NCBI GenBank assembly: GCA_016401345.1
Contig: JAEACG010000004.1
Coordinates: 124,001 to 188,000, forward strand
From: Fictibacillus nanhaiensis
GTDB lineage: Bacteria; Bacillota; Bacilli; Bacillales; Fictibacillaceae
DNA: 64,000 bases
Reading direction: 5' to 3'
Both the position numbers and the translations under genes were made by a program. Below, piece after piece: positions 1 to 64,000 of the stretch. Within the stretch, counting starts at the first letter, position 1. Each line of letters opens with the position of its first letter. The notes under the pieces are model-generated. The model was not told where the DNA came from, ran no database searches, and worked only from the letters and a program-made list of their open reading frames with translations.

Positions 1-14
1 ATAACTATTTTATA

Positions 15-33
15 ATTACTTACATAAAGTAAT
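15..33. promoter_or_regulatory. inverted repeat upstream of catE-like gene
   Basis: A perfect 7-bp inverted repeat, ATTACTT and AAGTAAT, is separated by 5 bases and lies about 55 bp before the dioxygenase start. The TTAC...GTAA form resembles operators of DUF24/MarR-type redox sensors such as YodB and CatR, which control the catechol dioxygenase operon in B. subtilis. The operator role is inferred from that resemblance and the neighbouring gene. Confidence 0.4.
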
Positions 34-88
34 TAAATTACGTATAACATAAATAATTCCACTATTAAATAGGAAAGAAGGAAGAAAG

Positions 89-943
89 ATGACGCCTATT
101 CATGAAAAAACTCATATCGGAAGTGTGACTTTAAAAGTTAGAAATTTGGAGAAGCTTGTTACCTTCTATACAGAAACGATTGGTCTACAAGTGTTAACAA
201 AACGGAAATCTATCGTGGAATTAACAGCAGACGGCAAAACGCCACTTATCATTTTAGAAGGTAATCCTGAGCTTCGTGCGAGACCAATAAAAAGTGCAGG
301 TTTATATCACTTGGCTTTGCTTGTTCCTACTAGAAAAGATCTTGCGAATACTCTCCATCACTTAATTGAGACAAGTGCACCTCTAATAGGAGCATCCAAC
401 CATAAATTTAGTGAAGCCATCTACCTGCAAGATCCCGAGAATAATGGAATTGAAATATACAGAGATGTAGATCGGAAAGATTGGGTACGGGATGAAAGAG
501 GAAAATTACCAGCCGTCAGCGAACCTTTAGATGTACAAAGTCTTTTAGCAGAACGAGATCTAAACCCTTGGAGTCGCCTCCCTGAAAATACGGTAATGGG
601 TCATGTACATCTGAATGTAGTGAATATAGCTGAAGCTGAAAATTTTTACAGAAACGTATTAGGTTTTGAAGAACAAACGAGGATGGGCAACCACGCCTTA
701 TTCATTTCTGCAGGAGGATATCATCATCATATCGCCGTCAATATTTGGAATGGATCTGATGCAGCATCTAATCGAGAGGATGTTACAGGGCTTCTCCATT
801 ACGAAATCATCGTTCCAACGAGCGTGGAAGTTGAAAAAGTTTTAAGTGCTCTAGAACGGGAGCACATTCCATATGATATAGAATCGGAAAACATACGAGT
901 CAAAGACCCTGCAGGAAACGGAGTCGTGATTAGAACACGCTAG
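89..943 (+). CDS. catE: catechol-2,3-dioxygenase / glyoxalase-fold protein (CatE-like)
   Basis: The 284-residue protein has two vicinal-oxygen-chelate (glyoxalase/bleomycin) modules, at about residues 8-130 and 165-284. The whole length matches my recollection of B. subtilis CatE (YfiE), including the segments THIGSVTLKVRNLE, ELTADGKTPLIILE and SAGGYHHHIAVNIW. CatE-type enzymes use Fe(II) to ring-cleave catechol. Candidate metal ligands are His173 in MGHVHLNV, a His in YHHHIAVN and a late acidic residue. A GGAAAGAAGGAAG stretch precedes the ATG. An inverted repeat lies upstream and no clear terminator follows. It could instead be another glyoxalase-family enzyme, since substrate cannot be read from sequence. 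Confidence 0.75.
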   Translation: MTPIHEKTHIGSVTLKVRNLEKLVTFYTETIGLQVLTKRKSIVELTADGKTPLIILEGNPELRARPIKSAGLYHLALLVPTRKDLANTLHHLIETSAPLIGASNHKFSEAIYLQDPENNGIEIYRDVDRKDWVRDERGKLPAVSEPLDVQSLLAERDLNPWSRLPENTVMGHVHLNVVNIAEAENFYRNVLGFEEQTRMGNHALFISAGGYHHHIAVNIWNGSDAASNREDVTGLLHYEIIVPTSVEVEKVLSALEREHIPYDIESENIRVKDPAGNGVVIRTR

Positions 944-1011
944 CGCTAACGTTTACAAACTCTCAATTTCAGGAATATTAAAAGTAAAAAAACTGCAAAG
1001 AGGGGGGTTAT

Positions 1012-1686
1012 ATGAAAAGAAACACATTGGTTAAGATCACAGTAATCTTATTTATCGTCATGTTTCTGTTTGCTCTGAACCATTTTGTTTTTAAAGTTAC
1101 CCCGATATCTTTGCGTGATTGGGTGTTATCCTTTGGAATGGTTGCACCGATCATCTATATCCTCATAAATGTAATTCGGCCTTTTACTTTATTTCCGATC
1201 TCTGTTCTTTCACTAGCAGGTGGATTAGCATTTGGTGTAGTATGGGGGACTGTATATACAGTTTTTTCAGCGACGATTGGTGCCATCTTATCGTTTTACA
1301 TCGCTAAACACCTTGGGACGAGATGGCTTAAACAAAAAACTGATTCTCCTTCGAGAATTGAAAAATGGCAGAATCAATTGAAGGAAAAAGGATTTGTTTA
1401 TATTTTGCTTTTAAGAATCATTCCTGTGTTGAACTTTGATGTCGTGAGTTACGTTGCAGGTATCTCTAGACTGAAACTCCGATCATATATATTAGCAACT
1501 ATGCTTGGGGTCCTGCCTGGAACACTAGCATACAACCTCTTAGGTGACAGTTTTATTAAAGGAAATGGAACAATCATTGCAGTGGCAATTGGTTTAGCAC
1601 TATTCGTTGCTTGTATCCCTTTTCTACTGAAAAACAAACAGATGATTACAAGTCAAATCCACCAACATAAAGAAGATAATGCTTAG
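1012..1686 (+). CDS. TVP38/TMEM64 family membrane protein
   Basis: A 224-residue integral membrane protein of the TVP38/TMEM64 (SNARE-associated/DedA-like) family. The N-terminal membrane segment is at about residues 7-27. The family-typical glycine-rich re-entrant stretch SLAGGLAFGVVWGTVY is at about residues 66-81, followed by FYIAKHLGTRW. The second half carries RIIPVLNFDVVSYVAG and GVLPGTLAYNLLG. It is predicted in the cytoplasmic membrane, possibly in lipid or small-molecule movement, but function is not established from sequence. A strong AGGGGGG site lies 5 bases before the ATG, and a rho-independent terminator starts at the stop codon. Confidence 0.85.
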   Translation: MKRNTLVKITVILFIVMFLFALNHFVFKVTPISLRDWVLSFGMVAPIIYILINVIRPFTLFPISVLSLAGGLAFGVVWGTVYTVFSATIGAILSFYIAKHLGTRWLKQKTDSPSRIEKWQNQLKEKGFVYILLLRIIPVLNFDVVSYVAGISRLKLRSYILATMLGVLPGTLAYNLLGDSFIKGNGTIIAVAIGLALFVACIPFLLKNKQMITSQIHQHKEDNA

Positions 1687-1720
1687 CCTTACTCAACACA
1701 TTTGAGTAAGGCTTTTTTTA
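1686..1720 (+). terminator. rho-independent terminator after TVP38 gene
   Basis: GCCTTACTCAA (1686-1696) pairs perfectly with TTGAGTAAGGC (1702-1712), followed by a run of seven T. It begins within the stop codon of the TVP38 gene. Confidence 0.9.
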
Positions 1721-1759
1721 TGTTTTATGGAAGATGTGAGCACAATAGTTGTTCCTTGT

Positions 1760-1774
1760 TAATAATTATTATAA
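1760..1774. promoter_or_regulatory. PerR-like operator
   Basis: TAATAATTATTATAA matches the B. subtilis PerR box TTATAATNATTATAA at all but one defined position. It sits directly upstream of the -35 element of the ykuU promoter, and the operon encodes a peroxiredoxin, a thiol oxidoreductase and Dps, all typical peroxide-stress functions. Binding is inferred. Confidence 0.6.
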
Positions 1775-1781
1775 ATTAGTA

Positions 1782-1809
1782 TTGACTTCAAAATAGAAGT
1801 GAGTATAAT
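1782..1809 (+). promoter_or_regulatory. sigma-A promoter of ykuU-ykuV-dps
   Basis: TTGACT (1782-1787) and TATAAT (1804-1809) are separated by 16 bases. The PerR-like box lies just upstream and the Fur-like box just downstream, so this is a tightly bracketed promoter. Confidence 0.8.
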
Positions 1810-1829
1810 AAAGATTGTGAACAACACAT

Positions 1830-1848
1830 GATAATGATATTCATTATC
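1830..1848. promoter_or_regulatory. Fur box
   Basis: The 19-bp palindrome GATAATGATATTCATTATC differs from the canonical Fur box GATAATGATAATCATTATC at one base. It lies about 20 bp downstream of the -10 box, overlapping the early transcribed region, where repressor binding would block transcription. Confidence 0.8.
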
Positions 1849-1875
1849 ATTTAAATAAAAGGAGTGGAATTTAAA

Positions 1876-2418
1876 ATGGTAGAACGTATGGTAGGAAAAC
1901 AAGCACCTCGCTTTGAGATGGAAGCGATCATGCCTAATAAAGAAACGAAAAAAGTAAGCTTAGAAAAGAACATGGAAGATGGAAAATGGACCGTTCTTTT
2001 CTTCTATCCAATGGATTTTACTTTCGTATGTCCAACTGAAATCACAGCTTTATCAGATAGATATAGTGAATTCGAAGACTTAGATGCGGAAGTAATTGGG
2101 GTATCAACGGACACCGTTCATACGCATTTGGCGTGGATCAACACGAGTCGTGAAGATAACGGGCTTGGTGAGTTGAACTATCCTCTCGCTGCTGATACGA
2201 ACCACCGTGTATCACGTGATTATGGAGTTTTGATCGAAGAAGAAGGTGTTGCACTTCGAGGCATGTTCATCATCAATCCTGAGGGCGAGATGATGTATCA
2301 AGTGGTCTTCCACAATAATATCGGCCGTGATGCTGATGAAACACTACGTGTTCTTCAAGCGTTACAAACCGGTGGACTCTGTCCAGCAAACTGGAAGCCA
2401 GGGCAAAAGACACTTTAA
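1876..2418 (+). CDS. ykuU: 2-Cys peroxiredoxin YkuU
   Basis: An AhpC/TSA-family peroxiredoxin that reduces hydrogen peroxide and organic peroxides in the cytoplasm. From the ATG at 1876 the protein is 180 residues, the size I recall for YkuU, and begins MVERMVGKQAPRFEME. The GTG at 1864 lies within the Shine-Dalgarno region and is rejected as the start. The peroxidatic Cys is in DFTFVCPTEI (about residue 49) and the resolving Cys in GGLCPANWKPG near the C-terminus, so it is a typical 2-Cys enzyme. A thioredoxin-like reductant gene (ykuV) and dps follow. Transcription is probably controlled by the PerR-like and Fur-like boxes upstream. Confidence 0.92.
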   Translation: MVERMVGKQAPRFEMEAIMPNKETKKVSLEKNMEDGKWTVLFFYPMDFTFVCPTEITALSDRYSEFEDLDAEVIGVSTDTVHTHLAWINTSREDNGLGELNYPLAADTNHRVSRDYGVLIEEEGVALRGMFIINPEGEMMYQVVFHNNIGRDADETLRVLQALQTGGLCPANWKPGQKTL

Positions 2419-2463
2419 AAATATTAATGCTTCGAGGTTATTAAATGAATTTCCTCGTTGAAC

Positions 2464-2591
2464 GTTGATTGGAGTGGAAGGTGCGAGACTCCTGCGGGAC
2501 AAGCGGTCAGGTGAGACACTTAAAGGCGCAAAGCGGCAAGTGGCTCACCGCCTGCCCCGCGGAAAGCGAGCAACTTGGAACGGAAATCAAC
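2464..2591 (+). repeat. 128-bp structured intergenic repeat, copy A
   Basis: First of four full copies in this window (others at 37947, 49033, 63833). It opens with GTTGATTGGAG and closes with CGGAAATCAAC. Its internal arms GCGGGACAAGCGG...TGAG and CTCACCGCCTGCCCCGC pair with a short bulge. It lies between ykuU and ykuV inside a probable operon. An open frame across it encodes a low-complexity peptide that recurs in the other copies and is not a credible protein. Confidence 0.9.
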
Positions 2592-2649
2592 TACATCTTG
2601 CAATTACTTAAGAATAAAGCTAACGAACAATTTTTGGAGGGAATATTAG

Positions 2650-3099
2650 ATGAAATTACGTGAACAAATGCCTGAACTTGATGGTGCTACAACATGGTTG
2701 AATGAAGAAGTGACGAAAGAAGAATTGGTTGGAGAAAAAGCAACACTAATTCACTTCTGGTCCGTAAGCTGCGGATTGTGTAAAGAAGCGATGCCCGATG
2801 TTAACGAACTTCGCGATGAGTATGAAGACGATCTAAACGTAGTGGCTGTTCACATGCCGCGATCAGAAAATGATCTAGACATGAGCGTTATCGAACAGAT
2901 GGCAATCGGACATGACATCACACAGCCGATCTATGTAGACAGTGAACATAAATTAACGGATGCTTTTGAAAACAAATATGTACCTGCGTACTATGTGTTT
3001 GATAAAGAAGGTAAGCTTCGTCACTTCCAAGCTGGTGGAAGCGGAATGGACATGCTTCGCAAGAGATTGAACCGTGTGTTAAACGAAGAAACAAAATAA
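2650..3099 (+). CDS. ykuV: thiol-disulfide oxidoreductase YkuV (TlpA/ResA-like)
   Basis: A 149-residue thioredoxin-fold protein without a signal peptide, so cytoplasmic. The redox centre is SCGLCKEAMP (about residues 42-51, CxxC), preceded by the usual TLIHFWSV strand. The cis-proline region is KYVPAYYVFDKEGKLRHFQAGG. In B. subtilis ykuU and ykuV are neighbours, and the pair plausibly acts as peroxidase and electron donor. A good GGAGGG site lies 10 bases before the ATG, and the dps gene begins 12 bases after the stop, so co-transcription is likely. Repeat copy A separates it from ykuU. Confidence 0.9.
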   Translation: MKLREQMPELDGATTWLNEEVTKEELVGEKATLIHFWSVSCGLCKEAMPDVNELRDEYEDDLNVVAVHMPRSENDLDMSVIEQMAIGHDITQPIYVDSEHKLTDAFENKYVPAYYVFDKEGKLRHFQAGGSGMDMLRKRLNRVLNEETK

Positions 3100-3111
3100 G
3101 GAGATGATAAG

Positions 3112-3546
3112 ATGAATACCATTCAAGAAGTATTGAATCGTCAAGTAGCTAACTGGAATGTGTTGTTTGTAAAACTACACAACTATCACTGGTATGTAAA
3201 AGGACCTCACTTTTTCACACTTCATGAAAAGTTTGAAGAGCTCTATAATGAAGCGGCAACGAACATTGACGAATTAGCTGAGCGACTACTCGTACTAAAA
3301 GGAACACCCGTTGCAACGATGAAAGAATATTTAGAGTTGGCAACGGTAGAAGAAGCGAATACAAACGAATCTGCAGAAGTTATGGTTCAAAACGTTATTA
3401 ACGATTTTGAACTACTGATCGCTGAGATTAAAGAAGGAATGGAAGTAACCGAGCGTGAAGGTGATGAGGTAACGCACGACATGTTATTATCCGTTCGTGA
3501 AAGCTTAGCAAAACATAATTGGATGCTTCGTGCGTTCGTAAGCTAA
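3112..3546 (+). CDS. dps: Dps-family ferritin-like DNA/iron protein
   Basis: A 144-residue Dps/MrgA-type mini-ferritin. Such proteins form a 12-mer shell, oxidise Fe(II) with hydrogen peroxide and may coat DNA. The ferroxidase signature is visible as [20 protein letters not shown] (about residues 22-41) followed by [27 protein letters not shown] lies just before the ATG. It is the last gene of the operon, 12 bases after ykuV, followed by a terminator. The upstream PerR-like and Fur-like boxes fit the known peroxide control of mrgA/dps genes. Whether it is the orthologue of MrgA or of Dps cannot be decided here. Confidence 0.93.
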
Positions 3547-3555
3547 TCTAAAAAG

Positions 3556-3580
3556 GAGTGACTTCGGTCGCTCTTTTTTT
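3556..3580 (+). terminator. rho-independent terminator after dps
   Basis: GAGTGAC and GTCGCTC flank a TTCG tetraloop and are followed by a run of T. Confidence 0.9.
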
Positions 3581-3629
3581 GTGTACTGATTATATTTCTA
3601 AAAATTATAATTATTCTGCAATTTTAACG

Positions 3630-3641
3630 TAGCATATGCTA
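3630..3641. promoter_or_regulatory. 12-bp perfect palindrome upstream of TRAP transporter operon
   Basis: TAGCATATGCTA lies about 43 bp before the receptor start codon. It could be an operator for the transporter operon, but no regulator is encoded nearby. Confidence 0.25.
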
Positions 3642-3683
3642 AACTTTAAGAATGGACCAAATTATTCCAAAAGGAGGAAGAAC

Positions 3684-4673
3684 ATGAAAAAGGGGATCGC
3701 ATTATTTTTCGTAATGATTCTTGCATTTTCACTAGCAGCTTGTGGTCAAAAAATTGAGACTCCATCTGAAAAGAAAGACTCTGGTGAAAAAAGCGCTTCA
3801 TTAAATCTTGATCAGATTAGTATTGTGACAGGCGGTACAGGTGGTACATATTATCCACTAGGTGGAGAGATGGCGAAGATTGTGAAGGATGAGTTAGATG
3901 TTGAAGCAAATTCTCAGGCATCAGGTGCATCTGTAGAGAACATGCAGCTGCTTCAAGATGGTGATGCTGATGTAGCGTTCACACAAACAGATATTGCTAG
4001 CTATGCAGTAGAAGGCAAGGAAATGTTTAAAGAAAAAGTTGACCAAGTATCGGGAATCGGGACACTTTATCCTGAAACAATCCAGATCGTTACGTTAAAA
4101 GATAGCGGGATTAAGAGTGTTGAAGACTTAAAAGGCAAAAAGGTTTCAGTTGGAGCGCCAGGTAGTGGAACTTTTGCTAATGCTGAACAAATTCTAAAAA
4201 TTCATGGTATGACAATGGAAGACATTGATGCCCAGCATCTATCGTTCGATGAGTCTACGGAAGGTATTCAAGATAAGAACATCCAAGCGGCTTTTATCAC
4301 AGCAGGCACGCCAACAGGAGCTGTGGATGCATTATCTGCAACAAAACCTGTAACGATCGTACCGATTTCAGATGACAAGATTAAAGAGCTGATCGAAGCG
4401 CATCCGTATTATATTGAAGATACCGTTAAAAGCGGAACATACAAGATCGAAGCAGACGTTAAAACGGTAGCCGTACTTTCCATGCTAACTGTTCGCAAAG
4501 ATATGGAAGATGATGCGGTGTATGCGATCACAAAGGCAATCTTTGAGAACACAGATAAGATCAGTCATGCAAAAGGAGAGCTTATCTCTGCTGAGAATGC
4601 AGTAAACGGTATGGGAATCGACTTCCATCCTGGAGCTAAAAAGTATTTTGAAGAAAAAGGAATCTTAAAATAA
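3684..4673 (+). CDS. TAXI-family TRAP transporter solute receptor (lipoprotein)
   Basis: A 329-residue extracytoplasmic substrate-binding protein of the TRAP-associated TAXI family. The start at 3684 is chosen because AAAGGAGGAAG lies directly before it and a lipoprotein signal follows, MKKGIALFFVMILAFSLAAC, with a LAAC lipobox at residues 17-20. The mature protein starts its binding fold with ISIVTGGTGGTYYPLGGEMA. Glu/Asp-rich family motifs such as GAPGSGTFANAEQIL are present. It captures an unidentified, probably carboxylate, substrate for the fused permease at 5219. It is the first gene of a three-gene operon, and a stem-loop follows its stop codon. Confidence 0.9.
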   Translation: MKKGIALFFVMILAFSLAACGQKIETPSEKKDSGEKSASLNLDQISIVTGGTGGTYYPLGGEMAKIVKDELDVEANSQASGASVENMQLLQDGDADVAFTQTDIASYAVEGKEMFKEKVDQVSGIGTLYPETIQIVTLKDSGIKSVEDLKGKKVSVGAPGSGTFANAEQILKIHGMTMEDIDAQHLSFDESTEGIQDKNIQAAFITAGTPTGAVDALSATKPVTIVPISDDKIKELIEAHPYYIEDTVKSGTYKIEADVKTVAVLSMLTVRKDMEDDAVYAITKAIFENTDKISHAKGELISAENAVNGMGIDFHPGAKKYFEEKGILK

Positions 4674-4684
4674 GAGGTGTTGAG

Positions 4685-4715
4685 CATGGACTAAGAGTGT
4701 ATTCTTTAGTCCATG
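4685..4715 (+). other. intra-operon stem-loop between receptor and DUF1850 gene
   Basis: CATGGACTAAGA pairs with TCTTTAGTCCATG (10 consecutive pairs plus two after a bulged T) around a 6-base loop. There is no T-run, so it looks more like an mRNA 3' end stabiliser or partial attenuator than a terminator. It ends 7 bases before the next start codon. Confidence 0.7.
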
Positions 4716-4722
4716 TATTCTT

Positions 4723-5226
4723 ATGAAGAAAATTTTTATTAGCATACTGATTTTATTGTCTTTAGCGATTGCTTCATTTGTGCCGTTTTTTAAATCAGTA
4801 GTAATTGAAGATGGCAAGACAGGTAAATCGTTAGCTTTCTTTGATGCAAAGCAAGGTAGTGAGTTCAGTATTGAATACATACACTCGATTCATAAAACAC
4901 CGGTTCGTGAAATCTATCAAGTTCATAACGAAGAAATTCTTCAAACTGAAATGAGGTTTCAGGAATTTGGTGTTGGCATGCCATCAGGTGCAGAAGAAGG
5001 TGAAGTGTTTGCACAAAAGGGTGAGAACTATATTTTATCCAACATGAAAAGAACGTTTCCTTCATTAGATATTCGAATCGGACAAATTATAGCCAATCAT
5101 ACACTTCTTCTTAAAGGTCATGAATATCCCTTTTCTTCATTCAGTGAAAAAGGATCTTGGGTTTCAATAAAAGTAGACAACTTGAATATATGGCAAAGGT
5201 TGATAGGAGGGAAAAAACTTGGATAA
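4723..5226 (+). CDS. DUF1850 domain protein of TRAP operon
   Basis: A 167-residue protein with one N-terminal membrane segment or uncleaved signal (about residues 2-22) and a DUF1850 domain. The family-typical segments are IEYIHSIHKTPVREIYQV and EMRFQEFGVGMPSGAEEGEV. DUF1850 genes commonly sit between TAXI receptor and fused TRAP permease genes, as here, so it is presumed an accessory of the transporter. Its biochemical role is unknown. No good Shine-Dalgarno site precedes the ATG, and a stable hairpin sits immediately upstream, suggesting low or coupled translation. It overlaps the permease gene by 8 bases. Confidence 0.85.
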   Translation: MKKIFISILILLSLAIASFVPFFKSVVIEDGKTGKSLAFFDAKQGSEFSIEYIHSIHKTPVREIYQVHNEEILQTEMRFQEFGVGMPSGAEEGEVFAQKGENYILSNMKRTFPSLDIRIGQIIANHTLLLKGHEYPFSSFSEKGSWVSIKVDNLNIWQRLIGGKKLG

Positions 5227-7204
5227 CAACAAGCATAACGAGCGTGAACAAATATCAGATCAAGCTGTACAAGAGCTGATGGAAAAGTATGATCCTGAAG
5301 CAGGGTTTCGGAAATTAAAAGGTGTTCTTTATTGGATTACACTCATCGGTCTTATTACCTTTTCACTATTTCAACTCTATACAGCTATTTTCGGAGTGTT
5401 GCCGGCACAGCTGCAAAGAACGATTCATCTAGGCTTTGCACTAACATTAATCTTTTTGCTATTTCCAGCTTCTAAAAAGAAAAAAGAAGGTAAGCCACTT
5501 TTTCAAGTCGCTTGGTATGACATGATCTTGGCTGTCTTGTCTATAGCGGTAGGGTCGTATTGGTACATATTTATGGATGATCTCGTGATGAGGGTAGGTA
5601 GATTAACGACTCAAGATTTTCTAATAGGGGTACTCGCAATCTTACTTGTTTTAGAAGCAACGAGAAGGGTCGTTGGGCTGCCGATCACGATTATTGCAGG
5701 TCTATTCCTGCTTTACGCATATATGGGACCTTATATGCCGGGCTTCTTAGAGCATAAAGGTTTGACGATCGAACGGATCGTAAGGACGATGTTCTTTACA
5801 ACAGAAGGTATTTTAGGAACACCACTCGCGGTTTCATCAACGTATATCTTTCTGTTTCTATTATTTGGAGCCTTTCTCGTAAAGACAGGAGTGGGCGAAT
5901 ATTTCAATGATCTATCCATCGTCATTGCAGGAAGACGAGTCGGCGGACCTGCTAAGGTAGCGATTTTCTCGAGTGCTCTTCAAGGAACGATCAGTGGAAG
6001 CTCGGTTGCTAACGTTGTAACTTCAGGGGCTTTTACGATTCCGATGATGAAACGTTTAGGTTATGATAAAAACTTTGCAGGAGCAGTTGAGGCAGCTTCC
6101 TCTACTGGTGGTCAGATCATGCCTCCTGTCATGGGCGCGGCGGCGTTTTTGATGGTTGAATTTATCGGAGGCGGTATTACCTATTGGGATATCGCCAAAG
6201 CCGCTGCCATTCCTGCGGTATTATACTTTGCGGGAATATGGATCATGACACATTTCGAAGCAAAACGCATCGGCCTTAGAGGGTTATCTCGTGAAGAGAT
6301 GCCTGAAACGAAAAGAGTTATGAAACAAGTGTATCTGTTGATTCCGATCGTTGTGGTTATTCTCTTGCTTATGAGTGGTATGAGTGTAACAAAAGCTGCG
6401 CTGTGGTCCATCGTGAGTGCGATCGCGGTAGGTATGTTCAATAAGAAAACACGCATGGGGCCGAAGCTCTTTCTTGAAGCGTTAGCTGATGGAGCGAGAA
6501 CGGCTCTTGGCGTTGCAGCTGCTACAGCAGCGGCAGGTATGATCGTTGGAGTGGTTACGGTAACAGGTGTTGGTCTTAAGATGGCGAACGGTTTGCTAGA
6601 GTTATCAGGTGGGTATCTCATTCCGACCTTGATCTTAACGATGATCGCATCGCTCGTACTTGGTATGGGATCACCAACAACGGCGAACTATGTCATTACA
6701 TCAACGATTGCGGCTCCAGCTATTTTATTATTTGGGGTTCCTGATCTGTCAGCTCATATGTTTGTCTTTTATTTTGGAATCATCGCAGATATCACGCCTC
6801 CGGTAGCACTGGCAGCCTTTGCCGCAGCAGGGGTTTCGGGCGGTGAACCGATACGAACCGGTATTCTATCATCAAAACTTGCCATTGCAGCGTTTATCAT
6901 TCCCTATATTTTCGTTATCTCACCACAGCTCATGTTGATTGATACAACATGGACTGAAGCGATTTGGGTGATCTCAACGGCATTTGTAGGAATGATCGCG
7001 ATTGGGGCAGGAATGATCGGCTATTGGATGAGACCTCTTTCTTGGCTAGAAAGAATCGCAGCCGTTGCGATCGGCTTCTTGCTGATCTATCCAGAAGGCA
7101 TGTTCAGTGCGATCGGTCTTGCAGCGTTCGCTCTTATGCTTGGAAGTCAGTATTGGCTTTTGAAAAAAGACAACACACAAGCACCATCTTCACCAGCGGT
7201 TTAA
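5219..7204 (+). CDS. TRAP transporter fused permease (DctQM type)
   Basis: A 661-residue polytopic membrane protein that combines the small (DctQ, about residues 35-150) and large (DctM, about residues 160-640) TRAP permease subunits, as usual for TAXI systems. Family motifs include SSTYIFLFLLFGAFL, SALQGTISGSSVANVVTSG and GMGSPTTANYVITSTIAAPA. It drives ion-coupled import of the ligand bound by the receptor at 3684. The start is TTG at 5219 with GGAGGG 6 bases upstream, overlapping the DUF1850 gene by 8 bases, so translational coupling is likely. A terminator follows. Confidence 0.92.
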   Translation: MDNNKHNEREQISDQAVQELMEKYDPEAGFRKLKGVLYWITLIGLITFSLFQLYTAIFGVLPAQLQRTIHLGFALTLIFLLFPASKKKKEGKPLFQVAWYDMILAVLSIAVGSYWYIFMDDLVMRVGRLTTQDFLIGVLAILLVLEATRRVVGLPITIIAGLFLLYAYMGPYMPGFLEHKGLTIERIVRTMFFTTEGILGTPLAVSSTYIFLFLLFGAFLVKTGVGEYFNDLSIVIAGRRVGGPAKVAIFSSALQGTISGSSVANVVTSGAFTIPMMKRLGYDKNFAGAVEAASSTGGQIMPPVMGAAAFLMVEFIGGGITYWDIAKAAAIPAVLYFAGIWIMTHFEAKRIGLRGLSREEMPETKRVMKQVYLLIPIVVVILLLMSGMSVTKAALWSIVSAIAVGMFNKKTRMGPKLFLEALADGARTALGVAAATAAAGMIVGVVTVTGVGLKMANGLLELSGGYLIPTLILTMIASLVLGMGSPTTANYVITSTIAAPAILLFGVPDLSAHMFVFYFGIIADITPPVALAAFAAAGVSGGEPIRTGILSSKLAIAAFIIPYIFVISPQLMLIDTTWTEAIWVISTAFVGMIAIGAGMIGYWMRPLSWLERIAAVAIGFLLIYPEGMFSAIGLAAFALMLGSQYWLLKKDNTQAPSSPAV

Positions 7205-7214
7205 AAGATGATTT

Positions 7215-7246
7215 GCTCAGAGGCAATTGTGCTTCTGAGCTTTTTT
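7215..7246 (+). terminator. rho-independent terminator after TRAP permease
   Basis: GCTCAGAGGC pairs with GCTTCTGAGC (one G-U pair) around a 6-base loop and is followed by six T. Confidence 0.85.
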
Positions 7247-7285
7247 ATGTGTGCAAAGTTTAAAATTTTCAATGTGGGTAAAAGA

Positions 7286-7315
7286 TTGTAAGGTTATACC
7301 TCTCGTATTTATGAT
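7286..7315 (+). promoter_or_regulatory. possible sigma-A promoter of ykpA
   Basis: TTGTAA (7286-7291) and TATGAT (7310-7315) are separated by 18 bases. A leader of about 100 bases with no obvious structure follows before the coding region. Confidence 0.45.
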
Positions 7316-7418
7316 ACAATCAGTAAGTATGCATTTTTGTAGGATACGGATTTGAATATATGTATGTAGGCTGATAGAGATAGTTGGTCAGTTATATATA
7401 AAAAGGAGAGATATCCAA

Positions 7419-9038
7419 ATGATTACGGTAACTAACGTTGGTCTTCGCTACGGCGACCGCAAGCTGTTTGAAGACGTTAATATAAAGTTTACACCAGGAA
7501 ACTGCTACGGTTTAATTGGTGCGAACGGTGCGGGTAAATCTACATTCTTAAAAATTCTTTCTGGTGAGATCGAAGCACAAACAGGTGACGTTCACATGAC
7601 GCCAGGCGAACGTCTCGCTGTATTGAAGCAGAACCATTTTGAGTATGAAGATCAAGAGGTTATGCAAACGGTAATTATGGGTCACGCACGTCTTTATGAA
7701 GTGATGCAAGAGAAAGACGCGATCTATATGAAAGCTGACTTCTCAGACGAAGATGGAATTCGTGCAGCTGAACTTGAAGGTGAGTTTGCCGAACTGAACG
7801 GTTGGGAAGCTGAATCAGAAGCAGCGATCCTTCTAAAAGGTCTTGGTATTAAAGAAGATCTTCACACAAAGAAACTAGCTGAACTAACAGGTTCTGAAAA
7901 AGTAAAAGTATTGCTTGCACAAGCTCTTTTCGGTAAGCCGGATGTTCTACTTCTGGATGAGCCGACGAACAACTTAGACCTTCAAGCAATCCAATGGCTA
8001 GAAGATTTCTTGATCAATTTTGAAAACACAGTCATCGTTGTATCCCATGACCGTCACTTCTTAAACAAAGTATGTACGCACATGGCTGACCTTGATTTTG
8101 GAAAGATCCAGATCTATGTGGGTAACTATGATTTCTGGTATGAGTCTTCTCAATTAGCGCTTCGTATGGCACAAGATCAAAACAAGAAAAAAGAAGAAAA
8201 AATCAAAGAACTTCAAGCTTTCGTTGCGCGATTTAGTGCGAACGCATCTAAATCAAAACAAGCGACTTCACGTAAGAAGTTATTAGATAAAATCTCTTTA
8301 GATGATATCCGACCTTCTTCTCGTAAATATCCGTATGTGAACTTTGGCATCAACCGTGAGATCGGAAATGATCTTCTTCGTGTTGAAGGTTTAACAAAAA
8401 CGATCGACGGCGTAAAAGTACTTGATAACGTGAGCTTTATCATGAACAAAGACGACAAGATTGCTTTTGTAGGTAAAGAAGAGATCGCCATCACAACTCT
8501 ATTTAAAATTTTAATGGGTGAGATGGAAGCGGACAGCGGAACATACAAATGGGGTGTAACAACGTCTCAAGCGTATTTCCCGCGTGATAACTCGAAGTAC
8601 TTTGCTGGCAGCGAGCAGACTCTTGTTGACTGGCTTCGTCAATATTCTCCTGAAGATCAAACGGAAAGCTTCCTTCGCGGATTCTTAGGACGTATGCTCT
8701 TCTCAGGTGAAGAAGTAATGAAAAAGCCGTCTGTATTATCTGGAGGAGAGAAAGTACGTTGTATGCTTTCTAAGATGATGCTAAGCGGATCAAATGTATT
8801 GATCATGGATGATCCTACGAACCACTTGGATCTAGAATCAATCACAGCATTGAACAACGGATTAATCGGCTACAAAGGTGCATTGATGTTCACATCACAT
8901 GACCATCAGTTCGTTGAAACGATCGCGAACCGTATCATTGAAATCACGCCTAAAGGAATTCTTGATAAGCAAATGTCTTATGATGAGTACTTGGCGAATG
9001 ATGAATTGAAGAAGCAGCGCCAATTGATGTATCAATAA
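7419..9038 (+). CDS. ykpA: ABC-F family ATP-binding protein YkpA
   Basis: A 539-residue soluble twin-ATPase of the ABC-F group (YkpA/YbiT type), which act on ribosomes rather than as membrane transporters. The first domain has Walker A GANGAGKST (about residue 34), a signature-like LTGSEKVKVLLAQAL and Walker B VLLLDEPTNNLDL. A basic linker at about residues 245-300 matches the ABC-F interdomain linker. In the second domain the P-loop reads VGKEEIAITT, lacking the usual GK(S/T), and the Walker B Glu is replaced in VLIMDDPTNHLDL. The signature LSGGEKVRCML is intact. It starts with a GGAGAG site and is transcribed alone, ending in a terminator. Confidence 0.93.
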   Translation: MITVTNVGLRYGDRKLFEDVNIKFTPGNCYGLIGANGAGKSTFLKILSGEIEAQTGDVHMTPGERLAVLKQNHFEYEDQEVMQTVIMGHARLYEVMQEKDAIYMKADFSDEDGIRAAELEGEFAELNGWEAESEAAILLKGLGIKEDLHTKKLAELTGSEKVKVLLAQALFGKPDVLLLDEPTNNLDLQAIQWLEDFLINFENTVIVVSHDRHFLNKVCTHMADLDFGKIQIYVGNYDFWYESSQLALRMAQDQNKKKEEKIKELQAFVARFSANASKSKQATSRKKLLDKISLDDIRPSSRKYPYVNFGINREIGNDLLRVEGLTKTIDGVKVLDNVSFIMNKDDKIAFVGKEEIAITTLFKILMGEMEADSGTYKWGVTTSQAYFPRDNSKYFAGSEQTLVDWLRQYSPEDQTESFLRGFLGRMLFSGEEVMKKPSVLSGGEKVRCMLSKMMLSGSNVLIMDDPTNHLDLESITALNNGLIGYKGALMFTSHDHQFVETIANRIIEITPKGILDKQMSYDEYLANDELKKQRQLMYQ

Positions 9039-9048
9039 AACAACGAAG

Positions 9049-9087
9049 GAGTGTTAAGTCTGATCGTAGATTTAGCACTCTTTTTTT
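9049..9087 (+). terminator. rho-independent terminator after ykpA
   Basis: GAGTGTTAAGTCT pairs with AGATTTAGCACTC (two G-U pairs) and is followed by eight T. Confidence 0.88.
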
Positions 9088-9120
9088 GTTTGGCTATTTG
9101 TTTAAAAAAAGTGAGGAGAA

Positions 9121-9447
9121 ATGATGGAACCATTTACTGAGAAGGTCATTAAAGTCATCAAAAGCATACCGAAGGGACAAGTCATGACTTACGGACAGAT
9201 TGCCGGTGTAGCTGGAAATCCGCGAAGTGCTAGACAGGTCGTGCGTATCCTTCACTCTTTGAGTAAGAAGCATGATCTGCCTTGGCACCGGGTAATTAAT
9301 GCAAAAGGAGAGATCGGCATTCAAGATGAGGAATTGTTTTTTACGCAAAAGTCACTTCTAGAGAGTGAAGGCGTGCAATTTAAAGGGAAAAACAGAATGA
9401 ACATCGAAGCATACAGGTATTCGCCAGATTGCGAGGATTATATTTAA
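9121..9447 (+). CDS. alkyltransferase-like protein (MGMT family without active Cys)
   Basis: A 108-residue protein with the O6-alkylguanine-DNA alkyltransferase C-terminal fold, including the helix-turn-helix region MTYGQIAGVAGNPRSARQVV. The active-site motif PCHRV is PWHRV here (about residue 58), so Trp replaces the acceptor Cys. This defines alkyltransferase-like (ATL) proteins, which bind O6-alkylguanine and flag it for nucleotide excision repair rather than removing the alkyl group. uvrB and uvrA lie 5 kb downstream. GAGGAG precedes two adjacent ATG codons (9121, 9124), and the true start could be either. A small acetyltransferase gene follows. Confidence 0.88.
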   Translation: MMEPFTEKVIKVIKSIPKGQVMTYGQIAGVAGNPRSARQVVRILHSLSKKHDLPWHRVINAKGEIGIQDEELFFTQKSLLESEGVQFKGKNRMNIEAYRYSPDCEDYI

Positions 9448-9472
9448 TTAGCATTTACAGGGAGAAATGAGT

Positions 9473-9976
9473 ATGCAGATCAAACAGCATCCGGTAATAA
9501 AAGTAGCAGAGTTAAGGGATAAAGAAACGATCCATAATCTTATGCAGTTTTATTTTTATGATTTCTCAGAGTTTATCGACATTTACGTCAATGACAATGG
9601 AGTTTTTGGTCAGTATGCTTATTTAGATAACTATTGGCAAGAAAGTCGTCGCTTCCCTTATCTGATCGAATGGGAAGGAAAGGTAGCAGGATTTGTATTA
9701 GTAAGTGAAGTACAAGAGGAGAACAATCAACACTGGTCGATCTCAGAATTTTTTATCATGAAAAAATTCAGGCTTAGTGGTTTGGGCAAACTTGCTGCTT
9801 ATCAGGTATTTGAAAAACATAAAGGAGATTGGCAAGTTTCTCAAATAGAAGCGAACAAACATGCACAAACATTTTGGAGAAAAGTGATCGGTGAATACAC
9901 GAGTGAGCAGTATAAAGAGCGTAATGAAGAGAGACGAGTCATCCAATCGTTCTGCAATAAAATAATCAAGAAGTGA
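9473..9976 (+). CDS. GNAT family N-acetyltransferase
   Basis: A 167-residue acetyltransferase of the GNAT fold. The acetyl-CoA binding region is EFFIMKKFRLSGLGKLAAYQ (about residues 90-109), close to the R/QxxGxG/A pattern, followed by an Asn- and Trp-containing strand, NKHAQTFWRKV. The start at 9473 is preferred because GGAG is 8 bases upstream, whereas the ATG at 9467 would leave only 2 bases. The substrate cannot be predicted. It probably shares a transcript with the ATL gene (about 25 bases between them) and ends at a terminator. Confidence 0.8.
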   Translation: MQIKQHPVIKVAELRDKETIHNLMQFYFYDFSEFIDIYVNDNGVFGQYAYLDNYWQESRRFPYLIEWEGKVAGFVLVSEVQEENNQHWSISEFFIMKKFRLSGLGKLAAYQVFEKHKGDWQVSQIEANKHAQTFWRKVIGEYTSEQYKERNEERRVIQSFCNKIIKK

Positions 9977-9979
9977 CGT

Positions 9980-10010
9980 GCGATTCTATTCAATAGAATT
10001 GCTTTTTTTA
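9980..10010 (+). terminator. rho-independent terminator after GNAT gene
   Basis: GCGATTCTATT pairs with AATAGAATTGC around a one-to-three-base loop, followed by seven T. Confidence 0.82.
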
Positions 10011-10030
10011 TTGTGATAAACCGATAGAAA

Positions 10031-10055
10031 GTTTGACTTTTTTTTAATAGGGCAA
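10031..10055 (+). promoter_or_regulatory. weak sigma-B-like promoter of DUF2254 gene
   Basis: GTTTGA and GGGCAA are separated by 13 bases, resembling the general-stress consensus GTTTAA-N12-14-GGGTAT at 5 and 4 of 6 positions. This is tentative. Confidence 0.25.
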
Positions 10056-10128
10056 AATAGGGTAGGAGCTACTTGTATCTGGAGTGTTCCCAAATAACTG
10101 TTGTTTTTACTTCTGAGGGGATGTACAC

Positions 10129-11505
10129 ATGTTTAGATTGAACCTGTTAGATAATTATTTAAAGAAATATACAAAAATGTCGGAGAGGGAACTATCACAT
10201 ACGGTGCAATCAAATATGTGGTTTACTCCCGTGCTCTACATGATATTTTCTGCACTATTAGTGACGGCCACATTAACAACTGATCTAAAGTACGATTTAG
10301 GAGATCAAATGCGTCCGTTTTTTGCAGTCGATTATGATCTTACAAGAAATCTAGTAGGAACGCTTACCGCTGCAACTCTAACTTTGACCACTTTCACGTT
10401 TAACTTGATCTTAGTTGTGTTTACGACGTTTTCTGGACAGTTTTCTCCTCGTATGTTGAAAAACTTTATAGCTAGTAAATCAACTCAGCGTGTTTTAGGT
10501 ATATTTACCTCAAGTTTTATTTATATGTTGTTGAGTTTTTTATTTTTGAACAAAAGAATGGCCGAATATTATTTTGCTGTTCCTTTAGCGGCAGCTATTA
10601 TTGCTGCATTTTCAATGGGAACATTTATCTTTTTTATCAATCATGCTGTTGCTTGGCTTCAAGTGAATCAGATGACCTATGACATGAAGAATGAAGCGTT
10701 GTACATCGTAAAGAGTACATTAGAGGACGAAGTCGATCCTTATAAAGTGGATGATTTAACTACGGTAAACAGTGAGATATGTGATGAAAGCGGCAATACG
10801 ATCTCAGCGCGCAAATCGGGATTTATCCAACTGGTGGATTTCATTTCTATTATGAAAGAAGCTGAACGAGATGATATTGTCATACGATTGGAGTATGCGA
10901 TCGGAAGCTATGTGTATGCTACAACGCCATTTATCACCTATTGGAAAAAAGGTGAGAATGAAGTGGATGAACAAAAATATTTAGCGCTCATCAGTATTGG
11001 AAGAAGGCAAACAGAAGTTCAAGATATCGAATTTAGTATTAATAAACTTGTGGAAGTTGCGATTAGATCGCTTGGAAATAATGATCCAAAAACAGCGATT
11101 AACTCCATCTATCAACTAGGTGAAGTTCTTACTACGATTTCACGTGGATCCATTTTTTCAAAGTATTTGGTAGATAAACAAAATAATCTGCGCGTCGTTT
11201 TACAAGAACGAGATTTTAGCCATTATTTATATAATGCTTTTGGATATATTCGCCACTATGCAAAAGATAATGTGATAGTATGTACGGAAATACTGAAGGT
11301 TCTTGATCTGATGGCAAAATCTCTAAATAAGCGTGATTATAATGCAGTCTGGGAATTCGGGATTTTAACCGCAAGCGGGTTAGAAAATCAATTCTTATTT
11401 GCTTTAGATTATCAACAATTTCATCGAGCGCTGCAGAATCTTTCCGTGACGACAAATCATGAAAAAGAGTATGAGGATTTCTTATTTAAAAGTAAACAAC
11501 CGTAG
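10129..11505 (+). CDS. DUF2254 family membrane protein
   Basis: A 458-residue protein with four predicted N-terminal membrane segments (about residues 28-50, 80-105, 118-140 and 147-175), followed by a soluble C-terminal half of about 280 residues. The stretch TLTAATLTLTTFTFNLILVV followed by FTTFSGQFSPRML is characteristic of DUF2254. Function is unknown, and an envelope or ion-related role would be speculation. GAGGGG lies 9 bases before the ATG. The gene is monocistronic and converges on the kinase gene, sharing a bidirectional terminator. Confidence 0.8.
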   Translation: MFRLNLLDNYLKKYTKMSERELSHTVQSNMWFTPVLYMIFSALLVTATLTTDLKYDLGDQMRPFFAVDYDLTRNLVGTLTAATLTLTTFTFNLILVVFTTFSGQFSPRMLKNFIASKSTQRVLGIFTSSFIYMLLSFLFLNKRMAEYYFAVPLAAAIIAAFSMGTFIFFINHAVAWLQVNQMTYDMKNEALYIVKSTLEDEVDPYKVDDLTTVNSEICDESGNTISARKSGFIQLVDFISIMKEAERDDIVIRLEYAIGSYVYATTPFITYWKKGENEVDEQKYLALISIGRRQTEVQDIEFSINKLVEVAIRSLGNNDPKTAINSIYQLGEVLTTISRGSIFSKYLVDKQNNLRVVLQERDFSHYLYNAFGYIRHYAKDNVIVCTEILKVLDLMAKSLNKRDYNAVWEFGILTASGLENQFLFALDYQQFHRALQNLSVTTNHEKEYEDFLFKSKQP

Positions 11506-11525
11506 ATGCAGCTATAGAATATGAA

Positions 11526-11555
11526 AAAGCCCGGTTTAAGTACCGAGCTTTTTTA
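11526..11555. terminator. bidirectional terminator between DUF2254 and kinase genes
   Basis: AAAGCCCGGT and ACCGAGCTTT form the stem, with A-rich and T-rich flanks on the two sides, so it serves both convergent genes. Confidence 0.85.
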
Positions 11556-12353
11556 TATGGAGCGCAATGCTTTTTGAACGTCCGATGCCGAATGAAACGG
11601 CTCGTCAAGTTGAAGCATTTTTCGAAGAACATATTTAAGTGAGGATGAAATTTCTAACTCTTCTTCCCAGCTCGCCTCTTTCTTCGTTTGGGGCACGTAA
11701 GTTGAGTAAAGAAGAAACAAGGCAAAATGACCGAGAGCAAACAGGTCGCTTTCCACTTTAACAGCCCGCATCCGAAGTTTCTCCGGATGATCATGGGGCT
11801 CTTCAATCTCATGGTCCATGTCTGATAAATAACAAGCAAGTCCAAAATCAATCACGATCAGTGTTTTATTACGTTGTATGATATTTGGAATACGAAGGTC
11901 TCGATGTATGATCCCTTTCTGGTGAAAGCGTTCAGTAATAGTTAAAAGCTCTAGCAATATCGTAATCGTTTCTTTTTCGTTGAATGTTTGATTATCACGA
12001 AAAATTAGATCTTCGAATGTGTCTCCCTTGATCCATTCCATAGCGATAAAGTGACCTTGTTCATTTTGAAAGGTATTCATTAGCTTCGGTACAGGGTGTT
12101 TCTGCAGCGCTTCTAAAATTTGAGACTCTCTTTGGAAAGAAAGAAGACCTGTTGTGGTCTTTGCTTTAGTGTTCCGAAGCTGTTTTAGTACGATAATCTC
12201 ATCTGTATGCGTATCAAGTGCTAGGTACGTAATACCGTAACTACCCATTCCTAGAACTTCTTGAATAAGATATTGATTATGAACAAGGTTTCTAGCTTTA
12301 ATAGGTCTGTCCCAAAACGTTCTTTGCATACCTTTCCATAGTTCAGCTATCAT
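11553..12353 (-). CDS. Ser/Thr protein kinase, Hanks type (YbdM-like)
   Basis: A 266-residue soluble eukaryotic-type kinase consisting almost only of the catalytic domain. Visible motifs are the glycine loop LGMGSYGITYLA (about residue 34), the ATP-anchoring Lys in IIVLKQL, the alpha-C Glu in FQRESQIL, the catalytic loop HRDLRIPN (about residue 150) and VIDFGLACYL. The HRDLK lysine is Arg, as I recall for B. subtilis YbdM-type kinases. There are no transmembrane or PASTA regions, unlike PrkC. It follows a tiny basic protein gene by 21 bases, so both are probably one transcript. The start codon lacks a clear ribosome site. The substrate is unknown. Confidence 0.85.
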   Translation of the reverse strand: MIAELWKGMQRTFWDRPIKARNLVHNQYLIQEVLGMGSYGITYLALDTHTDEIIVLKQLRNTKAKTTTGLLSFQRESQILEALQKHPVPKLMNTFQNEQGHFIAMEWIKGDTFEDLIFRDNQTFNEKETITILLELLTITERFHQKGIIHRDLRIPNIIQRNKTLIVIDFGLACYLSDMDHEIEEPHDHPEKLRMRAVKVESDLFALGHFALFLLYSTYVPQTKKEASWEEELEISSSLKYVLRKMLQLDEPFHSASDVQKALRSI

Positions 12354-12374
12354 GTTGTTTGAATGCTACTCAGA

Positions 12375-12560
12375 TCAGGAGCTAAAGAAGCTGCTTCTCT
12401 TTTTCTTTTTATAATGCTTGTGTCCATATCCACCATAATGCTTCTTGCCAAAATCACTGCTGCTGTATTTCTTGTAGCTTTTCTTATATTTGTAGCCTGA
12501 GCTGCTGTACCTTTTATGGCTGCTTTGACCTAATAGTGATTTTAATAGTTTCTTTAACAT
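12375..12560 (-). CDS. small Lys/Tyr/Ser-rich basic protein
   Basis: A 61-residue protein made almost entirely of Lys, Ser, Tyr, Gly and His, with repeats such as KYKKSYKKYSSSDFGKKHYG. I do not recognise a family. It is likely real: AAAGGAGATGATT sits at ideal distance before the ATG, and it directly precedes the kinase gene on the same strand. Its Ser/Tyr-rich tail makes it a candidate substrate or nucleic-acid-binding partner of the kinase, which is pure inference. Confidence 0.65.
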   Translation of the reverse strand: MLKKLLKSLLGQSSHKRYSSSGYKYKKSYKKYSSSDFGKKHYGGYGHKHYKKKKRSSFFSS

Positions 12561-12658
12561 GAAAAATCATCTCCTTTGAAGATCCTTGTTAATCATATTC
12601 GTCCTTTTCAAGCATTATCCTAATGTACGTACTTTTAAACAAAAAGTTTCAAAGAGAA

Positions 12659-12690
12659 GGGGTCTGACCCCAAACAATTTATTTCCCGCA
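12659..12690 (+). repeat. REP-like palindromic element, copy 1
   Basis: GGGGTCTGACCCC (12659-12671) is followed by the family tail AAACAATTTATTTCCC. The same head occurs at 13991, 53081, 55306 and 58266. Confidence 0.85.
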
Positions 12691-12716
12691 ACAATTTCCT
12701 TGTTTTTGTCTAGTGA

Positions 12717-12740
12717 GTTTTGTTAAATTTAGAGAGGTAT
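12717..12740 (+). promoter_or_regulatory. candidate sigma-B promoter of csbA
   Basis: GTTTTG and AGGTAT are separated by 12 bases, matching 4 and 5 of 6 positions of GTTTAA-N12-14-GGGTAT. CsbA of B. subtilis is a sigma-B-controlled gene, which favours this reading. A TATAAT at 12738-12743 also overlaps, without a good -35 element. Confidence 0.4.
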
Positions 12741-12799
12741 AATAGAACGTTTACAAAAGTTATGTTTTTTGGTGTTCAAGGAGAGGGGTTCTTCGTTTC

Positions 12800-13030
12800 A
12801 TGTTGGAGTATATTGTCGCAGCTTTATTGCCGTTTGGTCTACAGCTGCTATTTAATAGAGTGTTGTTTACTAAGTACTTACCTTTGGCGATTACTGTTGT
12901 TATCTTAATTTTTGGTTTTGATGGCTTGAATCAACCGTTGCCTCTCCAAATCGTTGCCGTAATTTCTACGATTATAGGCTTCTTACTGGGACTTAAAATT
13001 TATAACAAACAAAAAAGAAAAGTAAGATAA
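12800..13030 (+). CDS. csbA: CsbA-like small membrane protein (DUF2198)
   Basis: A 76-residue protein with two to three membrane segments (about residues 2-20, 27-45 and 50-67) and a basic tail KIYNKQKRKVR, matching the length and layout of CsbA. In B. subtilis csbA lies immediately before uvrBA, and here it lies before them with only a reversed exporter gene between. Its function is unknown beyond general-stress induction in B. subtilis. An AAGGAGAGG site lies about 12 bases before the ATG, slightly far. A terminator follows directly. Confidence 0.75.
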   Translation: MLEYIVAALLPFGLQLLFNRVLFTKYLPLAITVVILIFGFDGLNQPLPLQIVAVISTIIGFLLGLKIYNKQKRKVR

Positions 13031-13070
13031 AAAAAGACGTCACCTTTACGAGGTAGACGTCTTTCTTTTT
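13031..13070. terminator. bidirectional terminator between csbA and tauE-like gene
   Basis: AAAAGACGTCACCT pairs with AGGTAGACGTCTTT, with A and T tracts on both sides. The last codons and stop of the reversed exporter gene are part of the hairpin. Confidence 0.88.
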
Positions 13071-13918
13071 GTATGAGTGATCGTTTCTTTTAAGAAAAGT
13101 ACGAGCATGGATAGCACATATAGTGTGATGATACCTAGACCAGCCTTATCAAAATGAACGAGTTTCAGTACTACTGAGCTTAAGATCGTGATGTATAGAG
13201 CACCTAGATATTTTTGAATCTGTTCGCTGGAATAGATGGTTGTGAGCTTTGCACCTAGTTGAGTCCCGACCAACGCCCCTAAAATAAGCAGGAGGCCAAG
13301 TTTATAATCAATCTGTACACTTGATGCGTACGTTAAGAAACCAGCACTTACGATGAAAAACACACTGACTAAGCTCGTCCCAACCGCTTTTCTAGAAGGG
13401 AACTTCATTAAAGAAATGAGCATTGGAACCATTACAAATCCTCCGCCGACTCCTAATGTCGTAGAAATGAATCCTCCTGTAAATCCAATAAAGACTGCTT
13501 TTGGCCAAGAGAAATAAATCTCAGTAGTGCTTTGCGCTATATTCTTGCGTTTTGTTTGCTTATAAAGCAGGGAAAGAGCAAAGTAGGCAAGAAGAACAAT
13601 ATAAAATATTGGGATGATCGTATCGTCGTAACCCATCTTCTCTAACCATACTACAAGTGGATGAGCGACCTGTGTGGCAACGATTCCTACAATTCCTAAA
13701 ACAGCAGCAGTTTTCCATATAATATTCTTAAATCTAAGATGAGCAGCAACGCCTGAAACACTTGTCCCGATTGAGTACATAAGACTCGTCCCGATCGCTG
13801 AAAGAGGCGGGAGACCGAACAAGATTAGAACAGGTGTCAGAATAAAGCCACCACCTATTCCGAAAATGCCTGAAAAGATGCCGATGCATAAACCTAGCAG
13901 TATATAAAAAAACTCCAT
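13046..13918 (-). CDS. TauE/SafE family sulfite/anion exporter
   Basis: A 290-residue membrane protein with about eight helices and the internal duplication typical of TauE/SafE. The repeated glycine motifs are GIFSGIFGIGGGFILTPVLI (about residues 14-33) and GGFISTTLGVGGGFVMVPML (about residues 150-169). Members export sulfite, sulfoacetate or other organosulfur anions, and the substrate here is unknown. AAAGGAG lies 8 bases before the ATG. It is inserted in reverse orientation between csbA and uvrB, unlike the contiguous B. subtilis order, and the csbA plus exporter segment is flanked by two same-orientation REP-like copies. Confidence 0.9.
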   Translation of the reverse strand: MEFFYILLGLCIGIFSGIFGIGGGFILTPVLILFGLPPLSAIGTSLMYSIGTSVSGVAAHLRFKNIIWKTAAVLGIVGIVATQVAHPLVVWLEKMGYDDTIIPIFYIVLLAYFALSLLYKQTKRKNIAQSTTEIYFSWPKAVFIGFTGGFISTTLGVGGGFVMVPMLISLMKFPSRKAVGTSLVSVFFIVSAGFLTYASSVQIDYKLGLLLILGALVGTQLGAKLTTIYSSEQIQKYLGALYITILSSVVLKLVHFDKAGLGIITLYVLSMLVLFLKETITHTKRKTSTS

Positions 13919-13990
13919 TTTAAAACTCCTTTAAAGGGGACACGCCTTTTACAATTTTTTCCGAAAGCCTTGGTAATGCTAGCGGGAAAT

Positions 13991-14020
13991 GGGGTCAGAC
14001 CCCACACAATTTATTTCCCA
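13991..14020 (+). repeat. REP-like palindromic element, copy 2
   Basis: GGGGTCAGACCCC (13991-14003) is followed by ACACAATTTATTTCCC, nearly identical to the tail of copy 1. A GGGAAAT just before it also pairs with ATTTCCC of the tail, enclosing the palindrome. Confidence 0.85.
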
Positions 14021-14072
14021 ACAAGTGCCTACCTTTAAGTATAACACTTTACTTTCCTTCCAGAAACTTCTG

Positions 14073-14086
14073 CGAATATTTGTTCG
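14073..14086. promoter_or_regulatory. LexA (DinR) SOS box of uvrBA
   Basis: CGAATATTTGTTCG matches the Bacillus SOS box CGAAC-N4-GTTCG at 9 of 10 positions. It lies about 30 bp upstream of the -10 element of uvrB, a gene under LexA control in B. subtilis. Confidence 0.75.
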
Positions 14087-14114
14087 TAATTATTAGGTTT
14101 TTGGATATGGGCTG

Positions 14115-14123
14115 TGCTATAAT
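14115..14123 (+). promoter_or_regulatory. extended -10 promoter element of uvrBA
   Basis: TGCTATAAT is an extended -10 box located 37 bases before the GTG start. No good -35 element is present at the usual spacing, consistent with an extended -10 promoter. Confidence 0.6.
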
Positions 14124-14160
14124 TTGAGTAACCAGAATTTAGGAACGGAGGTTCGGTTTT

Positions 14161-16152
14161 GTGAGTCAAAGTCAATTGTTCGAAATCAAATCAAACTATC
14201 AGCCACAAGGGGATCAGCCCGCAGCGATCCAACATCTTGTGAACAATATAAACGCAGGAAAGAAGAGTATGACCCTGCTTGGTGCGACCGGAACAGGAAA
14301 GACGTTTACGGTATCCAACGTTATTCAGGAAGTAAACAAACCGACTCTTGTTATTGCTCATAACAAAACATTAGCCGGACAGCTTTACAGTGAGTTGAAA
14401 GAATTTTTTCCGAACAACGCAGTTGAGTATTTTGTATCGTATTACGATTATTATCAGCCAGAAGCATACATCGCACATTCTGATACGTATATCGAAAAAG
14501 ATGCAAGCATTAATGATGAGATCGATAAACTTCGCCACTCGGCTACTTCATCACTTTTTGAACGCAAAGACGTTATTATTGTGGCCAGCGTATCGTGTAT
14601 TTATGGTCTAGGTTCACCTGAAGAATATAAAGACATGGTGATCTCCTTGAGAGAAGGAATGGAGAAAGACCGTGATCAGCTTTTACGTGATCTTGTAGAT
14701 GTTCAATACAACCGAAATGATATTAACTTTACTCGAGGCACGTTCCGAGTTAGAGGAGATGTCGTGGAAATCTTTCCAGCCTCACGTGACGAACATTGTC
14801 TTCGTGTGGAGTTTTTTGGTGATGAGATCGACCGAATTACAGAAGTGGACGCACTAACAGGCGAAATTCTAGGTGAACGTAAACACGTTGCCATTTTCCC
14901 GGCTTCCCACTTCGTAACACGTGAGGAGAAAATGAAGGTAGCGATCAAGCGCATCGAAGCTGAGCTTGAAGATCGCCTAAAAGAATTGAATGAAGCTGGA
15001 AAACTGTTAGAAGCACAGCGTCTCGAACAGCGTACAAGATATGACCTAGAGATGATGGCGGAAATGGGCTTTTGCTCAGGGATCGAGAACTACTCGGTTC
15101 ATCTGACGCTTAGACCATTAGGATCGACGCCATACACACTTCTAGATTATTTTCCTGATGATTCACTGATTGTTATCGATGAGTCCCATGTTACTCTTCC
15201 ACAGATTCGTGGAATGTTTAATGGAGACCAAGCGAGAAAAGGGGTTCTTGTCGATCACGGGTTCCGACTGCCTTCTGCAAAAGATAACCGACCGTTAACG
15301 TTTGATGAATTTGAGCGGTATACAAAGTTTCAGCATATTTACGTATCAGCAACACCAGGGCCGTATGAGCTCGAACACGCACCTGATCCGGTTGAGCAGA
15401 TCATTCGTCCAACAGGACTCCTTGATCCTACACTAGAAGTTCGTCCGATCAAAGGTCAGATCGATGACTTGCTCGGTGAGATCAACGAAAGAATCGCAAA
15501 CAAAGAACGAGTTCTTGTTACTACTCTAACGAAAAAGATGTCTGAGGATCTTACCGATTATTTTGTAGAGCTTGGTATAAAAGTTCGTTACTTGCATTCA
15601 GAAATTAAGACGTTAGAACGGATTCAGATCATCCGTGACCTTCGTCTCGGTGTGTTTGATGTACTCGTCGGAATAAACTTGTTGCGAGAAGGACTGGATA
15701 TACCTGAAGTGTCTCTCGTAGCGATTTTAGATGCAGATAAAGAAGGCTTCTTACGTTCAGAGCGTTCGTTGATCCAAACGATCGGACGTGCCGCGCGTAA
15801 CTCAAACGGTCACGTTATCATGTATGGAGACAAAATTACGAAATCCATGCAGATTGCGATCGATGAAACGCAACGCAGACGTCAGAAGCAGATGGAGCAC
15901 AATGAAAAGCATGGAATCACACCTACTACGATTAAAAAAGAAGTGCGTGATGTGATTCGTGCAACACAAGCTGCCGAAGATACAGAAACGTATACAAGTT
16001 CAAAAGCTCCTAAGCAAAAGATGAGCAAGAAAGATCGCGAAGCGTTTATCGAGCGTATGGAAAAAGAGATGAAGGATGCTGCAAAGAACCTTCAATTCGA
16101 GCGTGCAGCTGAGCTTCGTGACCTCATACTTGAGTTAAAAGCGGAAGGATGA
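14161..16152 (+). CDS. uvrB: excinuclease ABC subunit B
   Basis: A 663-residue damage-verification helicase of nucleotide excision repair. Visible motifs are the P-loop [15 protein letters not shown] (about residue 39), the beta-hairpin region around [11 protein letters not shown], the DEAD-like [11 protein letters not shown], the C-terminal helicase motif QTIGRAARN and the UvrC-binding helix [20 protein letters not shown]. The start is GTG at 14161 with GGAGG 9 bases upstream. It overlaps the ribosome site of uvrA, so the two are translated from one message. Transcription is probably SOS-regulated through the LexA box at 14073. Confidence 0.98.
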
Positions 16153-16158
16153 TTGCAG

Positions 16159-19029
16159 TTGGCTACCAACCAAAACATAGTTGTAAAGGGTGCTAGAGCC
16201 CATAATTTAAAGAATATAGATATTACGATCCCACGTGATAAGCTGGTTGTTTTGACCGGCTTATCTGGTTCGGGTAAGTCTTCACTGGCTTTTGATACCA
16301 TCTACGCAGAAGGGCAGCGTCGTTACGTTGAATCACTATCTGCTTATGCCCGTCAGTTCCTCGGACAGATGGATAAGCCAGATGTGGATTCGATTGAAGG
16401 ACTGTCACCTGCGATTTCGATCGATCAAAAAACAACAAGCCGTAATCCTCGTTCAACAGTTGGAACGGTTACGGAAATCTATGATTATCTTCGACTTCTA
16501 TTTGCTCGTATCGGACGACCGGTATGTCCTGTTCATAACGTGGAGATCACTTCCCAAACAATTGAACAAATGGTTGACCGGATTTTAGAATATCCTGAGC
16601 GTACGAAGCTTCAAATTTTAGCACCTGTTGTTTCCGGTAGAAAAGGGGAACATGTTAAAGCGCTTGAAGATATTAAGAAGCAAGGGTATGTTCGTGTCCG
16701 CATCGACGGTGAGATGCGTGAGATATCTGAAGAGATTAAGCTTGAAAAAAATAAAAAGCATACCATTGAAATCGTGATCGACCGTATCGTTGTAAAAGAA
16801 GGAGTCGCTACTCGTCTAGCTGATTCTCTTGAAGCAGCACTCAACCTTGGTGGAGGTAGTGTTGTTGTTGATGTCATGGAAGAAGAGGAACTTTTATTCT
16901 CTCAAAATCACGCCTGTCCTCATTGTGGATTTTCGATTGGTGAACTAGAACCACGCCTGTTTTCATTTAACAGTCCGTTCGGGGCGTGCTCGTCATGTGA
17001 TGGTTTAGGAGTAAAGCTTGAAGTGGATCCGGAGCTCGTTATCCCTGACTGGAGTCGTTCTTTACGTGATAACGCCATCGCACCTTGGGAGCCCATCAGC
17101 TCTCAATATTATCCGCAGCTTTTAGAGAGCATCTGTAACCATTTTGGTATTGATATGGACGTACCGGTTGAAAATCTTCCAAAAGATCAGATGGATAAAA
17201 TTCTGAACGGAAGTAAAGAGTATCTGACTTTCACGTACAAAAATGATTTCGGTCAGGTACGCAAGAACGAGATTCAATTTGAAGGTGTATTAGGCAACAT
17301 TCAGCGCAGATACCGTGAAACGAGTTCAGATTATATCCGTGAGCAGATGGAAGGATATATGGCGCAAAAGCCATGTCCAACATGCAAAGGGCATCGTCTG
17401 AAAAAAGAAGCTCTTTCTGTTCTGATCAATGGGAGGCATATCGGTGAAACGACTTCTCTTTCCATTACTGAAGCAAAAGAATTCTTCGATAACCTTGATC
17501 TGACGAATAAAGAACGTGCGATCGCGAAGCTCATTCTACGCGAGATCGTGGATCGCTCAGGTTTCTTGATCAATGTAGGACTAGACTATCTGACGCTAAG
17601 CCGAGCAGCTGGTACTCTATCTGGTGGTGAAGCACAGCGTATTCGACTTGCGACTCAAGTCGGGTCACGATTGATGGGTGTTCTTTATATTCTAGATGAG
17701 CCATCTATCGGGCTTCATCAGAGAGATAATGACCGACTGATTCGTACACTCGAAGAAATGCGTTCTCTTGGGAATACGTTGATCGTCGTAGAGCATGATG
17801 AAGATACGATGCTTGCGGCAGACTATGTCATTGATATTGGTCCTGGTGCAGGGGCTCACGGTGGCGTGATTACATCACAAGGTACTCCACAAGAGATTAT
17901 GGAAGATCCGGCTTCGCTTACAGGACAGTACTTGTCTGGTAAAAAGTTTATCCCTCTTCCAAAAGAAAGACGTAAGCCAGATGGAAGATATATTGAGGTT
18001 AAAGGTGCAACAGAAAACAATCTGAAAAACGTATCCGCAAAAATTCCATTAGGTTTATTTACGGGAGTTACAGGTGTTTCAGGGTCCGGGAAAAGTACGC
18101 TTGTGAATGAAATCCTGCATAAAGCTCTTGCACAAAAGCTGCACCGTGCAAAGGACAAGCCTGGTGCACATAAGTCCATCAAGGGTCTAGAGCATGTTGA
18201 TAAAGTAATTGATATCGACCAGTCCCCAATCGGCCGAACGCCACGATCAAATCCAGCGACATATACGGGAGTATTTGATGATATTCGTGATGTGTTTGCA
18301 TCAACGAATGAAGCAAAGGTACGTGGTTATAAAAAGGGACGTTTTTCTTTCAATGTAAAAGGTGGACGTTGTGAAGCATGCCGCGGAGATGGAATCATTA
18401 AAATTGAAATGCATTTCTTGCCAGATGTATACGTACCATGTGAAGTTTGTCATGGTAAACGTTATAACAGAGAAACATTAGAAGTGAAGTATAAAGGGAA
18501 AAACATCGCAGATATCTTAGACATGACGGTAGAAGATTCTGTTGAGTTCTTTGCCAACATCCCTAAGATCAATCGTAAGCTAAAGACCATTCTTGATGTT
18601 GGTCTTGGTTATATTAAGCTCGGTCAATCCGCTACAACTCTTTCAGGAGGAGAAGCACAGCGTGTAAAACTCGCGTCTCAGCTTCATAAGCGTTCTACTG
18701 GAAAAACGATCTACATTCTAGACGAGCCGACAACGGGTCTTCACGTTGATGATATCTCACGCTTACTTGTCGTACTTCAAAGACTTGTTGATAACGGAGA
18801 CTCTGTACTTGTTATAGAGCATAACCTTGATGTTATCAAGCAGTGTGATCATTTAATTGATCTTGGACCAGAAGGTGGGGACAAGGGCGGTATGATCGTT
18901 GGTGCAGGAACCCCAGAGGAGTTAGCTGAAATTGAAGCTTCTCACACCGGTCGTTATCTTGCTCCGATCTTAAAACGTGATAAGAAACGGATGACTGGAA
19001 AGATCAAAGAAAAAGAAACGATTAAATAG
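16159..19029 (+). CDS. uvrA: excinuclease ABC subunit A
   Basis: A DNA damage sensor of nucleotide excision repair and an ABC ATPase dimer, about 956 residues. Zinc clusters are visible at [10 protein letters not shown] with [14 protein letters not shown], and CEACRGDG with CEVCHGKRY. Walker A motifs are [14 protein letters not shown] and [13 protein letters not shown], and both LSGGEAQR signatures are present. The TTG at 16159 is preferred over the TTG at 16153 because GGAAGG then lies 10 bases upstream and the protein starts [16 protein letters not shown], like known UvrA proteins. It begins 6 bases after the uvrB stop and ends at a strong terminator. Confidence 0.97.
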
Positions 19030-19037
19030 AAGCTAGT

Positions 19038-19073
19038 AAAAGGACGGTGAAATGATTTCACCGTCCTTTTTCT
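19038..19073 (+). terminator. rho-independent terminator after uvrA
   Basis: AAAGGACGGTGAAA pairs with TTTCACCGTCCTTT with a minimal loop and is followed by T residues. It could also serve the convergent regulator gene ending at 19075. Confidence 0.9.
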
Positions 19074-19074
19074 A

Positions 19075-19752
19075 TTAAAAGATAGGGGTTGAAAGGAAGG
19101 GGGCTATTCCTTTGATCCAGCCATTTTGATACGCTTTTATTACAGCTGAAGTCCGGTCCTTTACAGTTAGTTTTTTTAATAGAGAGGCGACATGATTTTT
19201 AATCGTGTTCTCACTAAGGAAAATGGACTGGGAAATTTCTCTGTTACTCATCCCAATTGAAAGCAATTCAAGAACTTCCCATTCTCGTTCAGTTAATAGA
19301 TCATATGGCCTTGAACGAGATAATGGCTTTTTTAGAAGAATGTATTCTTCCCATATCATGAAGGACACTGCTTGTGGCATATAATTCTGTCCACAAAATA
19401 ACAGTGTAATAGCGTGCATCATGAGACTAGGATCCATATTTTTTAGGAGGACACCGTGAATTTTGAAGGTTAAGCATTCAAGAAGCAAAGGACCCTGTTG
19501 ATCTAAGCTTGGAACAAAAAGAACAATTCTAATTTCTTGCTTTATAAAATGCTGAATCACCTCCATCACATTGAAATGCTTGATTCCTAAATCGATAAAA
19601 ACAATATCTATGTTTTTGGCCAATTTGTATAGTGGATTATGTTTATGACTTTCAATGGATGTGATTGAAATTTCATCCATTTCATTTAGAAGCATATGCT
19701 GCAAAGAATCTTTAAAGATCATATCATCATCGATCACTAAAATGTGAATCAT
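19075..19752 (-). CDS. orphan response regulator, NarL/LuxR type
   Basis: A 225-residue two-domain regulator. The receiver starts MIHILVIDDDMIFKDS with the acidic pocket, the probable phospho-acceptor Asp is in IDIVFIDLGIKH (about residue 55), and a conserved Lys is in GVLLKN. The C-terminal LuxR helix-turn-helix is LTEREWEVLELLSIGMSNRE (from about residue 155) followed by SENTIKNHVASLLKKL. The start at 19752 is chosen over GTG 19770 because GAGGTG then lies 10 bases upstream. There is no histidine kinase gene next to it. The chemotaxis-type cheW-mcp pair lies upstream on the same strand but about 110 bases away. The target genes are unknown. Confidence 0.85.
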   Translation of the reverse strand: MIHILVIDDDMIFKDSLQHMLLNEMDEISITSIESHKHNPLYKLAKNIDIVFIDLGIKHFNVMEVIQHFIKQEIRIVLFVPSLDQQGPLLLECLTFKIHGVLLKNMDPSLMMHAITLLFCGQNYMPQAVSFMIWEEYILLKKPLSRSRPYDLLTEREWEVLELLSIGMSNREISQSIFLSENTIKNHVASLLKKLTVKDRTSAVIKAYQNGWIKGIAPFLSTPIF

Positions 19753-19863
19753 AGGATATGGGCACCTCACTAAGTAAATATATTTCTATTAATAGAGTGA
19801 AACGTTTATTAAAAAGATGTGATGAGCTCGATAGTCCCCATTCTATAACTATGCTGTTTGATG

Positions 19864-21564
19864 CTATACCTTAAACTGACTAGTCGCCTCTTGTAATTCT
19901 TCTGCCATGGTAGATAAGGAATTTGCAGACGAAGCGATTTCTTCCATGGAAGCTAGCTGTTCCTCCGTTGCAGCAGATACATTCTGTGCGCCTGATGCTG
20001 ATGATACGGCTAGCTCAGAAACAAAATCAATCGATTTTACAACTTGCTCTGTTCCCACTGCTACTTGTTCGGATGCAGCTGAAATTTCACTAACTTGCTG
20101 AGAGACTTTTTCGATGGAAGACAGAATCCTGCGGAATGACTCCCCCGAAGACTGAGCTAACGAGATTCCAAGTACCAACTCTTTATTTCCAAGTTCCATG
20201 GATTGTACAGCATCATTCGTATCTACTTGAATGGAATGAATTAACTTACTGATTTGATTAGCTGAGGTTGCTGACTGTTCAGCTAGCTTTCGAACCTCAT
20301 CTGCAACTACCGCAAATCCTCTACCATGTTCTCCTGCTCTTGCAGCTTCTATGGCCGCATTTAGGGCAAGGAGGTTGGTCTGAGAAGAGATGTTTGTGAT
20401 GACTTCTACGATTTGATCAATTTCTAAAGACCTAGCTCCTAAACTTTGTATGGCTCTTCCGGTTTGTTGTAGGGATTGATCGATGGTTTCCATTTGTTTA
20501 ACCATATTGTCCATCGACTGATTACCTTCATATGCCATTTGAAGAGAATCTTGTGAAGTCGTAGATACCGTCTGAGCACTTGATGCGATTTGCTGGATAC
20601 CTGCACTCATCTCACTTATGACGAGTGAACTCTCCCCAACATTTTTCACTTGATGATCTGAACCGCTAGCCATCTCTTGAATGCTTCCTGCGATTTGTTG
20701 TGTAGCTTCGCTATTTTGCTCAGCACTTGCCAATAGTTGCTCTGAACTAGCAGCGACCATCTGTGAACTGCCTTTAATCTGAGTGATGAGAAGGACTAAG
20801 TTATTCTTCATCTGTTCGAATGAACGACTTAGTTCACCGATTTCATCTCTATTTTTCACAGAGATGGTTTTACCGGTTAAATCGCCTTTTGAAATAAGAC
20901 CGGCTTGTTGAGAAAGTAGAAGAAGTGGTCTGGATATTAAATGAGATATATACAGTGCAACTGCAAAACCAAGCAGTACCGCAATTACTGAAAACACAGT
21001 GACGAATTTAGCACCGGCTTTAAACAATTCAACGGAAGAATTGGCTGCAGATGTCGCTCCTTTTTCGTTGATTTCTATTAAAGAGCGCAGGTTGTCGTCT
21101 GCTTGAGTCCATAATGGAAATATTTCCAATTGAAGTTCATTTGCAAGTTTTAAATTGTTTTGTTGCTTTGCTCCCAAAACAGAAGGAATTCCATCTATGT
21201 ATGCATTGATATCTGCTACGAAGGAGTCATAAACGTTTTGTTCCTTTTCACTATCAATAAGTGGTGCATACTTTCCACTTCTTTCATTCATTTCTGTAAC
21301 TGTTTCATCTATTCTTCCAGTTAAACGTTCGATTTCTGCTTTTTCATCTGTAAGGATCAGTTTAAGTAGAATTCGTTGAATATCTGAAATATTTCCGTTC
21401 ATCCCTCCAAGATAGACGAGACTTGGTGTCCAAACTTCGTTTATTTCTTCCGCTTTTTTCCCCATGCCGTCCATTTTAATGAATGCTACAACACTGATTG
21501 CAATCAATAGACTTAATATGATTAAGAAGCTGCTGATCAATTTAGCGCGAATGCTGAATTTCAT
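19864..21564 (-). CDS. methyl-accepting chemotaxis protein
   Basis: A transmembrane chemoreceptor of 566 residues. TM1 is at about residues 8-30, a helical extracytoplasmic sensor (4HB-MCP-like) runs to about 185, TM2 is at about 187-210, then a HAMP domain and a long cytoplasmic coiled coil. The hairpin tip is recognisable as [20 protein letters not shown] followed by [18 protein letters not shown]. It signals to CheA through CheW. The ATG at 21564 is preferred (AGGGAG 8 bases upstream) over GTG 21573. It overlaps the preceding cheW gene by 23 bases, so receptor and coupling protein are made together. A sigma-D promoter lies upstream of cheW. Confidence 0.95.
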
Positions 21565-22063
21565 TTTCTTCACTCCCTACATAATGGTCATCTGATTCAT
21601 GTTCTAAGATGGAAGCCATTGAAAGTAATAGCTGATTTGCATCAATTAAGGTTGTTAATCTGTTCTCTAACTTGGAAATACCAGAAAGGTAGGAAGGACC
21701 TTTTTTATCTGTGAGAGTGTTTGTTTGAATAGAATCATGGGGGATATCTAATACATCAGTTGCTTCATCCACTACTAATGCAAAGGGCTTTTTATCATAT
21801 TTGACAACAATGTACTTATCCAGCTGATAATCATGAGGATTTAAATCTAAATCTGAAAATAAGAGGGTGCTTAGATTAATGACCGGAGTTATTGTGCCTC
21901 GTAGGTTTATAACACCTAGAACGTGCTTTGGCATGGCTGGTACGACGGTAACGCGCTGTGTTTTTTCAATCGATAATACTTGTTCAACATGAAACGCGAA
22001 TTCCTCACTGCCGATTTTAAACACAACAGCTTTAAACGTATCGAAAGCATCTTTCAAATCCAT
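21542..22063 (-). CDS. CheW-like chemotaxis coupling protein
   Basis: A 173-residue single CheW domain without the receiver domain that would make it CheV. Family motifs include [19 protein letters not shown] near the N-terminus, the classical [20 protein letters not shown] (about residues 46-65), and [11 protein letters not shown]. It links chemoreceptors to CheA. It is slightly longer than housekeeping CheW and is paired with its own receptor, so it may form a dedicated receptor-coupler module. The start is ATG 22063 or GTG 22066, and the ribosome site AAGGGTG is close. A sigma-D-type promoter is centred about 80 bases upstream. Confidence 0.92.
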
Positions 22064-22130
22064 CACCCTTCTATAAGAAATTTGTAGATGAAGTTATATA
22101 AACTCGTAAGACTTTTATACTACAGTTTAA

Positions 22131-22157
22131 ATATCGTCTTATTAAAACATTTATGTA
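22131..22157 (-). promoter_or_regulatory. sigma-D (motility) promoter of cheW-mcp
   Basis: On the minus strand TACA-N15-GACGATAT matches the sigma-D consensus TAAA-N15-GCCGATAT at 10 of 12 positions with exact spacing. It lies about 70 bases before the cheW start. Sigma-D controls motility and chemotaxis genes in Bacillus, which fits the operon. Confidence 0.75.
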
Positions 22158-22232
22158 ACAAATATATTGGAAAAGTAGGATTTAACTAATTGAAATAGGA
22201 CTTTTTTGCTATGCGATTGGTTAAATAAAACT

Positions 22233-22268
22233 ACAAAAAAAACACCTTCTCAAAATATGAGAAAGTGT
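22233..22268 (-). terminator. terminator of the 67-residue protein gene
   Basis: Read on the minus strand, ACACTTTCTCA pairs with TGAGAAGGTGT and is followed by a T-tract. Confidence 0.85.
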
Positions 22269-22284
22269 ATGTGAACCTCAGAAA

Positions 22285-22488
22285 TTATTTATATTTCTCT
22301 TCTGAGGACGAAGAATCTTTCGTACCTTTCTTGTCCTTTTCTTCGCGTTTTTCTTGTTTAAGATCTTCCATCGGAATTGAATCTACATTTTGTTCACTTT
22401 CAAATTTATCAAACAAACTTTGTTGATTTGTTTTGTATTGTTCAGGATTGTCCATTTTGCCTTTTTGCTTCTTTTTCTCTTCAGCCAT
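22285..22488 (-). CDS. small highly charged hypothetical protein
   Basis: A 67-residue hydrophilic, probably disordered protein rich in Lys, Glu, Asp and Ser, with segments MAEEKKKQKGKMDNPEQYK and KEEKDKK-like runs. No family recognised. It is accepted as real because AGGAGTG lies 9 bases before the ATG and a good terminator follows. Function unknown. Confidence 0.6.
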   Translation of the reverse strand: MAEEKKKQKGKMDNPEQYKTNQQSLFDKFESEQNVDSIPMEDLKQEKREEKDKKGTKDSSSSEEKYK

Positions 22489-22592
22489 AATAAATCACTC
22501 CTGTCGTATTTGTTTAACCATTCCTTTTTCGTGGTTTTCCTAAACAAAACCTCCTCAAAACGACAATTTTCGTATAAAATAGATAGGTGTTT

Positions 22593-22793
22593 TTATTTCC
22601 ATATCTTAGAAAGAAGTTTGTAGATTACATAGTTTATCAACATTACGATGAAAGTGCCGAACATCCCAGCTAGAATTCGGTCACTAACTGTGAGTTCCAT
22701 AGCATCTTCAGTCATAACACCGAATATAATGCTAGTGATCATCAGTATAGCTAATACTATAAAAAGTATTTTTAATGTTCGAATCTGTTTCAA
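22593..22793 (-). CDS. small two-helix membrane protein
   Basis: A 66-residue protein with two predicted membrane helices, at about residues 8-27 and 40-60, separated by a short charged loop. The start is TTG at 22793 with AAGGGAG 9 bases upstream. I recognise no family. It is divergent from the yvlABCD operon. Confidence 0.55.
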   Translation of the reverse strand: MKQIRTLKILFIVLAILMITSIIFGVMTEDAMELTVSDRILAGMFGTFIVMLINYVIYKLLSKIWK

Positions 22794-22970
22794 TGGTGGT
22801 AGCTCCCTTGGGTGTTTTTGTCATTATGATACGGAATTTTAGAAGTTATGTCGAATGGCTATAGAGATAAAGGAAGATTGTTTAAAGGGGTCGAAGTAAA
22901 AAAGGCACATGCCTCTTTTGCTCGTAGTCCCGTTTCGTTATGGATTTATTAAAGCAGGAGGTCTTGTTTC

Positions 22971-23273
22971 ATGAAGGAAGGCTCAAAAAAAGCTATTTCT
23001 GCACTATGTTATTTTAGTCTGTTTTTCGCGCCATTTTTATTTCCGATCGCTGTATATCTAATCGCAGATGAGCCTGAAGTGATGGAGCACGCTAAGAGAT
23101 CATTTTTGTCCCATCTATTTCCCGTTATCGCTGTTCCATTAGGTATTATTATCATTTTTGAAACGCAATATCATCTTATCGCTATTATTATAAGTGCACT
23201 CATTTTTGGAACACTGACATTAATTGTGATGATCTGGAATATTGTTAAAGGGATAAAGGTAATCGTCTCATAA
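22971..23273 (+). CDS. yvlA: YvlA-like membrane protein (DUF4870-type)
   Basis: A 100-residue protein with three hydrophobic segments (about residues 8-30, 50-66 and 68-94) and the DUF4870-like order of helix, conserved AKRSFLSH polar stretch, and two helices. GGAGG lies 9 bases before the ATG. The assignment to YvlA rests mainly on position as first gene of a yvlABCD-like cluster. In B. subtilis that operon belongs to the sigma-W envelope-stress regulon, but no clear sigma-W promoter was found here. Function unknown. Confidence 0.6.
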   Translation: MKEGSKKAISALCYFSLFFAPFLFPIAVYLIADEPEVMEHAKRSFLSHLFPVIAVPLGIIIIFETQYHLIAIIISALIFGTLTLIVMIWNIVKGIKVIVS

Positions 23274-23364
23274 TCTATTTTTGTACAAGTAATACCGGAA
23301 AGTCTTAGACATCTTAGAATCAGCCGACGCCGGTGACGGAACCCCAAAAAGGAGGCGTCAATGT

Positions 23365-24444
23365 ATGGAAGAACGCAAAATGATTTTAAACATGCTGAAC
23401 GAAGGAAAGATCTCTGTTGAAGAGGCGGAGAAACTTTTGTATGCCCTTAACGATAAGAAGAAGCTGCAGCTGAGCTCGATCAGTCCTCTCAATCTCAAAA
23501 ATAAAGCCGTTAACGGTGCGACTGCTGTCAAACTTCCCACTTCCGGTTATAAAGTGGCAAAGTTTTTTGATCGTGTTGTAAAACGCATCAAGACGGTTGA
23601 TTTTGATCTGAATTTCGGACCTTCTGAACCTGTTCATTATGTCTTTCAAGATAGCCATGTCATGTTTCAGGCAATGGATGTCGAAGTATACAACGGTTCA
23701 GTTACGGTCGTACCATGGGATCGAAAAGACGTCCAAGTCGAATGCGATGCTCATGTTTATAAAGTGCCAGAAGGATCTTCAGCGAAAACGAAATTCAGAA
23801 ATGAAACGTTCTATGATTGTGATGCGACTAAGATGAGATTCTACTCAAGAAACAAGCATCAAAAGGTGAACGCCGTTATTTCAATTCCAAGAGAAGCTTA
23901 TGACGAGATCAAGATTACAACGTTTAATGGTCCTGTGAAAATAAGTGATTCGCATGCAAAAACGCTTACGGTCAAAACAACTGTAGGAGCAATTGCGATG
24001 AACCATTGTACAGGGGACAACGTGAAAGCTTCGGCTGCTAACGGCTCATTAACACTTAACGATTGTCAGTTTAAGGACGTAGAAGCAGAAACGATGAACG
24101 GACCTGTTCGTCTTACTGTAGATGCATCCCAAGTACGCTCAGAAACGATAAATGGTTCGATTTACTGCCGTTTTGCTTCAGCAGTAGAAGGGTATGCATC
24201 TTTTAAGACGGTGACGGGAAAAATAGAAACTGAATTTCCAGAAACACTTGAGCTTGATGCCGTTCTCAAAACAATCGTTGGTGGATTTGTTTGTGATTTT
24301 GAGTCCGTTGAGGTGCGAGAAGAAAAGAAAGAAGTTACTCGTAAGTTTCTTTCGTTTATCGCGAATGGAGGTAAGAGCTGGCCTTCTTTTAAATTGGAGG
24401 CGGAAGCGAAAACAGGCTCTGTTGTGGTGCTAAAAGCGAAATAG
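23365..24444 (+). CDS. yvlB: DUF4097 beta-repeat protein YvlB
   Basis: A 359-residue protein. The N-terminal SHOCT-like helical hairpin RKMILNMLNEGKISVEEAEK is at about residues 4-23. A basic linker follows, then DUF4097 beta-helix repeats from about residue 100 to the end, visible as periodic G-P and N-G turns in TTFNGPVKISDS, AANGSLTLNDC, ETMNGPVRLTV and ETINGSIYCRF. The N-terminal module matches YvlB. AAAGGAGG lies 8-10 bases before the ATG. It is followed at 14 bases by the PspC gene. The role is thought to be envelope-stress related in Bacillus, with no established biochemistry. Confidence 0.85.
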   Translation: MEERKMILNMLNEGKISVEEAEKLLYALNDKKKLQLSSISPLNLKNKAVNGATAVKLPTSGYKVAKFFDRVVKRIKTVDFDLNFGPSEPVHYVFQDSHVMFQAMDVEVYNGSVTVVPWDRKDVQVECDAHVYKVPEGSSAKTKFRNETFYDCDATKMRFYSRNKHQKVNAVISIPREAYDEIKITTFNGPVKISDSHAKTLTVKTTVGAIAMNHCTGDNVKASAANGSLTLNDCQFKDVEAETMNGPVRLTVDASQVRSETINGSIYCRFASAVEGYASFKTVTGKIETEFPETLELDAVLKTIVGGFVCDFESVEVREEKKEVTRKFLSFIANGGKSWPSFKLEAEAKTGSVVVLKAK

Positions 24445-24458
24445 AGGTGACATACATC

Positions 24459-24647
24459 ATGAAAAAACTAAAAAGATCGAACGACGCTAAAATATCAGGA
24501 GTTTGCGGTGGAATTGCGGAGTATATGAATGTGGATCCCACGGTTGTACGATTAGGAACAGTAGCACTTGCACTGTTTACAGCGGTTATCCCAGTTGGTT
24601 TAGCCTATATCATCGCGCTAGCTGTTATGCCAGAGGATGGCGTATAA
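24459..24647 (+). CDS. yvlC: PspC domain protein YvlC
   Basis: A 62-residue PspC-domain membrane protein. The family signature is clear in RSNDAKISGVCGGIAEYM with DPTVVRLGTVALALF, ending in a single long hydrophobic helix pair and VMPEDGV. The ATG at 24459 with GAGGTG 9 bases upstream is chosen, since GTG 24447 lies inside the ribosome site. PspC proteins sense or counter membrane stress. Its stop is 1 base before the start of the next gene, indicating translational coupling. Confidence 0.9.
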   Translation: MKKLKRSNDAKISGVCGGIAEYMNVDPTVVRLGTVALALFTAVIPVGLAYIIALAVMPEDGV

Positions 24648-24648
24648 A

Positions 24649-25020
24649 ATGATGAGCTGGTTTGCTTCTTTACTGATCAACACCGTTGCGCTAATGGTTG
24701 TGGCAGGGTATTTTGATGGTTTTCATATTGAAAACATCAGTGCTGCATTACTAGCCAGCGTTTTATTATCATTGTTTAACGTTTTTCTAAAGCCGATCCT
24801 GGTCCTGTTGACATTGCCTGTGACCATTTTCTCTTTAGGATTATTCTTAATCGTCATAAACGCAGCACTTTTATCATTAACGGCGGAGTTGATGGGTAGC
24901 TCGTTTAATATTGATGGATTCGGAATGGCATTACTCGCTGCAGTCATCATTTCACTTCTCAATATGTTCCTGACGAATTTTGTATTGGAGCCTTTAAGAA
25001 AGAAGCGAAAAAGAAACTAG
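24649..25020 (+). CDS. yvlD: phage-holin-4 family membrane protein YvlD
   Basis: A 123-residue protein with four hydrophobic segments and the motif LLSLFNVFLKPILVLLTLPV (about residues 37-56), typical of the YvlD/phage holin family 4 (DUF360) group, repeated partially in ISLLNMFLTNFVLEPL. Despite the name these are chromosomal membrane proteins, not proven lysis proteins. The ATG at 24649 is used because AGAGGATGG lies 8 bases upstream inside yvlC. Last gene of the yvlABCD operon. No clear terminator follows. Confidence 0.85.
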   Translation: MMSWFASLLINTVALMVVAGYFDGFHIENISAALLASVLLSLFNVFLKPILVLLTLPVTIFSLGLFLIVINAALLSLTAELMGSSFNIDGFGMALLAAVIISLLNMFLTNFVLEPLRKKRKRN

Positions 25021-25351
25021 TGGCAGTTCGATCATTCATACAAAGTTTGAAAAAAGCGGTGGATTTTCATAGCGAGTTCTCATTGAGGAGAAAATCGTAA
25101 TCCCCAAGCCATTTAACAGGTGGAATAGCACTATAAATGGATATGTAAATGACATAAATAACGACCAGATCTTTTTTGAACTGCACCCCAATTGTTAGAC
25201 ACCACTAACAATTGGGGTGCAGTTCATCATTTTCTGGTCGTTTACTTTTTCGCCATATTCAGTAATCGCCGTTCGTGGAATCACTCATTACAGGAAAAAT
25301 CCTAAAACTGATTTAAATTACTTAAATTAAGTCTCTTTCATCTCAAAAAGG
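25021..25351. other. non-coding region with a large palindrome
   Basis: Between yvlD and the convergent haloperoxidase gene no coding sequence is credible. The region holds the nested palindrome at 25160-25242, and the rest shows nothing recognisable. The haloperoxidase terminator follows at 25352. Confidence 0.6.
25160..25242. repeat. nested 83-bp palindrome, MITE-like
   Basis: An inner perfect 22-bp inverted repeat, TGAACTGCACCCC... (25177-25198) and its complement (25205-25226), has a 6-base loop. It is enclosed by a second perfect 10-bp pair, AACGACCAGA (25160-25169) and TCTGGTCGTT (25233-25242). The inner arm resembles terminal repeats of IS3/IS150-group elements from memory. It has no coding capacity, so it could be a miniature element or two joined IS ends. 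Confidence 0.75.
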
Positions 25352-25383
25352 AGGGTGCATTTCTTATATTAGAAATGCACCCT
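25352..25383 (-). terminator. terminator of the haloperoxidase gene
   Basis: AGGGTGCATTTCT pairs perfectly with AGAAATGCACCCT (13 bp, 6-base loop), followed on the minus strand by a T-rich tract. A related hairpin lies on the other side of the gene at about 26364. Confidence 0.8.
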
Positions 25384-25411
25384 AAAATGCAACTTTTTAT
25401 TCTTATAACGT

Positions 25412-26263
25412 TTAGCGTTTTTTTTCAGAGATTTCATCAATAACAAGTGATGAACATTTTGTATCAAAATCAAAAGGAATGGCTTGTATATATGGAGGGG
25501 GGAACAATTTTGCATTCCGATGTTCCGTATAAGGATTATCAATATATTTTCCTTTTGCATCCCGTTCTTTGCTTAATTGATTAATTACAATCTTACCAAT
25601 CTGTCTTCCGAGGCGCAGTCCTTCTTCATTATCCACGTTAAAATGAACCCCTGCGTATAGACGTGATAATGCATCTTCTTCAGCTAGTTGATGCAGACCT
25701 TCTCTTTCTGTAGGGAAGAAATAGCTTAAGATAACTTCCGCTGTACCGGATAATACGGAGTGGCCTGAAGGATAAGCAGGGAAGTTAGGGGTGCAGACGA
25801 TTGTCGCGAGCTTAGGGTCAAACTGATTGGGACGAGGAACAAGCGCTAGATATTTTAAATACCAGGTGACAACAAGTGCATCATTCATTCCGGCACTTAA
25901 AGCTGCAAGGATACGAGCTGCATATGGCGGTGTCACATTATAAGTGTCAATTAAGATATCGGCAATGGGAGTCCATTGCTTACTTGGAGGACCTTCTGCC
26001 CAAAACTTTGCGATCCTAATCTGTTCTTGAGTTAAATGTCTTACAATTCTTTGAACCTGTTTTAATTCTTTCTTCCAATCAATCGTCCGGGGATCTTTTA
26101 ACTTTAATTTTATCGGCTCGCCATCCAAAGTAGTAAATCCATGCTTTTCCTGTTTTAAGTAGTTCAAAGGCCATGAACCAGCATAGGGATTTACAGGATT
26201 TTTTGGCGGGTGCTCTTGTCCTTCATAAGGCAATTTTGTCCACAGAGGGTAATTATATCGCAT
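25412..26263 (-). CDS. vanadium-dependent haloperoxidase / PAP2-type enzyme
   Basis: A 283-residue protein of the vanadium haloperoxidase-acid phosphatase superfamily. The three-part active site is visible as KYLALVPRPNQ (KxxxxxxRP), FPAYPSGHSVLSG (PSGH) and SRLYAGVHF (SRxxxxxH), in the correct order and spacing in the C-terminal half. There is no signal peptide or membrane helix, which favours a soluble haloperoxidase-like enzyme over a PAP2 lipid phosphatase. Whether it uses vanadate or hydrolyses phosphate cannot be told from sequence. It stands alone between repeat structures and is flanked by two related hairpins. Confidence 0.85.
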   Translation of the reverse strand: MRYNYPLWTKLPYEGQEHPPKNPVNPYAGSWPLNYLKQEKHGFTTLDGEPIKLKLKDPRTIDWKKELKQVQRIVRHLTQEQIRIAKFWAEGPPSKQWTPIADILIDTYNVTPPYAARILAALSAGMNDALVVTWYLKYLALVPRPNQFDPKLATIVCTPNFPAYPSGHSVLSGTAEVILSYFFPTEREGLHQLAEEDALSRLYAGVHFNVDNEEGLRLGRQIGKIVINQLSKERDAKGKYIDNPYTEHRNAKLFPPPYIQAIPFDFDTKCSSLVIDEISEKKR

Positions 26264-26363
26264 ATATTTTTTTTGCCTCTTTCTCTTATTTTTTTATAAT
26301 GTATGGTGGACAAAAATTCATGCTTGGACAAGTGTCCTTTTCATAAGCCCAATTCAAAAAGAA

Positions 26364-26394
26364 AGGGCACATTTCTTATTACAGAAATACACCC
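26364..26394. repeat. hairpin related to the haloperoxidase terminator
   Basis: GGGCACATTTCTTATT...AGAAATACACCC closely resembles the hairpin at 25352-25383, including the CAAAAAG preceding it. Together the two copies bracket the haloperoxidase gene. Confidence 0.55.
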
Positions 26395-26482
26395 GATTAC
26401 TGATAATAAAGCTAAAAGTTTTGCTTATTATTATTTATCTCTACTAATTCTTTTTCGATCTCTTCATTGGATATAATGAACA

Positions 26483-26526
26483 TCGCCCGCCCTGCGGAAA
26501 GCATGAATCCTGAAGTGGAAATCTCT
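26483..26526 (+). repeat. relic of the 128-bp repeat (right end only)
   Basis: The segment GCCCGCCCTGCGGAAAGC followed by TGAAGTGGAAATC corresponds to the last 40 bases of the structured intergenic repeat, with the final CAAC lost. Confidence 0.6.
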
Positions 26527-26629
26527 CCAAAAAAGATTTAATTCGTTTCCATATTTTATACTTTATAGTAATATTAAGGTATTCTGTTTGAAGAAAGGAC
26601 CTCAAGTGACCTGTATGCCAACATTTAAC

Positions 26630-26720
26630 CTGTAATGGAAAACAATTTAGATCGCTTCTCAACCGTTAAGAAACACCGTGTTTCTGACCGCGGGAGAAGT
26701 CTGTCTACAACCCATTACAG
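26630..26720 (+). ncRNA. folded RNA leader element of the S4 protein gene
   Basis: CTGTAATGG (26630-26638) pairs perfectly with CCATTACAG (26712-26720), closing a domain. Inside, CTTCTC pairs with GAGAAG, and AGAAACA pairs with TGTTTCT over a CCG loop, with extra pairs below. The nested, long-range pairing followed by a terminator at 26770 looks like a cis-regulatory leader or small RNA. I do not recognise it as a known riboswitch. It lies 146 bases before the S4-domain gene. Confidence 0.55.
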
Positions 26721-26769
26721 AGGAAATACAGCGAACTGCAGTCCGTTATTACGGGTAACATTGCGTTCA

Positions 26770-26802
26770 AAGCTCTCCTTGTATGAGGGGAGCTTTTTTT
26801 TC
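26770..26802 (+). terminator. terminator/attenuator in the S4 protein leader
   Basis: AAGCTCTCC pairs with GGGGAGCTT (one G-U pair), followed by eight T. It lies between the folded RNA and the S4-domain gene, 60-70 bases before its start, so transcription must read through or restart. Confidence 0.85.
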
Positions 26803-26865
26803 GTTCTGCAAATAATCAAATAGAGGTTGTATTTCTTCCCTACTAATTACAGAGGTGAAGAAACA

Positions 26866-27366
26866 ATGCAAATACAACAATATGCTTTAGCACTACACCA
26901 ACAAATGAAAGCGGACACAGTAAAAAAACAGTGCAAAATGTGCGGTAAAGTTACCACTTTCACGGATACTACCATTCGCAGACACAACGCAAACGGAAAG
27001 AACATCTATCAGTTTGCGATTTACAAATGTCCGAAAAATCATTCTTGGAACAAAAAACTCAACATCTATAAATCGTTCACAGAGCATGTCGATCCCCTGT
27101 CGATCATTCCGACATCTTTTATAGAGATAGAACCAGGGAAAAAGATTACTTCCATGAAAAGAGGGGATTCTGCTTGCGAAATACAGATAACATCTGTCAA
27201 CGGAATCTTTCGGCTCGACCGCACGCTTGCGGATCACCTAGAAGGGTGGAGCAGAACAGAAATTGCACAAAACATTAAAGCAGGTAAGATTCTGTTAAAC
27301 AATTGTTTAACGAAACCAAGTCAAAAGCTCTCTGTTCATGATAAGATTTTTATAGATGTAAAATAA
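26866..27366 (+). CDS. zinc-motif plus S4 RNA-binding domain protein
   Basis: A 166-residue protein I do not recognise as a named family. The N-terminal half has a possible zinc site, KKQCKMCGKV with a later CPKNHSW (Cys-x2-Cys and Cys-x3-His, about residues 20-60). The C-terminal segment GIFRLDRTLADHLEGWSRTE (about residues 114-133) followed by IKAGKILLNN is a clear S4 RNA-binding domain like those of RluD or YlmH. GAGGTG lies 8-9 bases before the ATG at 26866. A structured RNA with a terminator lies directly upstream, so autogenous control is possible, by inference only. A terminator follows. Confidence 0.7.
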   Translation: MQIQQYALALHQQMKADTVKKQCKMCGKVTTFTDTTIRRHNANGKNIYQFAIYKCPKNHSWNKKLNIYKSFTEHVDPLSIIPTSFIEIEPGKKITSMKRGDSACEIQITSVNGIFRLDRTLADHLEGWSRTEIAQNIKAGKILLNNCLTKPSQKLSVHDKIFIDVK

Positions 27367-27380
27367 TAATATTCATTCCA

Positions 27381-27417
27381 GCCGTTTGCTTCGAATTCGA
27401 TCAAACGGCATTTCTCT
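27381..27417 (+). terminator. terminator after S4 protein gene
   Basis: GCCGTTTG pairs with CAAACGGC around a loop that itself contains TTCGAATTCGA. The T-run is weak. Confidence 0.6.
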
Positions 27418-27437
27418 TTCAAAAGGAGTTGGTGATC

Positions 27438-27944
27438 TTGCAATCAGAAAGGCTGAAATTCCGACCGTATAAGACTGAGGATTTTGCATTTTTTGCATCA
27501 TTATGGGCAGATCCTGATGTTGTTCAATTCATCGGGAAAGGGGTAACTCGTTCAGAAGAAGAAGCTCTAAAAAGCTTTGATGAATGGCTGATTCCGGGAT
27601 ATCGTGATGGCAGAGGTTTGTATCTAATCGTGCTTAAGGAAAGTCTAGTTCCAATCGGTCACGCAGGTATCGTGCAGCAAATGATCGATGGGAAAAAAGA
27701 GTATGAGATTGGCTATTGGTTGGCTAAGGAATTTTGGGGAAACGGCTACGCAACGGAGGCAGCGATTCACTTCAAAAATTACGCCATTCACGAACTAGGA
27801 ATCACACGACTGATCTGTCTGATTCAGCGAAATAATAAAAAGTCTGTCTCGGTCGCATCGAGATTAGGGATGACCCTTCAAAATGAATCAACGTTTAATA
27901 CGATACCTGTAGACGTTTACAGCTGGGCAGAAAGTCAGAAATAA
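27438..27944 (+). CDS. GNAT N-acetyltransferase (RimJ/RimL type)
   Basis: A 168-residue acetyltransferase of the RimJ/RimL subgroup, which modifies protein N-termini or small amines. It starts LQSERLKFRPYKTEDFAFF and has the group's YEIGYWLAKEFWGNGYATEA acetyl-CoA motif (about residues 95-114) and IQRNNKKSVSVASRLGM. The TTG at 27438 is chosen because AAGGAG lies 9 bases upstream. TTG 27429 and GTG 27432 fall in or next to the ribosome site. It is a single gene between terminators and the hprK promoter. Confidence 0.87.
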   Translation: MQSERLKFRPYKTEDFAFFASLWADPDVVQFIGKGVTRSEEEALKSFDEWLIPGYRDGRGLYLIVLKESLVPIGHAGIVQQMIDGKKEYEIGYWLAKEFWGNGYATEAAIHFKNYAIHELGITRLICLIQRNNKKSVSVASRLGMTLQNESTFNTIPVDVYSWAESQK

Positions 27945-27958
27945 CCCTATAGTACTCT

Positions 27959-27988
27959 TTGGTTAATCTATGGTTGAAGTGATACAAT
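27959..27988 (+). promoter_or_regulatory. sigma-A promoter of hprK operon
   Basis: TTGGTT (27959-27964) and TACAAT (27983-27988) are separated by 18 bases, about 30 bases before the hprK start. Confidence 0.6.
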
Positions 27989-28019
27989 AGAATCATTGAA
28001 AAATGTCGAGGAGGACCCA

Positions 28020-28955
28020 ATGGCTAAGGTACATATTCATGAACTCATAAAAAAATTTCATCTAGAGCTTGTTAGTGGTGAAGAAGGCATCCACCGCACG
28101 ATTCGAACGAGCGACATCTCCCGGCCAGGTCTAGAGATGGCTGGTTACTTTACATTTTATCCAGGGGAGCGATTACAGCTTCTTGGGAAAACAGAGCTGT
28201 CGTTTATTTCTGAGCTCGATCCTGAAACACGAATGGAGCGTTTAACAGCGCTTTGTACGGATGAGACACCGGGAATTATCGTTTCTAGAGATATAGAAGT
28301 CCCGAAAGAACTGCTTAAAGCTTCTCATAAAAGCGGAGTGCCGATCATGCGTTCACCAGTTACGACAACGCGTTTATCAAGCCGTATCACCAATTATTTA
28401 GAAAGTCGCTTAGCACCAACGACAGCTAAACATGGTGTTTTAGTAGATATATATGGAATCGGCGTTTTGATCACAGGTAACTCAGGTGTTGGGAAAAGTG
28501 AGACCGCGCTCGAACTCGTAAAACGAGGGCACCGGTTAGTAGCTGATGACTCAGTAGAGATCAGACAGGAAGACGAAGATACGCTCATCGGGAGTGCACC
28601 TGAACTCATTCAGCATCTGCTTGAGATTCGAGGTCTCGGCATCATCAACGTGATGACGTTGTTCGGTGCTGGAGCGATTCGTAACTATAAAAAAATCTCA
28701 ATCGTTATGAATCTGGAAGCTTGGGATTCTAAAAAAGTATATGACCGCTTAGGATTGGAAGAAGAGACAACGAAGATCATTGATACTGAGATTCCGATCT
28801 TAACGATCCCTGTTCGTCCTGGACGAAACTTAGCAGTAATTATTGAAGTAGCAGCGATGAACTTCCGACTGAAGAGAATGGGCATGAATGCCGCACAGCA
28901 ATTCTCAGACCGTTTGACAGATGTGATTGAAGCTGGAGATGAAGAAGACCTATAA
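28020..28955 (+). CDS. hprK: HPr kinase/phosphorylase
   Basis: A bifunctional enzyme that phosphorylates or dephosphorylates Ser46 of HPr and Crh, the central switch of carbon catabolite repression in Firmicutes. From the ATG at 28020 (GAGGAGG 6 bases upstream) it is 311 residues, the usual size. The P-loop [15 protein letters not shown] is at about residues 152-166, and the family signature [20 protein letters not shown] follows at about 200. First gene of hprK-lgt-yvoD-ppaX-yvoF. Its partner Crh is encoded at 52821 in this window. Confidence 0.98.
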
Positions 28956-28977
28956 GAATGAGAAGGAAGTGTAGACT

Positions 28978-29793
28978 GTGGAAGAAACGATTCAGCCATT
29001 AAATCGTGTAGCACTCGAATTAGGACCACTCACGATCTATTGGTACGGACTTATTATTGGGTTTGGTGCGATGCTTGGCCTTTGGCTTGCGGTAAGAGAA
29101 TCAGAGAGACGCGGGCTTGCTAAGGATACGTTCGTTGATGTAGTGATGATTGCAGTACCTGTGGCTATTTTATGTGCAAGGCTGTATTATGTAGCGTTTG
29201 AATGGGACTTTTATAAAGACAATCCAAGTAAGATTCTCGCTGTTTGGGAAGGCGGTATCGCGATTCATGGTGCACTGATCGGTTCTTTCTTAACAGCACT
29301 CGTTTTTTCAAGAGTAAAGAAAATCTCTTTTTGGAAGCTGGTTGATATCGCAGCTCCTAGCATCTTGCTCGGTCAGGCGATCGGACGCTGGGGCAACTTC
29401 ATGAACCAGGAAGCTCATGGTGGGGAAGTAACGCGAAACTTTTTAGAATCACTCATGTTGCCAGACTTTATCATCAATCAGATGTATATTGATGGGACTT
29501 ATTATCATCCAACCTTTCTCTATGAATCGCTTTGGAGTTTCATAGGTGTTATTGTCTTGCTTTATTTACGCAGAGTGAACCTTCACCGAGGTGAATTGTT
29601 CTTAACGTATATCATCTGGTATTCGATCGGACGTTTCTTTGTAGAAGGACTTCGTACGGATAGCTTGATCGTTTGGGGAACTTCCCTTCGCATCGCACAA
29701 GTGGTGAGTTTGGTCTGGATTGCAGCGGCGGTGATCATCTGGATCTATAGAAGAAAAACAGGATTGGCTAAACAACGATATCTAGAAAGCTAA
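28978..29793 (+). CDS. lgt: prolipoprotein diacylglyceryl transferase
   Basis: A 271-residue polytopic membrane enzyme that attaches diacylglycerol to the lipobox Cys of prolipoproteins, such as the receptor at 3684. The Lgt signature [16 protein letters not shown] is at about residues 137-152, and [20 protein letters not shown] and [10 protein letters not shown] are typical. It starts with GTG at 28978, with GAAGGAAG about 10 bases upstream. Second gene of the hprK operon, 22 bases after hprK. Confidence 0.97.
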
Positions 29794-29809
29794 GGGAGGC
29801 GAATGAAAA

Positions 29810-30778
29810 GTGGAAACGTTAAAAAAAGGCACACTTGCAGGCTTGAAAACCACTTGGACGCTAGGGAAAATTATTTTTCCTGTCACTTTACTCATCACGT
29901 TGTTGAGTCACACACCAGTGTTAGATTGGCTGATCGCTGTTTTAGCTCCAGCCATGAAATGGATCGGACTTCCGGGTGAAGCGGCGATCCCGCTCGTTCT
30001 CGGTAATTTTCTGAATCTATATGCAGGGATCGGGGGGATTCTGACTCTAGATTCTTTATCGGTACAAGATGTATTTATTCTAGCTGTCATGCTTTCGTTT
30101 TCGCACAACCTATTTATTGAGTCTGGTGTTGCAGCGAGTGTAGGTATCAAATTGTGGGTGATTCTACTCGTGCGAATCGGCTTGGCGCTTTTCTCTGCTT
30201 TTATGATAAACCACTTATGGGATGGCGGAACAGAAAAAGCACAGTACGGTTTTATCTCAAAGCCTGAAGCGGCTCCGAACGGCTGGGGAGAAATCACTCT
30301 GGCTGCTATAGAAAAAGCTTCATTCGGTATTCTGCAACTAGCACTTATCGTCATCCCCCTCATGATCATCATGCAGTATATGAAGGACAAAGGCTGGCTG
30401 AACAAGTTTTCGAAATGGATGGCACCAGCTATGAAGCTGCTAGGTATGAAAGAGAACACGTCCATGACGATGGCAGCTGGGCTTACGATCGGTCTCGCAT
30501 ATGGTGCAGGTGTGATGATGCAGGCTGCAAAAGAGGATGGCGTCTCAAAGAAAGATCTGTATCTAGCTTTTATCTTTCTCGTAAGCTGCCATGCTGTTGT
30601 TGAGGATACACTTGTTTTTGTACCATTAGGAATTCCCGTTCTGCCGTTGTTGATCATCCGAGTAGTGACGGCGATCGTTCTTACGGTATTAGTTGCTTAC
30701 GTATGGAACAAGCTTGAACGGAAAAATCGTTTAACAAGAAAGGAACGACAACATGAAACGCAACACCATACTATTTGA
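29810..30778 (+). CDS. yvoD: nucleoside-recognition (Gate) domain membrane protein YvoD
   Basis: A 322-residue membrane protein with two copies of the nucleoside-recognition/Gate domain. One covers about residues 15-150 ([20 protein letters not shown]) and the second about 165-300 ([20 protein letters not shown]). Equivalent protein YvoD lies in the same operon position in B. subtilis. The transport or sensing role is unknown. It starts with GTG at 29810 after a GGGAGGCGA site and overlaps the ppaX gene by 26 bases. Confidence 0.85.
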
Positions 30779-31394
30779 TCTAGACGGAACATTAATCAAT
30801 ACGAACGAACTGATCATCGCTTCTTTCCTTTACACGCTAGATAAGCATTTCCCTGAGCAATACAATCGTGAGAGTGTCTTGCCGTTTATGGGGATGCCGC
30901 TCGTTGAGACGATGGAGCAGTTCGATAAAGAAAAAGTATCAGACTTAGTTCAAACATACCGTGAACATAACATCTCACATCACGATGAATTGGTTACAGA
31001 GTTTGAAGGAGTTTTTGAAACGGTAGAAGAATTGTATAAAAAGGGCTATAAACTGGGCATCGTAACTACAAAAATGAGAAATACAGTCGAGATGGGCTTG
31101 CGCCTTGTTGGTCTGGATAAGTTCTTTCAAACGGTTGTTACGCTAGATGACGTGAAAAACGCGAAGCCAGATCCAGAGCCTGTTCAAAAAGCGTTAACCT
31201 TGCTCGGTTCAACACCAGAAGAAGCAATCATGGTAGGCGACAGTAAGTACGATATTCTTGCGGGTCAGAATGCTGGCACACAAACGGCTGGTGTAGCATG
31301 GACCATTCGCGGCAACGATTATTTGCAGCAGTTTAATCCAGACTTCATGCTGAATGAAATGACGGATTTGCTGGATGTTTTAGGAGAGAGATAA
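30753..31394 (+). CDS. ppaX: pyrophosphatase PpaX
   Basis: A 213-residue HAD-superfamily hydrolase. It hydrolyses the pyrophosphate made when HprK phosphorylase removes phosphate from P-Ser-HPr, which explains its place in the operon. HAD motif I is [12 protein letters not shown] (about residues 6-17), motif II is GIVTTKM (about 103) and motifs III-IV are KPDPEPVQ with GDSKYDI (about 145-170). It begins inside yvoD (26-base overlap) with AAGGAACG upstream. Confidence 0.94.
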
Positions 31395-31907
31395 TTGCGG
31401 AATACTGAGCGTTATCCGGTAAAAGGAAGAAACTCGTTGTACCAGGTGTATGACACTGTCCCGTTCTGGAAAGTGGTAAAGAATTTTATCGCGATACAAG
31501 TGGCTCGATACACGCCATTTCTACCTATGAAAAATTGGCTATACCGTACTTTTTTGAAGATGAAGGTCGGTGAGGGGACAGCGTTCGCCTTGATGGTCAT
31601 GCCAGACATCATGTATCCGGAACGCATTTCAGTCGGGAAGAACTGTGTGATCGGCTATAATACAACGATATTAGCTCACGAATATTTGATAAAAGAATAC
31701 CGTTTGGGTGATGTGATCGTGGGCGATGAAGTGATGATCGGTGCGAACTCTACGATCCTCCCAGGCGTTACGATCGGTGACAGTGCGATCGTATCAGCTG
31801 GAACACTCGTCCACAAAAATGTTCCAGAGGGATCTTTCGTCGGTGGTAATCCGATGCAGGTCATCTACACGAAAGAAGAACTTCTTAAGAGGGAAATGGA
31901 AAGATAG
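31395..31907 (+). CDS. yvoF: hexapeptide-repeat acetyltransferase YvoF
   Basis: A 170-residue left-handed beta-helix acyltransferase of the LacA/maltose acetyltransferase-like family. Hexapeptide repeats run from about residue 75 to 155, visible in ISVGKNCVIGYNTTILAHEY, VIVGDEVMIGANSTILPGVT and GDSAIVSAGTLVHKNVPEGS. It occupies the B. subtilis yvoF position at the end of the hprK operon. The start is TTG at 31395, directly after the ppaX stop. The acceptor substrate is unknown. Confidence 0.9.
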   Translation: MRNTERYPVKGRNSLYQVYDTVPFWKVVKNFIAIQVARYTPFLPMKNWLYRTFLKMKVGEGTAFALMVMPDIMYPERISVGKNCVIGYNTTILAHEYLIKEYRLGDVIVGDEVMIGANSTILPGVTIGDSAIVSAGTLVHKNVPEGSFVGGNPMQVIYTKEELLKREMER

Positions 31908-31929
31908 AAATTTGTCGTAAGTTCCCCTC

Positions 31930-31958
31930 TTGGGTTTTCTTGATTTTCGTCGTATACT
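31930..31958 (+). promoter_or_regulatory. sigma-A promoter of the 196-residue hypothetical gene
   Basis: TTGGGT (31930-31935) and TATACT (31953-31958) are separated by exactly 17 bases, about 38 bases before the start codon. Confidence 0.65.
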
Positions 31959-31996
31959 TAAAACAGGCAAAAAAGCGAAAGCTGGAGGCGCATACT

Positions 31997-32587
31997 ATGA
32001 GAAGGAAATCATTCTCGATCGTATTTATGAAGAACACGTTTAAAATTGGACACCTCGTTGAAGACAACTGTCAGTCTCAGCATGCACCGAAAGCATCTCA
32101 TCCACAAAACAAGGCCGAACAACTTGCTGCCCGCGATACCTATCGTTTCCGGACTGCTGTGTCAAAAATGAAAGGTCATGGTCTTGTTAAGCATTACGAA
32201 CTTCAAAGCAAACGTGCAAAGCTGGTTTTTTACGGCGACTATTCTACTTACAAACGTAACGTACCTCATATTGCGTTTACACGCGAACATTTTCAACACT
32301 ACTTTGGAACAGAAGATTTAATCTGTGAATTTCTCCTAGATACTTCTATTTATTTATTTAAAGAACTCCATTTTTTAGAAGAGATCCAACTGGATATTCC
32401 GAGTCATGGCAAGATGTATACGGTCGAACTGACGCGACAGGAACTGGATGATTACATGAAGTGTGATCTGGCCGAAATGAAAGATGGTCATCACCATAGG
32501 TTCTTCTACATCTACCGAGACGAAGAGCTGGATCTATTTACGAATCAATTTGTAAAGGTCAAACGATTAAGACGAAAAAAATTATAA
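31997..32587 (+). CDS. hypothetical protein
   Basis: A 196-residue soluble protein I do not recognise. It is basic at both ends (MRRKSFSIVFMKNTFKIG and VKVKRLRRKKL) and has a central region with many aromatic residues (HIAFTREHFQHYFGTEDLI, LDTSIYLFKELHFLEEI). There is no signal peptide or membrane helix. The ATG at 31997 is chosen because GGAGGCG lies 7-8 bases upstream. It has its own promoter and terminator, so it is an independent unit just after the hprK operon. Confidence 0.7.
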   Translation: MRRKSFSIVFMKNTFKIGHLVEDNCQSQHAPKASHPQNKAEQLAARDTYRFRTAVSKMKGHGLVKHYELQSKRAKLVFYGDYSTYKRNVPHIAFTREHFQHYFGTEDLICEFLLDTSIYLFKELHFLEEIQLDIPSHGKMYTVELTRQELDDYMKCDLAEMKDGHHHRFFYIYRDEELDLFTNQFVKVKRLRRKKL

Positions 32588-32595
32588 AGTGATTA

Positions 32596-32639
32596 AAAAC
32601 TGGCGCCCAAACGTCTCATGAATGGGTACCAGTTTTTTT
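32596..32639 (+). terminator. terminator after the 196-residue hypothetical gene
   Basis: AAAACTGG pairs with CCAGTTTT, with GCCCA and TGGG forming an inner helix, followed by a T-run. Confidence 0.85.
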
Positions 32640-32719
32640 GATGTGTAAAGGGAGTGGGGAATAGCGAGTATGAGACTTGGGGGCTAGTGACAAACAGCGA
32701 AATTTGTCGAGGATTGCAG

Positions 32720-32866
32720 ACTCGCGGATAAACAGCCTAAACTCGTGGATAAACTGCCAAAACTTCTGGATTGAGCACTAAAACTTCCGGATTGAATGCA
32801 GAAACTTCTGGATTCGACACCAAAAATTTTGGATTCAGCACCAAAACTACTGGATTGATTAGTCCT
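32720..32866. repeat. 21-bp tandem array, seven units
   Basis: Seven units with GGAT at positions 32726, 32747, 32768, 32789, 32810, 32831 and 32852, so the period is exactly 21 bp. The consensus is about ACTTCTGGATTNANCACCAAA. A further GGATT at 32711 belongs to a shortened unit. Frames through it give heptapeptide repeats in both directions without start or ribosome signals, so it is treated as non-coding. It ends about 170 bp before putP. Confidence 0.88.
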
Positions 32867-33038
32867 TATGTGCCACGCCACCTTGTTTTGGCAGCTAACA
32901 AGCTCAATATTAAATGTCTTCCAAAAAAATCTATTCCTTTTGTCGAAAAATGTCTTTATAATAAAAATGTTCCTTTTTATAATTTTTAAAATATTGAAAG
33001 CGTTTTTACAACAAGAAAAGGCAGGAGGAAAACTGAAT
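32867..33038 (+). other. putP upstream region
   Basis: Non-coding region of about 170 bases. TATAAT at 32957-32962 is a candidate -10 box without a well-spaced -35 element. No terminator or riboswitch structure recognised. Confidence 0.4.
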
Positions 33039-34508
33039 ATGGATTATGGAGTTATTTTTTCAATTAGTGTGTACATGATCGGGATGGTGCTGATCGGGCT
33101 TTATGCGTACCGAAAGACCGATAACCTTACCGATTACATGCTTGGTGGAAGAAATCTTGGACCAGCTGTTACTGCTCTTAGTGCAGGTGCATCAGATATG
33201 AGTGGATGGCTGTTGATGGGTCTTCCAGGTGCAATGTACGTATCTGGTTTGAGTGCTGGATGGATTGTGATCGGCTTGTGTGCAGGTGCCTATTTAAACT
33301 GGCTATTCGTTGCACCTCGACTCAGAACGTATACGGAAGTAGCGAACAACTCAATTACGATTCCAGATTATTTTGAGAACCGATTCAAAGATACTTCACG
33401 CATACTGCGTATTACGTCTGCGTTAGTTATCGTGATTTTCTTTACGTTCTACTCGTCATCAGGAATGGTTGCGGGCGGACAATTGTTTGAGACAGCTTTT
33501 GGTCTGAATTACATGTGGGGAATCTTGCTTACAGCTGGAGTAGTTATTATTTATACTTTATTCGGTGGTTTTTTAGCGGTAAGTTATACAGATTTCGTAC
33601 AAGGAGCGATCATGTTTGTAGCGTTAATCCTTGTACCATTCGTAGCCATTTTAAAAGTTGGCGGATGGGATGCTTCTTTTAACGAGATCGAAAGCATCAG
33701 TCCGACTTTACTTGATGCCTTTACGGGGACTAGCTTGATCGGTATCATCTCCTTATTAGCATGGGGATTGGGTTACTTTGGTCAGCCGCATATTATCGTT
33801 CGTTTTATGGCGATCACGTCTGTAAAAGAGATGAAGAGCGCTAGACGAATCGGAATGGGTTGGATGGTTTTCTCCATCGTTGGAGCGATGTTCACAGGTC
33901 TAGTAGGGATTGCTTACTTCAACCAAGCGGGAGCACCTCTTGGAGAAGCAAAAGCTGAAACGGTATTTATCTTATTATCTGAAGTATTGTTCCATCCGAT
34001 TATTACGGGCTTCTTGCTTGCTGCGATCTTAGCGGCAGTTATGAGTACGATCTCATCTCAGTTGCTCGTAACATCGAGTGCTTTGACGGAAGATTTTTAC
34101 AAAGCATTCGTAAAACGTTCTGCATCTGACAAGGAACTCGTGTTAGTAGGGCGTTTGGCGGTTTTTGCTGTTGCCGTTATTGCATTTGTTATGGCTCTTA
34201 ATCCGAGTGAAACGATTCTGAATCTTGTAGGTTATGCATGGGCAGGGTTTGGTGCTGCATTCGGTCCGGTCGTCTTGCTGAGTCTATATTGGAAGAGAAT
34301 GACGAAATGGTCTGCTTTTGCTGGTATCGTTGTAGGGGCTGTAACTGTTATCGTTTGGGAACTCATCCCGGCTATGGCTGATGTATATGAGATCATTCCA
34401 GGATTCATCGCATGTACACTAACGATCGTAGTCGTTAGCTTGATGACAAAAGAACCAAGTGCAAGTATTCAGGAAGAGTTTGAAGAGACGAAAAGATTAG
34501 TAAGTTAA
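33039..34508 (+). CDS. putP: sodium/proline symporter PutP
   Basis: A 489-residue member of the sodium:solute symporter family with about 13 membrane helices that imports proline with Na+. The N-terminal motif YRKTDNLTDYMLGGRNLGPA with ALSAGASDMSGWLLMGLPGA is diagnostic of the PutP/OpuE branch. The Na+-site region SQLLVTSSALTEDFYKAF is at about residues 340-360. The ATG at 33039 with AGGAGG 9 bases upstream is chosen, because upstream in-frame starts run into the non-coding repeat region. It could serve nutrition or osmoadaptation. A strong terminator follows. Confidence 0.92.
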   Translation: MDYGVIFSISVYMIGMVLIGLYAYRKTDNLTDYMLGGRNLGPAVTALSAGASDMSGWLLMGLPGAMYVSGLSAGWIVIGLCAGAYLNWLFVAPRLRTYTEVANNSITIPDYFENRFKDTSRILRITSALVIVIFFTFYSSSGMVAGGQLFETAFGLNYMWGILLTAGVVIIYTLFGGFLAVSYTDFVQGAIMFVALILVPFVAILKVGGWDASFNEIESISPTLLDAFTGTSLIGIISLLAWGLGYFGQPHIIVRFMAITSVKEMKSARRIGMGWMVFSIVGAMFTGLVGIAYFNQAGAPLGEAKAETVFILLSEVLFHPIITGFLLAAILAAVMSTISSQLLVTSSALTEDFYKAFVKRSASDKELVLVGRLAVFAVAVIAFVMALNPSETILNLVGYAWAGFGAAFGPVVLLSLYWKRMTKWSAFAGIVVGAVTVIVWELIPAMADVYEIIPGFIACTLTIVVVSLMTKEPSASIQEEFEETKRLVS

Positions 34509-34521
34509 TAGTGAGGTATGG

Positions 34522-34567
34522 ACTGACCAAATAGCGGATTTAATAGCTGATTTGGTCAGTTTTTTTC
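34522..34567 (+). terminator. rho-independent terminator after putP
   Basis: ACTGACCAAAT pairs perfectly with ATTTGGTCAGT, followed by seven T. Confidence 0.92.
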
Positions 34568-34601
34568 TTAGAATAAAGTTACTGATAGAGGAGGACGCAG
34601 A

Positions 34602-35045
34602 ATGGAATTCATGATTCTTGAAGGAATGCCAGAGGAGGATCTATTGAAGCGAATCCTTCAGCTACACGAAGTAATCTTTGGTGCATCAAATGACGGTCTC
34701 TTTTGTAAAATGAAAGGGAAGGACAAACTAATGATCGTTACAGCTATTCATCATTCAAAGGTAGTTGGCTATAAAATGGGCTATGAAATCGATCATAACA
34801 CTTATTATAGCTGGCTAGGTGGAGTCGACCCCGTTTATAGGGGGCAAGGAGTAGCTTCGAAGTTAATGAAACAACAGCATGAGTATCTAAAAATGAAAGG
34901 GTATTCTGTTGTTCGAACCAAAACGATGAATAAGTGGCGCCACATGCTGCTGTTAAATATAAAAAATGGATTTGATGTGAAGGAAACGTATACGAATAAA
35001 AATGGGTTACATAAAATTGTACTCGAAAAAAAGCTGTGTGATTAA
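34602..35045 (+). CDS. GNAT family N-acetyltransferase
   Basis: A 147-residue GNAT protein. The acetyl-CoA motif is YSWLGGVDPVYRGQGVASKL (about residues 69-88, with RGQGVA) followed by MKQQHEYLKMKGY and an Asn-containing strand, TMNKWRHMLLLNIKNGF. GAGGAGG lies 8 bases before the ATG. The substrate is unknown. It is the first of several small, mostly unlinked genes between putP and the antiporter. Confidence 0.85.
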   Translation: MEFMILEGMPEEDLLKRILQLHEVIFGASNDGLFCKMKGKDKLMIVTAIHHSKVVGYKMGYEIDHNTYYSWLGGVDPVYRGQGVASKLMKQQHEYLKMKGYSVVRTKTMNKWRHMLLLNIKNGFDVKETYTNKNGLHKIVLEKKLCD

Positions 35046-35114
35046 ACAATTGTTTAAAAGAATTCACTCTTAATAGCAGCCTACGCATATGATGGTATAA
35101 GCGGGGTGACGGAC

Positions 35115-35423
35115 ATGAGGATAAAAGATAGAGTGAAGCTTTGGTTCTTAGGATCGCTTTATCCAGAGAAATCATTACGACCAATCGAGAGCAAAGAACA
35201 GTTTAAGAGCGACTTAAACAAGGGCTGTCCGGTAATCTTTACGTTAAGAGATGTTTACGGATTAATTTTATTTGATAAAAATGAGCAACTCGGAACACTG
35301 TATACAAAAGATGTGTTCGGGATAACGGAAGATTATAGAAGTTATTATTCTATGCCTGAGCTGATCTCGTTCTACAGTGAGCATGTCAGTGAAGGAATTT
35401 CATTCTATACAGAGAATAGTTAA
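35115..35423 (+). CDS. small hypothetical protein
   Basis: A 102-residue soluble protein, no family recognised. It contains LYPEKSLRPIESKEQFKSDL and FGITEDYRSYYSMPELISFY. The ATG at 35115 is taken because GGGGTGA lies just upstream; GTG 35106 overlaps that site. Flanked by a terminator downstream. Function unknown. Confidence 0.6.
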   Translation: MRIKDRVKLWFLGSLYPEKSLRPIESKEQFKSDLNKGCPVIFTLRDVYGLILFDKNEQLGTLYTKDVFGITEDYRSYYSMPELISFYSEHVSEGISFYTENS

Positions 35424-35441
35424 AGAATCATATTCTGTTAG

Positions 35442-35470
35442 ACACCTCATTTAATGAGGTGTTGTTTTTT
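35442..35470 (+). terminator. terminator after small hypothetical gene
   Basis: ACACCTCATT pairs with AATGAGGTGT, followed by TGTTTTTT. Confidence 0.85.
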
Positions 35471-35499
35471 ACATATTCATAAGAAAGTGAGTCATAATC

Positions 35500-35961
35500 A
35501 TGCCTATCATTATACACCGAGAATTTGTACATGCTTCTGCAGAAACCTGTTTTGATCTCGCACGAAACGTAGATATACATACTGAAACGACTTCTCATAC
35601 AGGAGAAAGAGCGGTCGCCGGAGTAACGTCAGGTTATATGGAAAAAGGAGATCATGTGACGTGGGAAGCTGTTCATCTTGGCGTGAGACAAAGATTGACT
35701 GCAAAAATTATTGAGATGGAAAGACCTCATATGTTCATAGATGTGATGGTAAAGGGGGCTTTCCATTCATTCGTGCATACTCACACCTTTGAACCGAAGG
35801 GGAACGGGACCGTTATGGTGGATCATTTTCATTACAAGTCTCCGTTTGGCGTGATTGGAAGATTAGCTGATTGGTTGTTCCTAGAGAAGTACATGACTAA
35901 TTTTCTAGTAGGACGGGCAAGAGCGCTAAAAGAGATCGCAGAAAATACGCAACACACATAA
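35500..35961 (+). CDS. SRPBCC family protein (START-like fold)
   Basis: A 153-residue protein of the SRPBCC/START-like ligand-binding superfamily, often labelled polyketide cyclase-like or cell-division-inhibitor-like. Typical features are the N-terminal strand and helix IIIHREFVHASAETCFDLAR, the central strand DHVTWEAVHLGVRQRLTAKI, and the long C-terminal helix in FLVGRARALKEIAE. No ligand can be predicted. The gene stops 22 bases before the phosphatase-like gene, so they may be co-transcribed. Confidence 0.82.
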   Translation: MPIIIHREFVHASAETCFDLARNVDIHTETTSHTGERAVAGVTSGYMEKGDHVTWEAVHLGVRQRLTAKIIEMERPHMFIDVMVKGAFHSFVHTHTFEPKGNGTVMVDHFHYKSPFGVIGRLADWLFLEKYMTNFLVGRARALKEIAENTQHT

Positions 35962-35983
35962 AAGTAGAAAGTGGTGATCAGTG

Positions 35984-36526
35984 ATGAAGATAGGAATGGT
36001 ACGTCATTTCAAAGTCAAAAGAGGCTATCCGACTGAAAAATGGATCACGCCCTCTGAATTTGATCAGTGGTTGAAAGAATACGAAGCGTCTGATGTAGAA
36101 GAAACAGACGTTGACTTAGGCGGAATCAACTGGAATACATGCTATTCGAGTACAATTCGTCGTGCAGAATATACAGCAGGGAAGATTTATAGAGGAGAGC
36201 TGATTAGAACAGACGATCTTCGTGAAATCCCAGTCTATCCGTTTTTTAAAAGAGATATTAAGATTCCAATGATTCTATATCCTCTTTGCATTCGAACAGC
36301 ATGGTTCTTTAACCACAAATCTCAGCTTGAGCGTAGAACGGATGTAGAAATGCGTGTTTCAAAGATCGTTGACCGCATACTAGAAGAAAACGAAGAAAAT
36401 GCACTAATTGTAAGTCATGGTGGACTCATGATGTTTATGAGAAAAGAACTGATCCGTAGAGGATTTAAGGGACCAAGATTAGGCAGACCCGAAAACGCGA
36501 AGCTCTATTTGTTTGAGAAGATCTAG
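35984..36526 (+). CDS. histidine phosphatase family protein
   Basis: A 180-residue protein of the histidine phosphatase (phosphoglycerate mutase-like) superfamily. The catalytic His lies in MKIGMVRHFKV (RHF instead of the usual RHG), a conserved Arg in SSTIRRAEYTAG, and the second His in ALIVSHGGLMMFM. The substrate is unknown. The ATG at 35984 is preferred, and GTG 35981 is possible. It may form an operon with the SRPBCC gene and converges on the thioredoxin-fusion gene. Confidence 0.83.
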   Translation: MKIGMVRHFKVKRGYPTEKWITPSEFDQWLKEYEASDVEETDVDLGGINWNTCYSSTIRRAEYTAGKIYRGELIRTDDLREIPVYPFFKRDIKIPMILYPLCIRTAWFFNHKSQLERRTDVEMRVSKIVDRILEENEENALIVSHGGLMMFMRKELIRRGFKGPRLGRPENAKLYLFEKI

Positions 36527-36568
36527 GTGGGGCTGTCGAGGTGTGTCGAAAAACGGATAAATAATTTT

Positions 36569-36652
36569 ATCAGTGAAATTATGTATGCTATCCGTGATTA
36601 TATTGGTCATTACCGTGAATAAAAAAGAGATTACCGTGAAATTGTGCACTTG
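36569..36652. repeat. 21-bp tandem array, four units
   Basis: CAGTGA at 36571 and CCGTGA at 36592, 36613 and 36634 are exactly 21 bp apart, with A/T-rich filler between. The array lies between two convergent genes. The unit sequence differs from the array at 32720, but the period is the same. Confidence 0.75.
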
Positions 36653-36665
36653 TACATCTATATAT

Positions 36666-36722
36666 CGAAAGAAAACTGGCTGATACCCCACACGAAAAGG
36701 GAATGTAGCCAGTTTTCTTTCG
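36666..36722. terminator. long hairpin between convergent genes
   Basis: CGAAAGAAAACTGGCT (36666-36681) pairs perfectly over 16 bp with its complement at 36707-36722. It lies downstream of the thioredoxin-fusion gene and probably ends transcription from both sides, although the T-run is interrupted. Confidence 0.75.
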
Positions 36723-36734
36723 TAAAACCTTCAT

Positions 36735-37757
36735 TTATTGAGCGTTCTTATAAAATTCTTCCAACATATCGTAACTCATCGGGCCGATATGTTTTTGCAC
36801 GATGATTCCTTTTTTATTAATAATAAAAGTAGTCGGAATCGTTACCGTTTTGTACGTATTTCCGACTTTACCGTCTGGATCTAATAAAACCGGAAAATTT
36901 AACTTGTACGATTGAGCAAACTTTTTCACTTCTTTTTCAGAGTCACTGTCTGTTAAGTTCACAGCTAAGATTTCTACTTTCTTAGAGGAGTGGTCTCTAT
37001 AGAAACGGACCATCTCGGGCATTTCTGCACGACAAGGCGGACACCATGTTGCCCATAGGTTTACGAATACGATCTTTCCTTTGAGATCTGATAGCTTTAC
37101 GGTTTCGCCTTCAATCGTTTTTAATTCAAAATCCGGTGCACGGTCACCTGTTTTGATTCCATAAGATGCCGCCTCTACTGCTTCACCGTTCATGTCCTGT
37201 CCCCCGAGCGGGGAATTCGTTAGAACGGAAAAGAAGAGTGCGGTGACTAGCATAGATAGAACGGTTTTTCTTATTTCAAATGAACCCTTCGTATATAAGT
37301 AGATTGACAGGATGGAAAAGAACAATGAGATCAACCCGTCTGCGAAGAGGGTGGTTGACGCAAAATGTGCACCATAATAAGCGGCGAAAAAAACAGTTAG
37401 ACCTAATATTCCGATATAAAACACCCGAGTTCTATCAAGCTCACGTTTTCCTGAAGCCCTTAGCATGTAAAGGATTGAAAAGATGATCCCGAGTACGATT
37501 CCTGTTTCTCCTCCATTAAAGTACAAGATGCTTAACGGATGTTCAACGATCAGTAGGGGATGCAGAACAGAATAACTGAACTTCCAAACCAATAGAAAAA
37601 TTCCTACCGCATTACTCAATACGTCTAACAGCTGTTTTTTATCAGGTTCTTCTCTTACTTTTACATACAAGATGCCATACGCGATCAACGCTGATCCTAC
37701 AATCGCAAGCCAAACCATCTTTATTGGAAAAGATCCGATCGTTAAATATTCCGCCAT
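36735..37757 (-). CDS. membrane protein with Lgt-like N-terminus fused to TlpA/ResA thioredoxin
   Basis: A 340-residue two-part protein. About residues 1-185 contain six or so membrane helices. The segment HPLSILYFNGGETGIVLGII is reminiscent of the GG region of prolipoprotein diacylglyceryl transferase, but the GRxGNF catalytic motif is absent. The C-terminal extracytoplasmic domain (about 205-340) is a ResA/TlpA thioredoxin: GDRAPDFELKTIEGETVKL, then NLWATWCPPCRAEMPEM with a CPPC centre, and a cis-Pro in VTIPTTFIINKKG. It probably handles disulfides of exported proteins. The ATG at 37757 is preferred (AAGGTGG 8-10 bases upstream). Confidence 0.82.
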   Translation of the reverse strand: MAEYLTIGSFPIKMVWLAIVGSALIAYGILYVKVREEPDKKQLLDVLSNAVGIFLLVWKFSYSVLHPLLIVEHPLSILYFNGGETGIVLGIIFSILYMLRASGKRELDRTRVFYIGILGLTVFFAAYYGAHFASTTLFADGLISLFFSILSIYLYTKGSFEIRKTVLSMLVTALFFSVLTNSPLGGQDMNGEAVEAASYGIKTGDRAPDFELKTIEGETVKLSDLKGKIVFVNLWATWCPPCRAEMPEMVRFYRDHSSKKVEILAVNLTDSDSEKEVKKFAQSYKLNFPVLLDPDGKVGNTYKTVTIPTTFIINKKGIIVQKHIGPMSYDMLEEFYKNAQ

Positions 37758-37840
37758 TTTAACACCCACCTTAAACTTGTCCTCTATTCTAAACTTTATC
37801 AAAGTTTTGCTATTTTTATTCCTAATTTGCTTGTTTCATT

Positions 37841-37875
37841 AAAAAAACCAGTGAAGGGTCTCTCCCTGCACTGGT
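37841..37875 (-). terminator. terminator downstream of the antiporter gene and repeat B
   Basis: On the minus strand ACCAGTGCAGGGA pairs with TCCCTTCACTGGT (one mismatch), followed by seven T. Confidence 0.85.
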
Positions 37876-37946
37876 CTTATGCTATATATTACATCTCTTT
37901 TTTTAATGCTGTTTCAGTGGCATTTAATTTTTTTCCTTCTTTGACT

Positions 37947-38075
37947 GTTGATTTGAATGGAAGGTGTGTGCCTCCTGCGGGACAGGCGGGCAGGTGAGAC
38001 ACTTAAAAGTGAAACGTAAGAATGTGGCTCACCGCTTGCCCCGCGGAAAGCGAGCAACCTGGAATTGAAATCAAC
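37947..38075 (+). repeat. structured intergenic repeat, copy B
   Basis: The full 129-bp copy opens GTTGATTTGAAT and closes ATTGAAATCAAC. Relative to copy A the changes at its two ends compensate each other. It lies in the probable 3' untranslated region of the antiporter gene, in antisense orientation to that gene. Confidence 0.9.
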
Positions 38076-38111
38076 TACTTTCATAAGCAATACTGAATAC
38101 GAAACAGGCAC

Positions 38112-39179
38112 TTATAAAAGATAAAAACCAACTCCCATGATCAGGTAGGCAGCTAGAAGCGTAAGCCCTTCAAACCAATTCGTATCGCCATCACTTGTTA
38201 ACGAGATCGTTAAGAATACGGCGAGAACCATCGCTACGAGTTCAGGAAGCGTAAAGACAAGAGCCATCGACTTTTCAAAAAATAAAGAAACCAATACGAG
38301 CAAGGGAGCAACAAACATGGCGATCTGAAGTGTTGAACCAATTGCGATTTCTACGGCAACATTCATCTTGTTCTTGTAAGCCATTATGATCGCTGAAGCA
38401 TGTTCAGCTGCGTTACCAACAATCGCAACGATGATGATTCCGATGAACACTTCACTCCAGCCGAGCGTTCTGCCTACTTCTTCAAACGTATGCACGAGTT
38501 TTTCAGAAACATAAGCAACGGCAAGAGTAGCAAGAGCGAGGACGATAAGAGCTTTCCACTTACTCCATTCTGCTTTTTCATCTCCATGCGCAACATCGTG
38601 TTCTGACTGATAGACACCGCGGTGAGTAACAAGCTTGAACAGAAGTGCGGCAATATAAAGAACGATCATGATGACAGAGACCCAAACACTTAAGGTGAGT
38701 GAATCGGCGTCGTTCAGTTTATAAGAAAAGACCTCAGGGAAAACAAAAGCGACTACCACAGCAAAAATCAATAGACCAGCGTTATGGCGTGCATCATAAA
38801 CGTTGAACTTTTGTTGTTTATACTTTAATCCACCGATGAAAAATGACAAACCTCCGACTAGTAAAAGATTTCCGAGTACAGAACCAGTTAAAGACGCTAA
38901 TACTACACTTATAAGTCCGGCTTTTAAAGCAAAGATTGAAATGATGAGTTCGACCGCATTACCGAAAGTGGCGTTGAGTAACCCGCCGATTCTCGGCCCG
39001 GCTATGATGGCTAAGCTTTCAGTTGCGCGTCCCATATAACCAGCTAGTGCGATAATCGTTGCACAATAGATCACAAAGAGTAAGACAGCAGGCCAATGTA
39101 GGATGCTGCCGATAACGGATAGCGGTACGCCAATCATGATGGCAATAAAAAAGATGCGATTAAACAAGACGCATTCCAT
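38112..39179 (-). CDS. cax: calcium/proton antiporter (CAX family, YfkE/ChaA)
   Basis: A 355-residue membrane antiporter that exports Ca2+ against H+. It shows the duplicated acidic CAX motifs GLLNATFGNAVELIISIFAL (about residues 66-85) and AIVGNAAEHASAIIMAYKNK (about 253-272), with 11 membrane helices and an acidic mid-protein loop. An alternative TTG start at 39167 (protein starting MFNRIFFIAI) has AGGAAGGG at better distance than the ATG at 39179, which is only 1-2 bases from it. B. subtilis YfkE is close in sequence from memory. Repeat B and a terminator follow. Confidence 0.92.
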   Translation of the reverse strand: MECVLFNRIFFIAIMIGVPLSVIGSILHWPAVLLFVIYCATIIALAGYMGRATESLAIIAGPRIGGLLNATFGNAVELIISIFALKAGLISVVLASLTGSVLGNLLLVGGLSFFIGGLKYKQQKFNVYDARHNAGLLIFAVVVAFVFPEVFSYKLNDADSLTLSVWVSVIMIVLYIAALLFKLVTHRGVYQSEHDVAHGDEKAEWSKWKALIVLALATLAVAYVSEKLVHTFEEVGRTLGWSEVFIGIIIVAIVGNAAEHASAIIMAYKNKMNVAVEIAIGSTLQIAMFVAPLLVLVSLFFEKSMALVFTLPELVAMVLAVFLTISLTSDGDTNWFEGLTLLAAYLIMGVGFYLL

Positions 39180-39267
39180 CCCTTCCTATGTATTTATTTT
39201 TACATACTATTCCCTGAAATCTGTTTTCTTAACTCAGAATAAGGATACAAGATTTTGTTTGAATTGG

Positions 39268-39296
39268 TTGACAGTTTCGACAAGTACGTGTAGACT
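39268..39296 (+). promoter_or_regulatory. sigma-A promoter of the his operon
   Basis: TTGACA (39268-39273) and TAGACT (39291-39296) are separated by exactly 17 bases. A leader of about 150 bases follows. No T-box specifier stem or AGGGTGG-type motif and no terminator was seen in it. Confidence 0.75.
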
Positions 39297-39450
39297 AACA
39301 ACTAAATCTTTATCATGGTAGTATATTAGCGAACTAAAGTGTTTTGTGTAATTTGGTAGTTCCCATTGATCATATTTATGTAAAAGCCAGCTCATATTTT
39401 CGTAAAACATTACTTAATCTATTCATTTTATAAATAAAGGATGAAGGATC

Positions 39451-40635
39451 ATGTCAAAACCGTTTGTGTTTGAAAAACCAGCAGGTATGCGGGATACACT
39501 TCCTGCTTTTTATCAAAAAAATGAAGACATTAAAAATAAAATCAAACAAGAGATGGAGTCTTGGGGTTATCAATTCATTCAGACTCCTACTTTGGAATAT
39601 CACGATACAGTCGGAGAAGCCTCCGCAATTTTAGATCAACAATTGTTCAAGCTGCTTGATATGGAAGGAAAAACATTGGTGCTCCGACCAGATATGACAG
39701 CTCCGATCGCGAGGGTCGTGTCATCAAGCATGAAGCATGTAGCTTACCCACTTCGCCTCGCATACAGTTCTCCCGTTTTTAGAGCGCAACAGCGAGAAGG
39801 GGGAAGGCCAGCAGAATTTGAACAGGTTGGTATCGAATTGATTGGTGAAGGAACGGCTAGTGCGGAAGCAGAAGCACTCGCTCTCATGTCCGAAGTGTTT
39901 AAAAAGAGCGGAATTGCTGCATTTACTGTAGCCGTTGGACATATAGGATTTGTGCAAGAGCTTCTTTCCGATATTCTAGGAAATGATGATCGAGCAGCGG
40001 ATTTGTTACGTTATTTAAATGAAAAAAATTATGTAGGCTACACTTCACATGTGAAGAAGCTTCCTCTATCTTCAATCGATACACAGCGCTTATTAAAACT
40101 GTTGGATTTAAGAGGTGGTATCGAAGTACTTGATGAAGCATCTTCATTAAATCCGAACAGAGTAGGACAGCAGACCTTACAAGAACTAAAGGACTTGTAC
40201 AATCTCTTAGAAGATTATGATGCGGCACAAAACATTGTATTCGATTTTACGTTGTTCAGTCACATGAGTTATTACACGGGAATCGTGTTTGAAGGATACG
40301 CTGCTGGAATCGGCGCACCAATCGCGAGCGGAGGACGTTATGATGACCTGCTCAGTCGTTTTGATCGAAAAGCACCCGCTATTGGTTTTGCGATTCGGAT
40401 GGACTATTTTGTAGAAGCGCTCGGAAACAAAAGTGATGATACAAAGAGACATTGCATTCTTTACACATTTGAACGCAGAAAAGAAGCACTGAAGTTAGCA
40501 AAAGAAAAGCGTAATAAAGGGACGCATGTTGTGATGCAGAATCTTTCTGGAGTCAAAAATGTAGATGAATTCAGCAAACGTTTTGATGATGTGCAATATT
40601 TAATCGGAACACAGCAAGGAGAGGACTTTTCATGA
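39451..40635 (+). CDS. hisZ: ATP phosphoribosyltransferase regulatory subunit HisZ
   Basis: A 394-residue paralogue of histidyl-tRNA synthetase that lacks tRNA charging and activates the short HisG. The class-II synthetase-like core shows [20 protein letters not shown] at the N-terminus, motif 2-like [20 protein letters not shown] (about residues 111-130) and [14 protein letters not shown] (about 300). The C-terminal anticodon-binding domain is short. It begins the operon hisZGDBHAFI, and the stop overlaps hisG by 4 bases. AAGGATG precedes the ATG. Confidence 0.96.
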
Positions 40636-41276
40636 GTACGGTATTAACGATGGCAATGCCAAAAGGGCGAATATTTGAAGAAGCAGTCGATCTTCTCAGA
40701 CAAGCTGGATATCCGCTTCCTCCCGAGTTTGATGAATCTAGAAAGTTAATTATCGATGCACCTGAAGCAGGTCTTCGTTTTATTCTGGCAAAACCGATGG
40801 ATGTCCCTACCTATGTGGAACATGGTGTAGCTGATATCGGAATCGCCGGAAAAGATGTGATGCTTGAAGAAGAACGTGATGTTTATGAGGTGCTCGACCT
40901 GAAAATTTCAGAATGCTATCTGGCGGTTGCGGGGCTACCGAATGGACATGATCAAAGAGTTGCACCAAAGATCGCTTCGAAGTATCCGAATGTTGCGTCT
41001 CATTATTTTAGAGAGCAGGGCCAGCAAGTTGAAGTGATCAAATTAAACGGATCGATCGAGCTTGCACCATTAATAGGGTTAGCAGATCGAATCGTTGATA
41101 TCGTTTCGACGGGGCGGACGTTAAAAGAAAACGGTCTGGTCGAACTTGAGAAAATAGCTGAAATTACATCAAGGTTGATCGTGAATCCTGCTAGCTACAG
41201 ATTGCATGCTGCACGAATCAACGATTTGGTTGAGCGACTTCGAACACTTGTTGAGAGCAAGGAGGAAGTTCAATGA
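40632..41276 (+). CDS. hisG: ATP phosphoribosyltransferase, short form
   Basis: A 214-residue catalytic subunit for the first step of histidine synthesis (ATP plus PRPP). It lacks the C-terminal regulatory domain and therefore depends on HisZ. Motifs: [20 protein letters not shown] at the N-terminus, [14 protein letters not shown] (about residues 58-71), and the PRPP loop in [19 protein letters not shown] (about 153-171). ATGA-type overlaps join it to hisZ and hisD. Confidence 0.97.
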
Positions 41277-42544
41277 AGATACAACCTGTCACTGAACTGA
41301 AAAACTTAGAGAGAAGTGTTGAACAAAACACGGAGAAGCAAAGAAAATCGGTTCTTGATATTTTACACAACGTGAAATCGAAGGGAGATAAAGTCCTTTT
41401 TGAATATACTGAAACATTTGATGGTGTATCTCTTTCATCTCTTGAAGTAACAAAGAACGAAATAGATGAAGCCATCTCTTCACTTGATCCAAGTATGATA
41501 GAAATTATTTCAGAAGCAGCAAGCAATATTCGTGAATATCACGAAAAACAACGACGACAGTCATGGTTCTTCACACGTGAAGATGGAACGCTTTTGGGTC
41601 AAAAAGTAACGCCGCTTGATTCAGTCGGTGTGTACGTTCCAGGTGGAACAGCTGCTTATCCGTCATCTGTGTTGATGGGCGTCATACCAGCCGTTGTTGC
41701 TGGCGTAGAGGAGATCGTACTCGTCTCACCACCAGGGAAAGACGGAAAACTTCCGTCTGCTGTACTGGCTGCAGCTTCTATTGCAGGAGTTAAACGAATG
41801 TTTAAAATAGGTGGTGCACAAGCGATCGGAGCTCTGGCATATGGCACTGAATCGGTTCCCAAAACGGACAAAATCGTTGGTCCAGGTAACATATTCGTTG
41901 CGCTAGCAAAACGCGAAGTTTTTGGTGTATGTGACATTGATATGATCGCAGGTCCGAGCGAAATCGCCGTTCTTGCGGATGAAACAGCAAACGCTCGTTA
42001 CATTGCGGCAGACCTTTTATCACAAGCCGAACATGATCCCCGATCAGCAGCGGTATTGGTTACAACTTCAAAAGTGTTAGCAGAAGAAGTTGCAACGGAA
42101 GTAGAGTCACAACTATCTGAACTCCCAAGAAAAGATATCGCGACAGAAGCGATTCGAGATCATGGAAGCATTTATATCGTGAATTCGCTTGAAGAAGGTG
42201 CAGATGTGATCAACCAGATCGCACCTGAACACCTTGAGATCATGACGAAAGATCCGATGAGTCTTCTCGGAAAAATAAAACACGCAGGTGCGATTTTTCT
42301 TGGAGAATACAGCTCAGAGCCTGTTGGGGATTATTTTGCAGGAAGCAATCATGTTCTTCCGACAAGTGGGACAGCGCGTTTTTCAAGTCCGCTTAACGTA
42401 GATGATTTTACGAAAAAATCAAGCGTGATTCGATATAGTGAACAGGCACTAAAAGAAAATGGAGAGAAAATATCAGCTTTTGCTCGCATAGAGGGACTTG
42501 AAGCACATGCGAGAGCGATAGATGTTCGACTGGAGGACAAGTAG
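41273..42544 (+). CDS. hisD: histidinol dehydrogenase
   Basis: A 423-residue NAD- and Zn-dependent enzyme that oxidises histidinol to histidine in the last two steps. Diagnostic segments are [20 protein letters not shown] (about residues 121-140), [19 protein letters not shown], the long family motif beginning [32 protein letters not shown] and EHLEIMTKD. It overlaps hisG by 4 bases and is joined to hisB with no gap. Confidence 0.98.
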
Positions 42545-43141
42545 ATGGAAAATCAAGCGCGACAACATACGATTGAAAGAAATACGAAAGAGACACAGAT
42601 CAGCTTATCTCTAAACATTGACGGAGAAGGACAAGCCGATATTCAAACACCTGTCCCTTTTTTAAACCACATGTTAGACGCGATCGCACGTCACGGACAT
42701 TTTGATCTTACGGTAAACGCTGCGGGAGATGTGGAGATCGATGACCATCATACAACAGAAGACGTTGGCATCTGTCTTGGTCAAGCAATTCAAGGAGCAC
42801 TAGGGGATAAGCGAGGAATCAAACGATACGGTAATGCGTTTGTACCGATGGATGAAACGCTCGCTCAAGTGGTGATCGATCTATCCAATCGTCCGCACCT
42901 TGAATTTCGTGCAGAGTTTCCAAGTCAAAAAGTAGGAACGTTCGATACCGAGCTCGTGCATGAATTCTTTTGGAAGCTCGCGTTAGAGGCGAGAATGAAC
43001 CTGCATGTGATCGTTCACTATGGCTCGAACACACACCATATTATAGAAGCTATTTTTAAAGCTTTTACAAAAGCGTTAGATGAAGCCACACAGATCGACC
43101 CTAGGGTAAAAGGAGTGCCTTCTACGAAAGGAATGTTATAG
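42545..43141 (+). CDS. hisB: imidazoleglycerol-phosphate dehydratase
   Basis: A 198-residue Mn-dependent dehydratase for the sixth step. The two metal-binding duplications are visible as [17 protein letters not shown] with [16 protein letters not shown] (about residues 65-80), and [18 protein letters not shown] with [18 protein letters not shown] (about 160-177). It has no fused phosphatase domain, as in other Bacilli. Contiguous with hisD and hisH. Confidence 0.98.
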
Positions 43142-43783
43142 ATGATCGGAATCATTGACTATGGAATGGGCAACCTGCATTCTGTCTGTTCTGCTCTAAA
43201 GAGAATCAATCAACCTTACATCCTCTCCGGAAATCCAGAGGAACTTCAAAAAACAGATGGACTGTTGTTGCCGGGAGTTGGTTCTTTTAAAGATGCGATG
43301 ACGGAGTTAGAGAAGACAGGTCTCGCTAGTTTTATAAAAAAAGAGGCGGAAAGCGGTAAGCCTCTGATGGGCATCTGTCTAGGCATGCAGCTCCTTTTTG
43401 ATGGCAGCAGCGAGAATGGTTTAACGAAAGGACTGGGATTACTTCCAGGAAGAGTTGAACGTTTTACAGGCAAAACGAACGAAGGACATTCATATAAAGT
43501 GCCTCACATGGGATGGAACGATCTACACTTTTTGCAGAGTGATCAGCCGTTAGTAAAAGGTATAGACGAAGGATATGTTTATTTCGTCCATTCTTTTGTT
43601 GTACAGACGGAAAATAGAGAGGTACTTGCTGCAGTCGCTCAATACGAAGACGTGGAAGTTCCAGCTGTAGTCGGAAGCGGCAGGGTCATGGGTACGCAGT
43701 TTCACCCTGAAAAAAGTTCTGAGACAGGCATGAGCATGCTGAAAAACTTTTGCGATTTTGTTGAGGAGGGAAAACAAGAATGA
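43142..43783 (+). CDS. hisH: imidazole glycerol phosphate synthase, glutaminase subunit
   Basis: A 213-residue class-I glutamine amidotransferase that supplies ammonia to HisF. The catalytic Cys is in [16 protein letters not shown] (about residue 80) and the His-Glu pair in [13 protein letters not shown] (about residues 185-190). It starts [20 protein letters not shown]. It overlaps hisA by 4 bases. Confidence 0.98.
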
Positions 43784-44511
43784 GTGAATTTGTATTATAC
43801 CCCGCGATCGACATGCGTAATGGGAAGTGCGTAAGGTTGATGCAAGGAGACTATGAACAAGAAACGATCTACGGAGATTCCCCTTTTGATATGGCAAAAC
43901 AGTTTGCAGATCAAGGTGCAGAGTGGATTCATATGGTGGATCTTGACGGCGCGAAAGACGGAAAGAAAATCAACCATGAGCATGTATTGCGTGTTGCGAA
44001 GGAACTGTCTGCAAAAGTTCAGATAGGTGGAGGAATTCGTTCGATGGATGACGTTTCGTATTACTTAGACGGTGGAGTTGACCGAGTGATCTTAGGCAGT
44101 GCTGCGGTTTCGAATCCAGAGTTTGTAAGAGAAGCGTTACAGCAATACGGTGGTTCAAAGGTAGCGATCGGACTTGATGCTCGTGATGGATTTGTAGCTA
44201 CAGAAGGATGGCTTGAAACGTCTCACATCAAAGCTGTTGATCTCGCGAAAAGATTAGTAGAAGAAGGGGCAGAGACGTTTATATTCACAGACATCTCAAA
44301 AGACGGTATGCTACAGGGACCGAACGTAGAAGCGATCGGAGAATTAGCAAGCATCACTGGAAAAGAAGTGATTGCCTCAGGTGGTGTAAGCTCAATCGCT
44401 GATCTCGTTTCTTTAAAAGCAGATGAACGTAACATCGCTGGTGCAATTATTGGAAAAGCACTTTACACAAATCGATTTACTCTGCCAGAAGCGTTAGGAA
44501 GTGTGAAATAA
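43780..44511 (+). CDS. hisA: ProFAR isomerase
   Basis: A 243-residue TIM-barrel isomerase acting on N'-phosphoribosyl-formimino-AICAR ribotide. Half-barrel phosphate motifs are [16 protein letters not shown] (about residues 80-95) and [16 protein letters not shown] (about 193-208). The first catalytic Asp is in [15 protein letters not shown]. It overlaps hisH by 4 bases and hisF by 1 base. Confidence 0.98.
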
Positions 44512-45269
44512 TGCTTACGAAAAGAATTATTCCATGTCTAGACGTTAAGGAAGGAAGAGTTGTTAAAGGGATTCAGTTCCTTAACTTAGTCGACGCTGGT
44601 GATCCTGTTGAACTAGCGAGATTTTATGATGAAGAAGGAGCAGACGAGCTCGTTTTTCTTGATATTTCTGCTAGTCATGAAGGACGGGACACGATGGTCG
44701 AAGTCGTTGAACGAGTTGCAGCAGAACTTGCGATTCCATTCACTGTCGGTGGCGGTATCAATAAACTCCAAGACATGAAACGTGTGTTACGTGCCGGAGC
44801 TGACAAAGTTTCTGTAAATACAGCAGCGGTTTTGCGACCAGAACTGATTACAGAAGGATCGGATTATTTTGGTGCCCAATGTATCGTAGTGGCGATCGAT
44901 GCAAAGTATGACGAAGAGTTAAAATCATGGCGCGTGTATACGCATGGAGGTCGCAAACCCACTCAATGGGAAGTCACAGAGTGGGCGCGAGAAGCAGTAA
45001 ACCGGGGTGCTGGAGAAATTCTGCTGACGAGCATGGATAAAGATGGAGAAAAGTCTGGTTTTAATCTAGAGCTGACGAAAGCAGTGAGTGAAGCGGTAAC
45101 CGTTCCAGTTATTGCGTCAGGCGGAGCTGGATCTTCCGAGCATTTTAATGATGCGTTTACGATTGGAAAAGCTGATGCTGGCCTTGCTGCTAGTATTTTT
45201 CATTATAAAGAAACATCGATCAAAGAGGTAAAAGCAGATTTGCGAAAGTTAGGGGTGTCTGTTCGATGA
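44511..45269 (+). CDS. hisF: imidazole glycerol phosphate synthase, cyclase subunit
   Basis: A 252-residue TIM-barrel cyclase that uses HisH-derived ammonia to form IGP and AICAR. The catalytic Asp residues are in [18 protein letters not shown] (about residue 11) and [17 protein letters not shown] (about residue 130). The repeated phosphate loops are [13 protein letters not shown] and [13 protein letters not shown]. Overlaps hisA and hisI. Confidence 0.98.
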
Positions 45270-45910
45270 ATTTAGAAAAACTGAAATTTGATGAAAAAGG
45301 ACTGATTCCTGCCGTAGTCCAGGATATTCAATCAAAAGAGGTACTAACGGTCGCGTATATGAACCGAGAATCGCTCCAGAAAACAATCGAAATTGGCGAA
45401 ACGGTGTTCTTTTCAAGATCACGACAAGAATTATGGCACAAAGGCGAAACTTCCGGAAATACACAAAGAGTCAGAAACATCCGCTATGATTGCGATCAAG
45501 ACGCTGTGGTTGTGCTTGTAGAACCTAAAGGGCCTGCTTGTCACACGGGTTCATATAGTTGTTTTTCAGAAACAATTTATGAGGTGGATGAGAGAGTAGA
45601 CGCGCCAAACCCTGATCGATATAGAATTCTGACAGAACTGCAAGAGATTATCGCAAAACGAGAGCATGAGATGCCAGAAGGTGCTTACACAACCTATCTT
45701 TTTGAACATGGAGTCGATAAGATTCTGAAGAAAGTTGGAGAAGAAGCAGGGGAAGTGATTATCGCCGCTAAAAATCGTGATACCGAAGAATTGAAATGGG
45801 AAGTTTCTGATCTTTTTTATCATGTTTTGGTACTGTTGCAGGAGCAAAAGGTACCTTTAGACGAGATTTTAGCTACATTAAAAGAAAGACATACGAAAAA
45901 GGACAACTGA
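45266..45910 (+). CDS. hisI: bifunctional phosphoribosyl-AMP cyclohydrolase / phosphoribosyl-ATP pyrophosphatase
   Basis: A 214-residue HisIE fusion. The HisI half (about 1-115) has [35 protein letters not shown] and [20 protein letters not shown] with its metal-binding Cys residues. The HisE half (about 116-214) has the MazG-like [16 protein letters not shown] and [17 protein letters not shown]. It catalyses steps two and three and closes the his operon, followed by a terminator. Confidence 0.98.
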
Positions 45911-45936
45911 GGCTTTTTAGCTCGGTTGTTTTTTTG
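45903..45936 (+). terminator. terminator of the his operon
   Basis: ACAACTGAG pairs with CTCGGTTGT (one G-U pair), followed by seven T. The 5' arm overlaps the hisI stop. Confidence 0.88.
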
Positions 45937-45950
45937 TGTCTGAAAGTATT

Positions 45951-45990
45951 TATGATCGATTGCAGGGTTTTATGAGCGATTCCAGGGATT
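45951..45990. repeat. 20-bp tandem repeat, two units plus partial third
   Basis: TATGATCGATTGCAGGGTTT and TATGAGCGATTCCAGGGATT are adjacent 20-bp units followed by TATATT. A small array of the same type as those at 32720 and 36569, located after the his terminator. Confidence 0.6.
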
Positions 45991-46144
45991 TATATTAGCC
46001 CCACCAAAGTGTTCCAAACTTTTCGCAATAACTTACAAACCTCGGACTCCTTGTCTCATACAGATTGACACGCATCCATCATTTTTTGTCGAAAGTTTCC
46101 TGCACATTATTTACAGTCTAAGGGGTGTTACTCACTATCGCCTG

Positions 46145-46153
46145 TGTTATAAT
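46145..46153 (+). promoter_or_regulatory. extended -10 promoter of yvcD
   Basis: TGTTATAAT is a full extended -10 box about 75 bases before the yvcD start. The -35 region is weak. The rest of the 45911-46228 gap holds the his terminator and the 20-bp repeat. Confidence 0.55.
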
Positions 46154-46228
46154 TTTTTGGTTGAAAACTTTGTAAACAGAACGATATAGAAGTATATATG
46201 TTTACATAAGTAGATGGAGGAACCAAAT

Positions 46229-47854
46229 ATGCATAAACAAAAACGGGCCAGTGCAGCTAGCGGCCGTGTTCTTCCCTTTATCCAGGATGGGGATTACTTT
46301 TTTGAAAAAGGAATAAAAGCCTATAATAGGCGTGATCTATATACAGCAAAAAAAATGTTTGAGCGGGCCGTTACCTTCCAGCCGGAAGAGCCCTCTTTTT
46401 TATGTCAGCTTGCTTCAACGCTTGCTGAGATTGGAGAATATGAAGAATCTAATAAGTATTTGCTGAACGCATTAGAGCAGTCTGGTTCTGATCTTTCAGA
46501 ATGTCATTTTTTCCTTGCGAATAACTTTGCGCATCTAGGCATGTACAGTGATGCTGAAGAACATGCTCGTTTATATATCGCGATTGATCCAGATGGTGAA
46601 TTTGTTGATGATACACAAGAACTATTAGATCTTATCTCACTCGAAACAGGAAGCAAGTCTTCTAATCTGCCTCTTTCTACTGAAGAAGAGCTGATCAAGC
46701 TTCATGATGAAGCAAGGCAATCGATTGAACGAGGAGATCTTCCATTAGCGCAACAACAGTTAAAAGAGATCATCACGAATCATCCTAAGTTTTGGGCGGC
46801 GTATAATAACTTAGCACTCACTCACTTTTATAAGAGCGAGTTTGATGAAGCGATGGATGTTCTTCAAGATGTGTTGGATAAGAATCCAGGTAACTTAAAC
46901 GCACTATGCAACCTTGCTATTTTTCTGTTCCATTTAGGGATGGACGAACCTGGTGGCAAGCTAGTTGAGCGGCTAAAAACGGTGCATCCGATGCACCCTG
47001 AGCATCGTTACAAATTGGGGAATACATTCGGGTTATTAGAGGAGCATCTATACGCGAATAAGTGGCTGCAATCACTTAGAAAGTCGTCATTTGTATATGA
47101 TCCTGTAACCACACATATGCTTGCTGTGTCGTACTATGCACTTGGACAAAAAGACCTTTCTGTAAAAACATGGAAAAAGGTAATCGATCTAGATCCTGAA
47201 AGTCACGTTGCTCCTTTTTATTTGGAAAAAGCACAAAGTGATGAGTTGACGATAACAGGCGGGGACTATCAATATCGCATTCCAACTAACAATCAGAACA
47301 AACCGAAAAAAGATCGTCAAGTGAAAGCGATGGAGCATATTCAGCAGGTTCGTAAAGGACTGGAAAAAAACAAAATTACGCATTTAATTCTTTTAAGAGG
47401 GAATAAAAATGAAGAGGCTTATGAGACGCTTCGTGACTTTTGCCTTAGAAAAGAAGAGTCGTTATTCGTAAAAGAGATCGCTGCAACAATCATGCTGGAA
47501 CATCAGCCTGAAAAAGCTGTAGAACTCCAACATGATGATGCACGTGTTGAAGTGAACGCACCTTCTGAGGTTATTAGTATGGCATTAGATGTACTTCTTC
47601 CTGTTAAAGAAATGGGTTCAGCGCTTGATGAGCATGTACTGTTTTATTGGGCAGAAGCGATTAAATTTGCGGAGACGACAGGCGAACGAATCTTTGATAA
47701 TCAAAAAGCAATTGCTGCGGCAATCGATCACTTAGCTCGTAAGCAAAAAGGGCGTTCTACCCAAAAGAGTGTTGCAGAGCAGTATGGAATCACAGTTTCT
47801 GTATTGTCATTACGCATAAAAAAACTGATAGGTTGGGTAAATCGCAACGTTTGA
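46229..47854 (+). CDS. yvcD: TPR-repeat protein YvcD
   Basis: A 541-residue soluble protein with tetratricopeptide repeats at about residues 25-300 (units around AYNRRDLYTAKKMFERAVTF, EYEESNKYLLNALEQ and FDEAMDVLQDVLDKNPGN). The C-terminal region ends in a helix-turn-helix-like segment, SVAEQYGITVSVLSLRIKKL. The ATG at 46229 (GGAGG 7 bases upstream) is chosen over the upstream in-frame ATG at 46214. It lies between the his operon and trxB as in B. subtilis. The function is unknown, probably protein-protein scaffolding. Confidence 0.87.
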   Translation: MHKQKRASAASGRVLPFIQDGDYFFEKGIKAYNRRDLYTAKKMFERAVTFQPEEPSFLCQLASTLAEIGEYEESNKYLLNALEQSGSDLSECHFFLANNFAHLGMYSDAEEHARLYIAIDPDGEFVDDTQELLDLISLETGSKSSNLPLSTEEELIKLHDEARQSIERGDLPLAQQQLKEIITNHPKFWAAYNNLALTHFYKSEFDEAMDVLQDVLDKNPGNLNALCNLAIFLFHLGMDEPGGKLVERLKTVHPMHPEHRYKLGNTFGLLEEHLYANKWLQSLRKSSFVYDPVTTHMLAVSYYALGQKDLSVKTWKKVIDLDPESHVAPFYLEKAQSDELTITGGDYQYRIPTNNQNKPKKDRQVKAMEHIQQVRKGLEKNKITHLILLRGNKNEEAYETLRDFCLRKEESLFVKEIAATIMLEHQPEKAVELQHDDARVEVNAPSEVISMALDVLLPVKEMGSALDEHVLFYWAEAIKFAETTGERIFDNQKAIAAAIDHLARKQKGRSTQKSVAEQYGITVSVLSLRIKKLIGWVNRNV

Positions 47855-47905
47855 GCAGAATGATGGACTTTACTCCTATGTGCGAATAGGATATAGATAT
47901 AGTAA

Positions 47906-48895
<990 letters not shown>

Positions 48896-48976
48896 TGTGA
48901 TTGTAACAGTGATGAAATAATTGTGGGGTATTATAAAAATAAGAAATTGACCCCCTTTTTATAAAGGCAAGACTTT

Positions 48977-49007
48977 GACACGGAGCTATGCTTCGTGTCC
49001 TTTTTTT
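48977..49007 (+). terminator. rho-independent terminator after trxB
   Basis: GACACGGAGC pairs with GCTTCGTGTC (one mismatch) and is followed by seven T. Confidence 0.9.
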
Positions 49008-49032
49008 ATGAGTTAATTTATGCGAAGAAGTG

Positions 49033-49161
49033 GTTGATTTCCGCTCCAGGTGTTTCGCTTTCTGCGGGGCAGGCGGTGAGCCACATTTGTTCGTTTCACT
49101 CTTAAGTGTCTCACCTGCCCGCCTGTCCCGCAGGAGTCTCACACCTTGCGCTCCAATCAAC
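49033..49161 (-). repeat. structured intergenic repeat, copy C
   Basis: The full 129-bp copy lies on the minus strand. Its 5' arm GTTGATTGGAGC and 3' arm GCGGAAATCAAC carry C and G at a position where copies A and B have T and A, a compensatory change. Confidence 0.9.
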
Positions 49162-49398
49162 TTTGCCAAAGAAGAGGTAATGCCTGAAAGCTAGCTTTTA
49201 GTTTAAGGATCTCGTTTTAAACAAGCGATCATAGTGAAGGGAGTATTTGCTCAGAAGCTTCTCAGTTAAATGTCGCAAAGGTATTACCTGTATTGAAATA
49301 ATTCCTTTAATTTAATAGGTTCTTTTTTCACATAATAAGAAAAGCAAAATACCATAAATTAGAATGCTAAAATACGTCAAACCCTTGAGGCCTCTGTA
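49162..49398. other. non-coding region before yvcI
   Basis: No gene or conserved structure recognised in this A/T-rich interval between repeat C and the yvcI promoter. Confidence 0.5.
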
Positions 49399-49427
49399 TT
49401 GTGAGGGGTTACATAATTTAGTATACT
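49399..49427 (+). promoter_or_regulatory. sigma-A promoter of yvcI-rapZ-yvcK-whiA-crh
   Basis: TTGTGA (49399-49404) and TATACT (49422-49427) are separated by 17 bases. A perfect 14-bp palindrome, TTTAGTATACTAAA (49417-49430), covers the -10 box and could be an operator. Confidence 0.7.
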
Positions 49428-49460
49428 AAAAAGTAGGACATAGCCCTGAGGTGAAAACAA

Positions 49461-49919
49461 GTGCAAAGAGTAACAAACTGTGTGTTAATAAGAGATAATC
49501 AAGTGCTTTTACTTCAAAAGCCTAGACGGGGCTGGTGGGTAGCACCAGGCGGAAAGATGGAGTCTACCGAGTCTATCCGTGATTCTGTTATACGCGAGTA
49601 CCGTGAAGAAACGGGAATCTATCTGAAGAATCCGCAGCTTAAAGGTGTGTTTAATTTTATTATTAAAGAAGGCGACAAGATCGTCTCTGAGTGGATGATG
49701 TTTACCTTTTTTGCAACAGACTCAGAAGGTGTTGCATTAGATGAATGTGAAGAAGGGATTTTGTCATGGAAGCCGGTTGAAGAAGTACGTGAACTTCCGA
49801 TGGCGCCAGGAGATCATCACATTCTTGACTATATGACGAGTGGCAGCAACATGATATTTGGCACATTTACGTATACACCTGATTTTGAACTGCTTTCTTA
49901 TCGTTTAGACCCAGCATAA
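49461..49919 (+). CDS. yvcI: NUDIX hydrolase YvcI
   Basis: A 152-residue hydrolase of nucleoside-diphosphate-linked compounds. The Nudix box GGKMESTESIRDSVIREYRE (about residues 36-55) continues to ETGI, matching Gx5Ex7REUxEExGU. It starts with GTG at 49461 after AGGTG. Same position as B. subtilis yvcI, upstream of rapZ. Some Nudix proteins here have been proposed as RNA 5'-end processing enzymes, but the substrate is not readable from sequence. Confidence 0.92.
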   Translation: MQRVTNCVLIRDNQVLLLQKPRRGWWVAPGGKMESTESIRDSVIREYREETGIYLKNPQLKGVFNFIIKEGDKIVSEWMMFTFFATDSEGVALDECEEGILSWKPVEEVRELPMAPGDHHILDYMTSGSNMIFGTFTYTPDFELLSYRLDPA

Positions 49920-49970
49920 GTTAAGACGGGTCGCATAAAAATGGAACATAGTAAACTGGGGGGAAATGGC

Positions 49971-50846
49971 ATGGAAAGACATGATGTACAAATGGTGATT
50001 ATTACAGGAATGTCAGGGGCCGGGAAGACGGTAGCCATGCAGAGCTTTGAAGATTTAGGCTTTTTCTGTGTTGATAATCTACCACCTGCACTACTCCCTA
50101 AATTTGTAGAATTAATGCAAGAATCTGCTGGCAAGTTGAACAAGGTGGCACTTGTTATGGACCTTCGTGGTCGCGAGTTTTTTGATCAGTTGTTTTCAAC
50201 GCTCGATCAACTTGCCCTCTCATCGGATGTTCAGCCGCAGATTTTATATTTGGATTGTAAGGATGCAACACTTGTACGCAGATACAAAGAAACCCGACGT
50301 TCTCATCCTTTGGCGAAGAGTGGAAACCCGCTTCAAGGGATTACTCAAGAGCGTGAGATGCTTGAAGAACTAAAAGGAAGAGCACAGCAAGTCTTAGATA
50401 CATCTGACTTAAAACCACTTCAATTACGTGAACGTATCATTCAGCGTTTTTCTGCAAATGCCGCTCATCCGTTCACGATCAACGTAATGTCATTCGGATT
50501 TAAGTACGGGATGCCGATCGACGCTGACTTAGTGTTCGACGTGCGTTTCCTACCAAATCCTCATTATATTGAGCATATGAGACCGCGAACAGGGCTTGAA
50601 GCAGATATTTCAGAGTATGTATTGAAGTGGCCGGAAACGAACATGTTTTTAGAAAAGCTGCTTGATCTGCTTCAGTTTATGATTCCGCAATATAAGAGAG
50701 AAGGCAAGAGCCAGCTGATTATCGGGATCGGATGTACAGGCGGAAAACATCGTTCTGTAGCTCTAGCTGAATATATCGGAAATGCACTTTCCAGAGAATA
50801 TGTGACATTCAGCTCTCACAGAGATATGGGAAAGGATAAAGTTTAA
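49971..50846 (+). CDS. rapZ: RNase adapter / nucleotide-binding protein RapZ (YvcJ)
   Basis: A 291-residue P-loop protein. Walker A is [20 protein letters not shown] (about residues 10-29), followed by [13 protein letters not shown]. The C-terminal domain has [18 protein letters not shown] with the conserved Cys-Thr-Gly-Gly-Lys-His motif. E. coli RapZ guides RNase E to a small RNA; B. subtilis YvcJ hydrolyses nucleotides and affects competence. The ATG at 49971 after GGGGGG is used. The stop is adjacent to the yvcK start. Confidence 0.95.
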
Positions 50847-51797
50847 ATGAATAAGCAGCCGAAAGTGGTAGTGCTTGGCGGAGGAACAGGTCTTTCTGTT
50901 CTTCTCCGCGGTTTAAAGCGCTATCCAGTTGATATCACTGCTATCGTTACGGTTGCAGATGACGGCGGCAGCTCAGGAAGGTTGAGGAGAGATTACGATA
51001 TGCCTCCTCCCGGTGATGTGAGAAACGTGATCGCCGCACTTTCTGAAGTGGAACCGCTTGTAGAAAAAATGTTTCAGCATAGGTTTAAAGTGGGAGACGG
51101 AATTACGGGTCATTCGCTTGGAAACTTGCTTCTTGCTGCCATGCACGATATTACGGGAGATTTTTTAACAGGAATTCGGGAACTTAGCCGCGTTTTAAAC
51201 GTAAGAGGACAAGTACTGCCTGCAGCGAAAAACAGTATTATTCTATGTGCGGAGTTAGAAGATGGGACGATTGTTCAGGGGGAATCTAAGATCCCGCTGT
51301 CGAATAAGAAAATCAAACGCGTCTTTTTATCTGATGAAAAGATCGAGCCTCTTCGTGAAAGTGTGAAAGCGATTCAAGAAGCCGATTTGATCGTGATCGG
51401 ACCAGGAAGTTTGTACACGAGCATCTTGCCGAACCTTCTTGTGAACGGAATTTCCACGAGCATCCGTGAGGCAACGGCTCCTAGAGTTTATGTATGTAAT
51501 GTCATGACACAGCCTGGAGAGACTACAGGTTACACGGCTGGTGATCACATTCAGGCATTGATCGATCATGTGGGCCACAACTTTATCGATGTTGTGATCG
51601 CGAACAATGAAAAGATTCCTTCAGAATACCTGGATCTATATTTGGAAGAAGGCGCATCGCAAGTTACTTATGATGAGGAACGGTTAAAGTCGTTCGGAAT
51701 CGGTTTGTTATGTGACAACATCATTCAGTACGGAACGCTTGTCAGACACGATGCACAGCGTGTTTCTGACTTATTGTTAGGACTTATTGAAAAATAG
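50847..51797 (+). CDS. yvcK: gluconeogenesis factor YvcK
   Basis: A 316-residue CofD-like protein required in B. subtilis for growth on gluconeogenic carbon sources and for cell shape. Motifs: [20 protein letters not shown] at the N-terminus, [20 protein letters not shown] (about residues 37-56), [19 protein letters not shown], and [16 protein letters not shown] (about 190). It binds UDP-sugars in B. subtilis. It sits between rapZ and whiA with no spacing on the 5' side. Confidence 0.96.
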
Positions 51798-51837
51798 AAT
51801 ACGGATTGAAACGGATGGAAGAGAGGTGGTGATGCAG

Positions 51838-52779
51838 GTGTCTTTTGCTGCAGATACAAAAAAGGAATTAACGCAGCTCGAACTGAAAGATTGCTGTAAA
51901 AAAGCAGAGTTAGCTGCCTTAATTCGAATGAATGGTTCCATCTCTTTCAGCAACAGAAAATTGATTCTGGATATCCCGACTGAAAATGCTGCTATTGCAA
52001 GAAGAATCTATACGTTGATCAAACGTGTATATCCTTATCACGTAGAGCTATTAGTACGAAAAAAGATGCGCTTGAAAAAGAATAATGTCTACATTGTACG
52101 TGTTTCAGAAGAATCAAGAGCATTGTTGGAAGATTTGAAGATTATTGACGGAGCTTTTACGTTTACCCGCAACATTGCAGAGGAATTTAATAAGAAGAGC
52201 TGTTGCCGCCGTGCATACATGAGAGGTGCGTTCTTAGCAGGTGGGTCTGTAAACCACCCAGAGACAAGCTATCACCTAGAGATATTCTCTATGTATGAAG
52301 AGCATACGGTTGCATTAGCTGAACTGATGAACAAATTTGAACTTAAAGCAAAAGTTCTAGAACGCAAAAAAGGTTATATTATCTATTTAAAAGATGGCGA
52401 AAAGATTTCAGAGTTCCTGACACTGATCGGCGCTCATCACGCAGTATTATTTTTTGAAGATATTAGAATCTTAAAAGATATGCGTAACTCAGTGAACCGA
52501 CTCGTAAACTGTGAGACAGCGAACCTCAACAAAACAGTAGGGGCTGCTATGAGACAGGTCGAGAACATTAAGTTTATTGACGAACAGGTAGGACTTGAGA
52601 CACTTCCAGATAAGCTGCGCGAGATTGCGCAACTGAGAGTCACGCATCAAGAAATTACCCTCAAAGAGCTTGGCGAGATGGTATCATCAGGCCCTGTTAG
52701 TAAATCAGGTGTTAACCACCGATTACGTAAGATTGATGAAATCGCTACGAAGATTAGAAACGGTCAACCCATCCATTGA
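51838..52779 (+). CDS. whiA: DNA-binding protein WhiA
   Basis: A 313-residue protein with an N-terminal LAGLIDADG-endonuclease-like fold ([15 protein letters not shown] near residue 25 and [20 protein letters not shown] near 125) and a C-terminal helix-turn-helix ([20 protein letters not shown] then [12 protein letters not shown]). It regulates sporulation in Streptomyces and chromosome segregation or division in Bacillus. The GTG at 51838 gives 8 bases to GAGGTGG and a start MSFAAD like known WhiA; ATG 51832 is the alternative. Followed by crh. Confidence 0.95.
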
Positions 52780-52820
52780 TGTTTTTCATAGAGAGATAAG
52801 GTTAGAGGAGGTAAGGTAGA

Positions 52821-53078
52821 ATGGTTGAAAAGAAAGTAACCGTGCAGTTGAAGAGTGGACTGCAAGCACGCCCAGCGGCATTGTTCGTCCAAGAAGCAAA
52901 CCGTTACACATCTGATGTATTTGTTGAGAAGGAAGGCAAGAAAGTAAATGCAAAGAGCATTATGGGAATCATGAGCTTAGCTGTAGGATCTGGCAGTGAA
53001 CTTGTACTCGCTGTTGATGGCCCTGATGAGAACGAAGCAATCGAAGCCCTAACTGCTTTTGTTTCCAAAGCAGAATAA
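52821..53078 (+). CDS. crh: catabolite repression HPr-like protein Crh
   Basis: An 85-residue HPr homologue that acts only in regulation. Position 15 is Gln in LKSGLQARPAALFV, where PTS HPr has the phospho-acceptor His, so it cannot transfer phosphate to sugars. The regulatory Ser46 is present in NAKSIMGIMSLA. HprK (28020) phosphorylates this Ser, and P-Ser-Crh binds CcpA. AGAGGAGG lies 10-12 bases before the ATG. It is the last gene of its block, followed by a REP-like copy and a very strong terminator. Confidence 0.97.
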   Translation: MVEKKVTVQLKSGLQARPAALFVQEANRYTSDVFVEKEGKKVNAKSIMGIMSLAVGSGSELVLAVDGPDENEAIEALTAFVSKAE

Positions 53079-53080
53079 CG

Positions 53081-53118
53081 GGGGTCTGACCCCATACAAT
53101 TACAAAACCGGTGATTTG
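53081..53118 (+). repeat. REP-like palindromic element, copy 3
   Basis: GGGGTCTGACCCC (53081-53093) starts 2 bases after the crh stop. The tail ATACAATTACAAAACC runs directly into the terminator stem. Confidence 0.85.
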
Positions 53119-53150
53119 TCCTTTCTATAAGGACAAATCACCGGTTTTTT
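53104..53150. terminator. very strong terminator after crh
   Basis: A perfect 20-bp stem, AAAACCGGTGATTTGTCCTT (53104-53123) with its complement 53129-53148, has a 5-base loop and T-run. Confidence 0.92.
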
Positions 53151-53220
53151 CGATTTTGCAGGGTTGGCCCACACCGTTCACTCTATATACTGTTAAAGAG
53201 GAAAAAGGGAGGCGATTACT

Positions 53221-53520
53221 TTGCATCACACAAGTTTTATGCATGACTGGTCGTTTGCCGCAGGATTAACGATTCTAAATATCCTTCTGACACTTTATCT
53301 GATTAAACCTCGAAGAAGTTCTGTACGTTTGATTTTCTGGGTTTTAATGTTGATTTTTATCTTTCTTTATCCTTTAGCATTGGCAGGATTTTCGTTGCAA
53401 TATCCAGCAAGTTCAGGACTGTTTCTTGGCCTCGCTTTTATGATTACGATTATATTTAGTCTTATTTTATTTTTTAGTGTCTGCTGGGTGTGGGTGATTC
53501 GGCATTCTTTTTATCGATAA
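53221..53520 (+). CDS. small three-helix membrane protein
   Basis: A 99-residue protein with three predicted membrane helices (about residues 11-28, 35-55 and 66-92) and a basic loop KPRRSSVRL. The start is TTG at 53221 with GGGAGGCG 6-7 bases upstream. No family recognised. It lies alone between the crh terminator and the trpE leader, followed by a hairpin at 53569. Confidence 0.55.
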   Translation: MHHTSFMHDWSFAAGLTILNILLTLYLIKPRRSSVRLIFWVLMLIFIFLYPLALAGFSLQYPASSGLFLGLAFMITIIFSLILFFSVCWVWVIRHSFYR

Positions 53521-53568
53521 ATGAACCTTAGGAAAAAGCATTCAATATTATTCGATTTTCTATTTCAA

Positions 53569-53596
53569 AGACATCTCATTTCAAAAAGAGATGTCT
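53569..53596 (+). terminator. hairpin after small membrane protein gene
   Basis: AGACATCTC pairs with GAGATGTCT around a 10-base A/T-rich loop. It lacks a clear T-run, so it is a weak terminator candidate just upstream of the trpE promoter. Confidence 0.5.
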
Positions 53597-53609
53597 ACTC
53601 ATTTGAGAG

Positions 53610-53638
53610 TTGACAGAAAAGGGGTAACGCTATATATT
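53610..53638 (+). promoter_or_regulatory. sigma-A promoter of trpE
   Basis: A consensus TTGACA (53610-53615) and TATATT (53633-53638) are separated by exactly 17 bases. The transcript would start a few bases before the TRAP triplets. Confidence 0.88.
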
Positions 53639-53651
53639 AATCACTAATCAG

Positions 53652-53710
53652 GAGAATAGTTAGAGTTGAGATGAGTGGAGAAAAGAGAGCATAGTTTGAG
53701 CTGAGTTGAG
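53652..53710 (+). promoter_or_regulatory. TRAP (MtrB) binding site, 11 GAG/TAG triplets
   Basis: Eleven GAG or TAG triplets start at 53652, 53657, 53663, 53668, 53673, 53678, 53685, 53692, 53698, 53703 and 53708, mostly with 2- or 3-base spacers. TRAP is an 11-subunit ring that wraps exactly this kind of RNA in the B. subtilis trp leader when tryptophan is plentiful. Confidence 0.9.
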
Positions 53711-53715
53711 AGTAT

Positions 53716-53803
53716 TTTAATCCTCCGATTAAACCTCTTTCTTAGTTTTTTTATGATGCAAACATCAGCCTCCGCTGTAACAAGCGAGAGGTTTTTATTT
53801 TTT
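53716..53803 (+). terminator. trp attenuator: competing hairpins and terminator
   Basis: The terminator is CCTCCGCT (53769-53776) pairing with AGCG-A-GAGG (53783-53791), then a T-rich run. AAACCTCT at 53731-53738 is complementary to AGAGGTTT at 53787-53794 and could form the antiterminator, while TTTAATC/GATTAAA (53716-53733) competes for the same bases. The layout is that of a TRAP-controlled attenuator. Confidence 0.75.
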
Positions 53804-53821
53804 GAAAGAGGTGAAAATAAC

Positions 53822-55354
53822 ATGTTTATACCAAATATAGAGGAAGTCGTTTCTCTATCAAAAGAAAATTTTAATGTGATTCCAATCGGTTTTACTTACC
53901 TATCTGACCATGAAACGTGCATCTCTCAGTTTGAGAGAGTTCGTCATGAAGAACATGCTTTTCTGCTAGAAAGTGTTGAAGGCGGAGAGCGTTGGGCGAG
54001 ATATTCGTATATTGGCCGAAAGCCGTTCTTGGTGGTGTCATCATCAGGAAAGACAGTAGATATCACGTTTATAAATGATAAGAAAAGTATACAAAAGCAC
54101 GGTTCTCCGTTAGATATCGTGAAAGACTACGTATCACGATACAAATCTCCTAAACACTCTTCTCTGCCTCCGTTCACAGGAGGCGCTGTTGGCTTTTTCG
54201 GCTATGATCTGATTCATACGTTTGAAAATGTCTCAAGACCAAAATCTCCATCTGAGCAAGAACATGAAATGGAATTTTTGTTTACAGATGAAGTCATCGT
54301 ATTCGACCATCTGAAACAAAAAACAACGATTGTATGCAATCTGCACGTTTCTCCTGATGATAGTGAAAACAACTTACACGAAAAATATGAACAAGTGTGC
54401 GATAGAATTCGTAGAACGTATGAAGAGCTGCAGCAACCCGCAAAAAAGAAAGCTGTTCAGACTGAATTTCCTTTATCGGAAATGAAAAAAAACGAGGTTC
54501 GTTCTTCACATACAAAAGAAGAATTTTGTTACATGGTGAAGCAAGCGAAGGAATATATCAAAACGGGAGATGTTTTTCAGGTCGTATTATCACAGAGATT
54601 CGAACAGGAAACCGAAGCGGACCCGTTCGATGTGTATCGACTTCTGCGTTCGATGAATCCTTCGCCATATATGTATTATTACAAATCGAAGGACGCGTAT
54701 ATCGTGGGGGCTTCCCCAGAGCTTCTTGTAAAAGTGGATGATGGATGTGTGGAGAACAGACCGATCGCAGGAACACGTCCAAGAGGCAAGACGCTTCAGG
54801 AGGATTTGGCTTTTGAGCAGGACTTGCTTGCTGATGAAAAAGAACGAGCAGAGCATGTCATGCTTGTTGATTTAGGAAGAAACGATGTAGGAAGAGTGAG
54901 CGAATACGGAACTGTAGAACTAGATTCATATATGGAGATAGAGCGATATTCACATGTGATGCACATGGTGTCACACGTGAAAGGTAAATTGCAAAAAGAT
55001 AAAGACTTCTTCGATGCTCTCAGGTCTTGTATGCCGGCGGGAACTGTTTCAGGTGCACCAAAGGTCAGAGCCATGCAGATTATTTCTGAACTAGAGCAAC
55101 AGTCACGCGGTGTTTACGGAGGAGCCATCGGATACTTAGGATTTAACGGCCAGATGGACTCTTGTATTGCCATACGGACAATCGTATTTCAGGATGGCAA
55201 AGCCTACGTCCAAGCAGGTGCAGGCGTGGTTGCCGATTCAGTTCCTGAGCGAGAGTACGAAGAAACGGTCAATAAAGCAAAAGCTATGCTGAAAGCAATA
55301 GAGGGGGGGACAGACCCCAGACAAATACAAACCCCCGTTTTGTCTATTCGGTGA
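53822..55354 (+). CDS. trpE: anthranilate synthase component I
   Basis: A 510-residue chorismate-utilising enzyme of tryptophan synthesis. The Trp feedback motif LLESVEGGERWARYSYIG (about residues 44-61) distinguishes TrpE from PabB. Catalytic motifs include SPELLVKVDDGCVENRPIAG with TRPRGKT, LVDLGRNDVGRV, and AGTVSGAPKVRAMQIISELE. The ATG at 53822 with AAAGAGGTGA upstream is used, because earlier in-frame ATGs lie inside the attenuator. The last 17 or so residues (GGTDPRQIQTPVLSIR) are encoded by a REP-like insertion, so the native end is lost. No trpD, C, F, B or A follows. Confidence 0.93.
   Translation: MFIPNIEEVVSLSKENFNVIPIGFTYLSDHETCISQFERVRHEEHAFLLESVEGGERWARYSYIGRKPFLVVSSSGKTVDITFINDKKSIQKHGSPLDIVKDYVSRYKSPKHSSLPPFTGGAVGFFGYDLIHTFENVSRPKSPSEQEHEMEFLFTDEVIVFDHLKQKTTIVCNLHVSPDDSENNLHEKYEQVCDRIRRTYEELQQPAKKKAVQTEFPLSEMKKNEVRSSHTKEEFCYMVKQAKEYIKTGDVFQVVLSQRFEQETEADPFDVYRLLRSMNPSPYMYYYKSKDAYIVGASPELLVKVDDGCVENRPIAGTRPRGKTLQEDLAFEQDLLADEKERAEHVMLVDLGRNDVGRVSEYGTVELDSYMEIERYSHVMHMVSHVKGKLQKDKDFFDALRSCMPAGTVSGAPKVRAMQIISELEQQSRGVYGGAIGYLGFNGQMDSCIAIRTIVFQDGKAYVQAGAGVVADSVPEREYEETVNKAKAMLKAIEGGTDPRQIQTPVLSIR
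55306..55346 (+). repeat. REP-like palindromic element, copy 4, inside trpE 3' end
   Basis: GGGGACAGACCCC (55306-55318) is a slightly changed palindrome, followed by AGACAAATACAAACCCCC, parallel to the tail of copy 3. It supplies the last codons and stop of trpE. Confidence 0.75.
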
Positions 55355-55512
55355 AGACACTCACGACATTAATAATCAACTCATTGAACCATTGATTACT
55401 TAAGCCGTTAAACAATCATTCTCTGAGCAGATTGCTATTACCAAATGCCGAAAATGGATATACTGTCCCTTATATTCTTTTCATATTTCCAAACTCAAAG
55501 GGGCGAGTATAG

Positions 55513-56490
55513 ATGAAAGCTTTAATGCTAGAAGACAAAAACATGTGGCGTGAGATGAAGGTTCAGGAAACGGAAAAACCTACTCCTGGACCAGGTGAAG
55601 TCTTGATTCGTATCAAGGCTGCTGGACTTAATCCTGTTGACTATAAAACAGCAACTCACGGAAACCCAGCATGGAACTACCCTCACATCCTTGGTGTTGA
55701 CGCAGCGGGAATTGTTGAAGAAGCTGGTGAAGGCGTTTCTGAATTCAAGCAGGGAGATCGTGTTTTTTTCCACGGCAACTTTATGAAAAGAGGCGGTTTT
55801 GCTGAGTATGCGGTGACAACGGCTCATTCTTTGGCTAGAATTCCTGATGAGCTTTCATTTGAAGAGGCAGCGGCTCTTCCTTGTGCAGGGATGACAGCGT
55901 ATCAAGCACTTTTTAGAAAGATGAACCTTCAACAAGGGGAGACCATCTTGATTCACGGTGGAGCTGGTGGTGTCGGTGGATTTGCAATCCAGTTGGCAAA
56001 ACAAATCGGAGCTACCATCATCACAACGTGTTCGCCTGAAAATGAGGAATATGTAAAAAGTCTTGGAGCCGATCACGTGATTTTTTATAAAACAGAAGAC
56101 GTTCATGCACGTGTGATGGAACTTACGAGCGAAGTTGGAGTCGATGCGGTCCTTGACACGGTTAGCCGGGAGAATGCCACGGAATCATTAAAAAGCATCG
56201 CCTTTAACGGACGCATTGCTTTCATTGCAGGAAACCCAGATTATTCGGCTGTAAAGCCTTTCAGTCAGGCTCTTTCTTTTCATGAAATCGCGTTAGGAGC
56301 TGCTCATTTCTCAAATTCAATAAAAGCTTTAAAAGATTTAGCGACCATGAACGAAGAATTAGCACAACTTGTCGTCGAAGGGAAAATTTCCGCGATGATC
56401 TCTGAAAAAATCTCGTTGGAAGAAGTACCGGCAGGGCTTATCAAACTTTCAGAAAGACATGTAAAAGGAAAAATCGTAGCTGTTTTATAA
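55513..56490 (+). CDS. zinc-independent MDR oxidoreductase (quinone oxidoreductase-like)
   Basis: A 325-residue medium-chain dehydrogenase/reductase. The GroES-like half has AAGLNPVDYKTATHG and PHILGVDAAGIVEEAGEGVS. The nucleotide-binding half has ILIHGGAGGVGGFAIQLAKQ (about residues 140-159), the AxxGxxG variant typical of quinone reductase/NADPH-dependent members. The structural and catalytic zinc Cys clusters are absent. The substrate is unknown, probably an enone or quinone. Its start follows GGGGCGAG. A bidirectional terminator follows. Confidence 0.88.
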   Translation: MKALMLEDKNMWREMKVQETEKPTPGPGEVLIRIKAAGLNPVDYKTATHGNPAWNYPHILGVDAAGIVEEAGEGVSEFKQGDRVFFHGNFMKRGGFAEYAVTTAHSLARIPDELSFEEAAALPCAGMTAYQALFRKMNLQQGETILIHGGAGGVGGFAIQLAKQIGATIITTCSPENEEYVKSLGADHVIFYKTEDVHARVMELTSEVGVDAVLDTVSRENATESLKSIAFNGRIAFIAGNPDYSAVKPFSQALSFHEIALGAAHFSNSIKALKDLATMNEELAQLVVEGKISAMISEKISLEEVPAGLIKLSERHVKGKIVAVL

Positions 56491-56497
56491 ACCACAA

Positions 56498-56535
56498 AAA
56501 AACTGGACTGCAGATCCTGCAGTCCAGTTTTTATA
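56498..56535. terminator. bidirectional terminator between MDR gene and clpP
   Basis: AAAAACTGGACTGCAG pairs perfectly with CTGCAGTCCAGTTTTT over 16 bp, with A and T tracts on both sides. Confidence 0.92.
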
Positions 56536-56544
56536 TTACTTTAA

Positions 56545-57147
56545 TTATTTTTTAATATCTGTGCTGTCTACAGATGTGATTAGTTTATCAACCAATCCGT
56601 ATTTAACCGCATCTTCTGCAAGCAAGAAGTTATCACGGTCTGTGTCGCGCTCGATGACTTCAAGCGGCTGACCTGTTTTTTCAGAAAGGATCTTGTTCAG
56701 CTGTTCGCGCATCTGGATGATACGACGAGCGTGAATTTCGATATCACTTGCTTGACCACGTGTTCCTCCAAGAGGTTGGTGAATCATAACTTCAGAGTTA
56801 GGTAGCACATAACGCTTTCCTTTTTCCCCTGCAGCAAGCAAGAAGGCACCCATAGATGCAGCCATACCGATACAGATCGTGGAAACGTGGGGCTTGATGA
56901 AGTTCATCGTGTCATAGATCGCCATACCAGCTGTGATCGAACCACCTGGGCTGTTTATGTATAACGAGATGTCTTTATCAGGATCTTCAGCAGCTAAGAA
57001 TAGAAGTTGTGCTACGATTGAGTTTGAAACATTATCGTCGATCGCACTGCCAAGCATAATAATACGGTCTTTTAATAGACGGGAGTAGATATCGTAAGCG
57101 CGCTCCCCACGGTTCGTTTGTTCAATTACTGTTGGAATTAAGTTCAT
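56545..57147 (-). CDS. clpP: ATP-dependent Clp protease proteolytic subunit
   Basis: A 200-residue serine protease that assembles as a 14-mer with ClpC, ClpE or ClpX. The catalytic Ser is in [16 protein letters not shown] (about residue 97) and the His in [15 protein letters not shown] (about residue 122). AAGGAGG lies 7 bases before the ATG. The promoter is embedded in a CtsR operator, so heat and protein-stress induction is expected. Confidence 0.98.
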
Positions 57148-57188
57148 GGAAATCCTCCTTCTCCTTTTTCAAGTTAAACTGTACTGTC

Positions 57189-57217
57189 ATCATACAAAAA
57201 AGGTCAAACAAGGTCAA
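57189..57217 (-). promoter_or_regulatory. sigma-A promoter of clpP
   Basis: On the minus strand TTGACC (57217-57212) and TATGAT (57194-57189) are separated by 17 bases. The -35 box and spacer lie within the CtsR operator. Confidence 0.8.
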
Positions 57218-57218
57218 A
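57202..57218. promoter_or_regulatory. CtsR operator of clpP
   Basis: GGTCAAACAAGGTCAAA is a perfect heptad direct repeat, RGTCAAA-NAN-RGTCAAA, the CtsR recognition site. It overlaps the -35 element and spacer of the clpP promoter. Confidence 0.93.
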
Positions 57219-57365
57219 CGATATGCTGTATGTAACTCATTTCGCCAGCAATGCTCAATATCCTTCTTACACCTTATGTATGGGCTATCATCATAATGCC
57301 CGCTATATGCAGGATTTTAAACCTCTACATGTGAAAACAATACCCTTAAATGAGAAAAATAAGCT

Positions 57366-57581
57366 TTAGTTTTCGTTTTTAATCTCGATATAGGCGGTTT
57401 CTAAGTTGCGGATGCGACGTACGATCTCACTGTTTTTGTTAAGATTATCATTAATAAGAGTGCCGACGATCGAACGGTAGTAGGCATTCATCGCATGAGT
57501 CTTCGTAAAAACATCTTTATTGCGCTCTATGTATTGCTGGAAATTCTCTTTAAAATAATGAACTGAAAATGCTTCGCTCAC
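57366..57581 (-). CDS. small hypothetical protein
   Basis: A 71-residue helical, soluble protein beginning MSEAFSVHYFKENFQQYIER and rich in Asn and charged residues. The GTG at 57581 is chosen because AAGGAGG lies exactly 8 bases upstream; longer in-frame starts would put that ribosome site inside the coding region. No family recognised. It lies upstream of clpP on the same strand but is separated from it by the clpP promoter. Confidence 0.6.
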   Translation of the reverse strand: MSEAFSVHYFKENFQQYIERNKDVFTKTHAMNAYYRSIVGTLINDNLNKNSEIVRRIRNLETAYIEIKNEN

Positions 57582-57693
57582 TCGTTGTTCCTCCTTCATT
57601 CGTAAAACCCATTCTAAAAGGTGCATGTTCTTTATCTATCATAGCCTATCTTAATGTTTGTGCAAAAGGATAATAAAAATTGTATCCCTTGTT

Positions 57694-57722
57694 TTGACAA
57701 TTGAGTTTTAGCATGTTATAGT
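57694..57722 (+). promoter_or_regulatory. strong sigma-A promoter of csp
   Basis: TTGACA (57694-57699), a 17-base spacer, and TATAGT (57717-57722) preceded by TGT (extended -10). Confidence 0.88.
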
Positions 57723-57778
57723 AAATTCAACCATTTACGTTGTGAATATCTTTTGGATTTAAAGCGGTCGTACTTTTT

Positions 57779-57820
57779 GAATAAGAAGTGGAACACTTAA
57801 AATCCACTTCAGAATTATTC
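57779..57820 (+). other. csp leader hairpin
   Basis: In the roughly 190-base leader, GAATAA...AAGTGGA pairs with TCCACTT...TTATTC. Long structured leaders are typical of cold-shock genes, where they act as thermo-responsive RNA. That role here is inferred. Confidence 0.55.
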
Positions 57821-57916
57821 AGATGAGTGCGCATTTTTTTATGCCTTTTTATTTACATAGTAAGTCGGTTAAAAGAGTTAAAACGCTTACATAGCGTTTG
57901 TAAGGAGGAAACACCC

Positions 57917-58117
57917 ATGCAAAATGGTAAAGTAAAATGGTTCAACGCTGAGAAAGGTTTCGGCTTCATCGAAGTTGAAGGCGGAAACGACGTATTCGTT
58001 CACTTTTCTGCGATTCAATCAGAAGGCTTCAAGTCTCTTGAAGAAGGACAAGAAGTATCTTTCGAAATCGTTGATGGCGAGCGTGGACCGCAAGCTGCTA
58101 ACGTAACAAAACTTTAA
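57917..58117 (+). CDS. csp: cold shock protein
   Basis: A 66-residue CspA-family nucleic-acid chaperone with RNP1 KGFGFIEV and RNP2 VFVHFSAI on the beta-barrel, starting [19 protein letters not shown] lies 9 bases before the ATG at 57917. It is transcribed from a consensus promoter through a long leader, ending at a good terminator. It cannot be assigned to CspB, CspC or CspD. Confidence 0.97.
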
Positions 58118-58130
58118 TAGTAAAGTTTAA

Positions 58131-58168
58131 AATGCCAGACTGCCTTCGGGCGGTGCTGGCATTTTTTT
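58131..58168 (+). terminator. rho-independent terminator after csp
   Basis: AATGCCAG pairs with CTGGCATT, with an inner CC-TTCG-GG stem, followed by seven T. Confidence 0.92.
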
Positions 58169-58231
58169 GTTGGCTGAAGATCTTAAGAAGTCTTTGTAAT
58201 CTAGTATGTATGCAGAGCTAGCTGTCTTCCT

Positions 58232-58278
58232 CACAAATACAAATTTCTAGGATTTGTATTTGTGTGGGGTCAGACCCC
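58232..58278 (-). repeat. REP-like palindromic element, copy 5
   Basis: GGGGTCAGACCCC (58266-58278) is in reverse orientation: its tail lies to the left and forms a hairpin, ACAAATACAAAT with ATTTGTATTTGT. Confidence 0.85.
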
Positions 58279-58341
58279 AAATTTTGTAGGATGTATAGCG
58301 CTTACATCTGTAGTATGATGAAGGAATAGGGGGGATTTAGA

Positions 58342-59667
58342 ATGGAAATGGGTTTGTTTCAACAACAGAGCATGAACCTTGTCATGACAACTGAATTGCG
58401 CCAGGCCATTGCCATCTTACAAGTTCCCAGTTATGAACTGACATCATATCTTCAAGAGCAGGCATTAGAGAATCCGCTTATTGAAATTGCAGAACCAAAG
58501 GGTATGTTCACGACATTGAAGAAAAGCGTGCGGAAAAATGGGATTAATGGCCGCTCAGATGCACAGCAACCACTCGAGCATCTGATCATAGAGAAAGAAA
58601 CCTTGTACGACTACCTTTATAAACAATCGATCCTTCTGCCGATCCAAGAACAGGATCGAAGAATATTTCAATACTTACTGCTAAGTGTAGACGAGAGCGG
58701 GTATCTCACCGTCTCTGCTGAGGATACGGCACATCGGTTTCAAACAACAGTTGAAAAATGTGAGGAGCTTATCTCACTCCTTCAAAAGTTAGAGCCTGTT
58801 GGAATCGGTGCACGAGATCTAAGAGAGTGTCTGTTGCTGCAACTTCAAGAACAACATCAAGAACATACAATAAGCTACATAATCGTAGATCAGTATTTAG
58901 ACCAGCTAGCAGAGCGTAAGATGAAATGGCTATCAACTCATCTAAACGTAACACCACAAGAAGTAGAAGCAGCGGCGGATTTTCTTCAAACACTTGATCC
59001 TCGACCAGGCGCTGCGTACGCTCCTGCCAACGATCAAGCGTATTTATATCCAGATGTCTCTGTAACAGAAGAGAACGGAAAATTTCACATTGCTGTTAAC
59101 GAGCAATACTCACCAATGCTCAAGTTGAACGAAAGCTATGGCACACTCTTAAACGGAAAAAACGCAACATCGAAATTTTTAGATGATTCTTTCCAGAAGT
59201 TTAATTGGTTGAAAAAGGCTCTAGAACAAAGAAAAGAAACGCTCCTTAACATAACAAATGAGATCGTCAGAGTACAAGAGAAGTATTTTTTAACATTCGA
59301 TCGATCGGATATGGTACCACTCACTTTAAAAGAAGTGGCAGACGAAATCGGGGTACACGAATCCACGGTAAGTCGAGCTGTCAAAAATAAAGTAATTCAA
59401 ACATCAAAAGGTGCAGTGGAGCTTAAATCCTTTTTTACAGCTAAAATCTTTACACAAGATGGGGGCAGCGTTTCTGCAACTTCCGCCAAATCGGAAATTA
59501 AGAAATTGGTAGAGAACGAAGATAAAACCAAACCTTTATCAGACCAGATACTTGCATCTCTCTTAGAAAAGAACAGCGGTCTCTCGATATCCCGAAGAAC
59601 GGTTGCGAAATATCGGGAAGAATTAAACATACCATCTTCTTCAAAACGGAAACGGTATACCTCTTAA
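58342..59667 (+). CDS. rpoN: RNA polymerase sigma-54 factor
   Basis: A 441-residue sigma-54 (SigL in Bacillus). Region I is the glutamine-rich MGLFQQQSMNLVMTTELRQA. The core-binding region follows, and the DNA-binding helix-turn-helix is LTLKEVADEIGVHESTVSRA (about residues 328-347). The C-terminal RpoN box SRRTVAKYREELNIPSS (about residues 415-431) reads the -24 element. It requires enhancer-binding activators, none of which is encoded in this window. GGGGGG precedes the ATG by 7 bases. Confidence 0.97.
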   Translation: MEMGLFQQQSMNLVMTTELRQAIAILQVPSYELTSYLQEQALENPLIEIAEPKGMFTTLKKSVRKNGINGRSDAQQPLEHLIIEKETLYDYLYKQSILLPIQEQDRRIFQYLLLSVDESGYLTVSAEDTAHRFQTTVEKCEELISLLQKLEPVGIGARDLRECLLLQLQEQHQEHTISYIIVDQYLDQLAERKMKWLSTHLNVTPQEVEAAADFLQTLDPRPGAAYAPANDQAYLYPDVSVTEENGKFHIAVNEQYSPMLKLNESYGTLLNGKNATSKFLDDSFQKFNWLKKALEQRKETLLNITNEIVRVQEKYFLTFDRSDMVPLTLKEVADEIGVHESTVSRAVKNKVIQTSKGAVELKSFFTAKIFTQDGGSVSATSAKSEIKKLVENEDKTKPLSDQILASLLEKNSGLSISRRTVAKYREELNIPSSSKRKRYTS

Positions 59668-59689
59668 ACTAAGGTCTTTTCCTCACGGA

Positions 59690-59806
59690 GAAGTCCTTTT
59701 TGTCTGGCTAGCCAATGCCACTAGAAAGGTAAGGCACTGATACATAACGTATGGGTGTGGCTCACTGCCTACCCGTGGAATGCGGGCATCTGCAACGGAA
59801 ATCAAT
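59690..59806 (+). repeat. degenerate copy of the 128-bp repeat
   Basis: The right half is recognisable: GTGTGGCTCACTGCCTACCC followed by GTGGAATGCGGGCATCTGCAA and CGGAAATCAA. The left half is eroded. It lies between rpoN and the glutaredoxin-like gene. Confidence 0.65.
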
Positions 59807-59867
59807 TGCTTTTTAAAATCAACGATGAATACAAAACAGCCTAATAAAAAATGAAGGAGCACTAAAA

Positions 59868-60113
59868 ATGGGTGAAAAAAAAGTCATACTTTACACGAAA
59901 ATACATTGTCCACTTTGTGATGAGGCACATAGACTATTACAGAAGCTGCAGCAGGAGATTCCGTTTATCATAGAGTCGATCGACATCTATCAAGACGATC
60001 TCCTTCTTGAAAAATATGGTCTGATGATTCCGGTTATTGAAGTTGACGGAAAAGAAGTCGACTATGGAATATTGTCAGAAAGTAAAGTAAAGAAAGCGCT
60101 TACTAATTTTTAA
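59868..60113 (+). CDS. glutaredoxin family protein
   Basis: An 81-residue thioredoxin-fold protein with the redox motif CPLCDEA (about residues 14-20, CxxC) and a C-terminal VPVIEVDGKEVDYG-like strand (here MIPVIEVDGKEVDYG) containing the cis-Pro. It is cytoplasmic and probably reduced by low-molecular-weight thiols or TrxB. AAGGAGC lies 8 bases before the ATG. Similar small genes precede cggR in other Bacilli from memory. Confidence 0.85.
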   Translation: MGEKKVILYTKIHCPLCDEAHRLLQKLQQEIPFIIESIDIYQDDLLLEKYGLMIPVIEVDGKEVDYGILSESKVKKALTNF

Positions 60114-60126
60114 TAAGTAAAAGTTG

Positions 60127-60154
60127 TTGAAATGTAGGGAGACTATTTGATAAT
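60127..60154 (+). promoter_or_regulatory. candidate sigma-A promoter of cggR operon
   Basis: TTGAAA (60127-60132) and GATAAT (60149-60154) are separated by 16 bases, about 140 bp upstream of the CggR operator. In B. subtilis the operator likewise lies downstream of the start site. Confidence 0.5.
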
Positions 60155-60291
60155 ATAAACTTGCCAGAGAGAAATTCGACACTTTTATGACAAAAAGTGA
60201 AGGCTGGCACGTTTTAAAAGATCACTTTCAGGGTAATCTACAATAGGTAATATTGGGACTTGGGTTAAACCAAGTTATTTTCTTAAGCTAA

Positions 60292-60327
60292 TGGGACAAA
60301 AAATGACTAACTGGGACATAAATGGTC
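60292..60327. promoter_or_regulatory. CggR operator
   Basis: TGGGAC-N6-TGAC-N4-TGGGAC-N6-GGTC reproduces the B. subtilis CggR operator CGGGAC-N6-TGTC-N4-CGGGAC-N6-TGTC, with the two direct repeats exactly 20 bp apart. It lies about 70 bases before cggR. CggR releases it when fructose-1,6-bisphosphate is high. Confidence 0.85.
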
Positions 60328-60395
60328 CAACTGGTTTATCATCAAATTTGCTTTAAAGCTTAATCGTTCATCTCATTGAATCAGGAGAATGTGCA

Positions 60396-61418
60396 ATGAA
60401 AAAACTTATAGAGATACAGAAGAAGTTGCTGCCAGATCTTCTAGAAACGATGCGAAAGCGATACAACGTTTTAAATGTTGTAAGAATCCATGAACCTATT
60501 GGAAGAAGAAGTTTAGCATCAACCTTGAACCTGACAGAACGCGTACTGCGCTCGGAAGTTTCCTTTTTGAAAGAGCAAGGACTTTTAAACATCCAGACGG
60601 CTGGCATGTCACTAACATCAGAGGGGCATGATATTTTAGTAGAGCTATCTGAGATGATGAAAGAATTGTCTGGTTTGCATGTTTTAGAATCGAAACTTAA
60701 GGATATGTTAAATCTGTCAGAAGTCATCGTAGTACCGGGTGACAGTGATCAAGATGTTTGGGTAAAAAATGATATGGGTAAAGCAGCAGCGGACCGATTG
60801 AAGCGTCAGCTGTCAGCAAAGAACATCATTGCTGTAACGGGTGGAACAACACTCGCTTCAGTCGCAGAAATGATGACACCTATACAAAAGGGACAACAGT
60901 TATTGTTCGTTCCTGCCCGAGGCGGTCTTGGTGAAAAAGTTGAAAACCAAGCGAATACCATTTGTTCCACGATGGCTCAAAAAGTGAACGGGGAATACAG
61001 GCTGCTTCATCTGCCAGATCAGTTGAGCAAAGAAACGTATCTTTCTTTGATGGCTGAGCCTGGAGTTAAAGAAGTCATGGAGCTCATACACTCCGCTGGT
61101 ATAGTGCTTCACGGGATTGGCGATGCTAAAACAATGGCAGTACGTCGAAACTCTAACCCATCGGTTCTACTAAAGCTAGAAGAAGAAAAAGCTGTTGCAG
61201 AAGCATTCGGCTATTACTTTGATCAGCAGGGTGAAGTGGTTCACCGCGTGCGCACGATTGGCTTGCAGCTAGATGAGCTGCAGAATAGTGATTTCATCAT
61301 GGCTGTAGCAGGCGGATCATCTAAATCCGATGCGATTGCAGCATTCATGAAACACGGTCCGAAAAAGGTTTTAATCACGGACGAAGGAGCTGCCCGACAA
61401 TTATTGGGACGCTCGTAA
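60396..61418 (+). CDS. cggR: central glycolytic genes regulator
   Basis: A 340-residue SorC/DeoR-type repressor. The N-terminal winged helix is around RRSLASTLNLTERVLRSEVS (about residues 31-50). The C-terminal sugar-phosphate-binding domain has AVTGGTTLASVAEMMTP (about residues 148-164), FVPARGGLGEKVENQANTI and GGSSKSDAIAAFMKHG. It represses its own operon (cggR-gapA-pgk and onward), and fructose-1,6-bisphosphate relieves this. The operator is visible at 60292. Confidence 0.97.
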   Translation: MKKLIEIQKKLLPDLLETMRKRYNVLNVVRIHEPIGRRSLASTLNLTERVLRSEVSFLKEQGLLNIQTAGMSLTSEGHDILVELSEMMKELSGLHVLESKLKDMLNLSEVIVVPGDSDQDVWVKNDMGKAAADRLKRQLSAKNIIAVTGGTTLASVAEMMTPIQKGQQLLFVPARGGLGEKVENQANTICSTMAQKVNGEYRLLHLPDQLSKETYLSLMAEPGVKEVMELIHSAGIVLHGIGDAKTMAVRRNSNPSVLLKLEEEKAVAEAFGYYFDQQGEVVHRVRTIGLQLDELQNSDFIMAVAGGSSKSDAIAAFMKHGPKKVLITDEGAARQLLGRS

Positions 61419-62507
<1,089 letters not shown>

Positions 62508-62526
62508 TAGATAGAGAAGAACAATA

Positions 62527-62568
62527 AGGAGGGGGAGAAGTCGTTTCAAACAGGCTTCTACTCCTCTT
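62527..62568 (+). terminator. imperfect hairpin between gapA and pgk
   Basis: AGGAGGGGGAGAAG pairs imperfectly with CTTCTACTCCTC, followed by a short T stretch. It is likely a leaky terminator or mRNA-end stabiliser that allows more gapA than downstream transcript. Confidence 0.55.
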
Positions 62569-62634
62569 TCCCATGTAAAACCTGGGATTGTCGTTTCTTT
62601 AATCTTTTTACTAGTCAGGAGGCTGCATGTACTT

Positions 62635-63819
62635 ATGAACAAAAAAAGTGTTCGTGACATCGATTTAAAAGGCAAAGTCGTATTTTGCCGTGTTGATTTT
62701 AACGTACCAATGAAAGATGGAAACATTACGGATGAAACGCGTATCAACGCTGCTCTTTCAACCATCAAATACTTAACAGAGCAAGGCGCTAAAGTTCTTT
62801 TAGCAAGTCATTTAGGACGTCCAAAAGGACAAGTTGTTGAAGAGCTTCGTCTAACTCCTGTAGCAGAACGTTTAAGCGAGCTTCTTGGTAAAGAAGTTGT
62901 AAAAACGGATGAAGCTTACGGCGAGGAAGTTGAAAAGGCAGTTGCTAACCTAGAAGAAGGCGGCGTGATCTTACTTGAGAACGTTCGTTTTTATCCAGGA
63001 GAAGAGAAGAACGATCCTGAATTAGCACAAAAATTTGCTGCACACGCTGATGTGTACGTAAACGATGCATTTGGAGCAGCTCACAGAGCGCACGCTTCAA
63101 CAGAAGGGATCGCGAAACATCTTCCTGCTGTTTCCGGTTTGTTGATGGAAAAAGAACTTGAAGTATTAGGAAAAGCTCTATCGAATCCTGACCGTCCTTT
63201 CACTGCCATCATCGGTGGTGCAAAAGTTAAGGATAAGATTGACGTAATCGATAATCTATTAGACAAAGTAGACAACCTGATCATCGGCGGTGGTTTAGGG
63301 TATACATTCATTAAGGCGCTTGGCCATGATGTAGGGAAGTCTCTTTTAGAAGAAGATAAGATTGAAACAGCTCGCGGTTTCATGGAAAAAGCTAAAGAAA
63401 AAGGCGTGAACTTCCTGATTGCTGAGGATGTTTTAGTAGCTGACGATTTTTCGAACGATGCTAACACGAAAGTAGTAGCGATCGATTCTATCCCATCTGA
63501 TTGGGAAGGGCTTGATATCGGAACAAAAACGATCGAAAAGTACGTAAAGGTTATTAAAGAATCGAAGCTTGTAATATGGAACGGACCGATGGGTGTATTT
63601 GAGATCGACGCATTCGCAAACGGTACACGTTCAGTAGCAAACGCACTAGCAGAAGCAACTGACACGTACAGCGTTATCGGTGGCGGAGATTCAGCTGCAG
63701 CGGTTGAGAAGTTTGGTCTTGCTGATAAAATGAGCCACATCTCAACAGGCGGCGGCGCTTCCCTTGAGTTCATGGAAGGTAAAGAACTTCCAGGCGTAGT
63801 AGCTTTAAACGACAAGTAA
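62635..63819 (+). CDS. pgk: phosphoglycerate kinase
   Basis: A 394-residue glycolytic enzyme making ATP and 3-phosphoglycerate. N-domain substrate motifs are [20 protein letters not shown] (about residues 14-33), [10 protein letters not shown] and [16 protein letters not shown]. The C-domain nucleotide motifs are [29 protein letters not shown] and [23 protein letters not shown] lies about 12 bases before the ATG. A repeat copy follows in place of an immediate tpiA start within this window. Confidence 0.98.
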
Positions 63820-63832
63820 GATTTTGTGCGCG

Positions 63833-63960
63833 GTCGATTTCCGCTTCAGGTGCTTCGCTTTCCGCGGGGCAGGCGGTGAGCCACTTGCCGCTTTGCGCCA
63901 CTAAGTGTCTCACCTGACCGCTTGTCCCGCAGGAGTCTCGCACCTTACACTCCAATCGAC
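63833..63960 (-). repeat. structured intergenic repeat, copy D
   Basis: A full 128-bp copy on the minus strand. Its ends read GTCGATT and AATCGAC instead of GTTGATT and AATCAAC of the other copies, so both members of the third terminal pair have changed together. It begins 13 bases after the pgk stop. Confidence 0.9.
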
Positions 63961-64000
63961 TTATCAATGAAGCTACTGTATAACTGACTGCTTCAACTTT

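Follow-up and report, generated by a model that had tools for sequence, protein, structure and literature searches.

A probable IS1595-type MITE with a structurally constrained core, abundant in Fictibacillus and present in many related genera

The window, a 64,000-nucleotide stretch of a Fictibacillus nanhaiensis contig, contains four copies of a short intergenic repeat. Copy A (2464–2591, + strand) is a core of 128 bp in the short form, with a GGCGCAAAGCGGC tip; copy B (37947–38075, + strand) is a core of 129 bp with a AAGTGAAACGTAAG tip, followed by a right linker and a decayed right terminal inverted repeat, TACTTTCATAAGCAATACTGAATACGAAACAGGC (38076–38109, + strand), which was read against better-kept right ends elsewhere. 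The core of copy C (49033–49161, − strand) lies ~33 bp after an intrinsic-terminator-like hairpin and its T tract (48977–48999, + strand), and that of copy D (63833–63960, − strand) lies 13 bp past an ORF of 394 aa (62635–63819). All four copies were recognized by alignment, profile and fold. The earlier note on this DNA had placed copies of 128–129 bp at these four positions, and they do align from end to end; when up to 3 mismatches were allowed, a signature of 27 bases matched exactly these four places in the window, against an expectation of 0.00 from shuffled sequences. In addition, a profile built from relatives revealed two partial copies beyond those four, one covering core positions 83–125 (26481–26523, + strand, E 9e-6) and the other covering core positions 46–127 (59727–59805, + strand, E 2.5e-7). 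The latter belongs to a decayed copy, possibly of the long form, that occupies 59706–59841 (+ strand) and has the right-end remnant TACAAAACAGCC up to about 59841; the match to the extra arm beside it (59706–59724) is weak, with an E value of only 1.5. For copy A, 40 matches of 85–100% identity were scored in its own genome, copy A included. The window also holds the cspA thermoregulator RNA (RF01766, 93.7 bits), at 57759–58163.

The limits of 128–129 bp given earlier for the element delimit the conserved core and not the whole element. The alignment of oriented copies with their flanks showed that homology continues past 128 bp; the whole element has 182–226 bp, full copies start with GGCTCTTTTCTAAAAGATTGTTGCTTTT or GGCTGTTTTC and finish with GCAACAAAGTTTACGAAAACAGCC, with variation, and no transposase gene of its own is found in the full element. 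Among the 187 copies with enough flank, 66 presented an end-like match on both sides under a loose criterion. Both ends (at most 2 mismatches of 10–12 bases) together with a target duplication of at least 7/8 were found in 27 of the 187, and the duplication was perfect (8/8) in 20; when right flanks were swapped between copies in 30 trials, the corresponding means were 0.9 (maximum 4) and 0.1 (maximum 3). There are two end types, the first as above and the second GGCTCTGTTAAAG..TGTTGATTT or close to it (L055, L058 and L295), and the same core stands behind both.

One empty site was found, in a comparison that covers six loci (L325–L327, L330, L332 and L334; L328, L329, L331 and L333 were left out). 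Genome G013 has a terminator and then GGCTCTATTTCTTTTAAAGACC, and genomes G000 and G016 have GGCTCTTTTTCTTT-[element]-TTTTCTTTTAAAGACC, the element standing between two copies of TTTTCTTT within the T tract of the terminator. The terminator and the downstream sequence, without the element, are present in both G013 and G010. Genomes G014 and G006 carry a different copy, in reverse orientation, on the other side of the same terminator; at these six loci, then, one terminator was hit on both sides by separate insertions, in opposite orientations and in different genomes. An intrinsic-terminator-like hairpin with a T tract lies within 60 nt of 15 of the 27 duplication-bearing copies (two of which, L022 and L036, are the same site); of 600 AT-rich 8-mers drawn at random from intergenic DNA, 87 have one (odds ratio 7.4, p 1.8e-6).

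The ends and the duplications are of the kind found in IS1595-family insertion sequences (NF033547), which have terminal inverted repeats of the same kind and likewise duplicate 8 bp of an AT-rich target; the difference is that the present element has no transposase gene, whereas the insertion sequences examined have no core. One partner transposase (PF12762) that was checked corresponds to the IS1595 model NF033547 of NCBIfam, with 204 bits; with this protein as the query, 76 of 397 genomes had matches at E≤1e-40. A perfect 8-bp duplication was seen at 17 of the 30 IS1595 loci fetched, with ends that differ from the end strings of the MITE by 1–8 mismatches of 28, against 9–12 mismatches of 28 in 20 shuffles of one locus. 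Close relatives of the transposase (at least 57% identity) have the first end type, where ends were found; transposases at about 40–45% identity have the second. Seventeen genomes have a close relative of this transposase at nearly full length, and 13 of them carry the core, against 161 of the 380 others (Fisher p 0.01; tallied by hand from the transposase and core searches). The element is therefore probably moved in trans by a transposase of this family. No IS1595-type transposase was found in the element's own genome, and matches to PF12762 occur in just 2 of the other 17 genus genomes searched (G012 and G015), both with the second end type, so that present activity in the genus is doubtful.

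Two other relations to transposons were considered and rejected. The core is not a constant part of IS1595 transposons, as neither core nor arm was present in 41 transposase loci scanned. The ISL3 family (PF01610) was discarded as a source: 0 of 18 genus genomes carry its transposase, and none of 30 ISL3 loci fetched had matching ends, the best having 9 or more mismatches of 28. Several IS1595 elements (L266, L267, L268, L271, L272, L276, L278 and L279) differ in what they carry next to the transposase, where a variable slot, as read, often holds genes; we take these to encode a HAD-like hydrolase, an alpha/beta hydrolase-like protein, an XRE-type regulator and a 2'-5' RNA ligase-like protein.

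The earlier note had also considered a hairpin-mobilised DNA element, perhaps accompanied by a RAYT-like gene. Mobility is borne out, but the hairpin route is not, since the evidence consists of terminal inverted repeats and 8-bp duplications of IS1595 type (DDE). It is very improbable that this is a REP/REPIN-type element, which the genus's RAYT-like Y1 protein would move or bind by recognizing hairpins of single-stranded DNA. Such a protein does exist in 18 of 18 genus genomes searched; it has 186 aa and an NHTHL motif, is the sole Y1_Tnp match in G000, and its gene was located at L335:3328–3888. The element is a hairpin, and many Fictibacillus copies, read without counting, have CTAC, or GTAG when the complementary strand is read, at their right foot. 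On the other hand, no core lies within ~3.3 kb of the gene: 20 Y1_Tnp loci (the RAYT-like gene and two further matches), 139 kb in all, contain 0 cores, where roughly 6 would be expected at mean density, an estimate to be read with the loci being orthologous and not independent. Moreover, a GTAG/CGTC tag would be expected at a hairpin foot, and conservation of the GTAG-like tetranucleotide does not extend to other genera (present in L314 and absent from most, by reading), and neither the 8-bp duplications nor the DDE-type ends agree with this route. Y1_Tnp matches of some kind occur in 53 of 60 relatives.

A core pattern of 26 bases, 23 of them fixed, matched the own genome of 4.28 Mb at 158 places with up to 3 mismatches, 78 forward and 80 reverse, and the control pattern had 0 matches. 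Across 397 genomes sampled from the order, the pattern is present in 174, belonging to 55 of 135 genera, with a maximum of 301 per genome (G016), and it has no match in the other 223; the control pattern gave 0 except for two genomes with 1, so some of the low core counts may be due to chance. Eleven of twelve genus genomes have 146 to 301 core matches and the twelfth has 55. As copies were located via the core, the counts lean to well-kept cores, which the end-based search described below offsets in part; some genomes were fetched twice (L040 and L226 are one genome), and exact duplicates were removed. A search with the full element gave a match in 50 of 60 relatives. When named genomes were scanned, Fictibacillus accounted for 61 of the 80 loci among the matches listed, and the other listed loci are from Cytobacillus, Metabacillus, Heyndrickxia, Bacillus sp. 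and one Paenibacillus record. Seven plasmid records, from Priestia, Peribacillus and Bacillus badius, carry relatives; carriage by phages was rejected, as there was no match in the phage collection. Same-strand tandem cores ~224–229 bp apart occur in L306 (genome G211) and in L307 and L312 (genome G379), where the flanks are of another kind, without recognised ends.

When folded as RNA, copies A, B, C and D were better than dinucleotide shuffles, with z scores of −3.3, −5.3, −6.2 and −5.8, respectively. The opposite strands of A and D also surpassed their shuffles as RNA (z −4.8 and −5.1), and so did A and D folded as DNA (z −4.0 and −5.2). The pair changes described previously for the terminal helix are correct where they were checked in the alignment, namely T-A/C-G at pair 3, G-C/A-T at pair 11 and T-A/C-G/T-G at pair 12, and the GGA/GGA of the other copies is TGA/TGA in copy B. 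The four copies alone were insufficient for the claim of covariation made from them, and it is the larger sets of copies that display it. The first set has 62 cores, hand-picked for diversity from the fetched set: 16 from Fictibacillus (13 that had been selected for this genus, together with L047, L054 and L228), 19 from one other genus (g31) and 27 from about a dozen others. The second set, mostly of Fictibacillus cores, derives from 264 nhmmer matches; discarding duplicates and incomplete matches left 164 copies, of which 157 entered the covariation test.

RNAalifold predicted 17 pairs on the 62 cores, 13 of them with double changes. A structure of 38 pairs was drawn on the same alignment; in it 89.9% of the cells are paired and 30 of the 38 pairs present double changes, figures that favour the structure insofar as it was drawn after the alignment had been viewed. 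Double-change cells numbered 147 in this set, against 32 in the shuffled control and 12–50 in controls with the structure slid along the alignment. Double changes that fall on the same branch and keep the pair were counted as well, with a simulation in which columns evolve independently on the tree as the null. In the 62-core set 50 were observed against 3.2 simulated (maximum 7 in 100 runs), and in the 157-copy set, with 28 pairs, 55 against 3.2 (maximum 8 in 60 runs); slid controls gave 0–2. In the per-pair G-test with a tree null (GTp), a single pair reached E<0.05 in the 157-copy set and no pair did so in the 62-core set, although 13 of the 38 pairs ranked within the top 28 of 7875 in the latter. 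We consider the whole-structure tests decisive and the per-pair test underpowered, and the earlier proposal that pairing has been maintained by compensatory change is upheld. An alternative pairing of CTCCTGCGGG with CCCGCAGG was discarded, as it covaries little more than shuffles do.

Two internal loops keep conserved non-Watson-Crick oppositions, G.A in 55, A.G in 54, G.A in 53 and A.G in 53 of the 62 cores; in 35 of the 62, the second loop has a Watson-Crick pair in its middle, of several types. These loops bear on a purely selfish reading of the repeat. It would hold that the hairpin product is functionless, that cores are alike because copies convert one another, and that template switching from one arm of a near-palindrome to the other produces the covariation. 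Arm-to-arm correction of this sort is expected to erase G.A and A.G mismatches, and their persistence in 53–55 of 62 cores counts against it. The core also occurs in 55 of 135 genera, with linkers and ends that differ across about a dozen of them, which is beyond the reach of conversion.

The departures from the standard pairs are informative about the strand. In the 157-copy set G.T outnumbers A.C by 85 to 39 (p 4e-5) and in the cross-genus 62-core set by 34 to 20 (p 0.08, suggestive only), although these p-values are rough since parsimony events are not strictly independent. A role as double-stranded DNA or as a cruciform predicts equal numbers of G.T and A.C, so the excess of G.T points to the single-stranded (+) form, and a single-stranded, probably RNA, form of the core is thus suggested. 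The excess also counts against the purely selfish reading. Of the earlier claim of a structured RNA, the conserved fold stands, and action as RNA is suggested by this strand asymmetry. A DNA signal serving the host, as a protein-binding or cruciform site, is improbable. BIMEs bind gyrase or IHF, and the great abundance of the element, with 146 to 301 copies in eleven of twelve genus genomes, would suit such a role, as would the balanced orientation and the ability to fold as DNA; the asymmetry would not, because a cruciform uses both strands, nor would a range of 0 to 301 copies between genomes of one order.

A coding role had been denied in the earlier note, and the cores bear this out: the 62 cores have 118–132 nt, their lengths modulo 3 are distributed as 22, 20 and 20, and no frame is open in all of them, the best being open in 43 of 62. 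The accompanying remark that such sequences are mis-annotated as hypothetical proteins was confirmed by WP_080754389.1 and WP_205664564.1, on two plasmids of one Priestia strain.

Some copies carry an additional hairpin of ~115 nt, which we call the arm. There are 20 distinct long forms with it, 19 of 251–257 nt and one of 194 nt, in which the fold of the two ends encloses the internal arm, an architecture like that of BOX elements. In the own genome there are 35 arm matches, and all 30 loci fetched for them lie within a core. The arm is placed mostly at core positions 43–47, and at least four loci (L235, L241, L247 and L263) have it in the tip, near positions 65–75. In the first locus set, 4 of 51 arm matches lay away from a core, all from other genera, and the arm was seen apart from a core at L157:3362–3473, L187:2028–2143 and L185:3140–3377. 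As it is found apart in other genera, the arm may be a separate repeat family.

The core outlasts its ends. A left-end pattern with up to 3 mismatches has 7 matches in the own genome, all adjoining a core, against 158 for the core pattern; the end pattern has 28 fixed bases against 23 for the core, and it represents the left end of one type only. Among paralogues (46 cores, 500 random pairs) the median identity is 84% for the core, 49% and 48% for the adjoining 60-bp flanks, and 41% for shuffled sequence. At three orthologous sites (L022/L036, L118/L144 and L013/L196/L231) core identities are 0.98–1.00 and flank identities 93.0–97.5%, which again disagrees with the selfish reading. The remaining orthologous cores have identities of 0.91–0.95, or are as divergent as paralogues (0.72–0.86), or are chimaeric, so that turnover or conversion also happens. 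It is this variety that speaks for selfish spread: in the chimaeric orthologues L120/L219 the right sides are alike and the left side comes from another subfamily, and several same-orientation orthologues are no closer than paralogues. The high copy number points the same way, as do the opposite orientations at five orthologous gaps; the orthologous gap of copy C holds a long-form copy in opposite orientation in two related genomes (L149 and L214). These opposite orientations can be separate insertions, because the copy of G014 and G006 flanks the other side of its terminator. On the whole of this evidence, we hold a purely selfish MITE to be possible but rather unlikely.

The most probable explanation is a MITE of IS1595 type whose core is under structural constraint, to which we give a probability of about 0.85. 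The identity as a MITE is well supported, and the cargo is conserved, modular and BOX-like. In the proposed mechanism, terminal inverted repeats of ~28 bp (GGCTCTTTTC.../GGCTGTTTTC... or GGCTCTGTTAAA...) would be used in trans by IS1595-family transposases. Insertion takes place into AT-rich 8-bp sites, which are duplicated, and prefers the T tract of an intrinsic terminator or the sequence next to it. The cargo is the core of ~118–132 nt, predicted to form a long hairpin in which short helices alternate with internal loops of conserved G.A/A.G purine oppositions; the second hairpin of ~115 nt can be plugged in at either of two places. The core may have been retained because its single-stranded (+) form, most likely a transcript, has a job. 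We tentatively propose, at clearly less than even odds, that this job is that of a compact RNA domain in read-through transcripts near the 3′ ends of genes. Such a domain would block 3′ exonucleases or bind a protein, and would render insertions harmless or mildly useful, so that the family would be favoured.

A regulatory RNA, riboswitch-like or a protein sponge, that was spread by MITEs and serves the host in trans via its many copies would share the riboswitch-sized conserved fold, the modular arm and the strand asymmetry. The gene context does not favour it: with a simple ORF caller, sites between tandem genes have 60 copies in the same orientation as the genes and 53 in the opposite one, while other sites comprise 21 convergent and 13 divergent, and the balance at tandem genes is hard to reconcile with a role in UTRs that depends on one strand per site, a point that weighs on the main explanation as well. 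No promoter was noticed in the linkers read, more than half of the genomes sampled (223 of 397) have no core match, and Rfam has no match to the element in the window at the gathering threshold, nor to one long form up to E 10; around copy A it gave three chance-level matches, with E 1–9.6. We consider this alternative unlikely.

Many bacterial genomes are full of small folded repeats, usually dismissed as debris. Because its fold is kept across many genera despite decaying ends, the present family is a direct test of whether repeats can yield functional RNA, and its mobility is testable through the partner transposase subgroup, the terminator preference and the empty site. The family also deserves a model, as it yields annotated hypothetical proteins and has no Rfam match. 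In its broadest and most speculative form, which we find fairly unlikely as a whole, the family would be an ancient, modular, mobile RNA of ~120–255 nt carried as cargo by IS1595 MITEs with two end types in dozens of genera of Bacillus relatives; it would be deposited by terminators, its fold would be selected after the decay of the ends, and its hundreds of copies per genome would affect transcripts that read through or would titrate a protein that binds RNA.

Literature searches in one open-access library returned no paper that we recognised as describing the family, which may be in print elsewhere, and a search of papers by sequence words gave unrelated titles only among the matches listed. 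Among the closest known systems is BOX of Streptococcus pneumoniae, which is built of boxA, boxB and boxC, is intergenic and of high copy number, folds by its ends around an optional module, contains open frames annotated as hypothetical proteins and is over-represented between convergent genes (PMC3049150). As far as that description goes, BOX shares with the present element the intergenic position, the high copy number, the fold of two ends with an optional inner module, the frames called hypothetical proteins and the over-representation between convergent genes; it differs in that the element has IS1595-like ends, 8-bp duplications, an arm at either of two positions and a distribution over many genera. 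The repeats bcr1–bcr18 of the Bacillus cereus group are likewise intergenic repeats of Bacillaceae, MITE-like in the case of bcr1–3 and with conserved RNA structure in bcr10 and bcr18, and 40–51% are reported to be transcribed (PMC3446304); they are set apart by that description, which concerns one species group, whereas the core described here occurs in 55 of 135 genera. RUP, SPRITE, ERIC and Correia are also small folded repeats or MITEs of intergenic DNA, with other ends and other hosts, and a compensatory core in multiple genera is not among the features described for them in the excerpts of the two sources (PMC3049150, PMC10969869). Finally, Bhal-1 of Bacillus halodurans, described as a folded, intergenic repeat of 74 bp with 36 copies (PMC2267715), is likened to the element by that description and, being a folded intergenic repeat of Bacillaceae, may belong to the same family.
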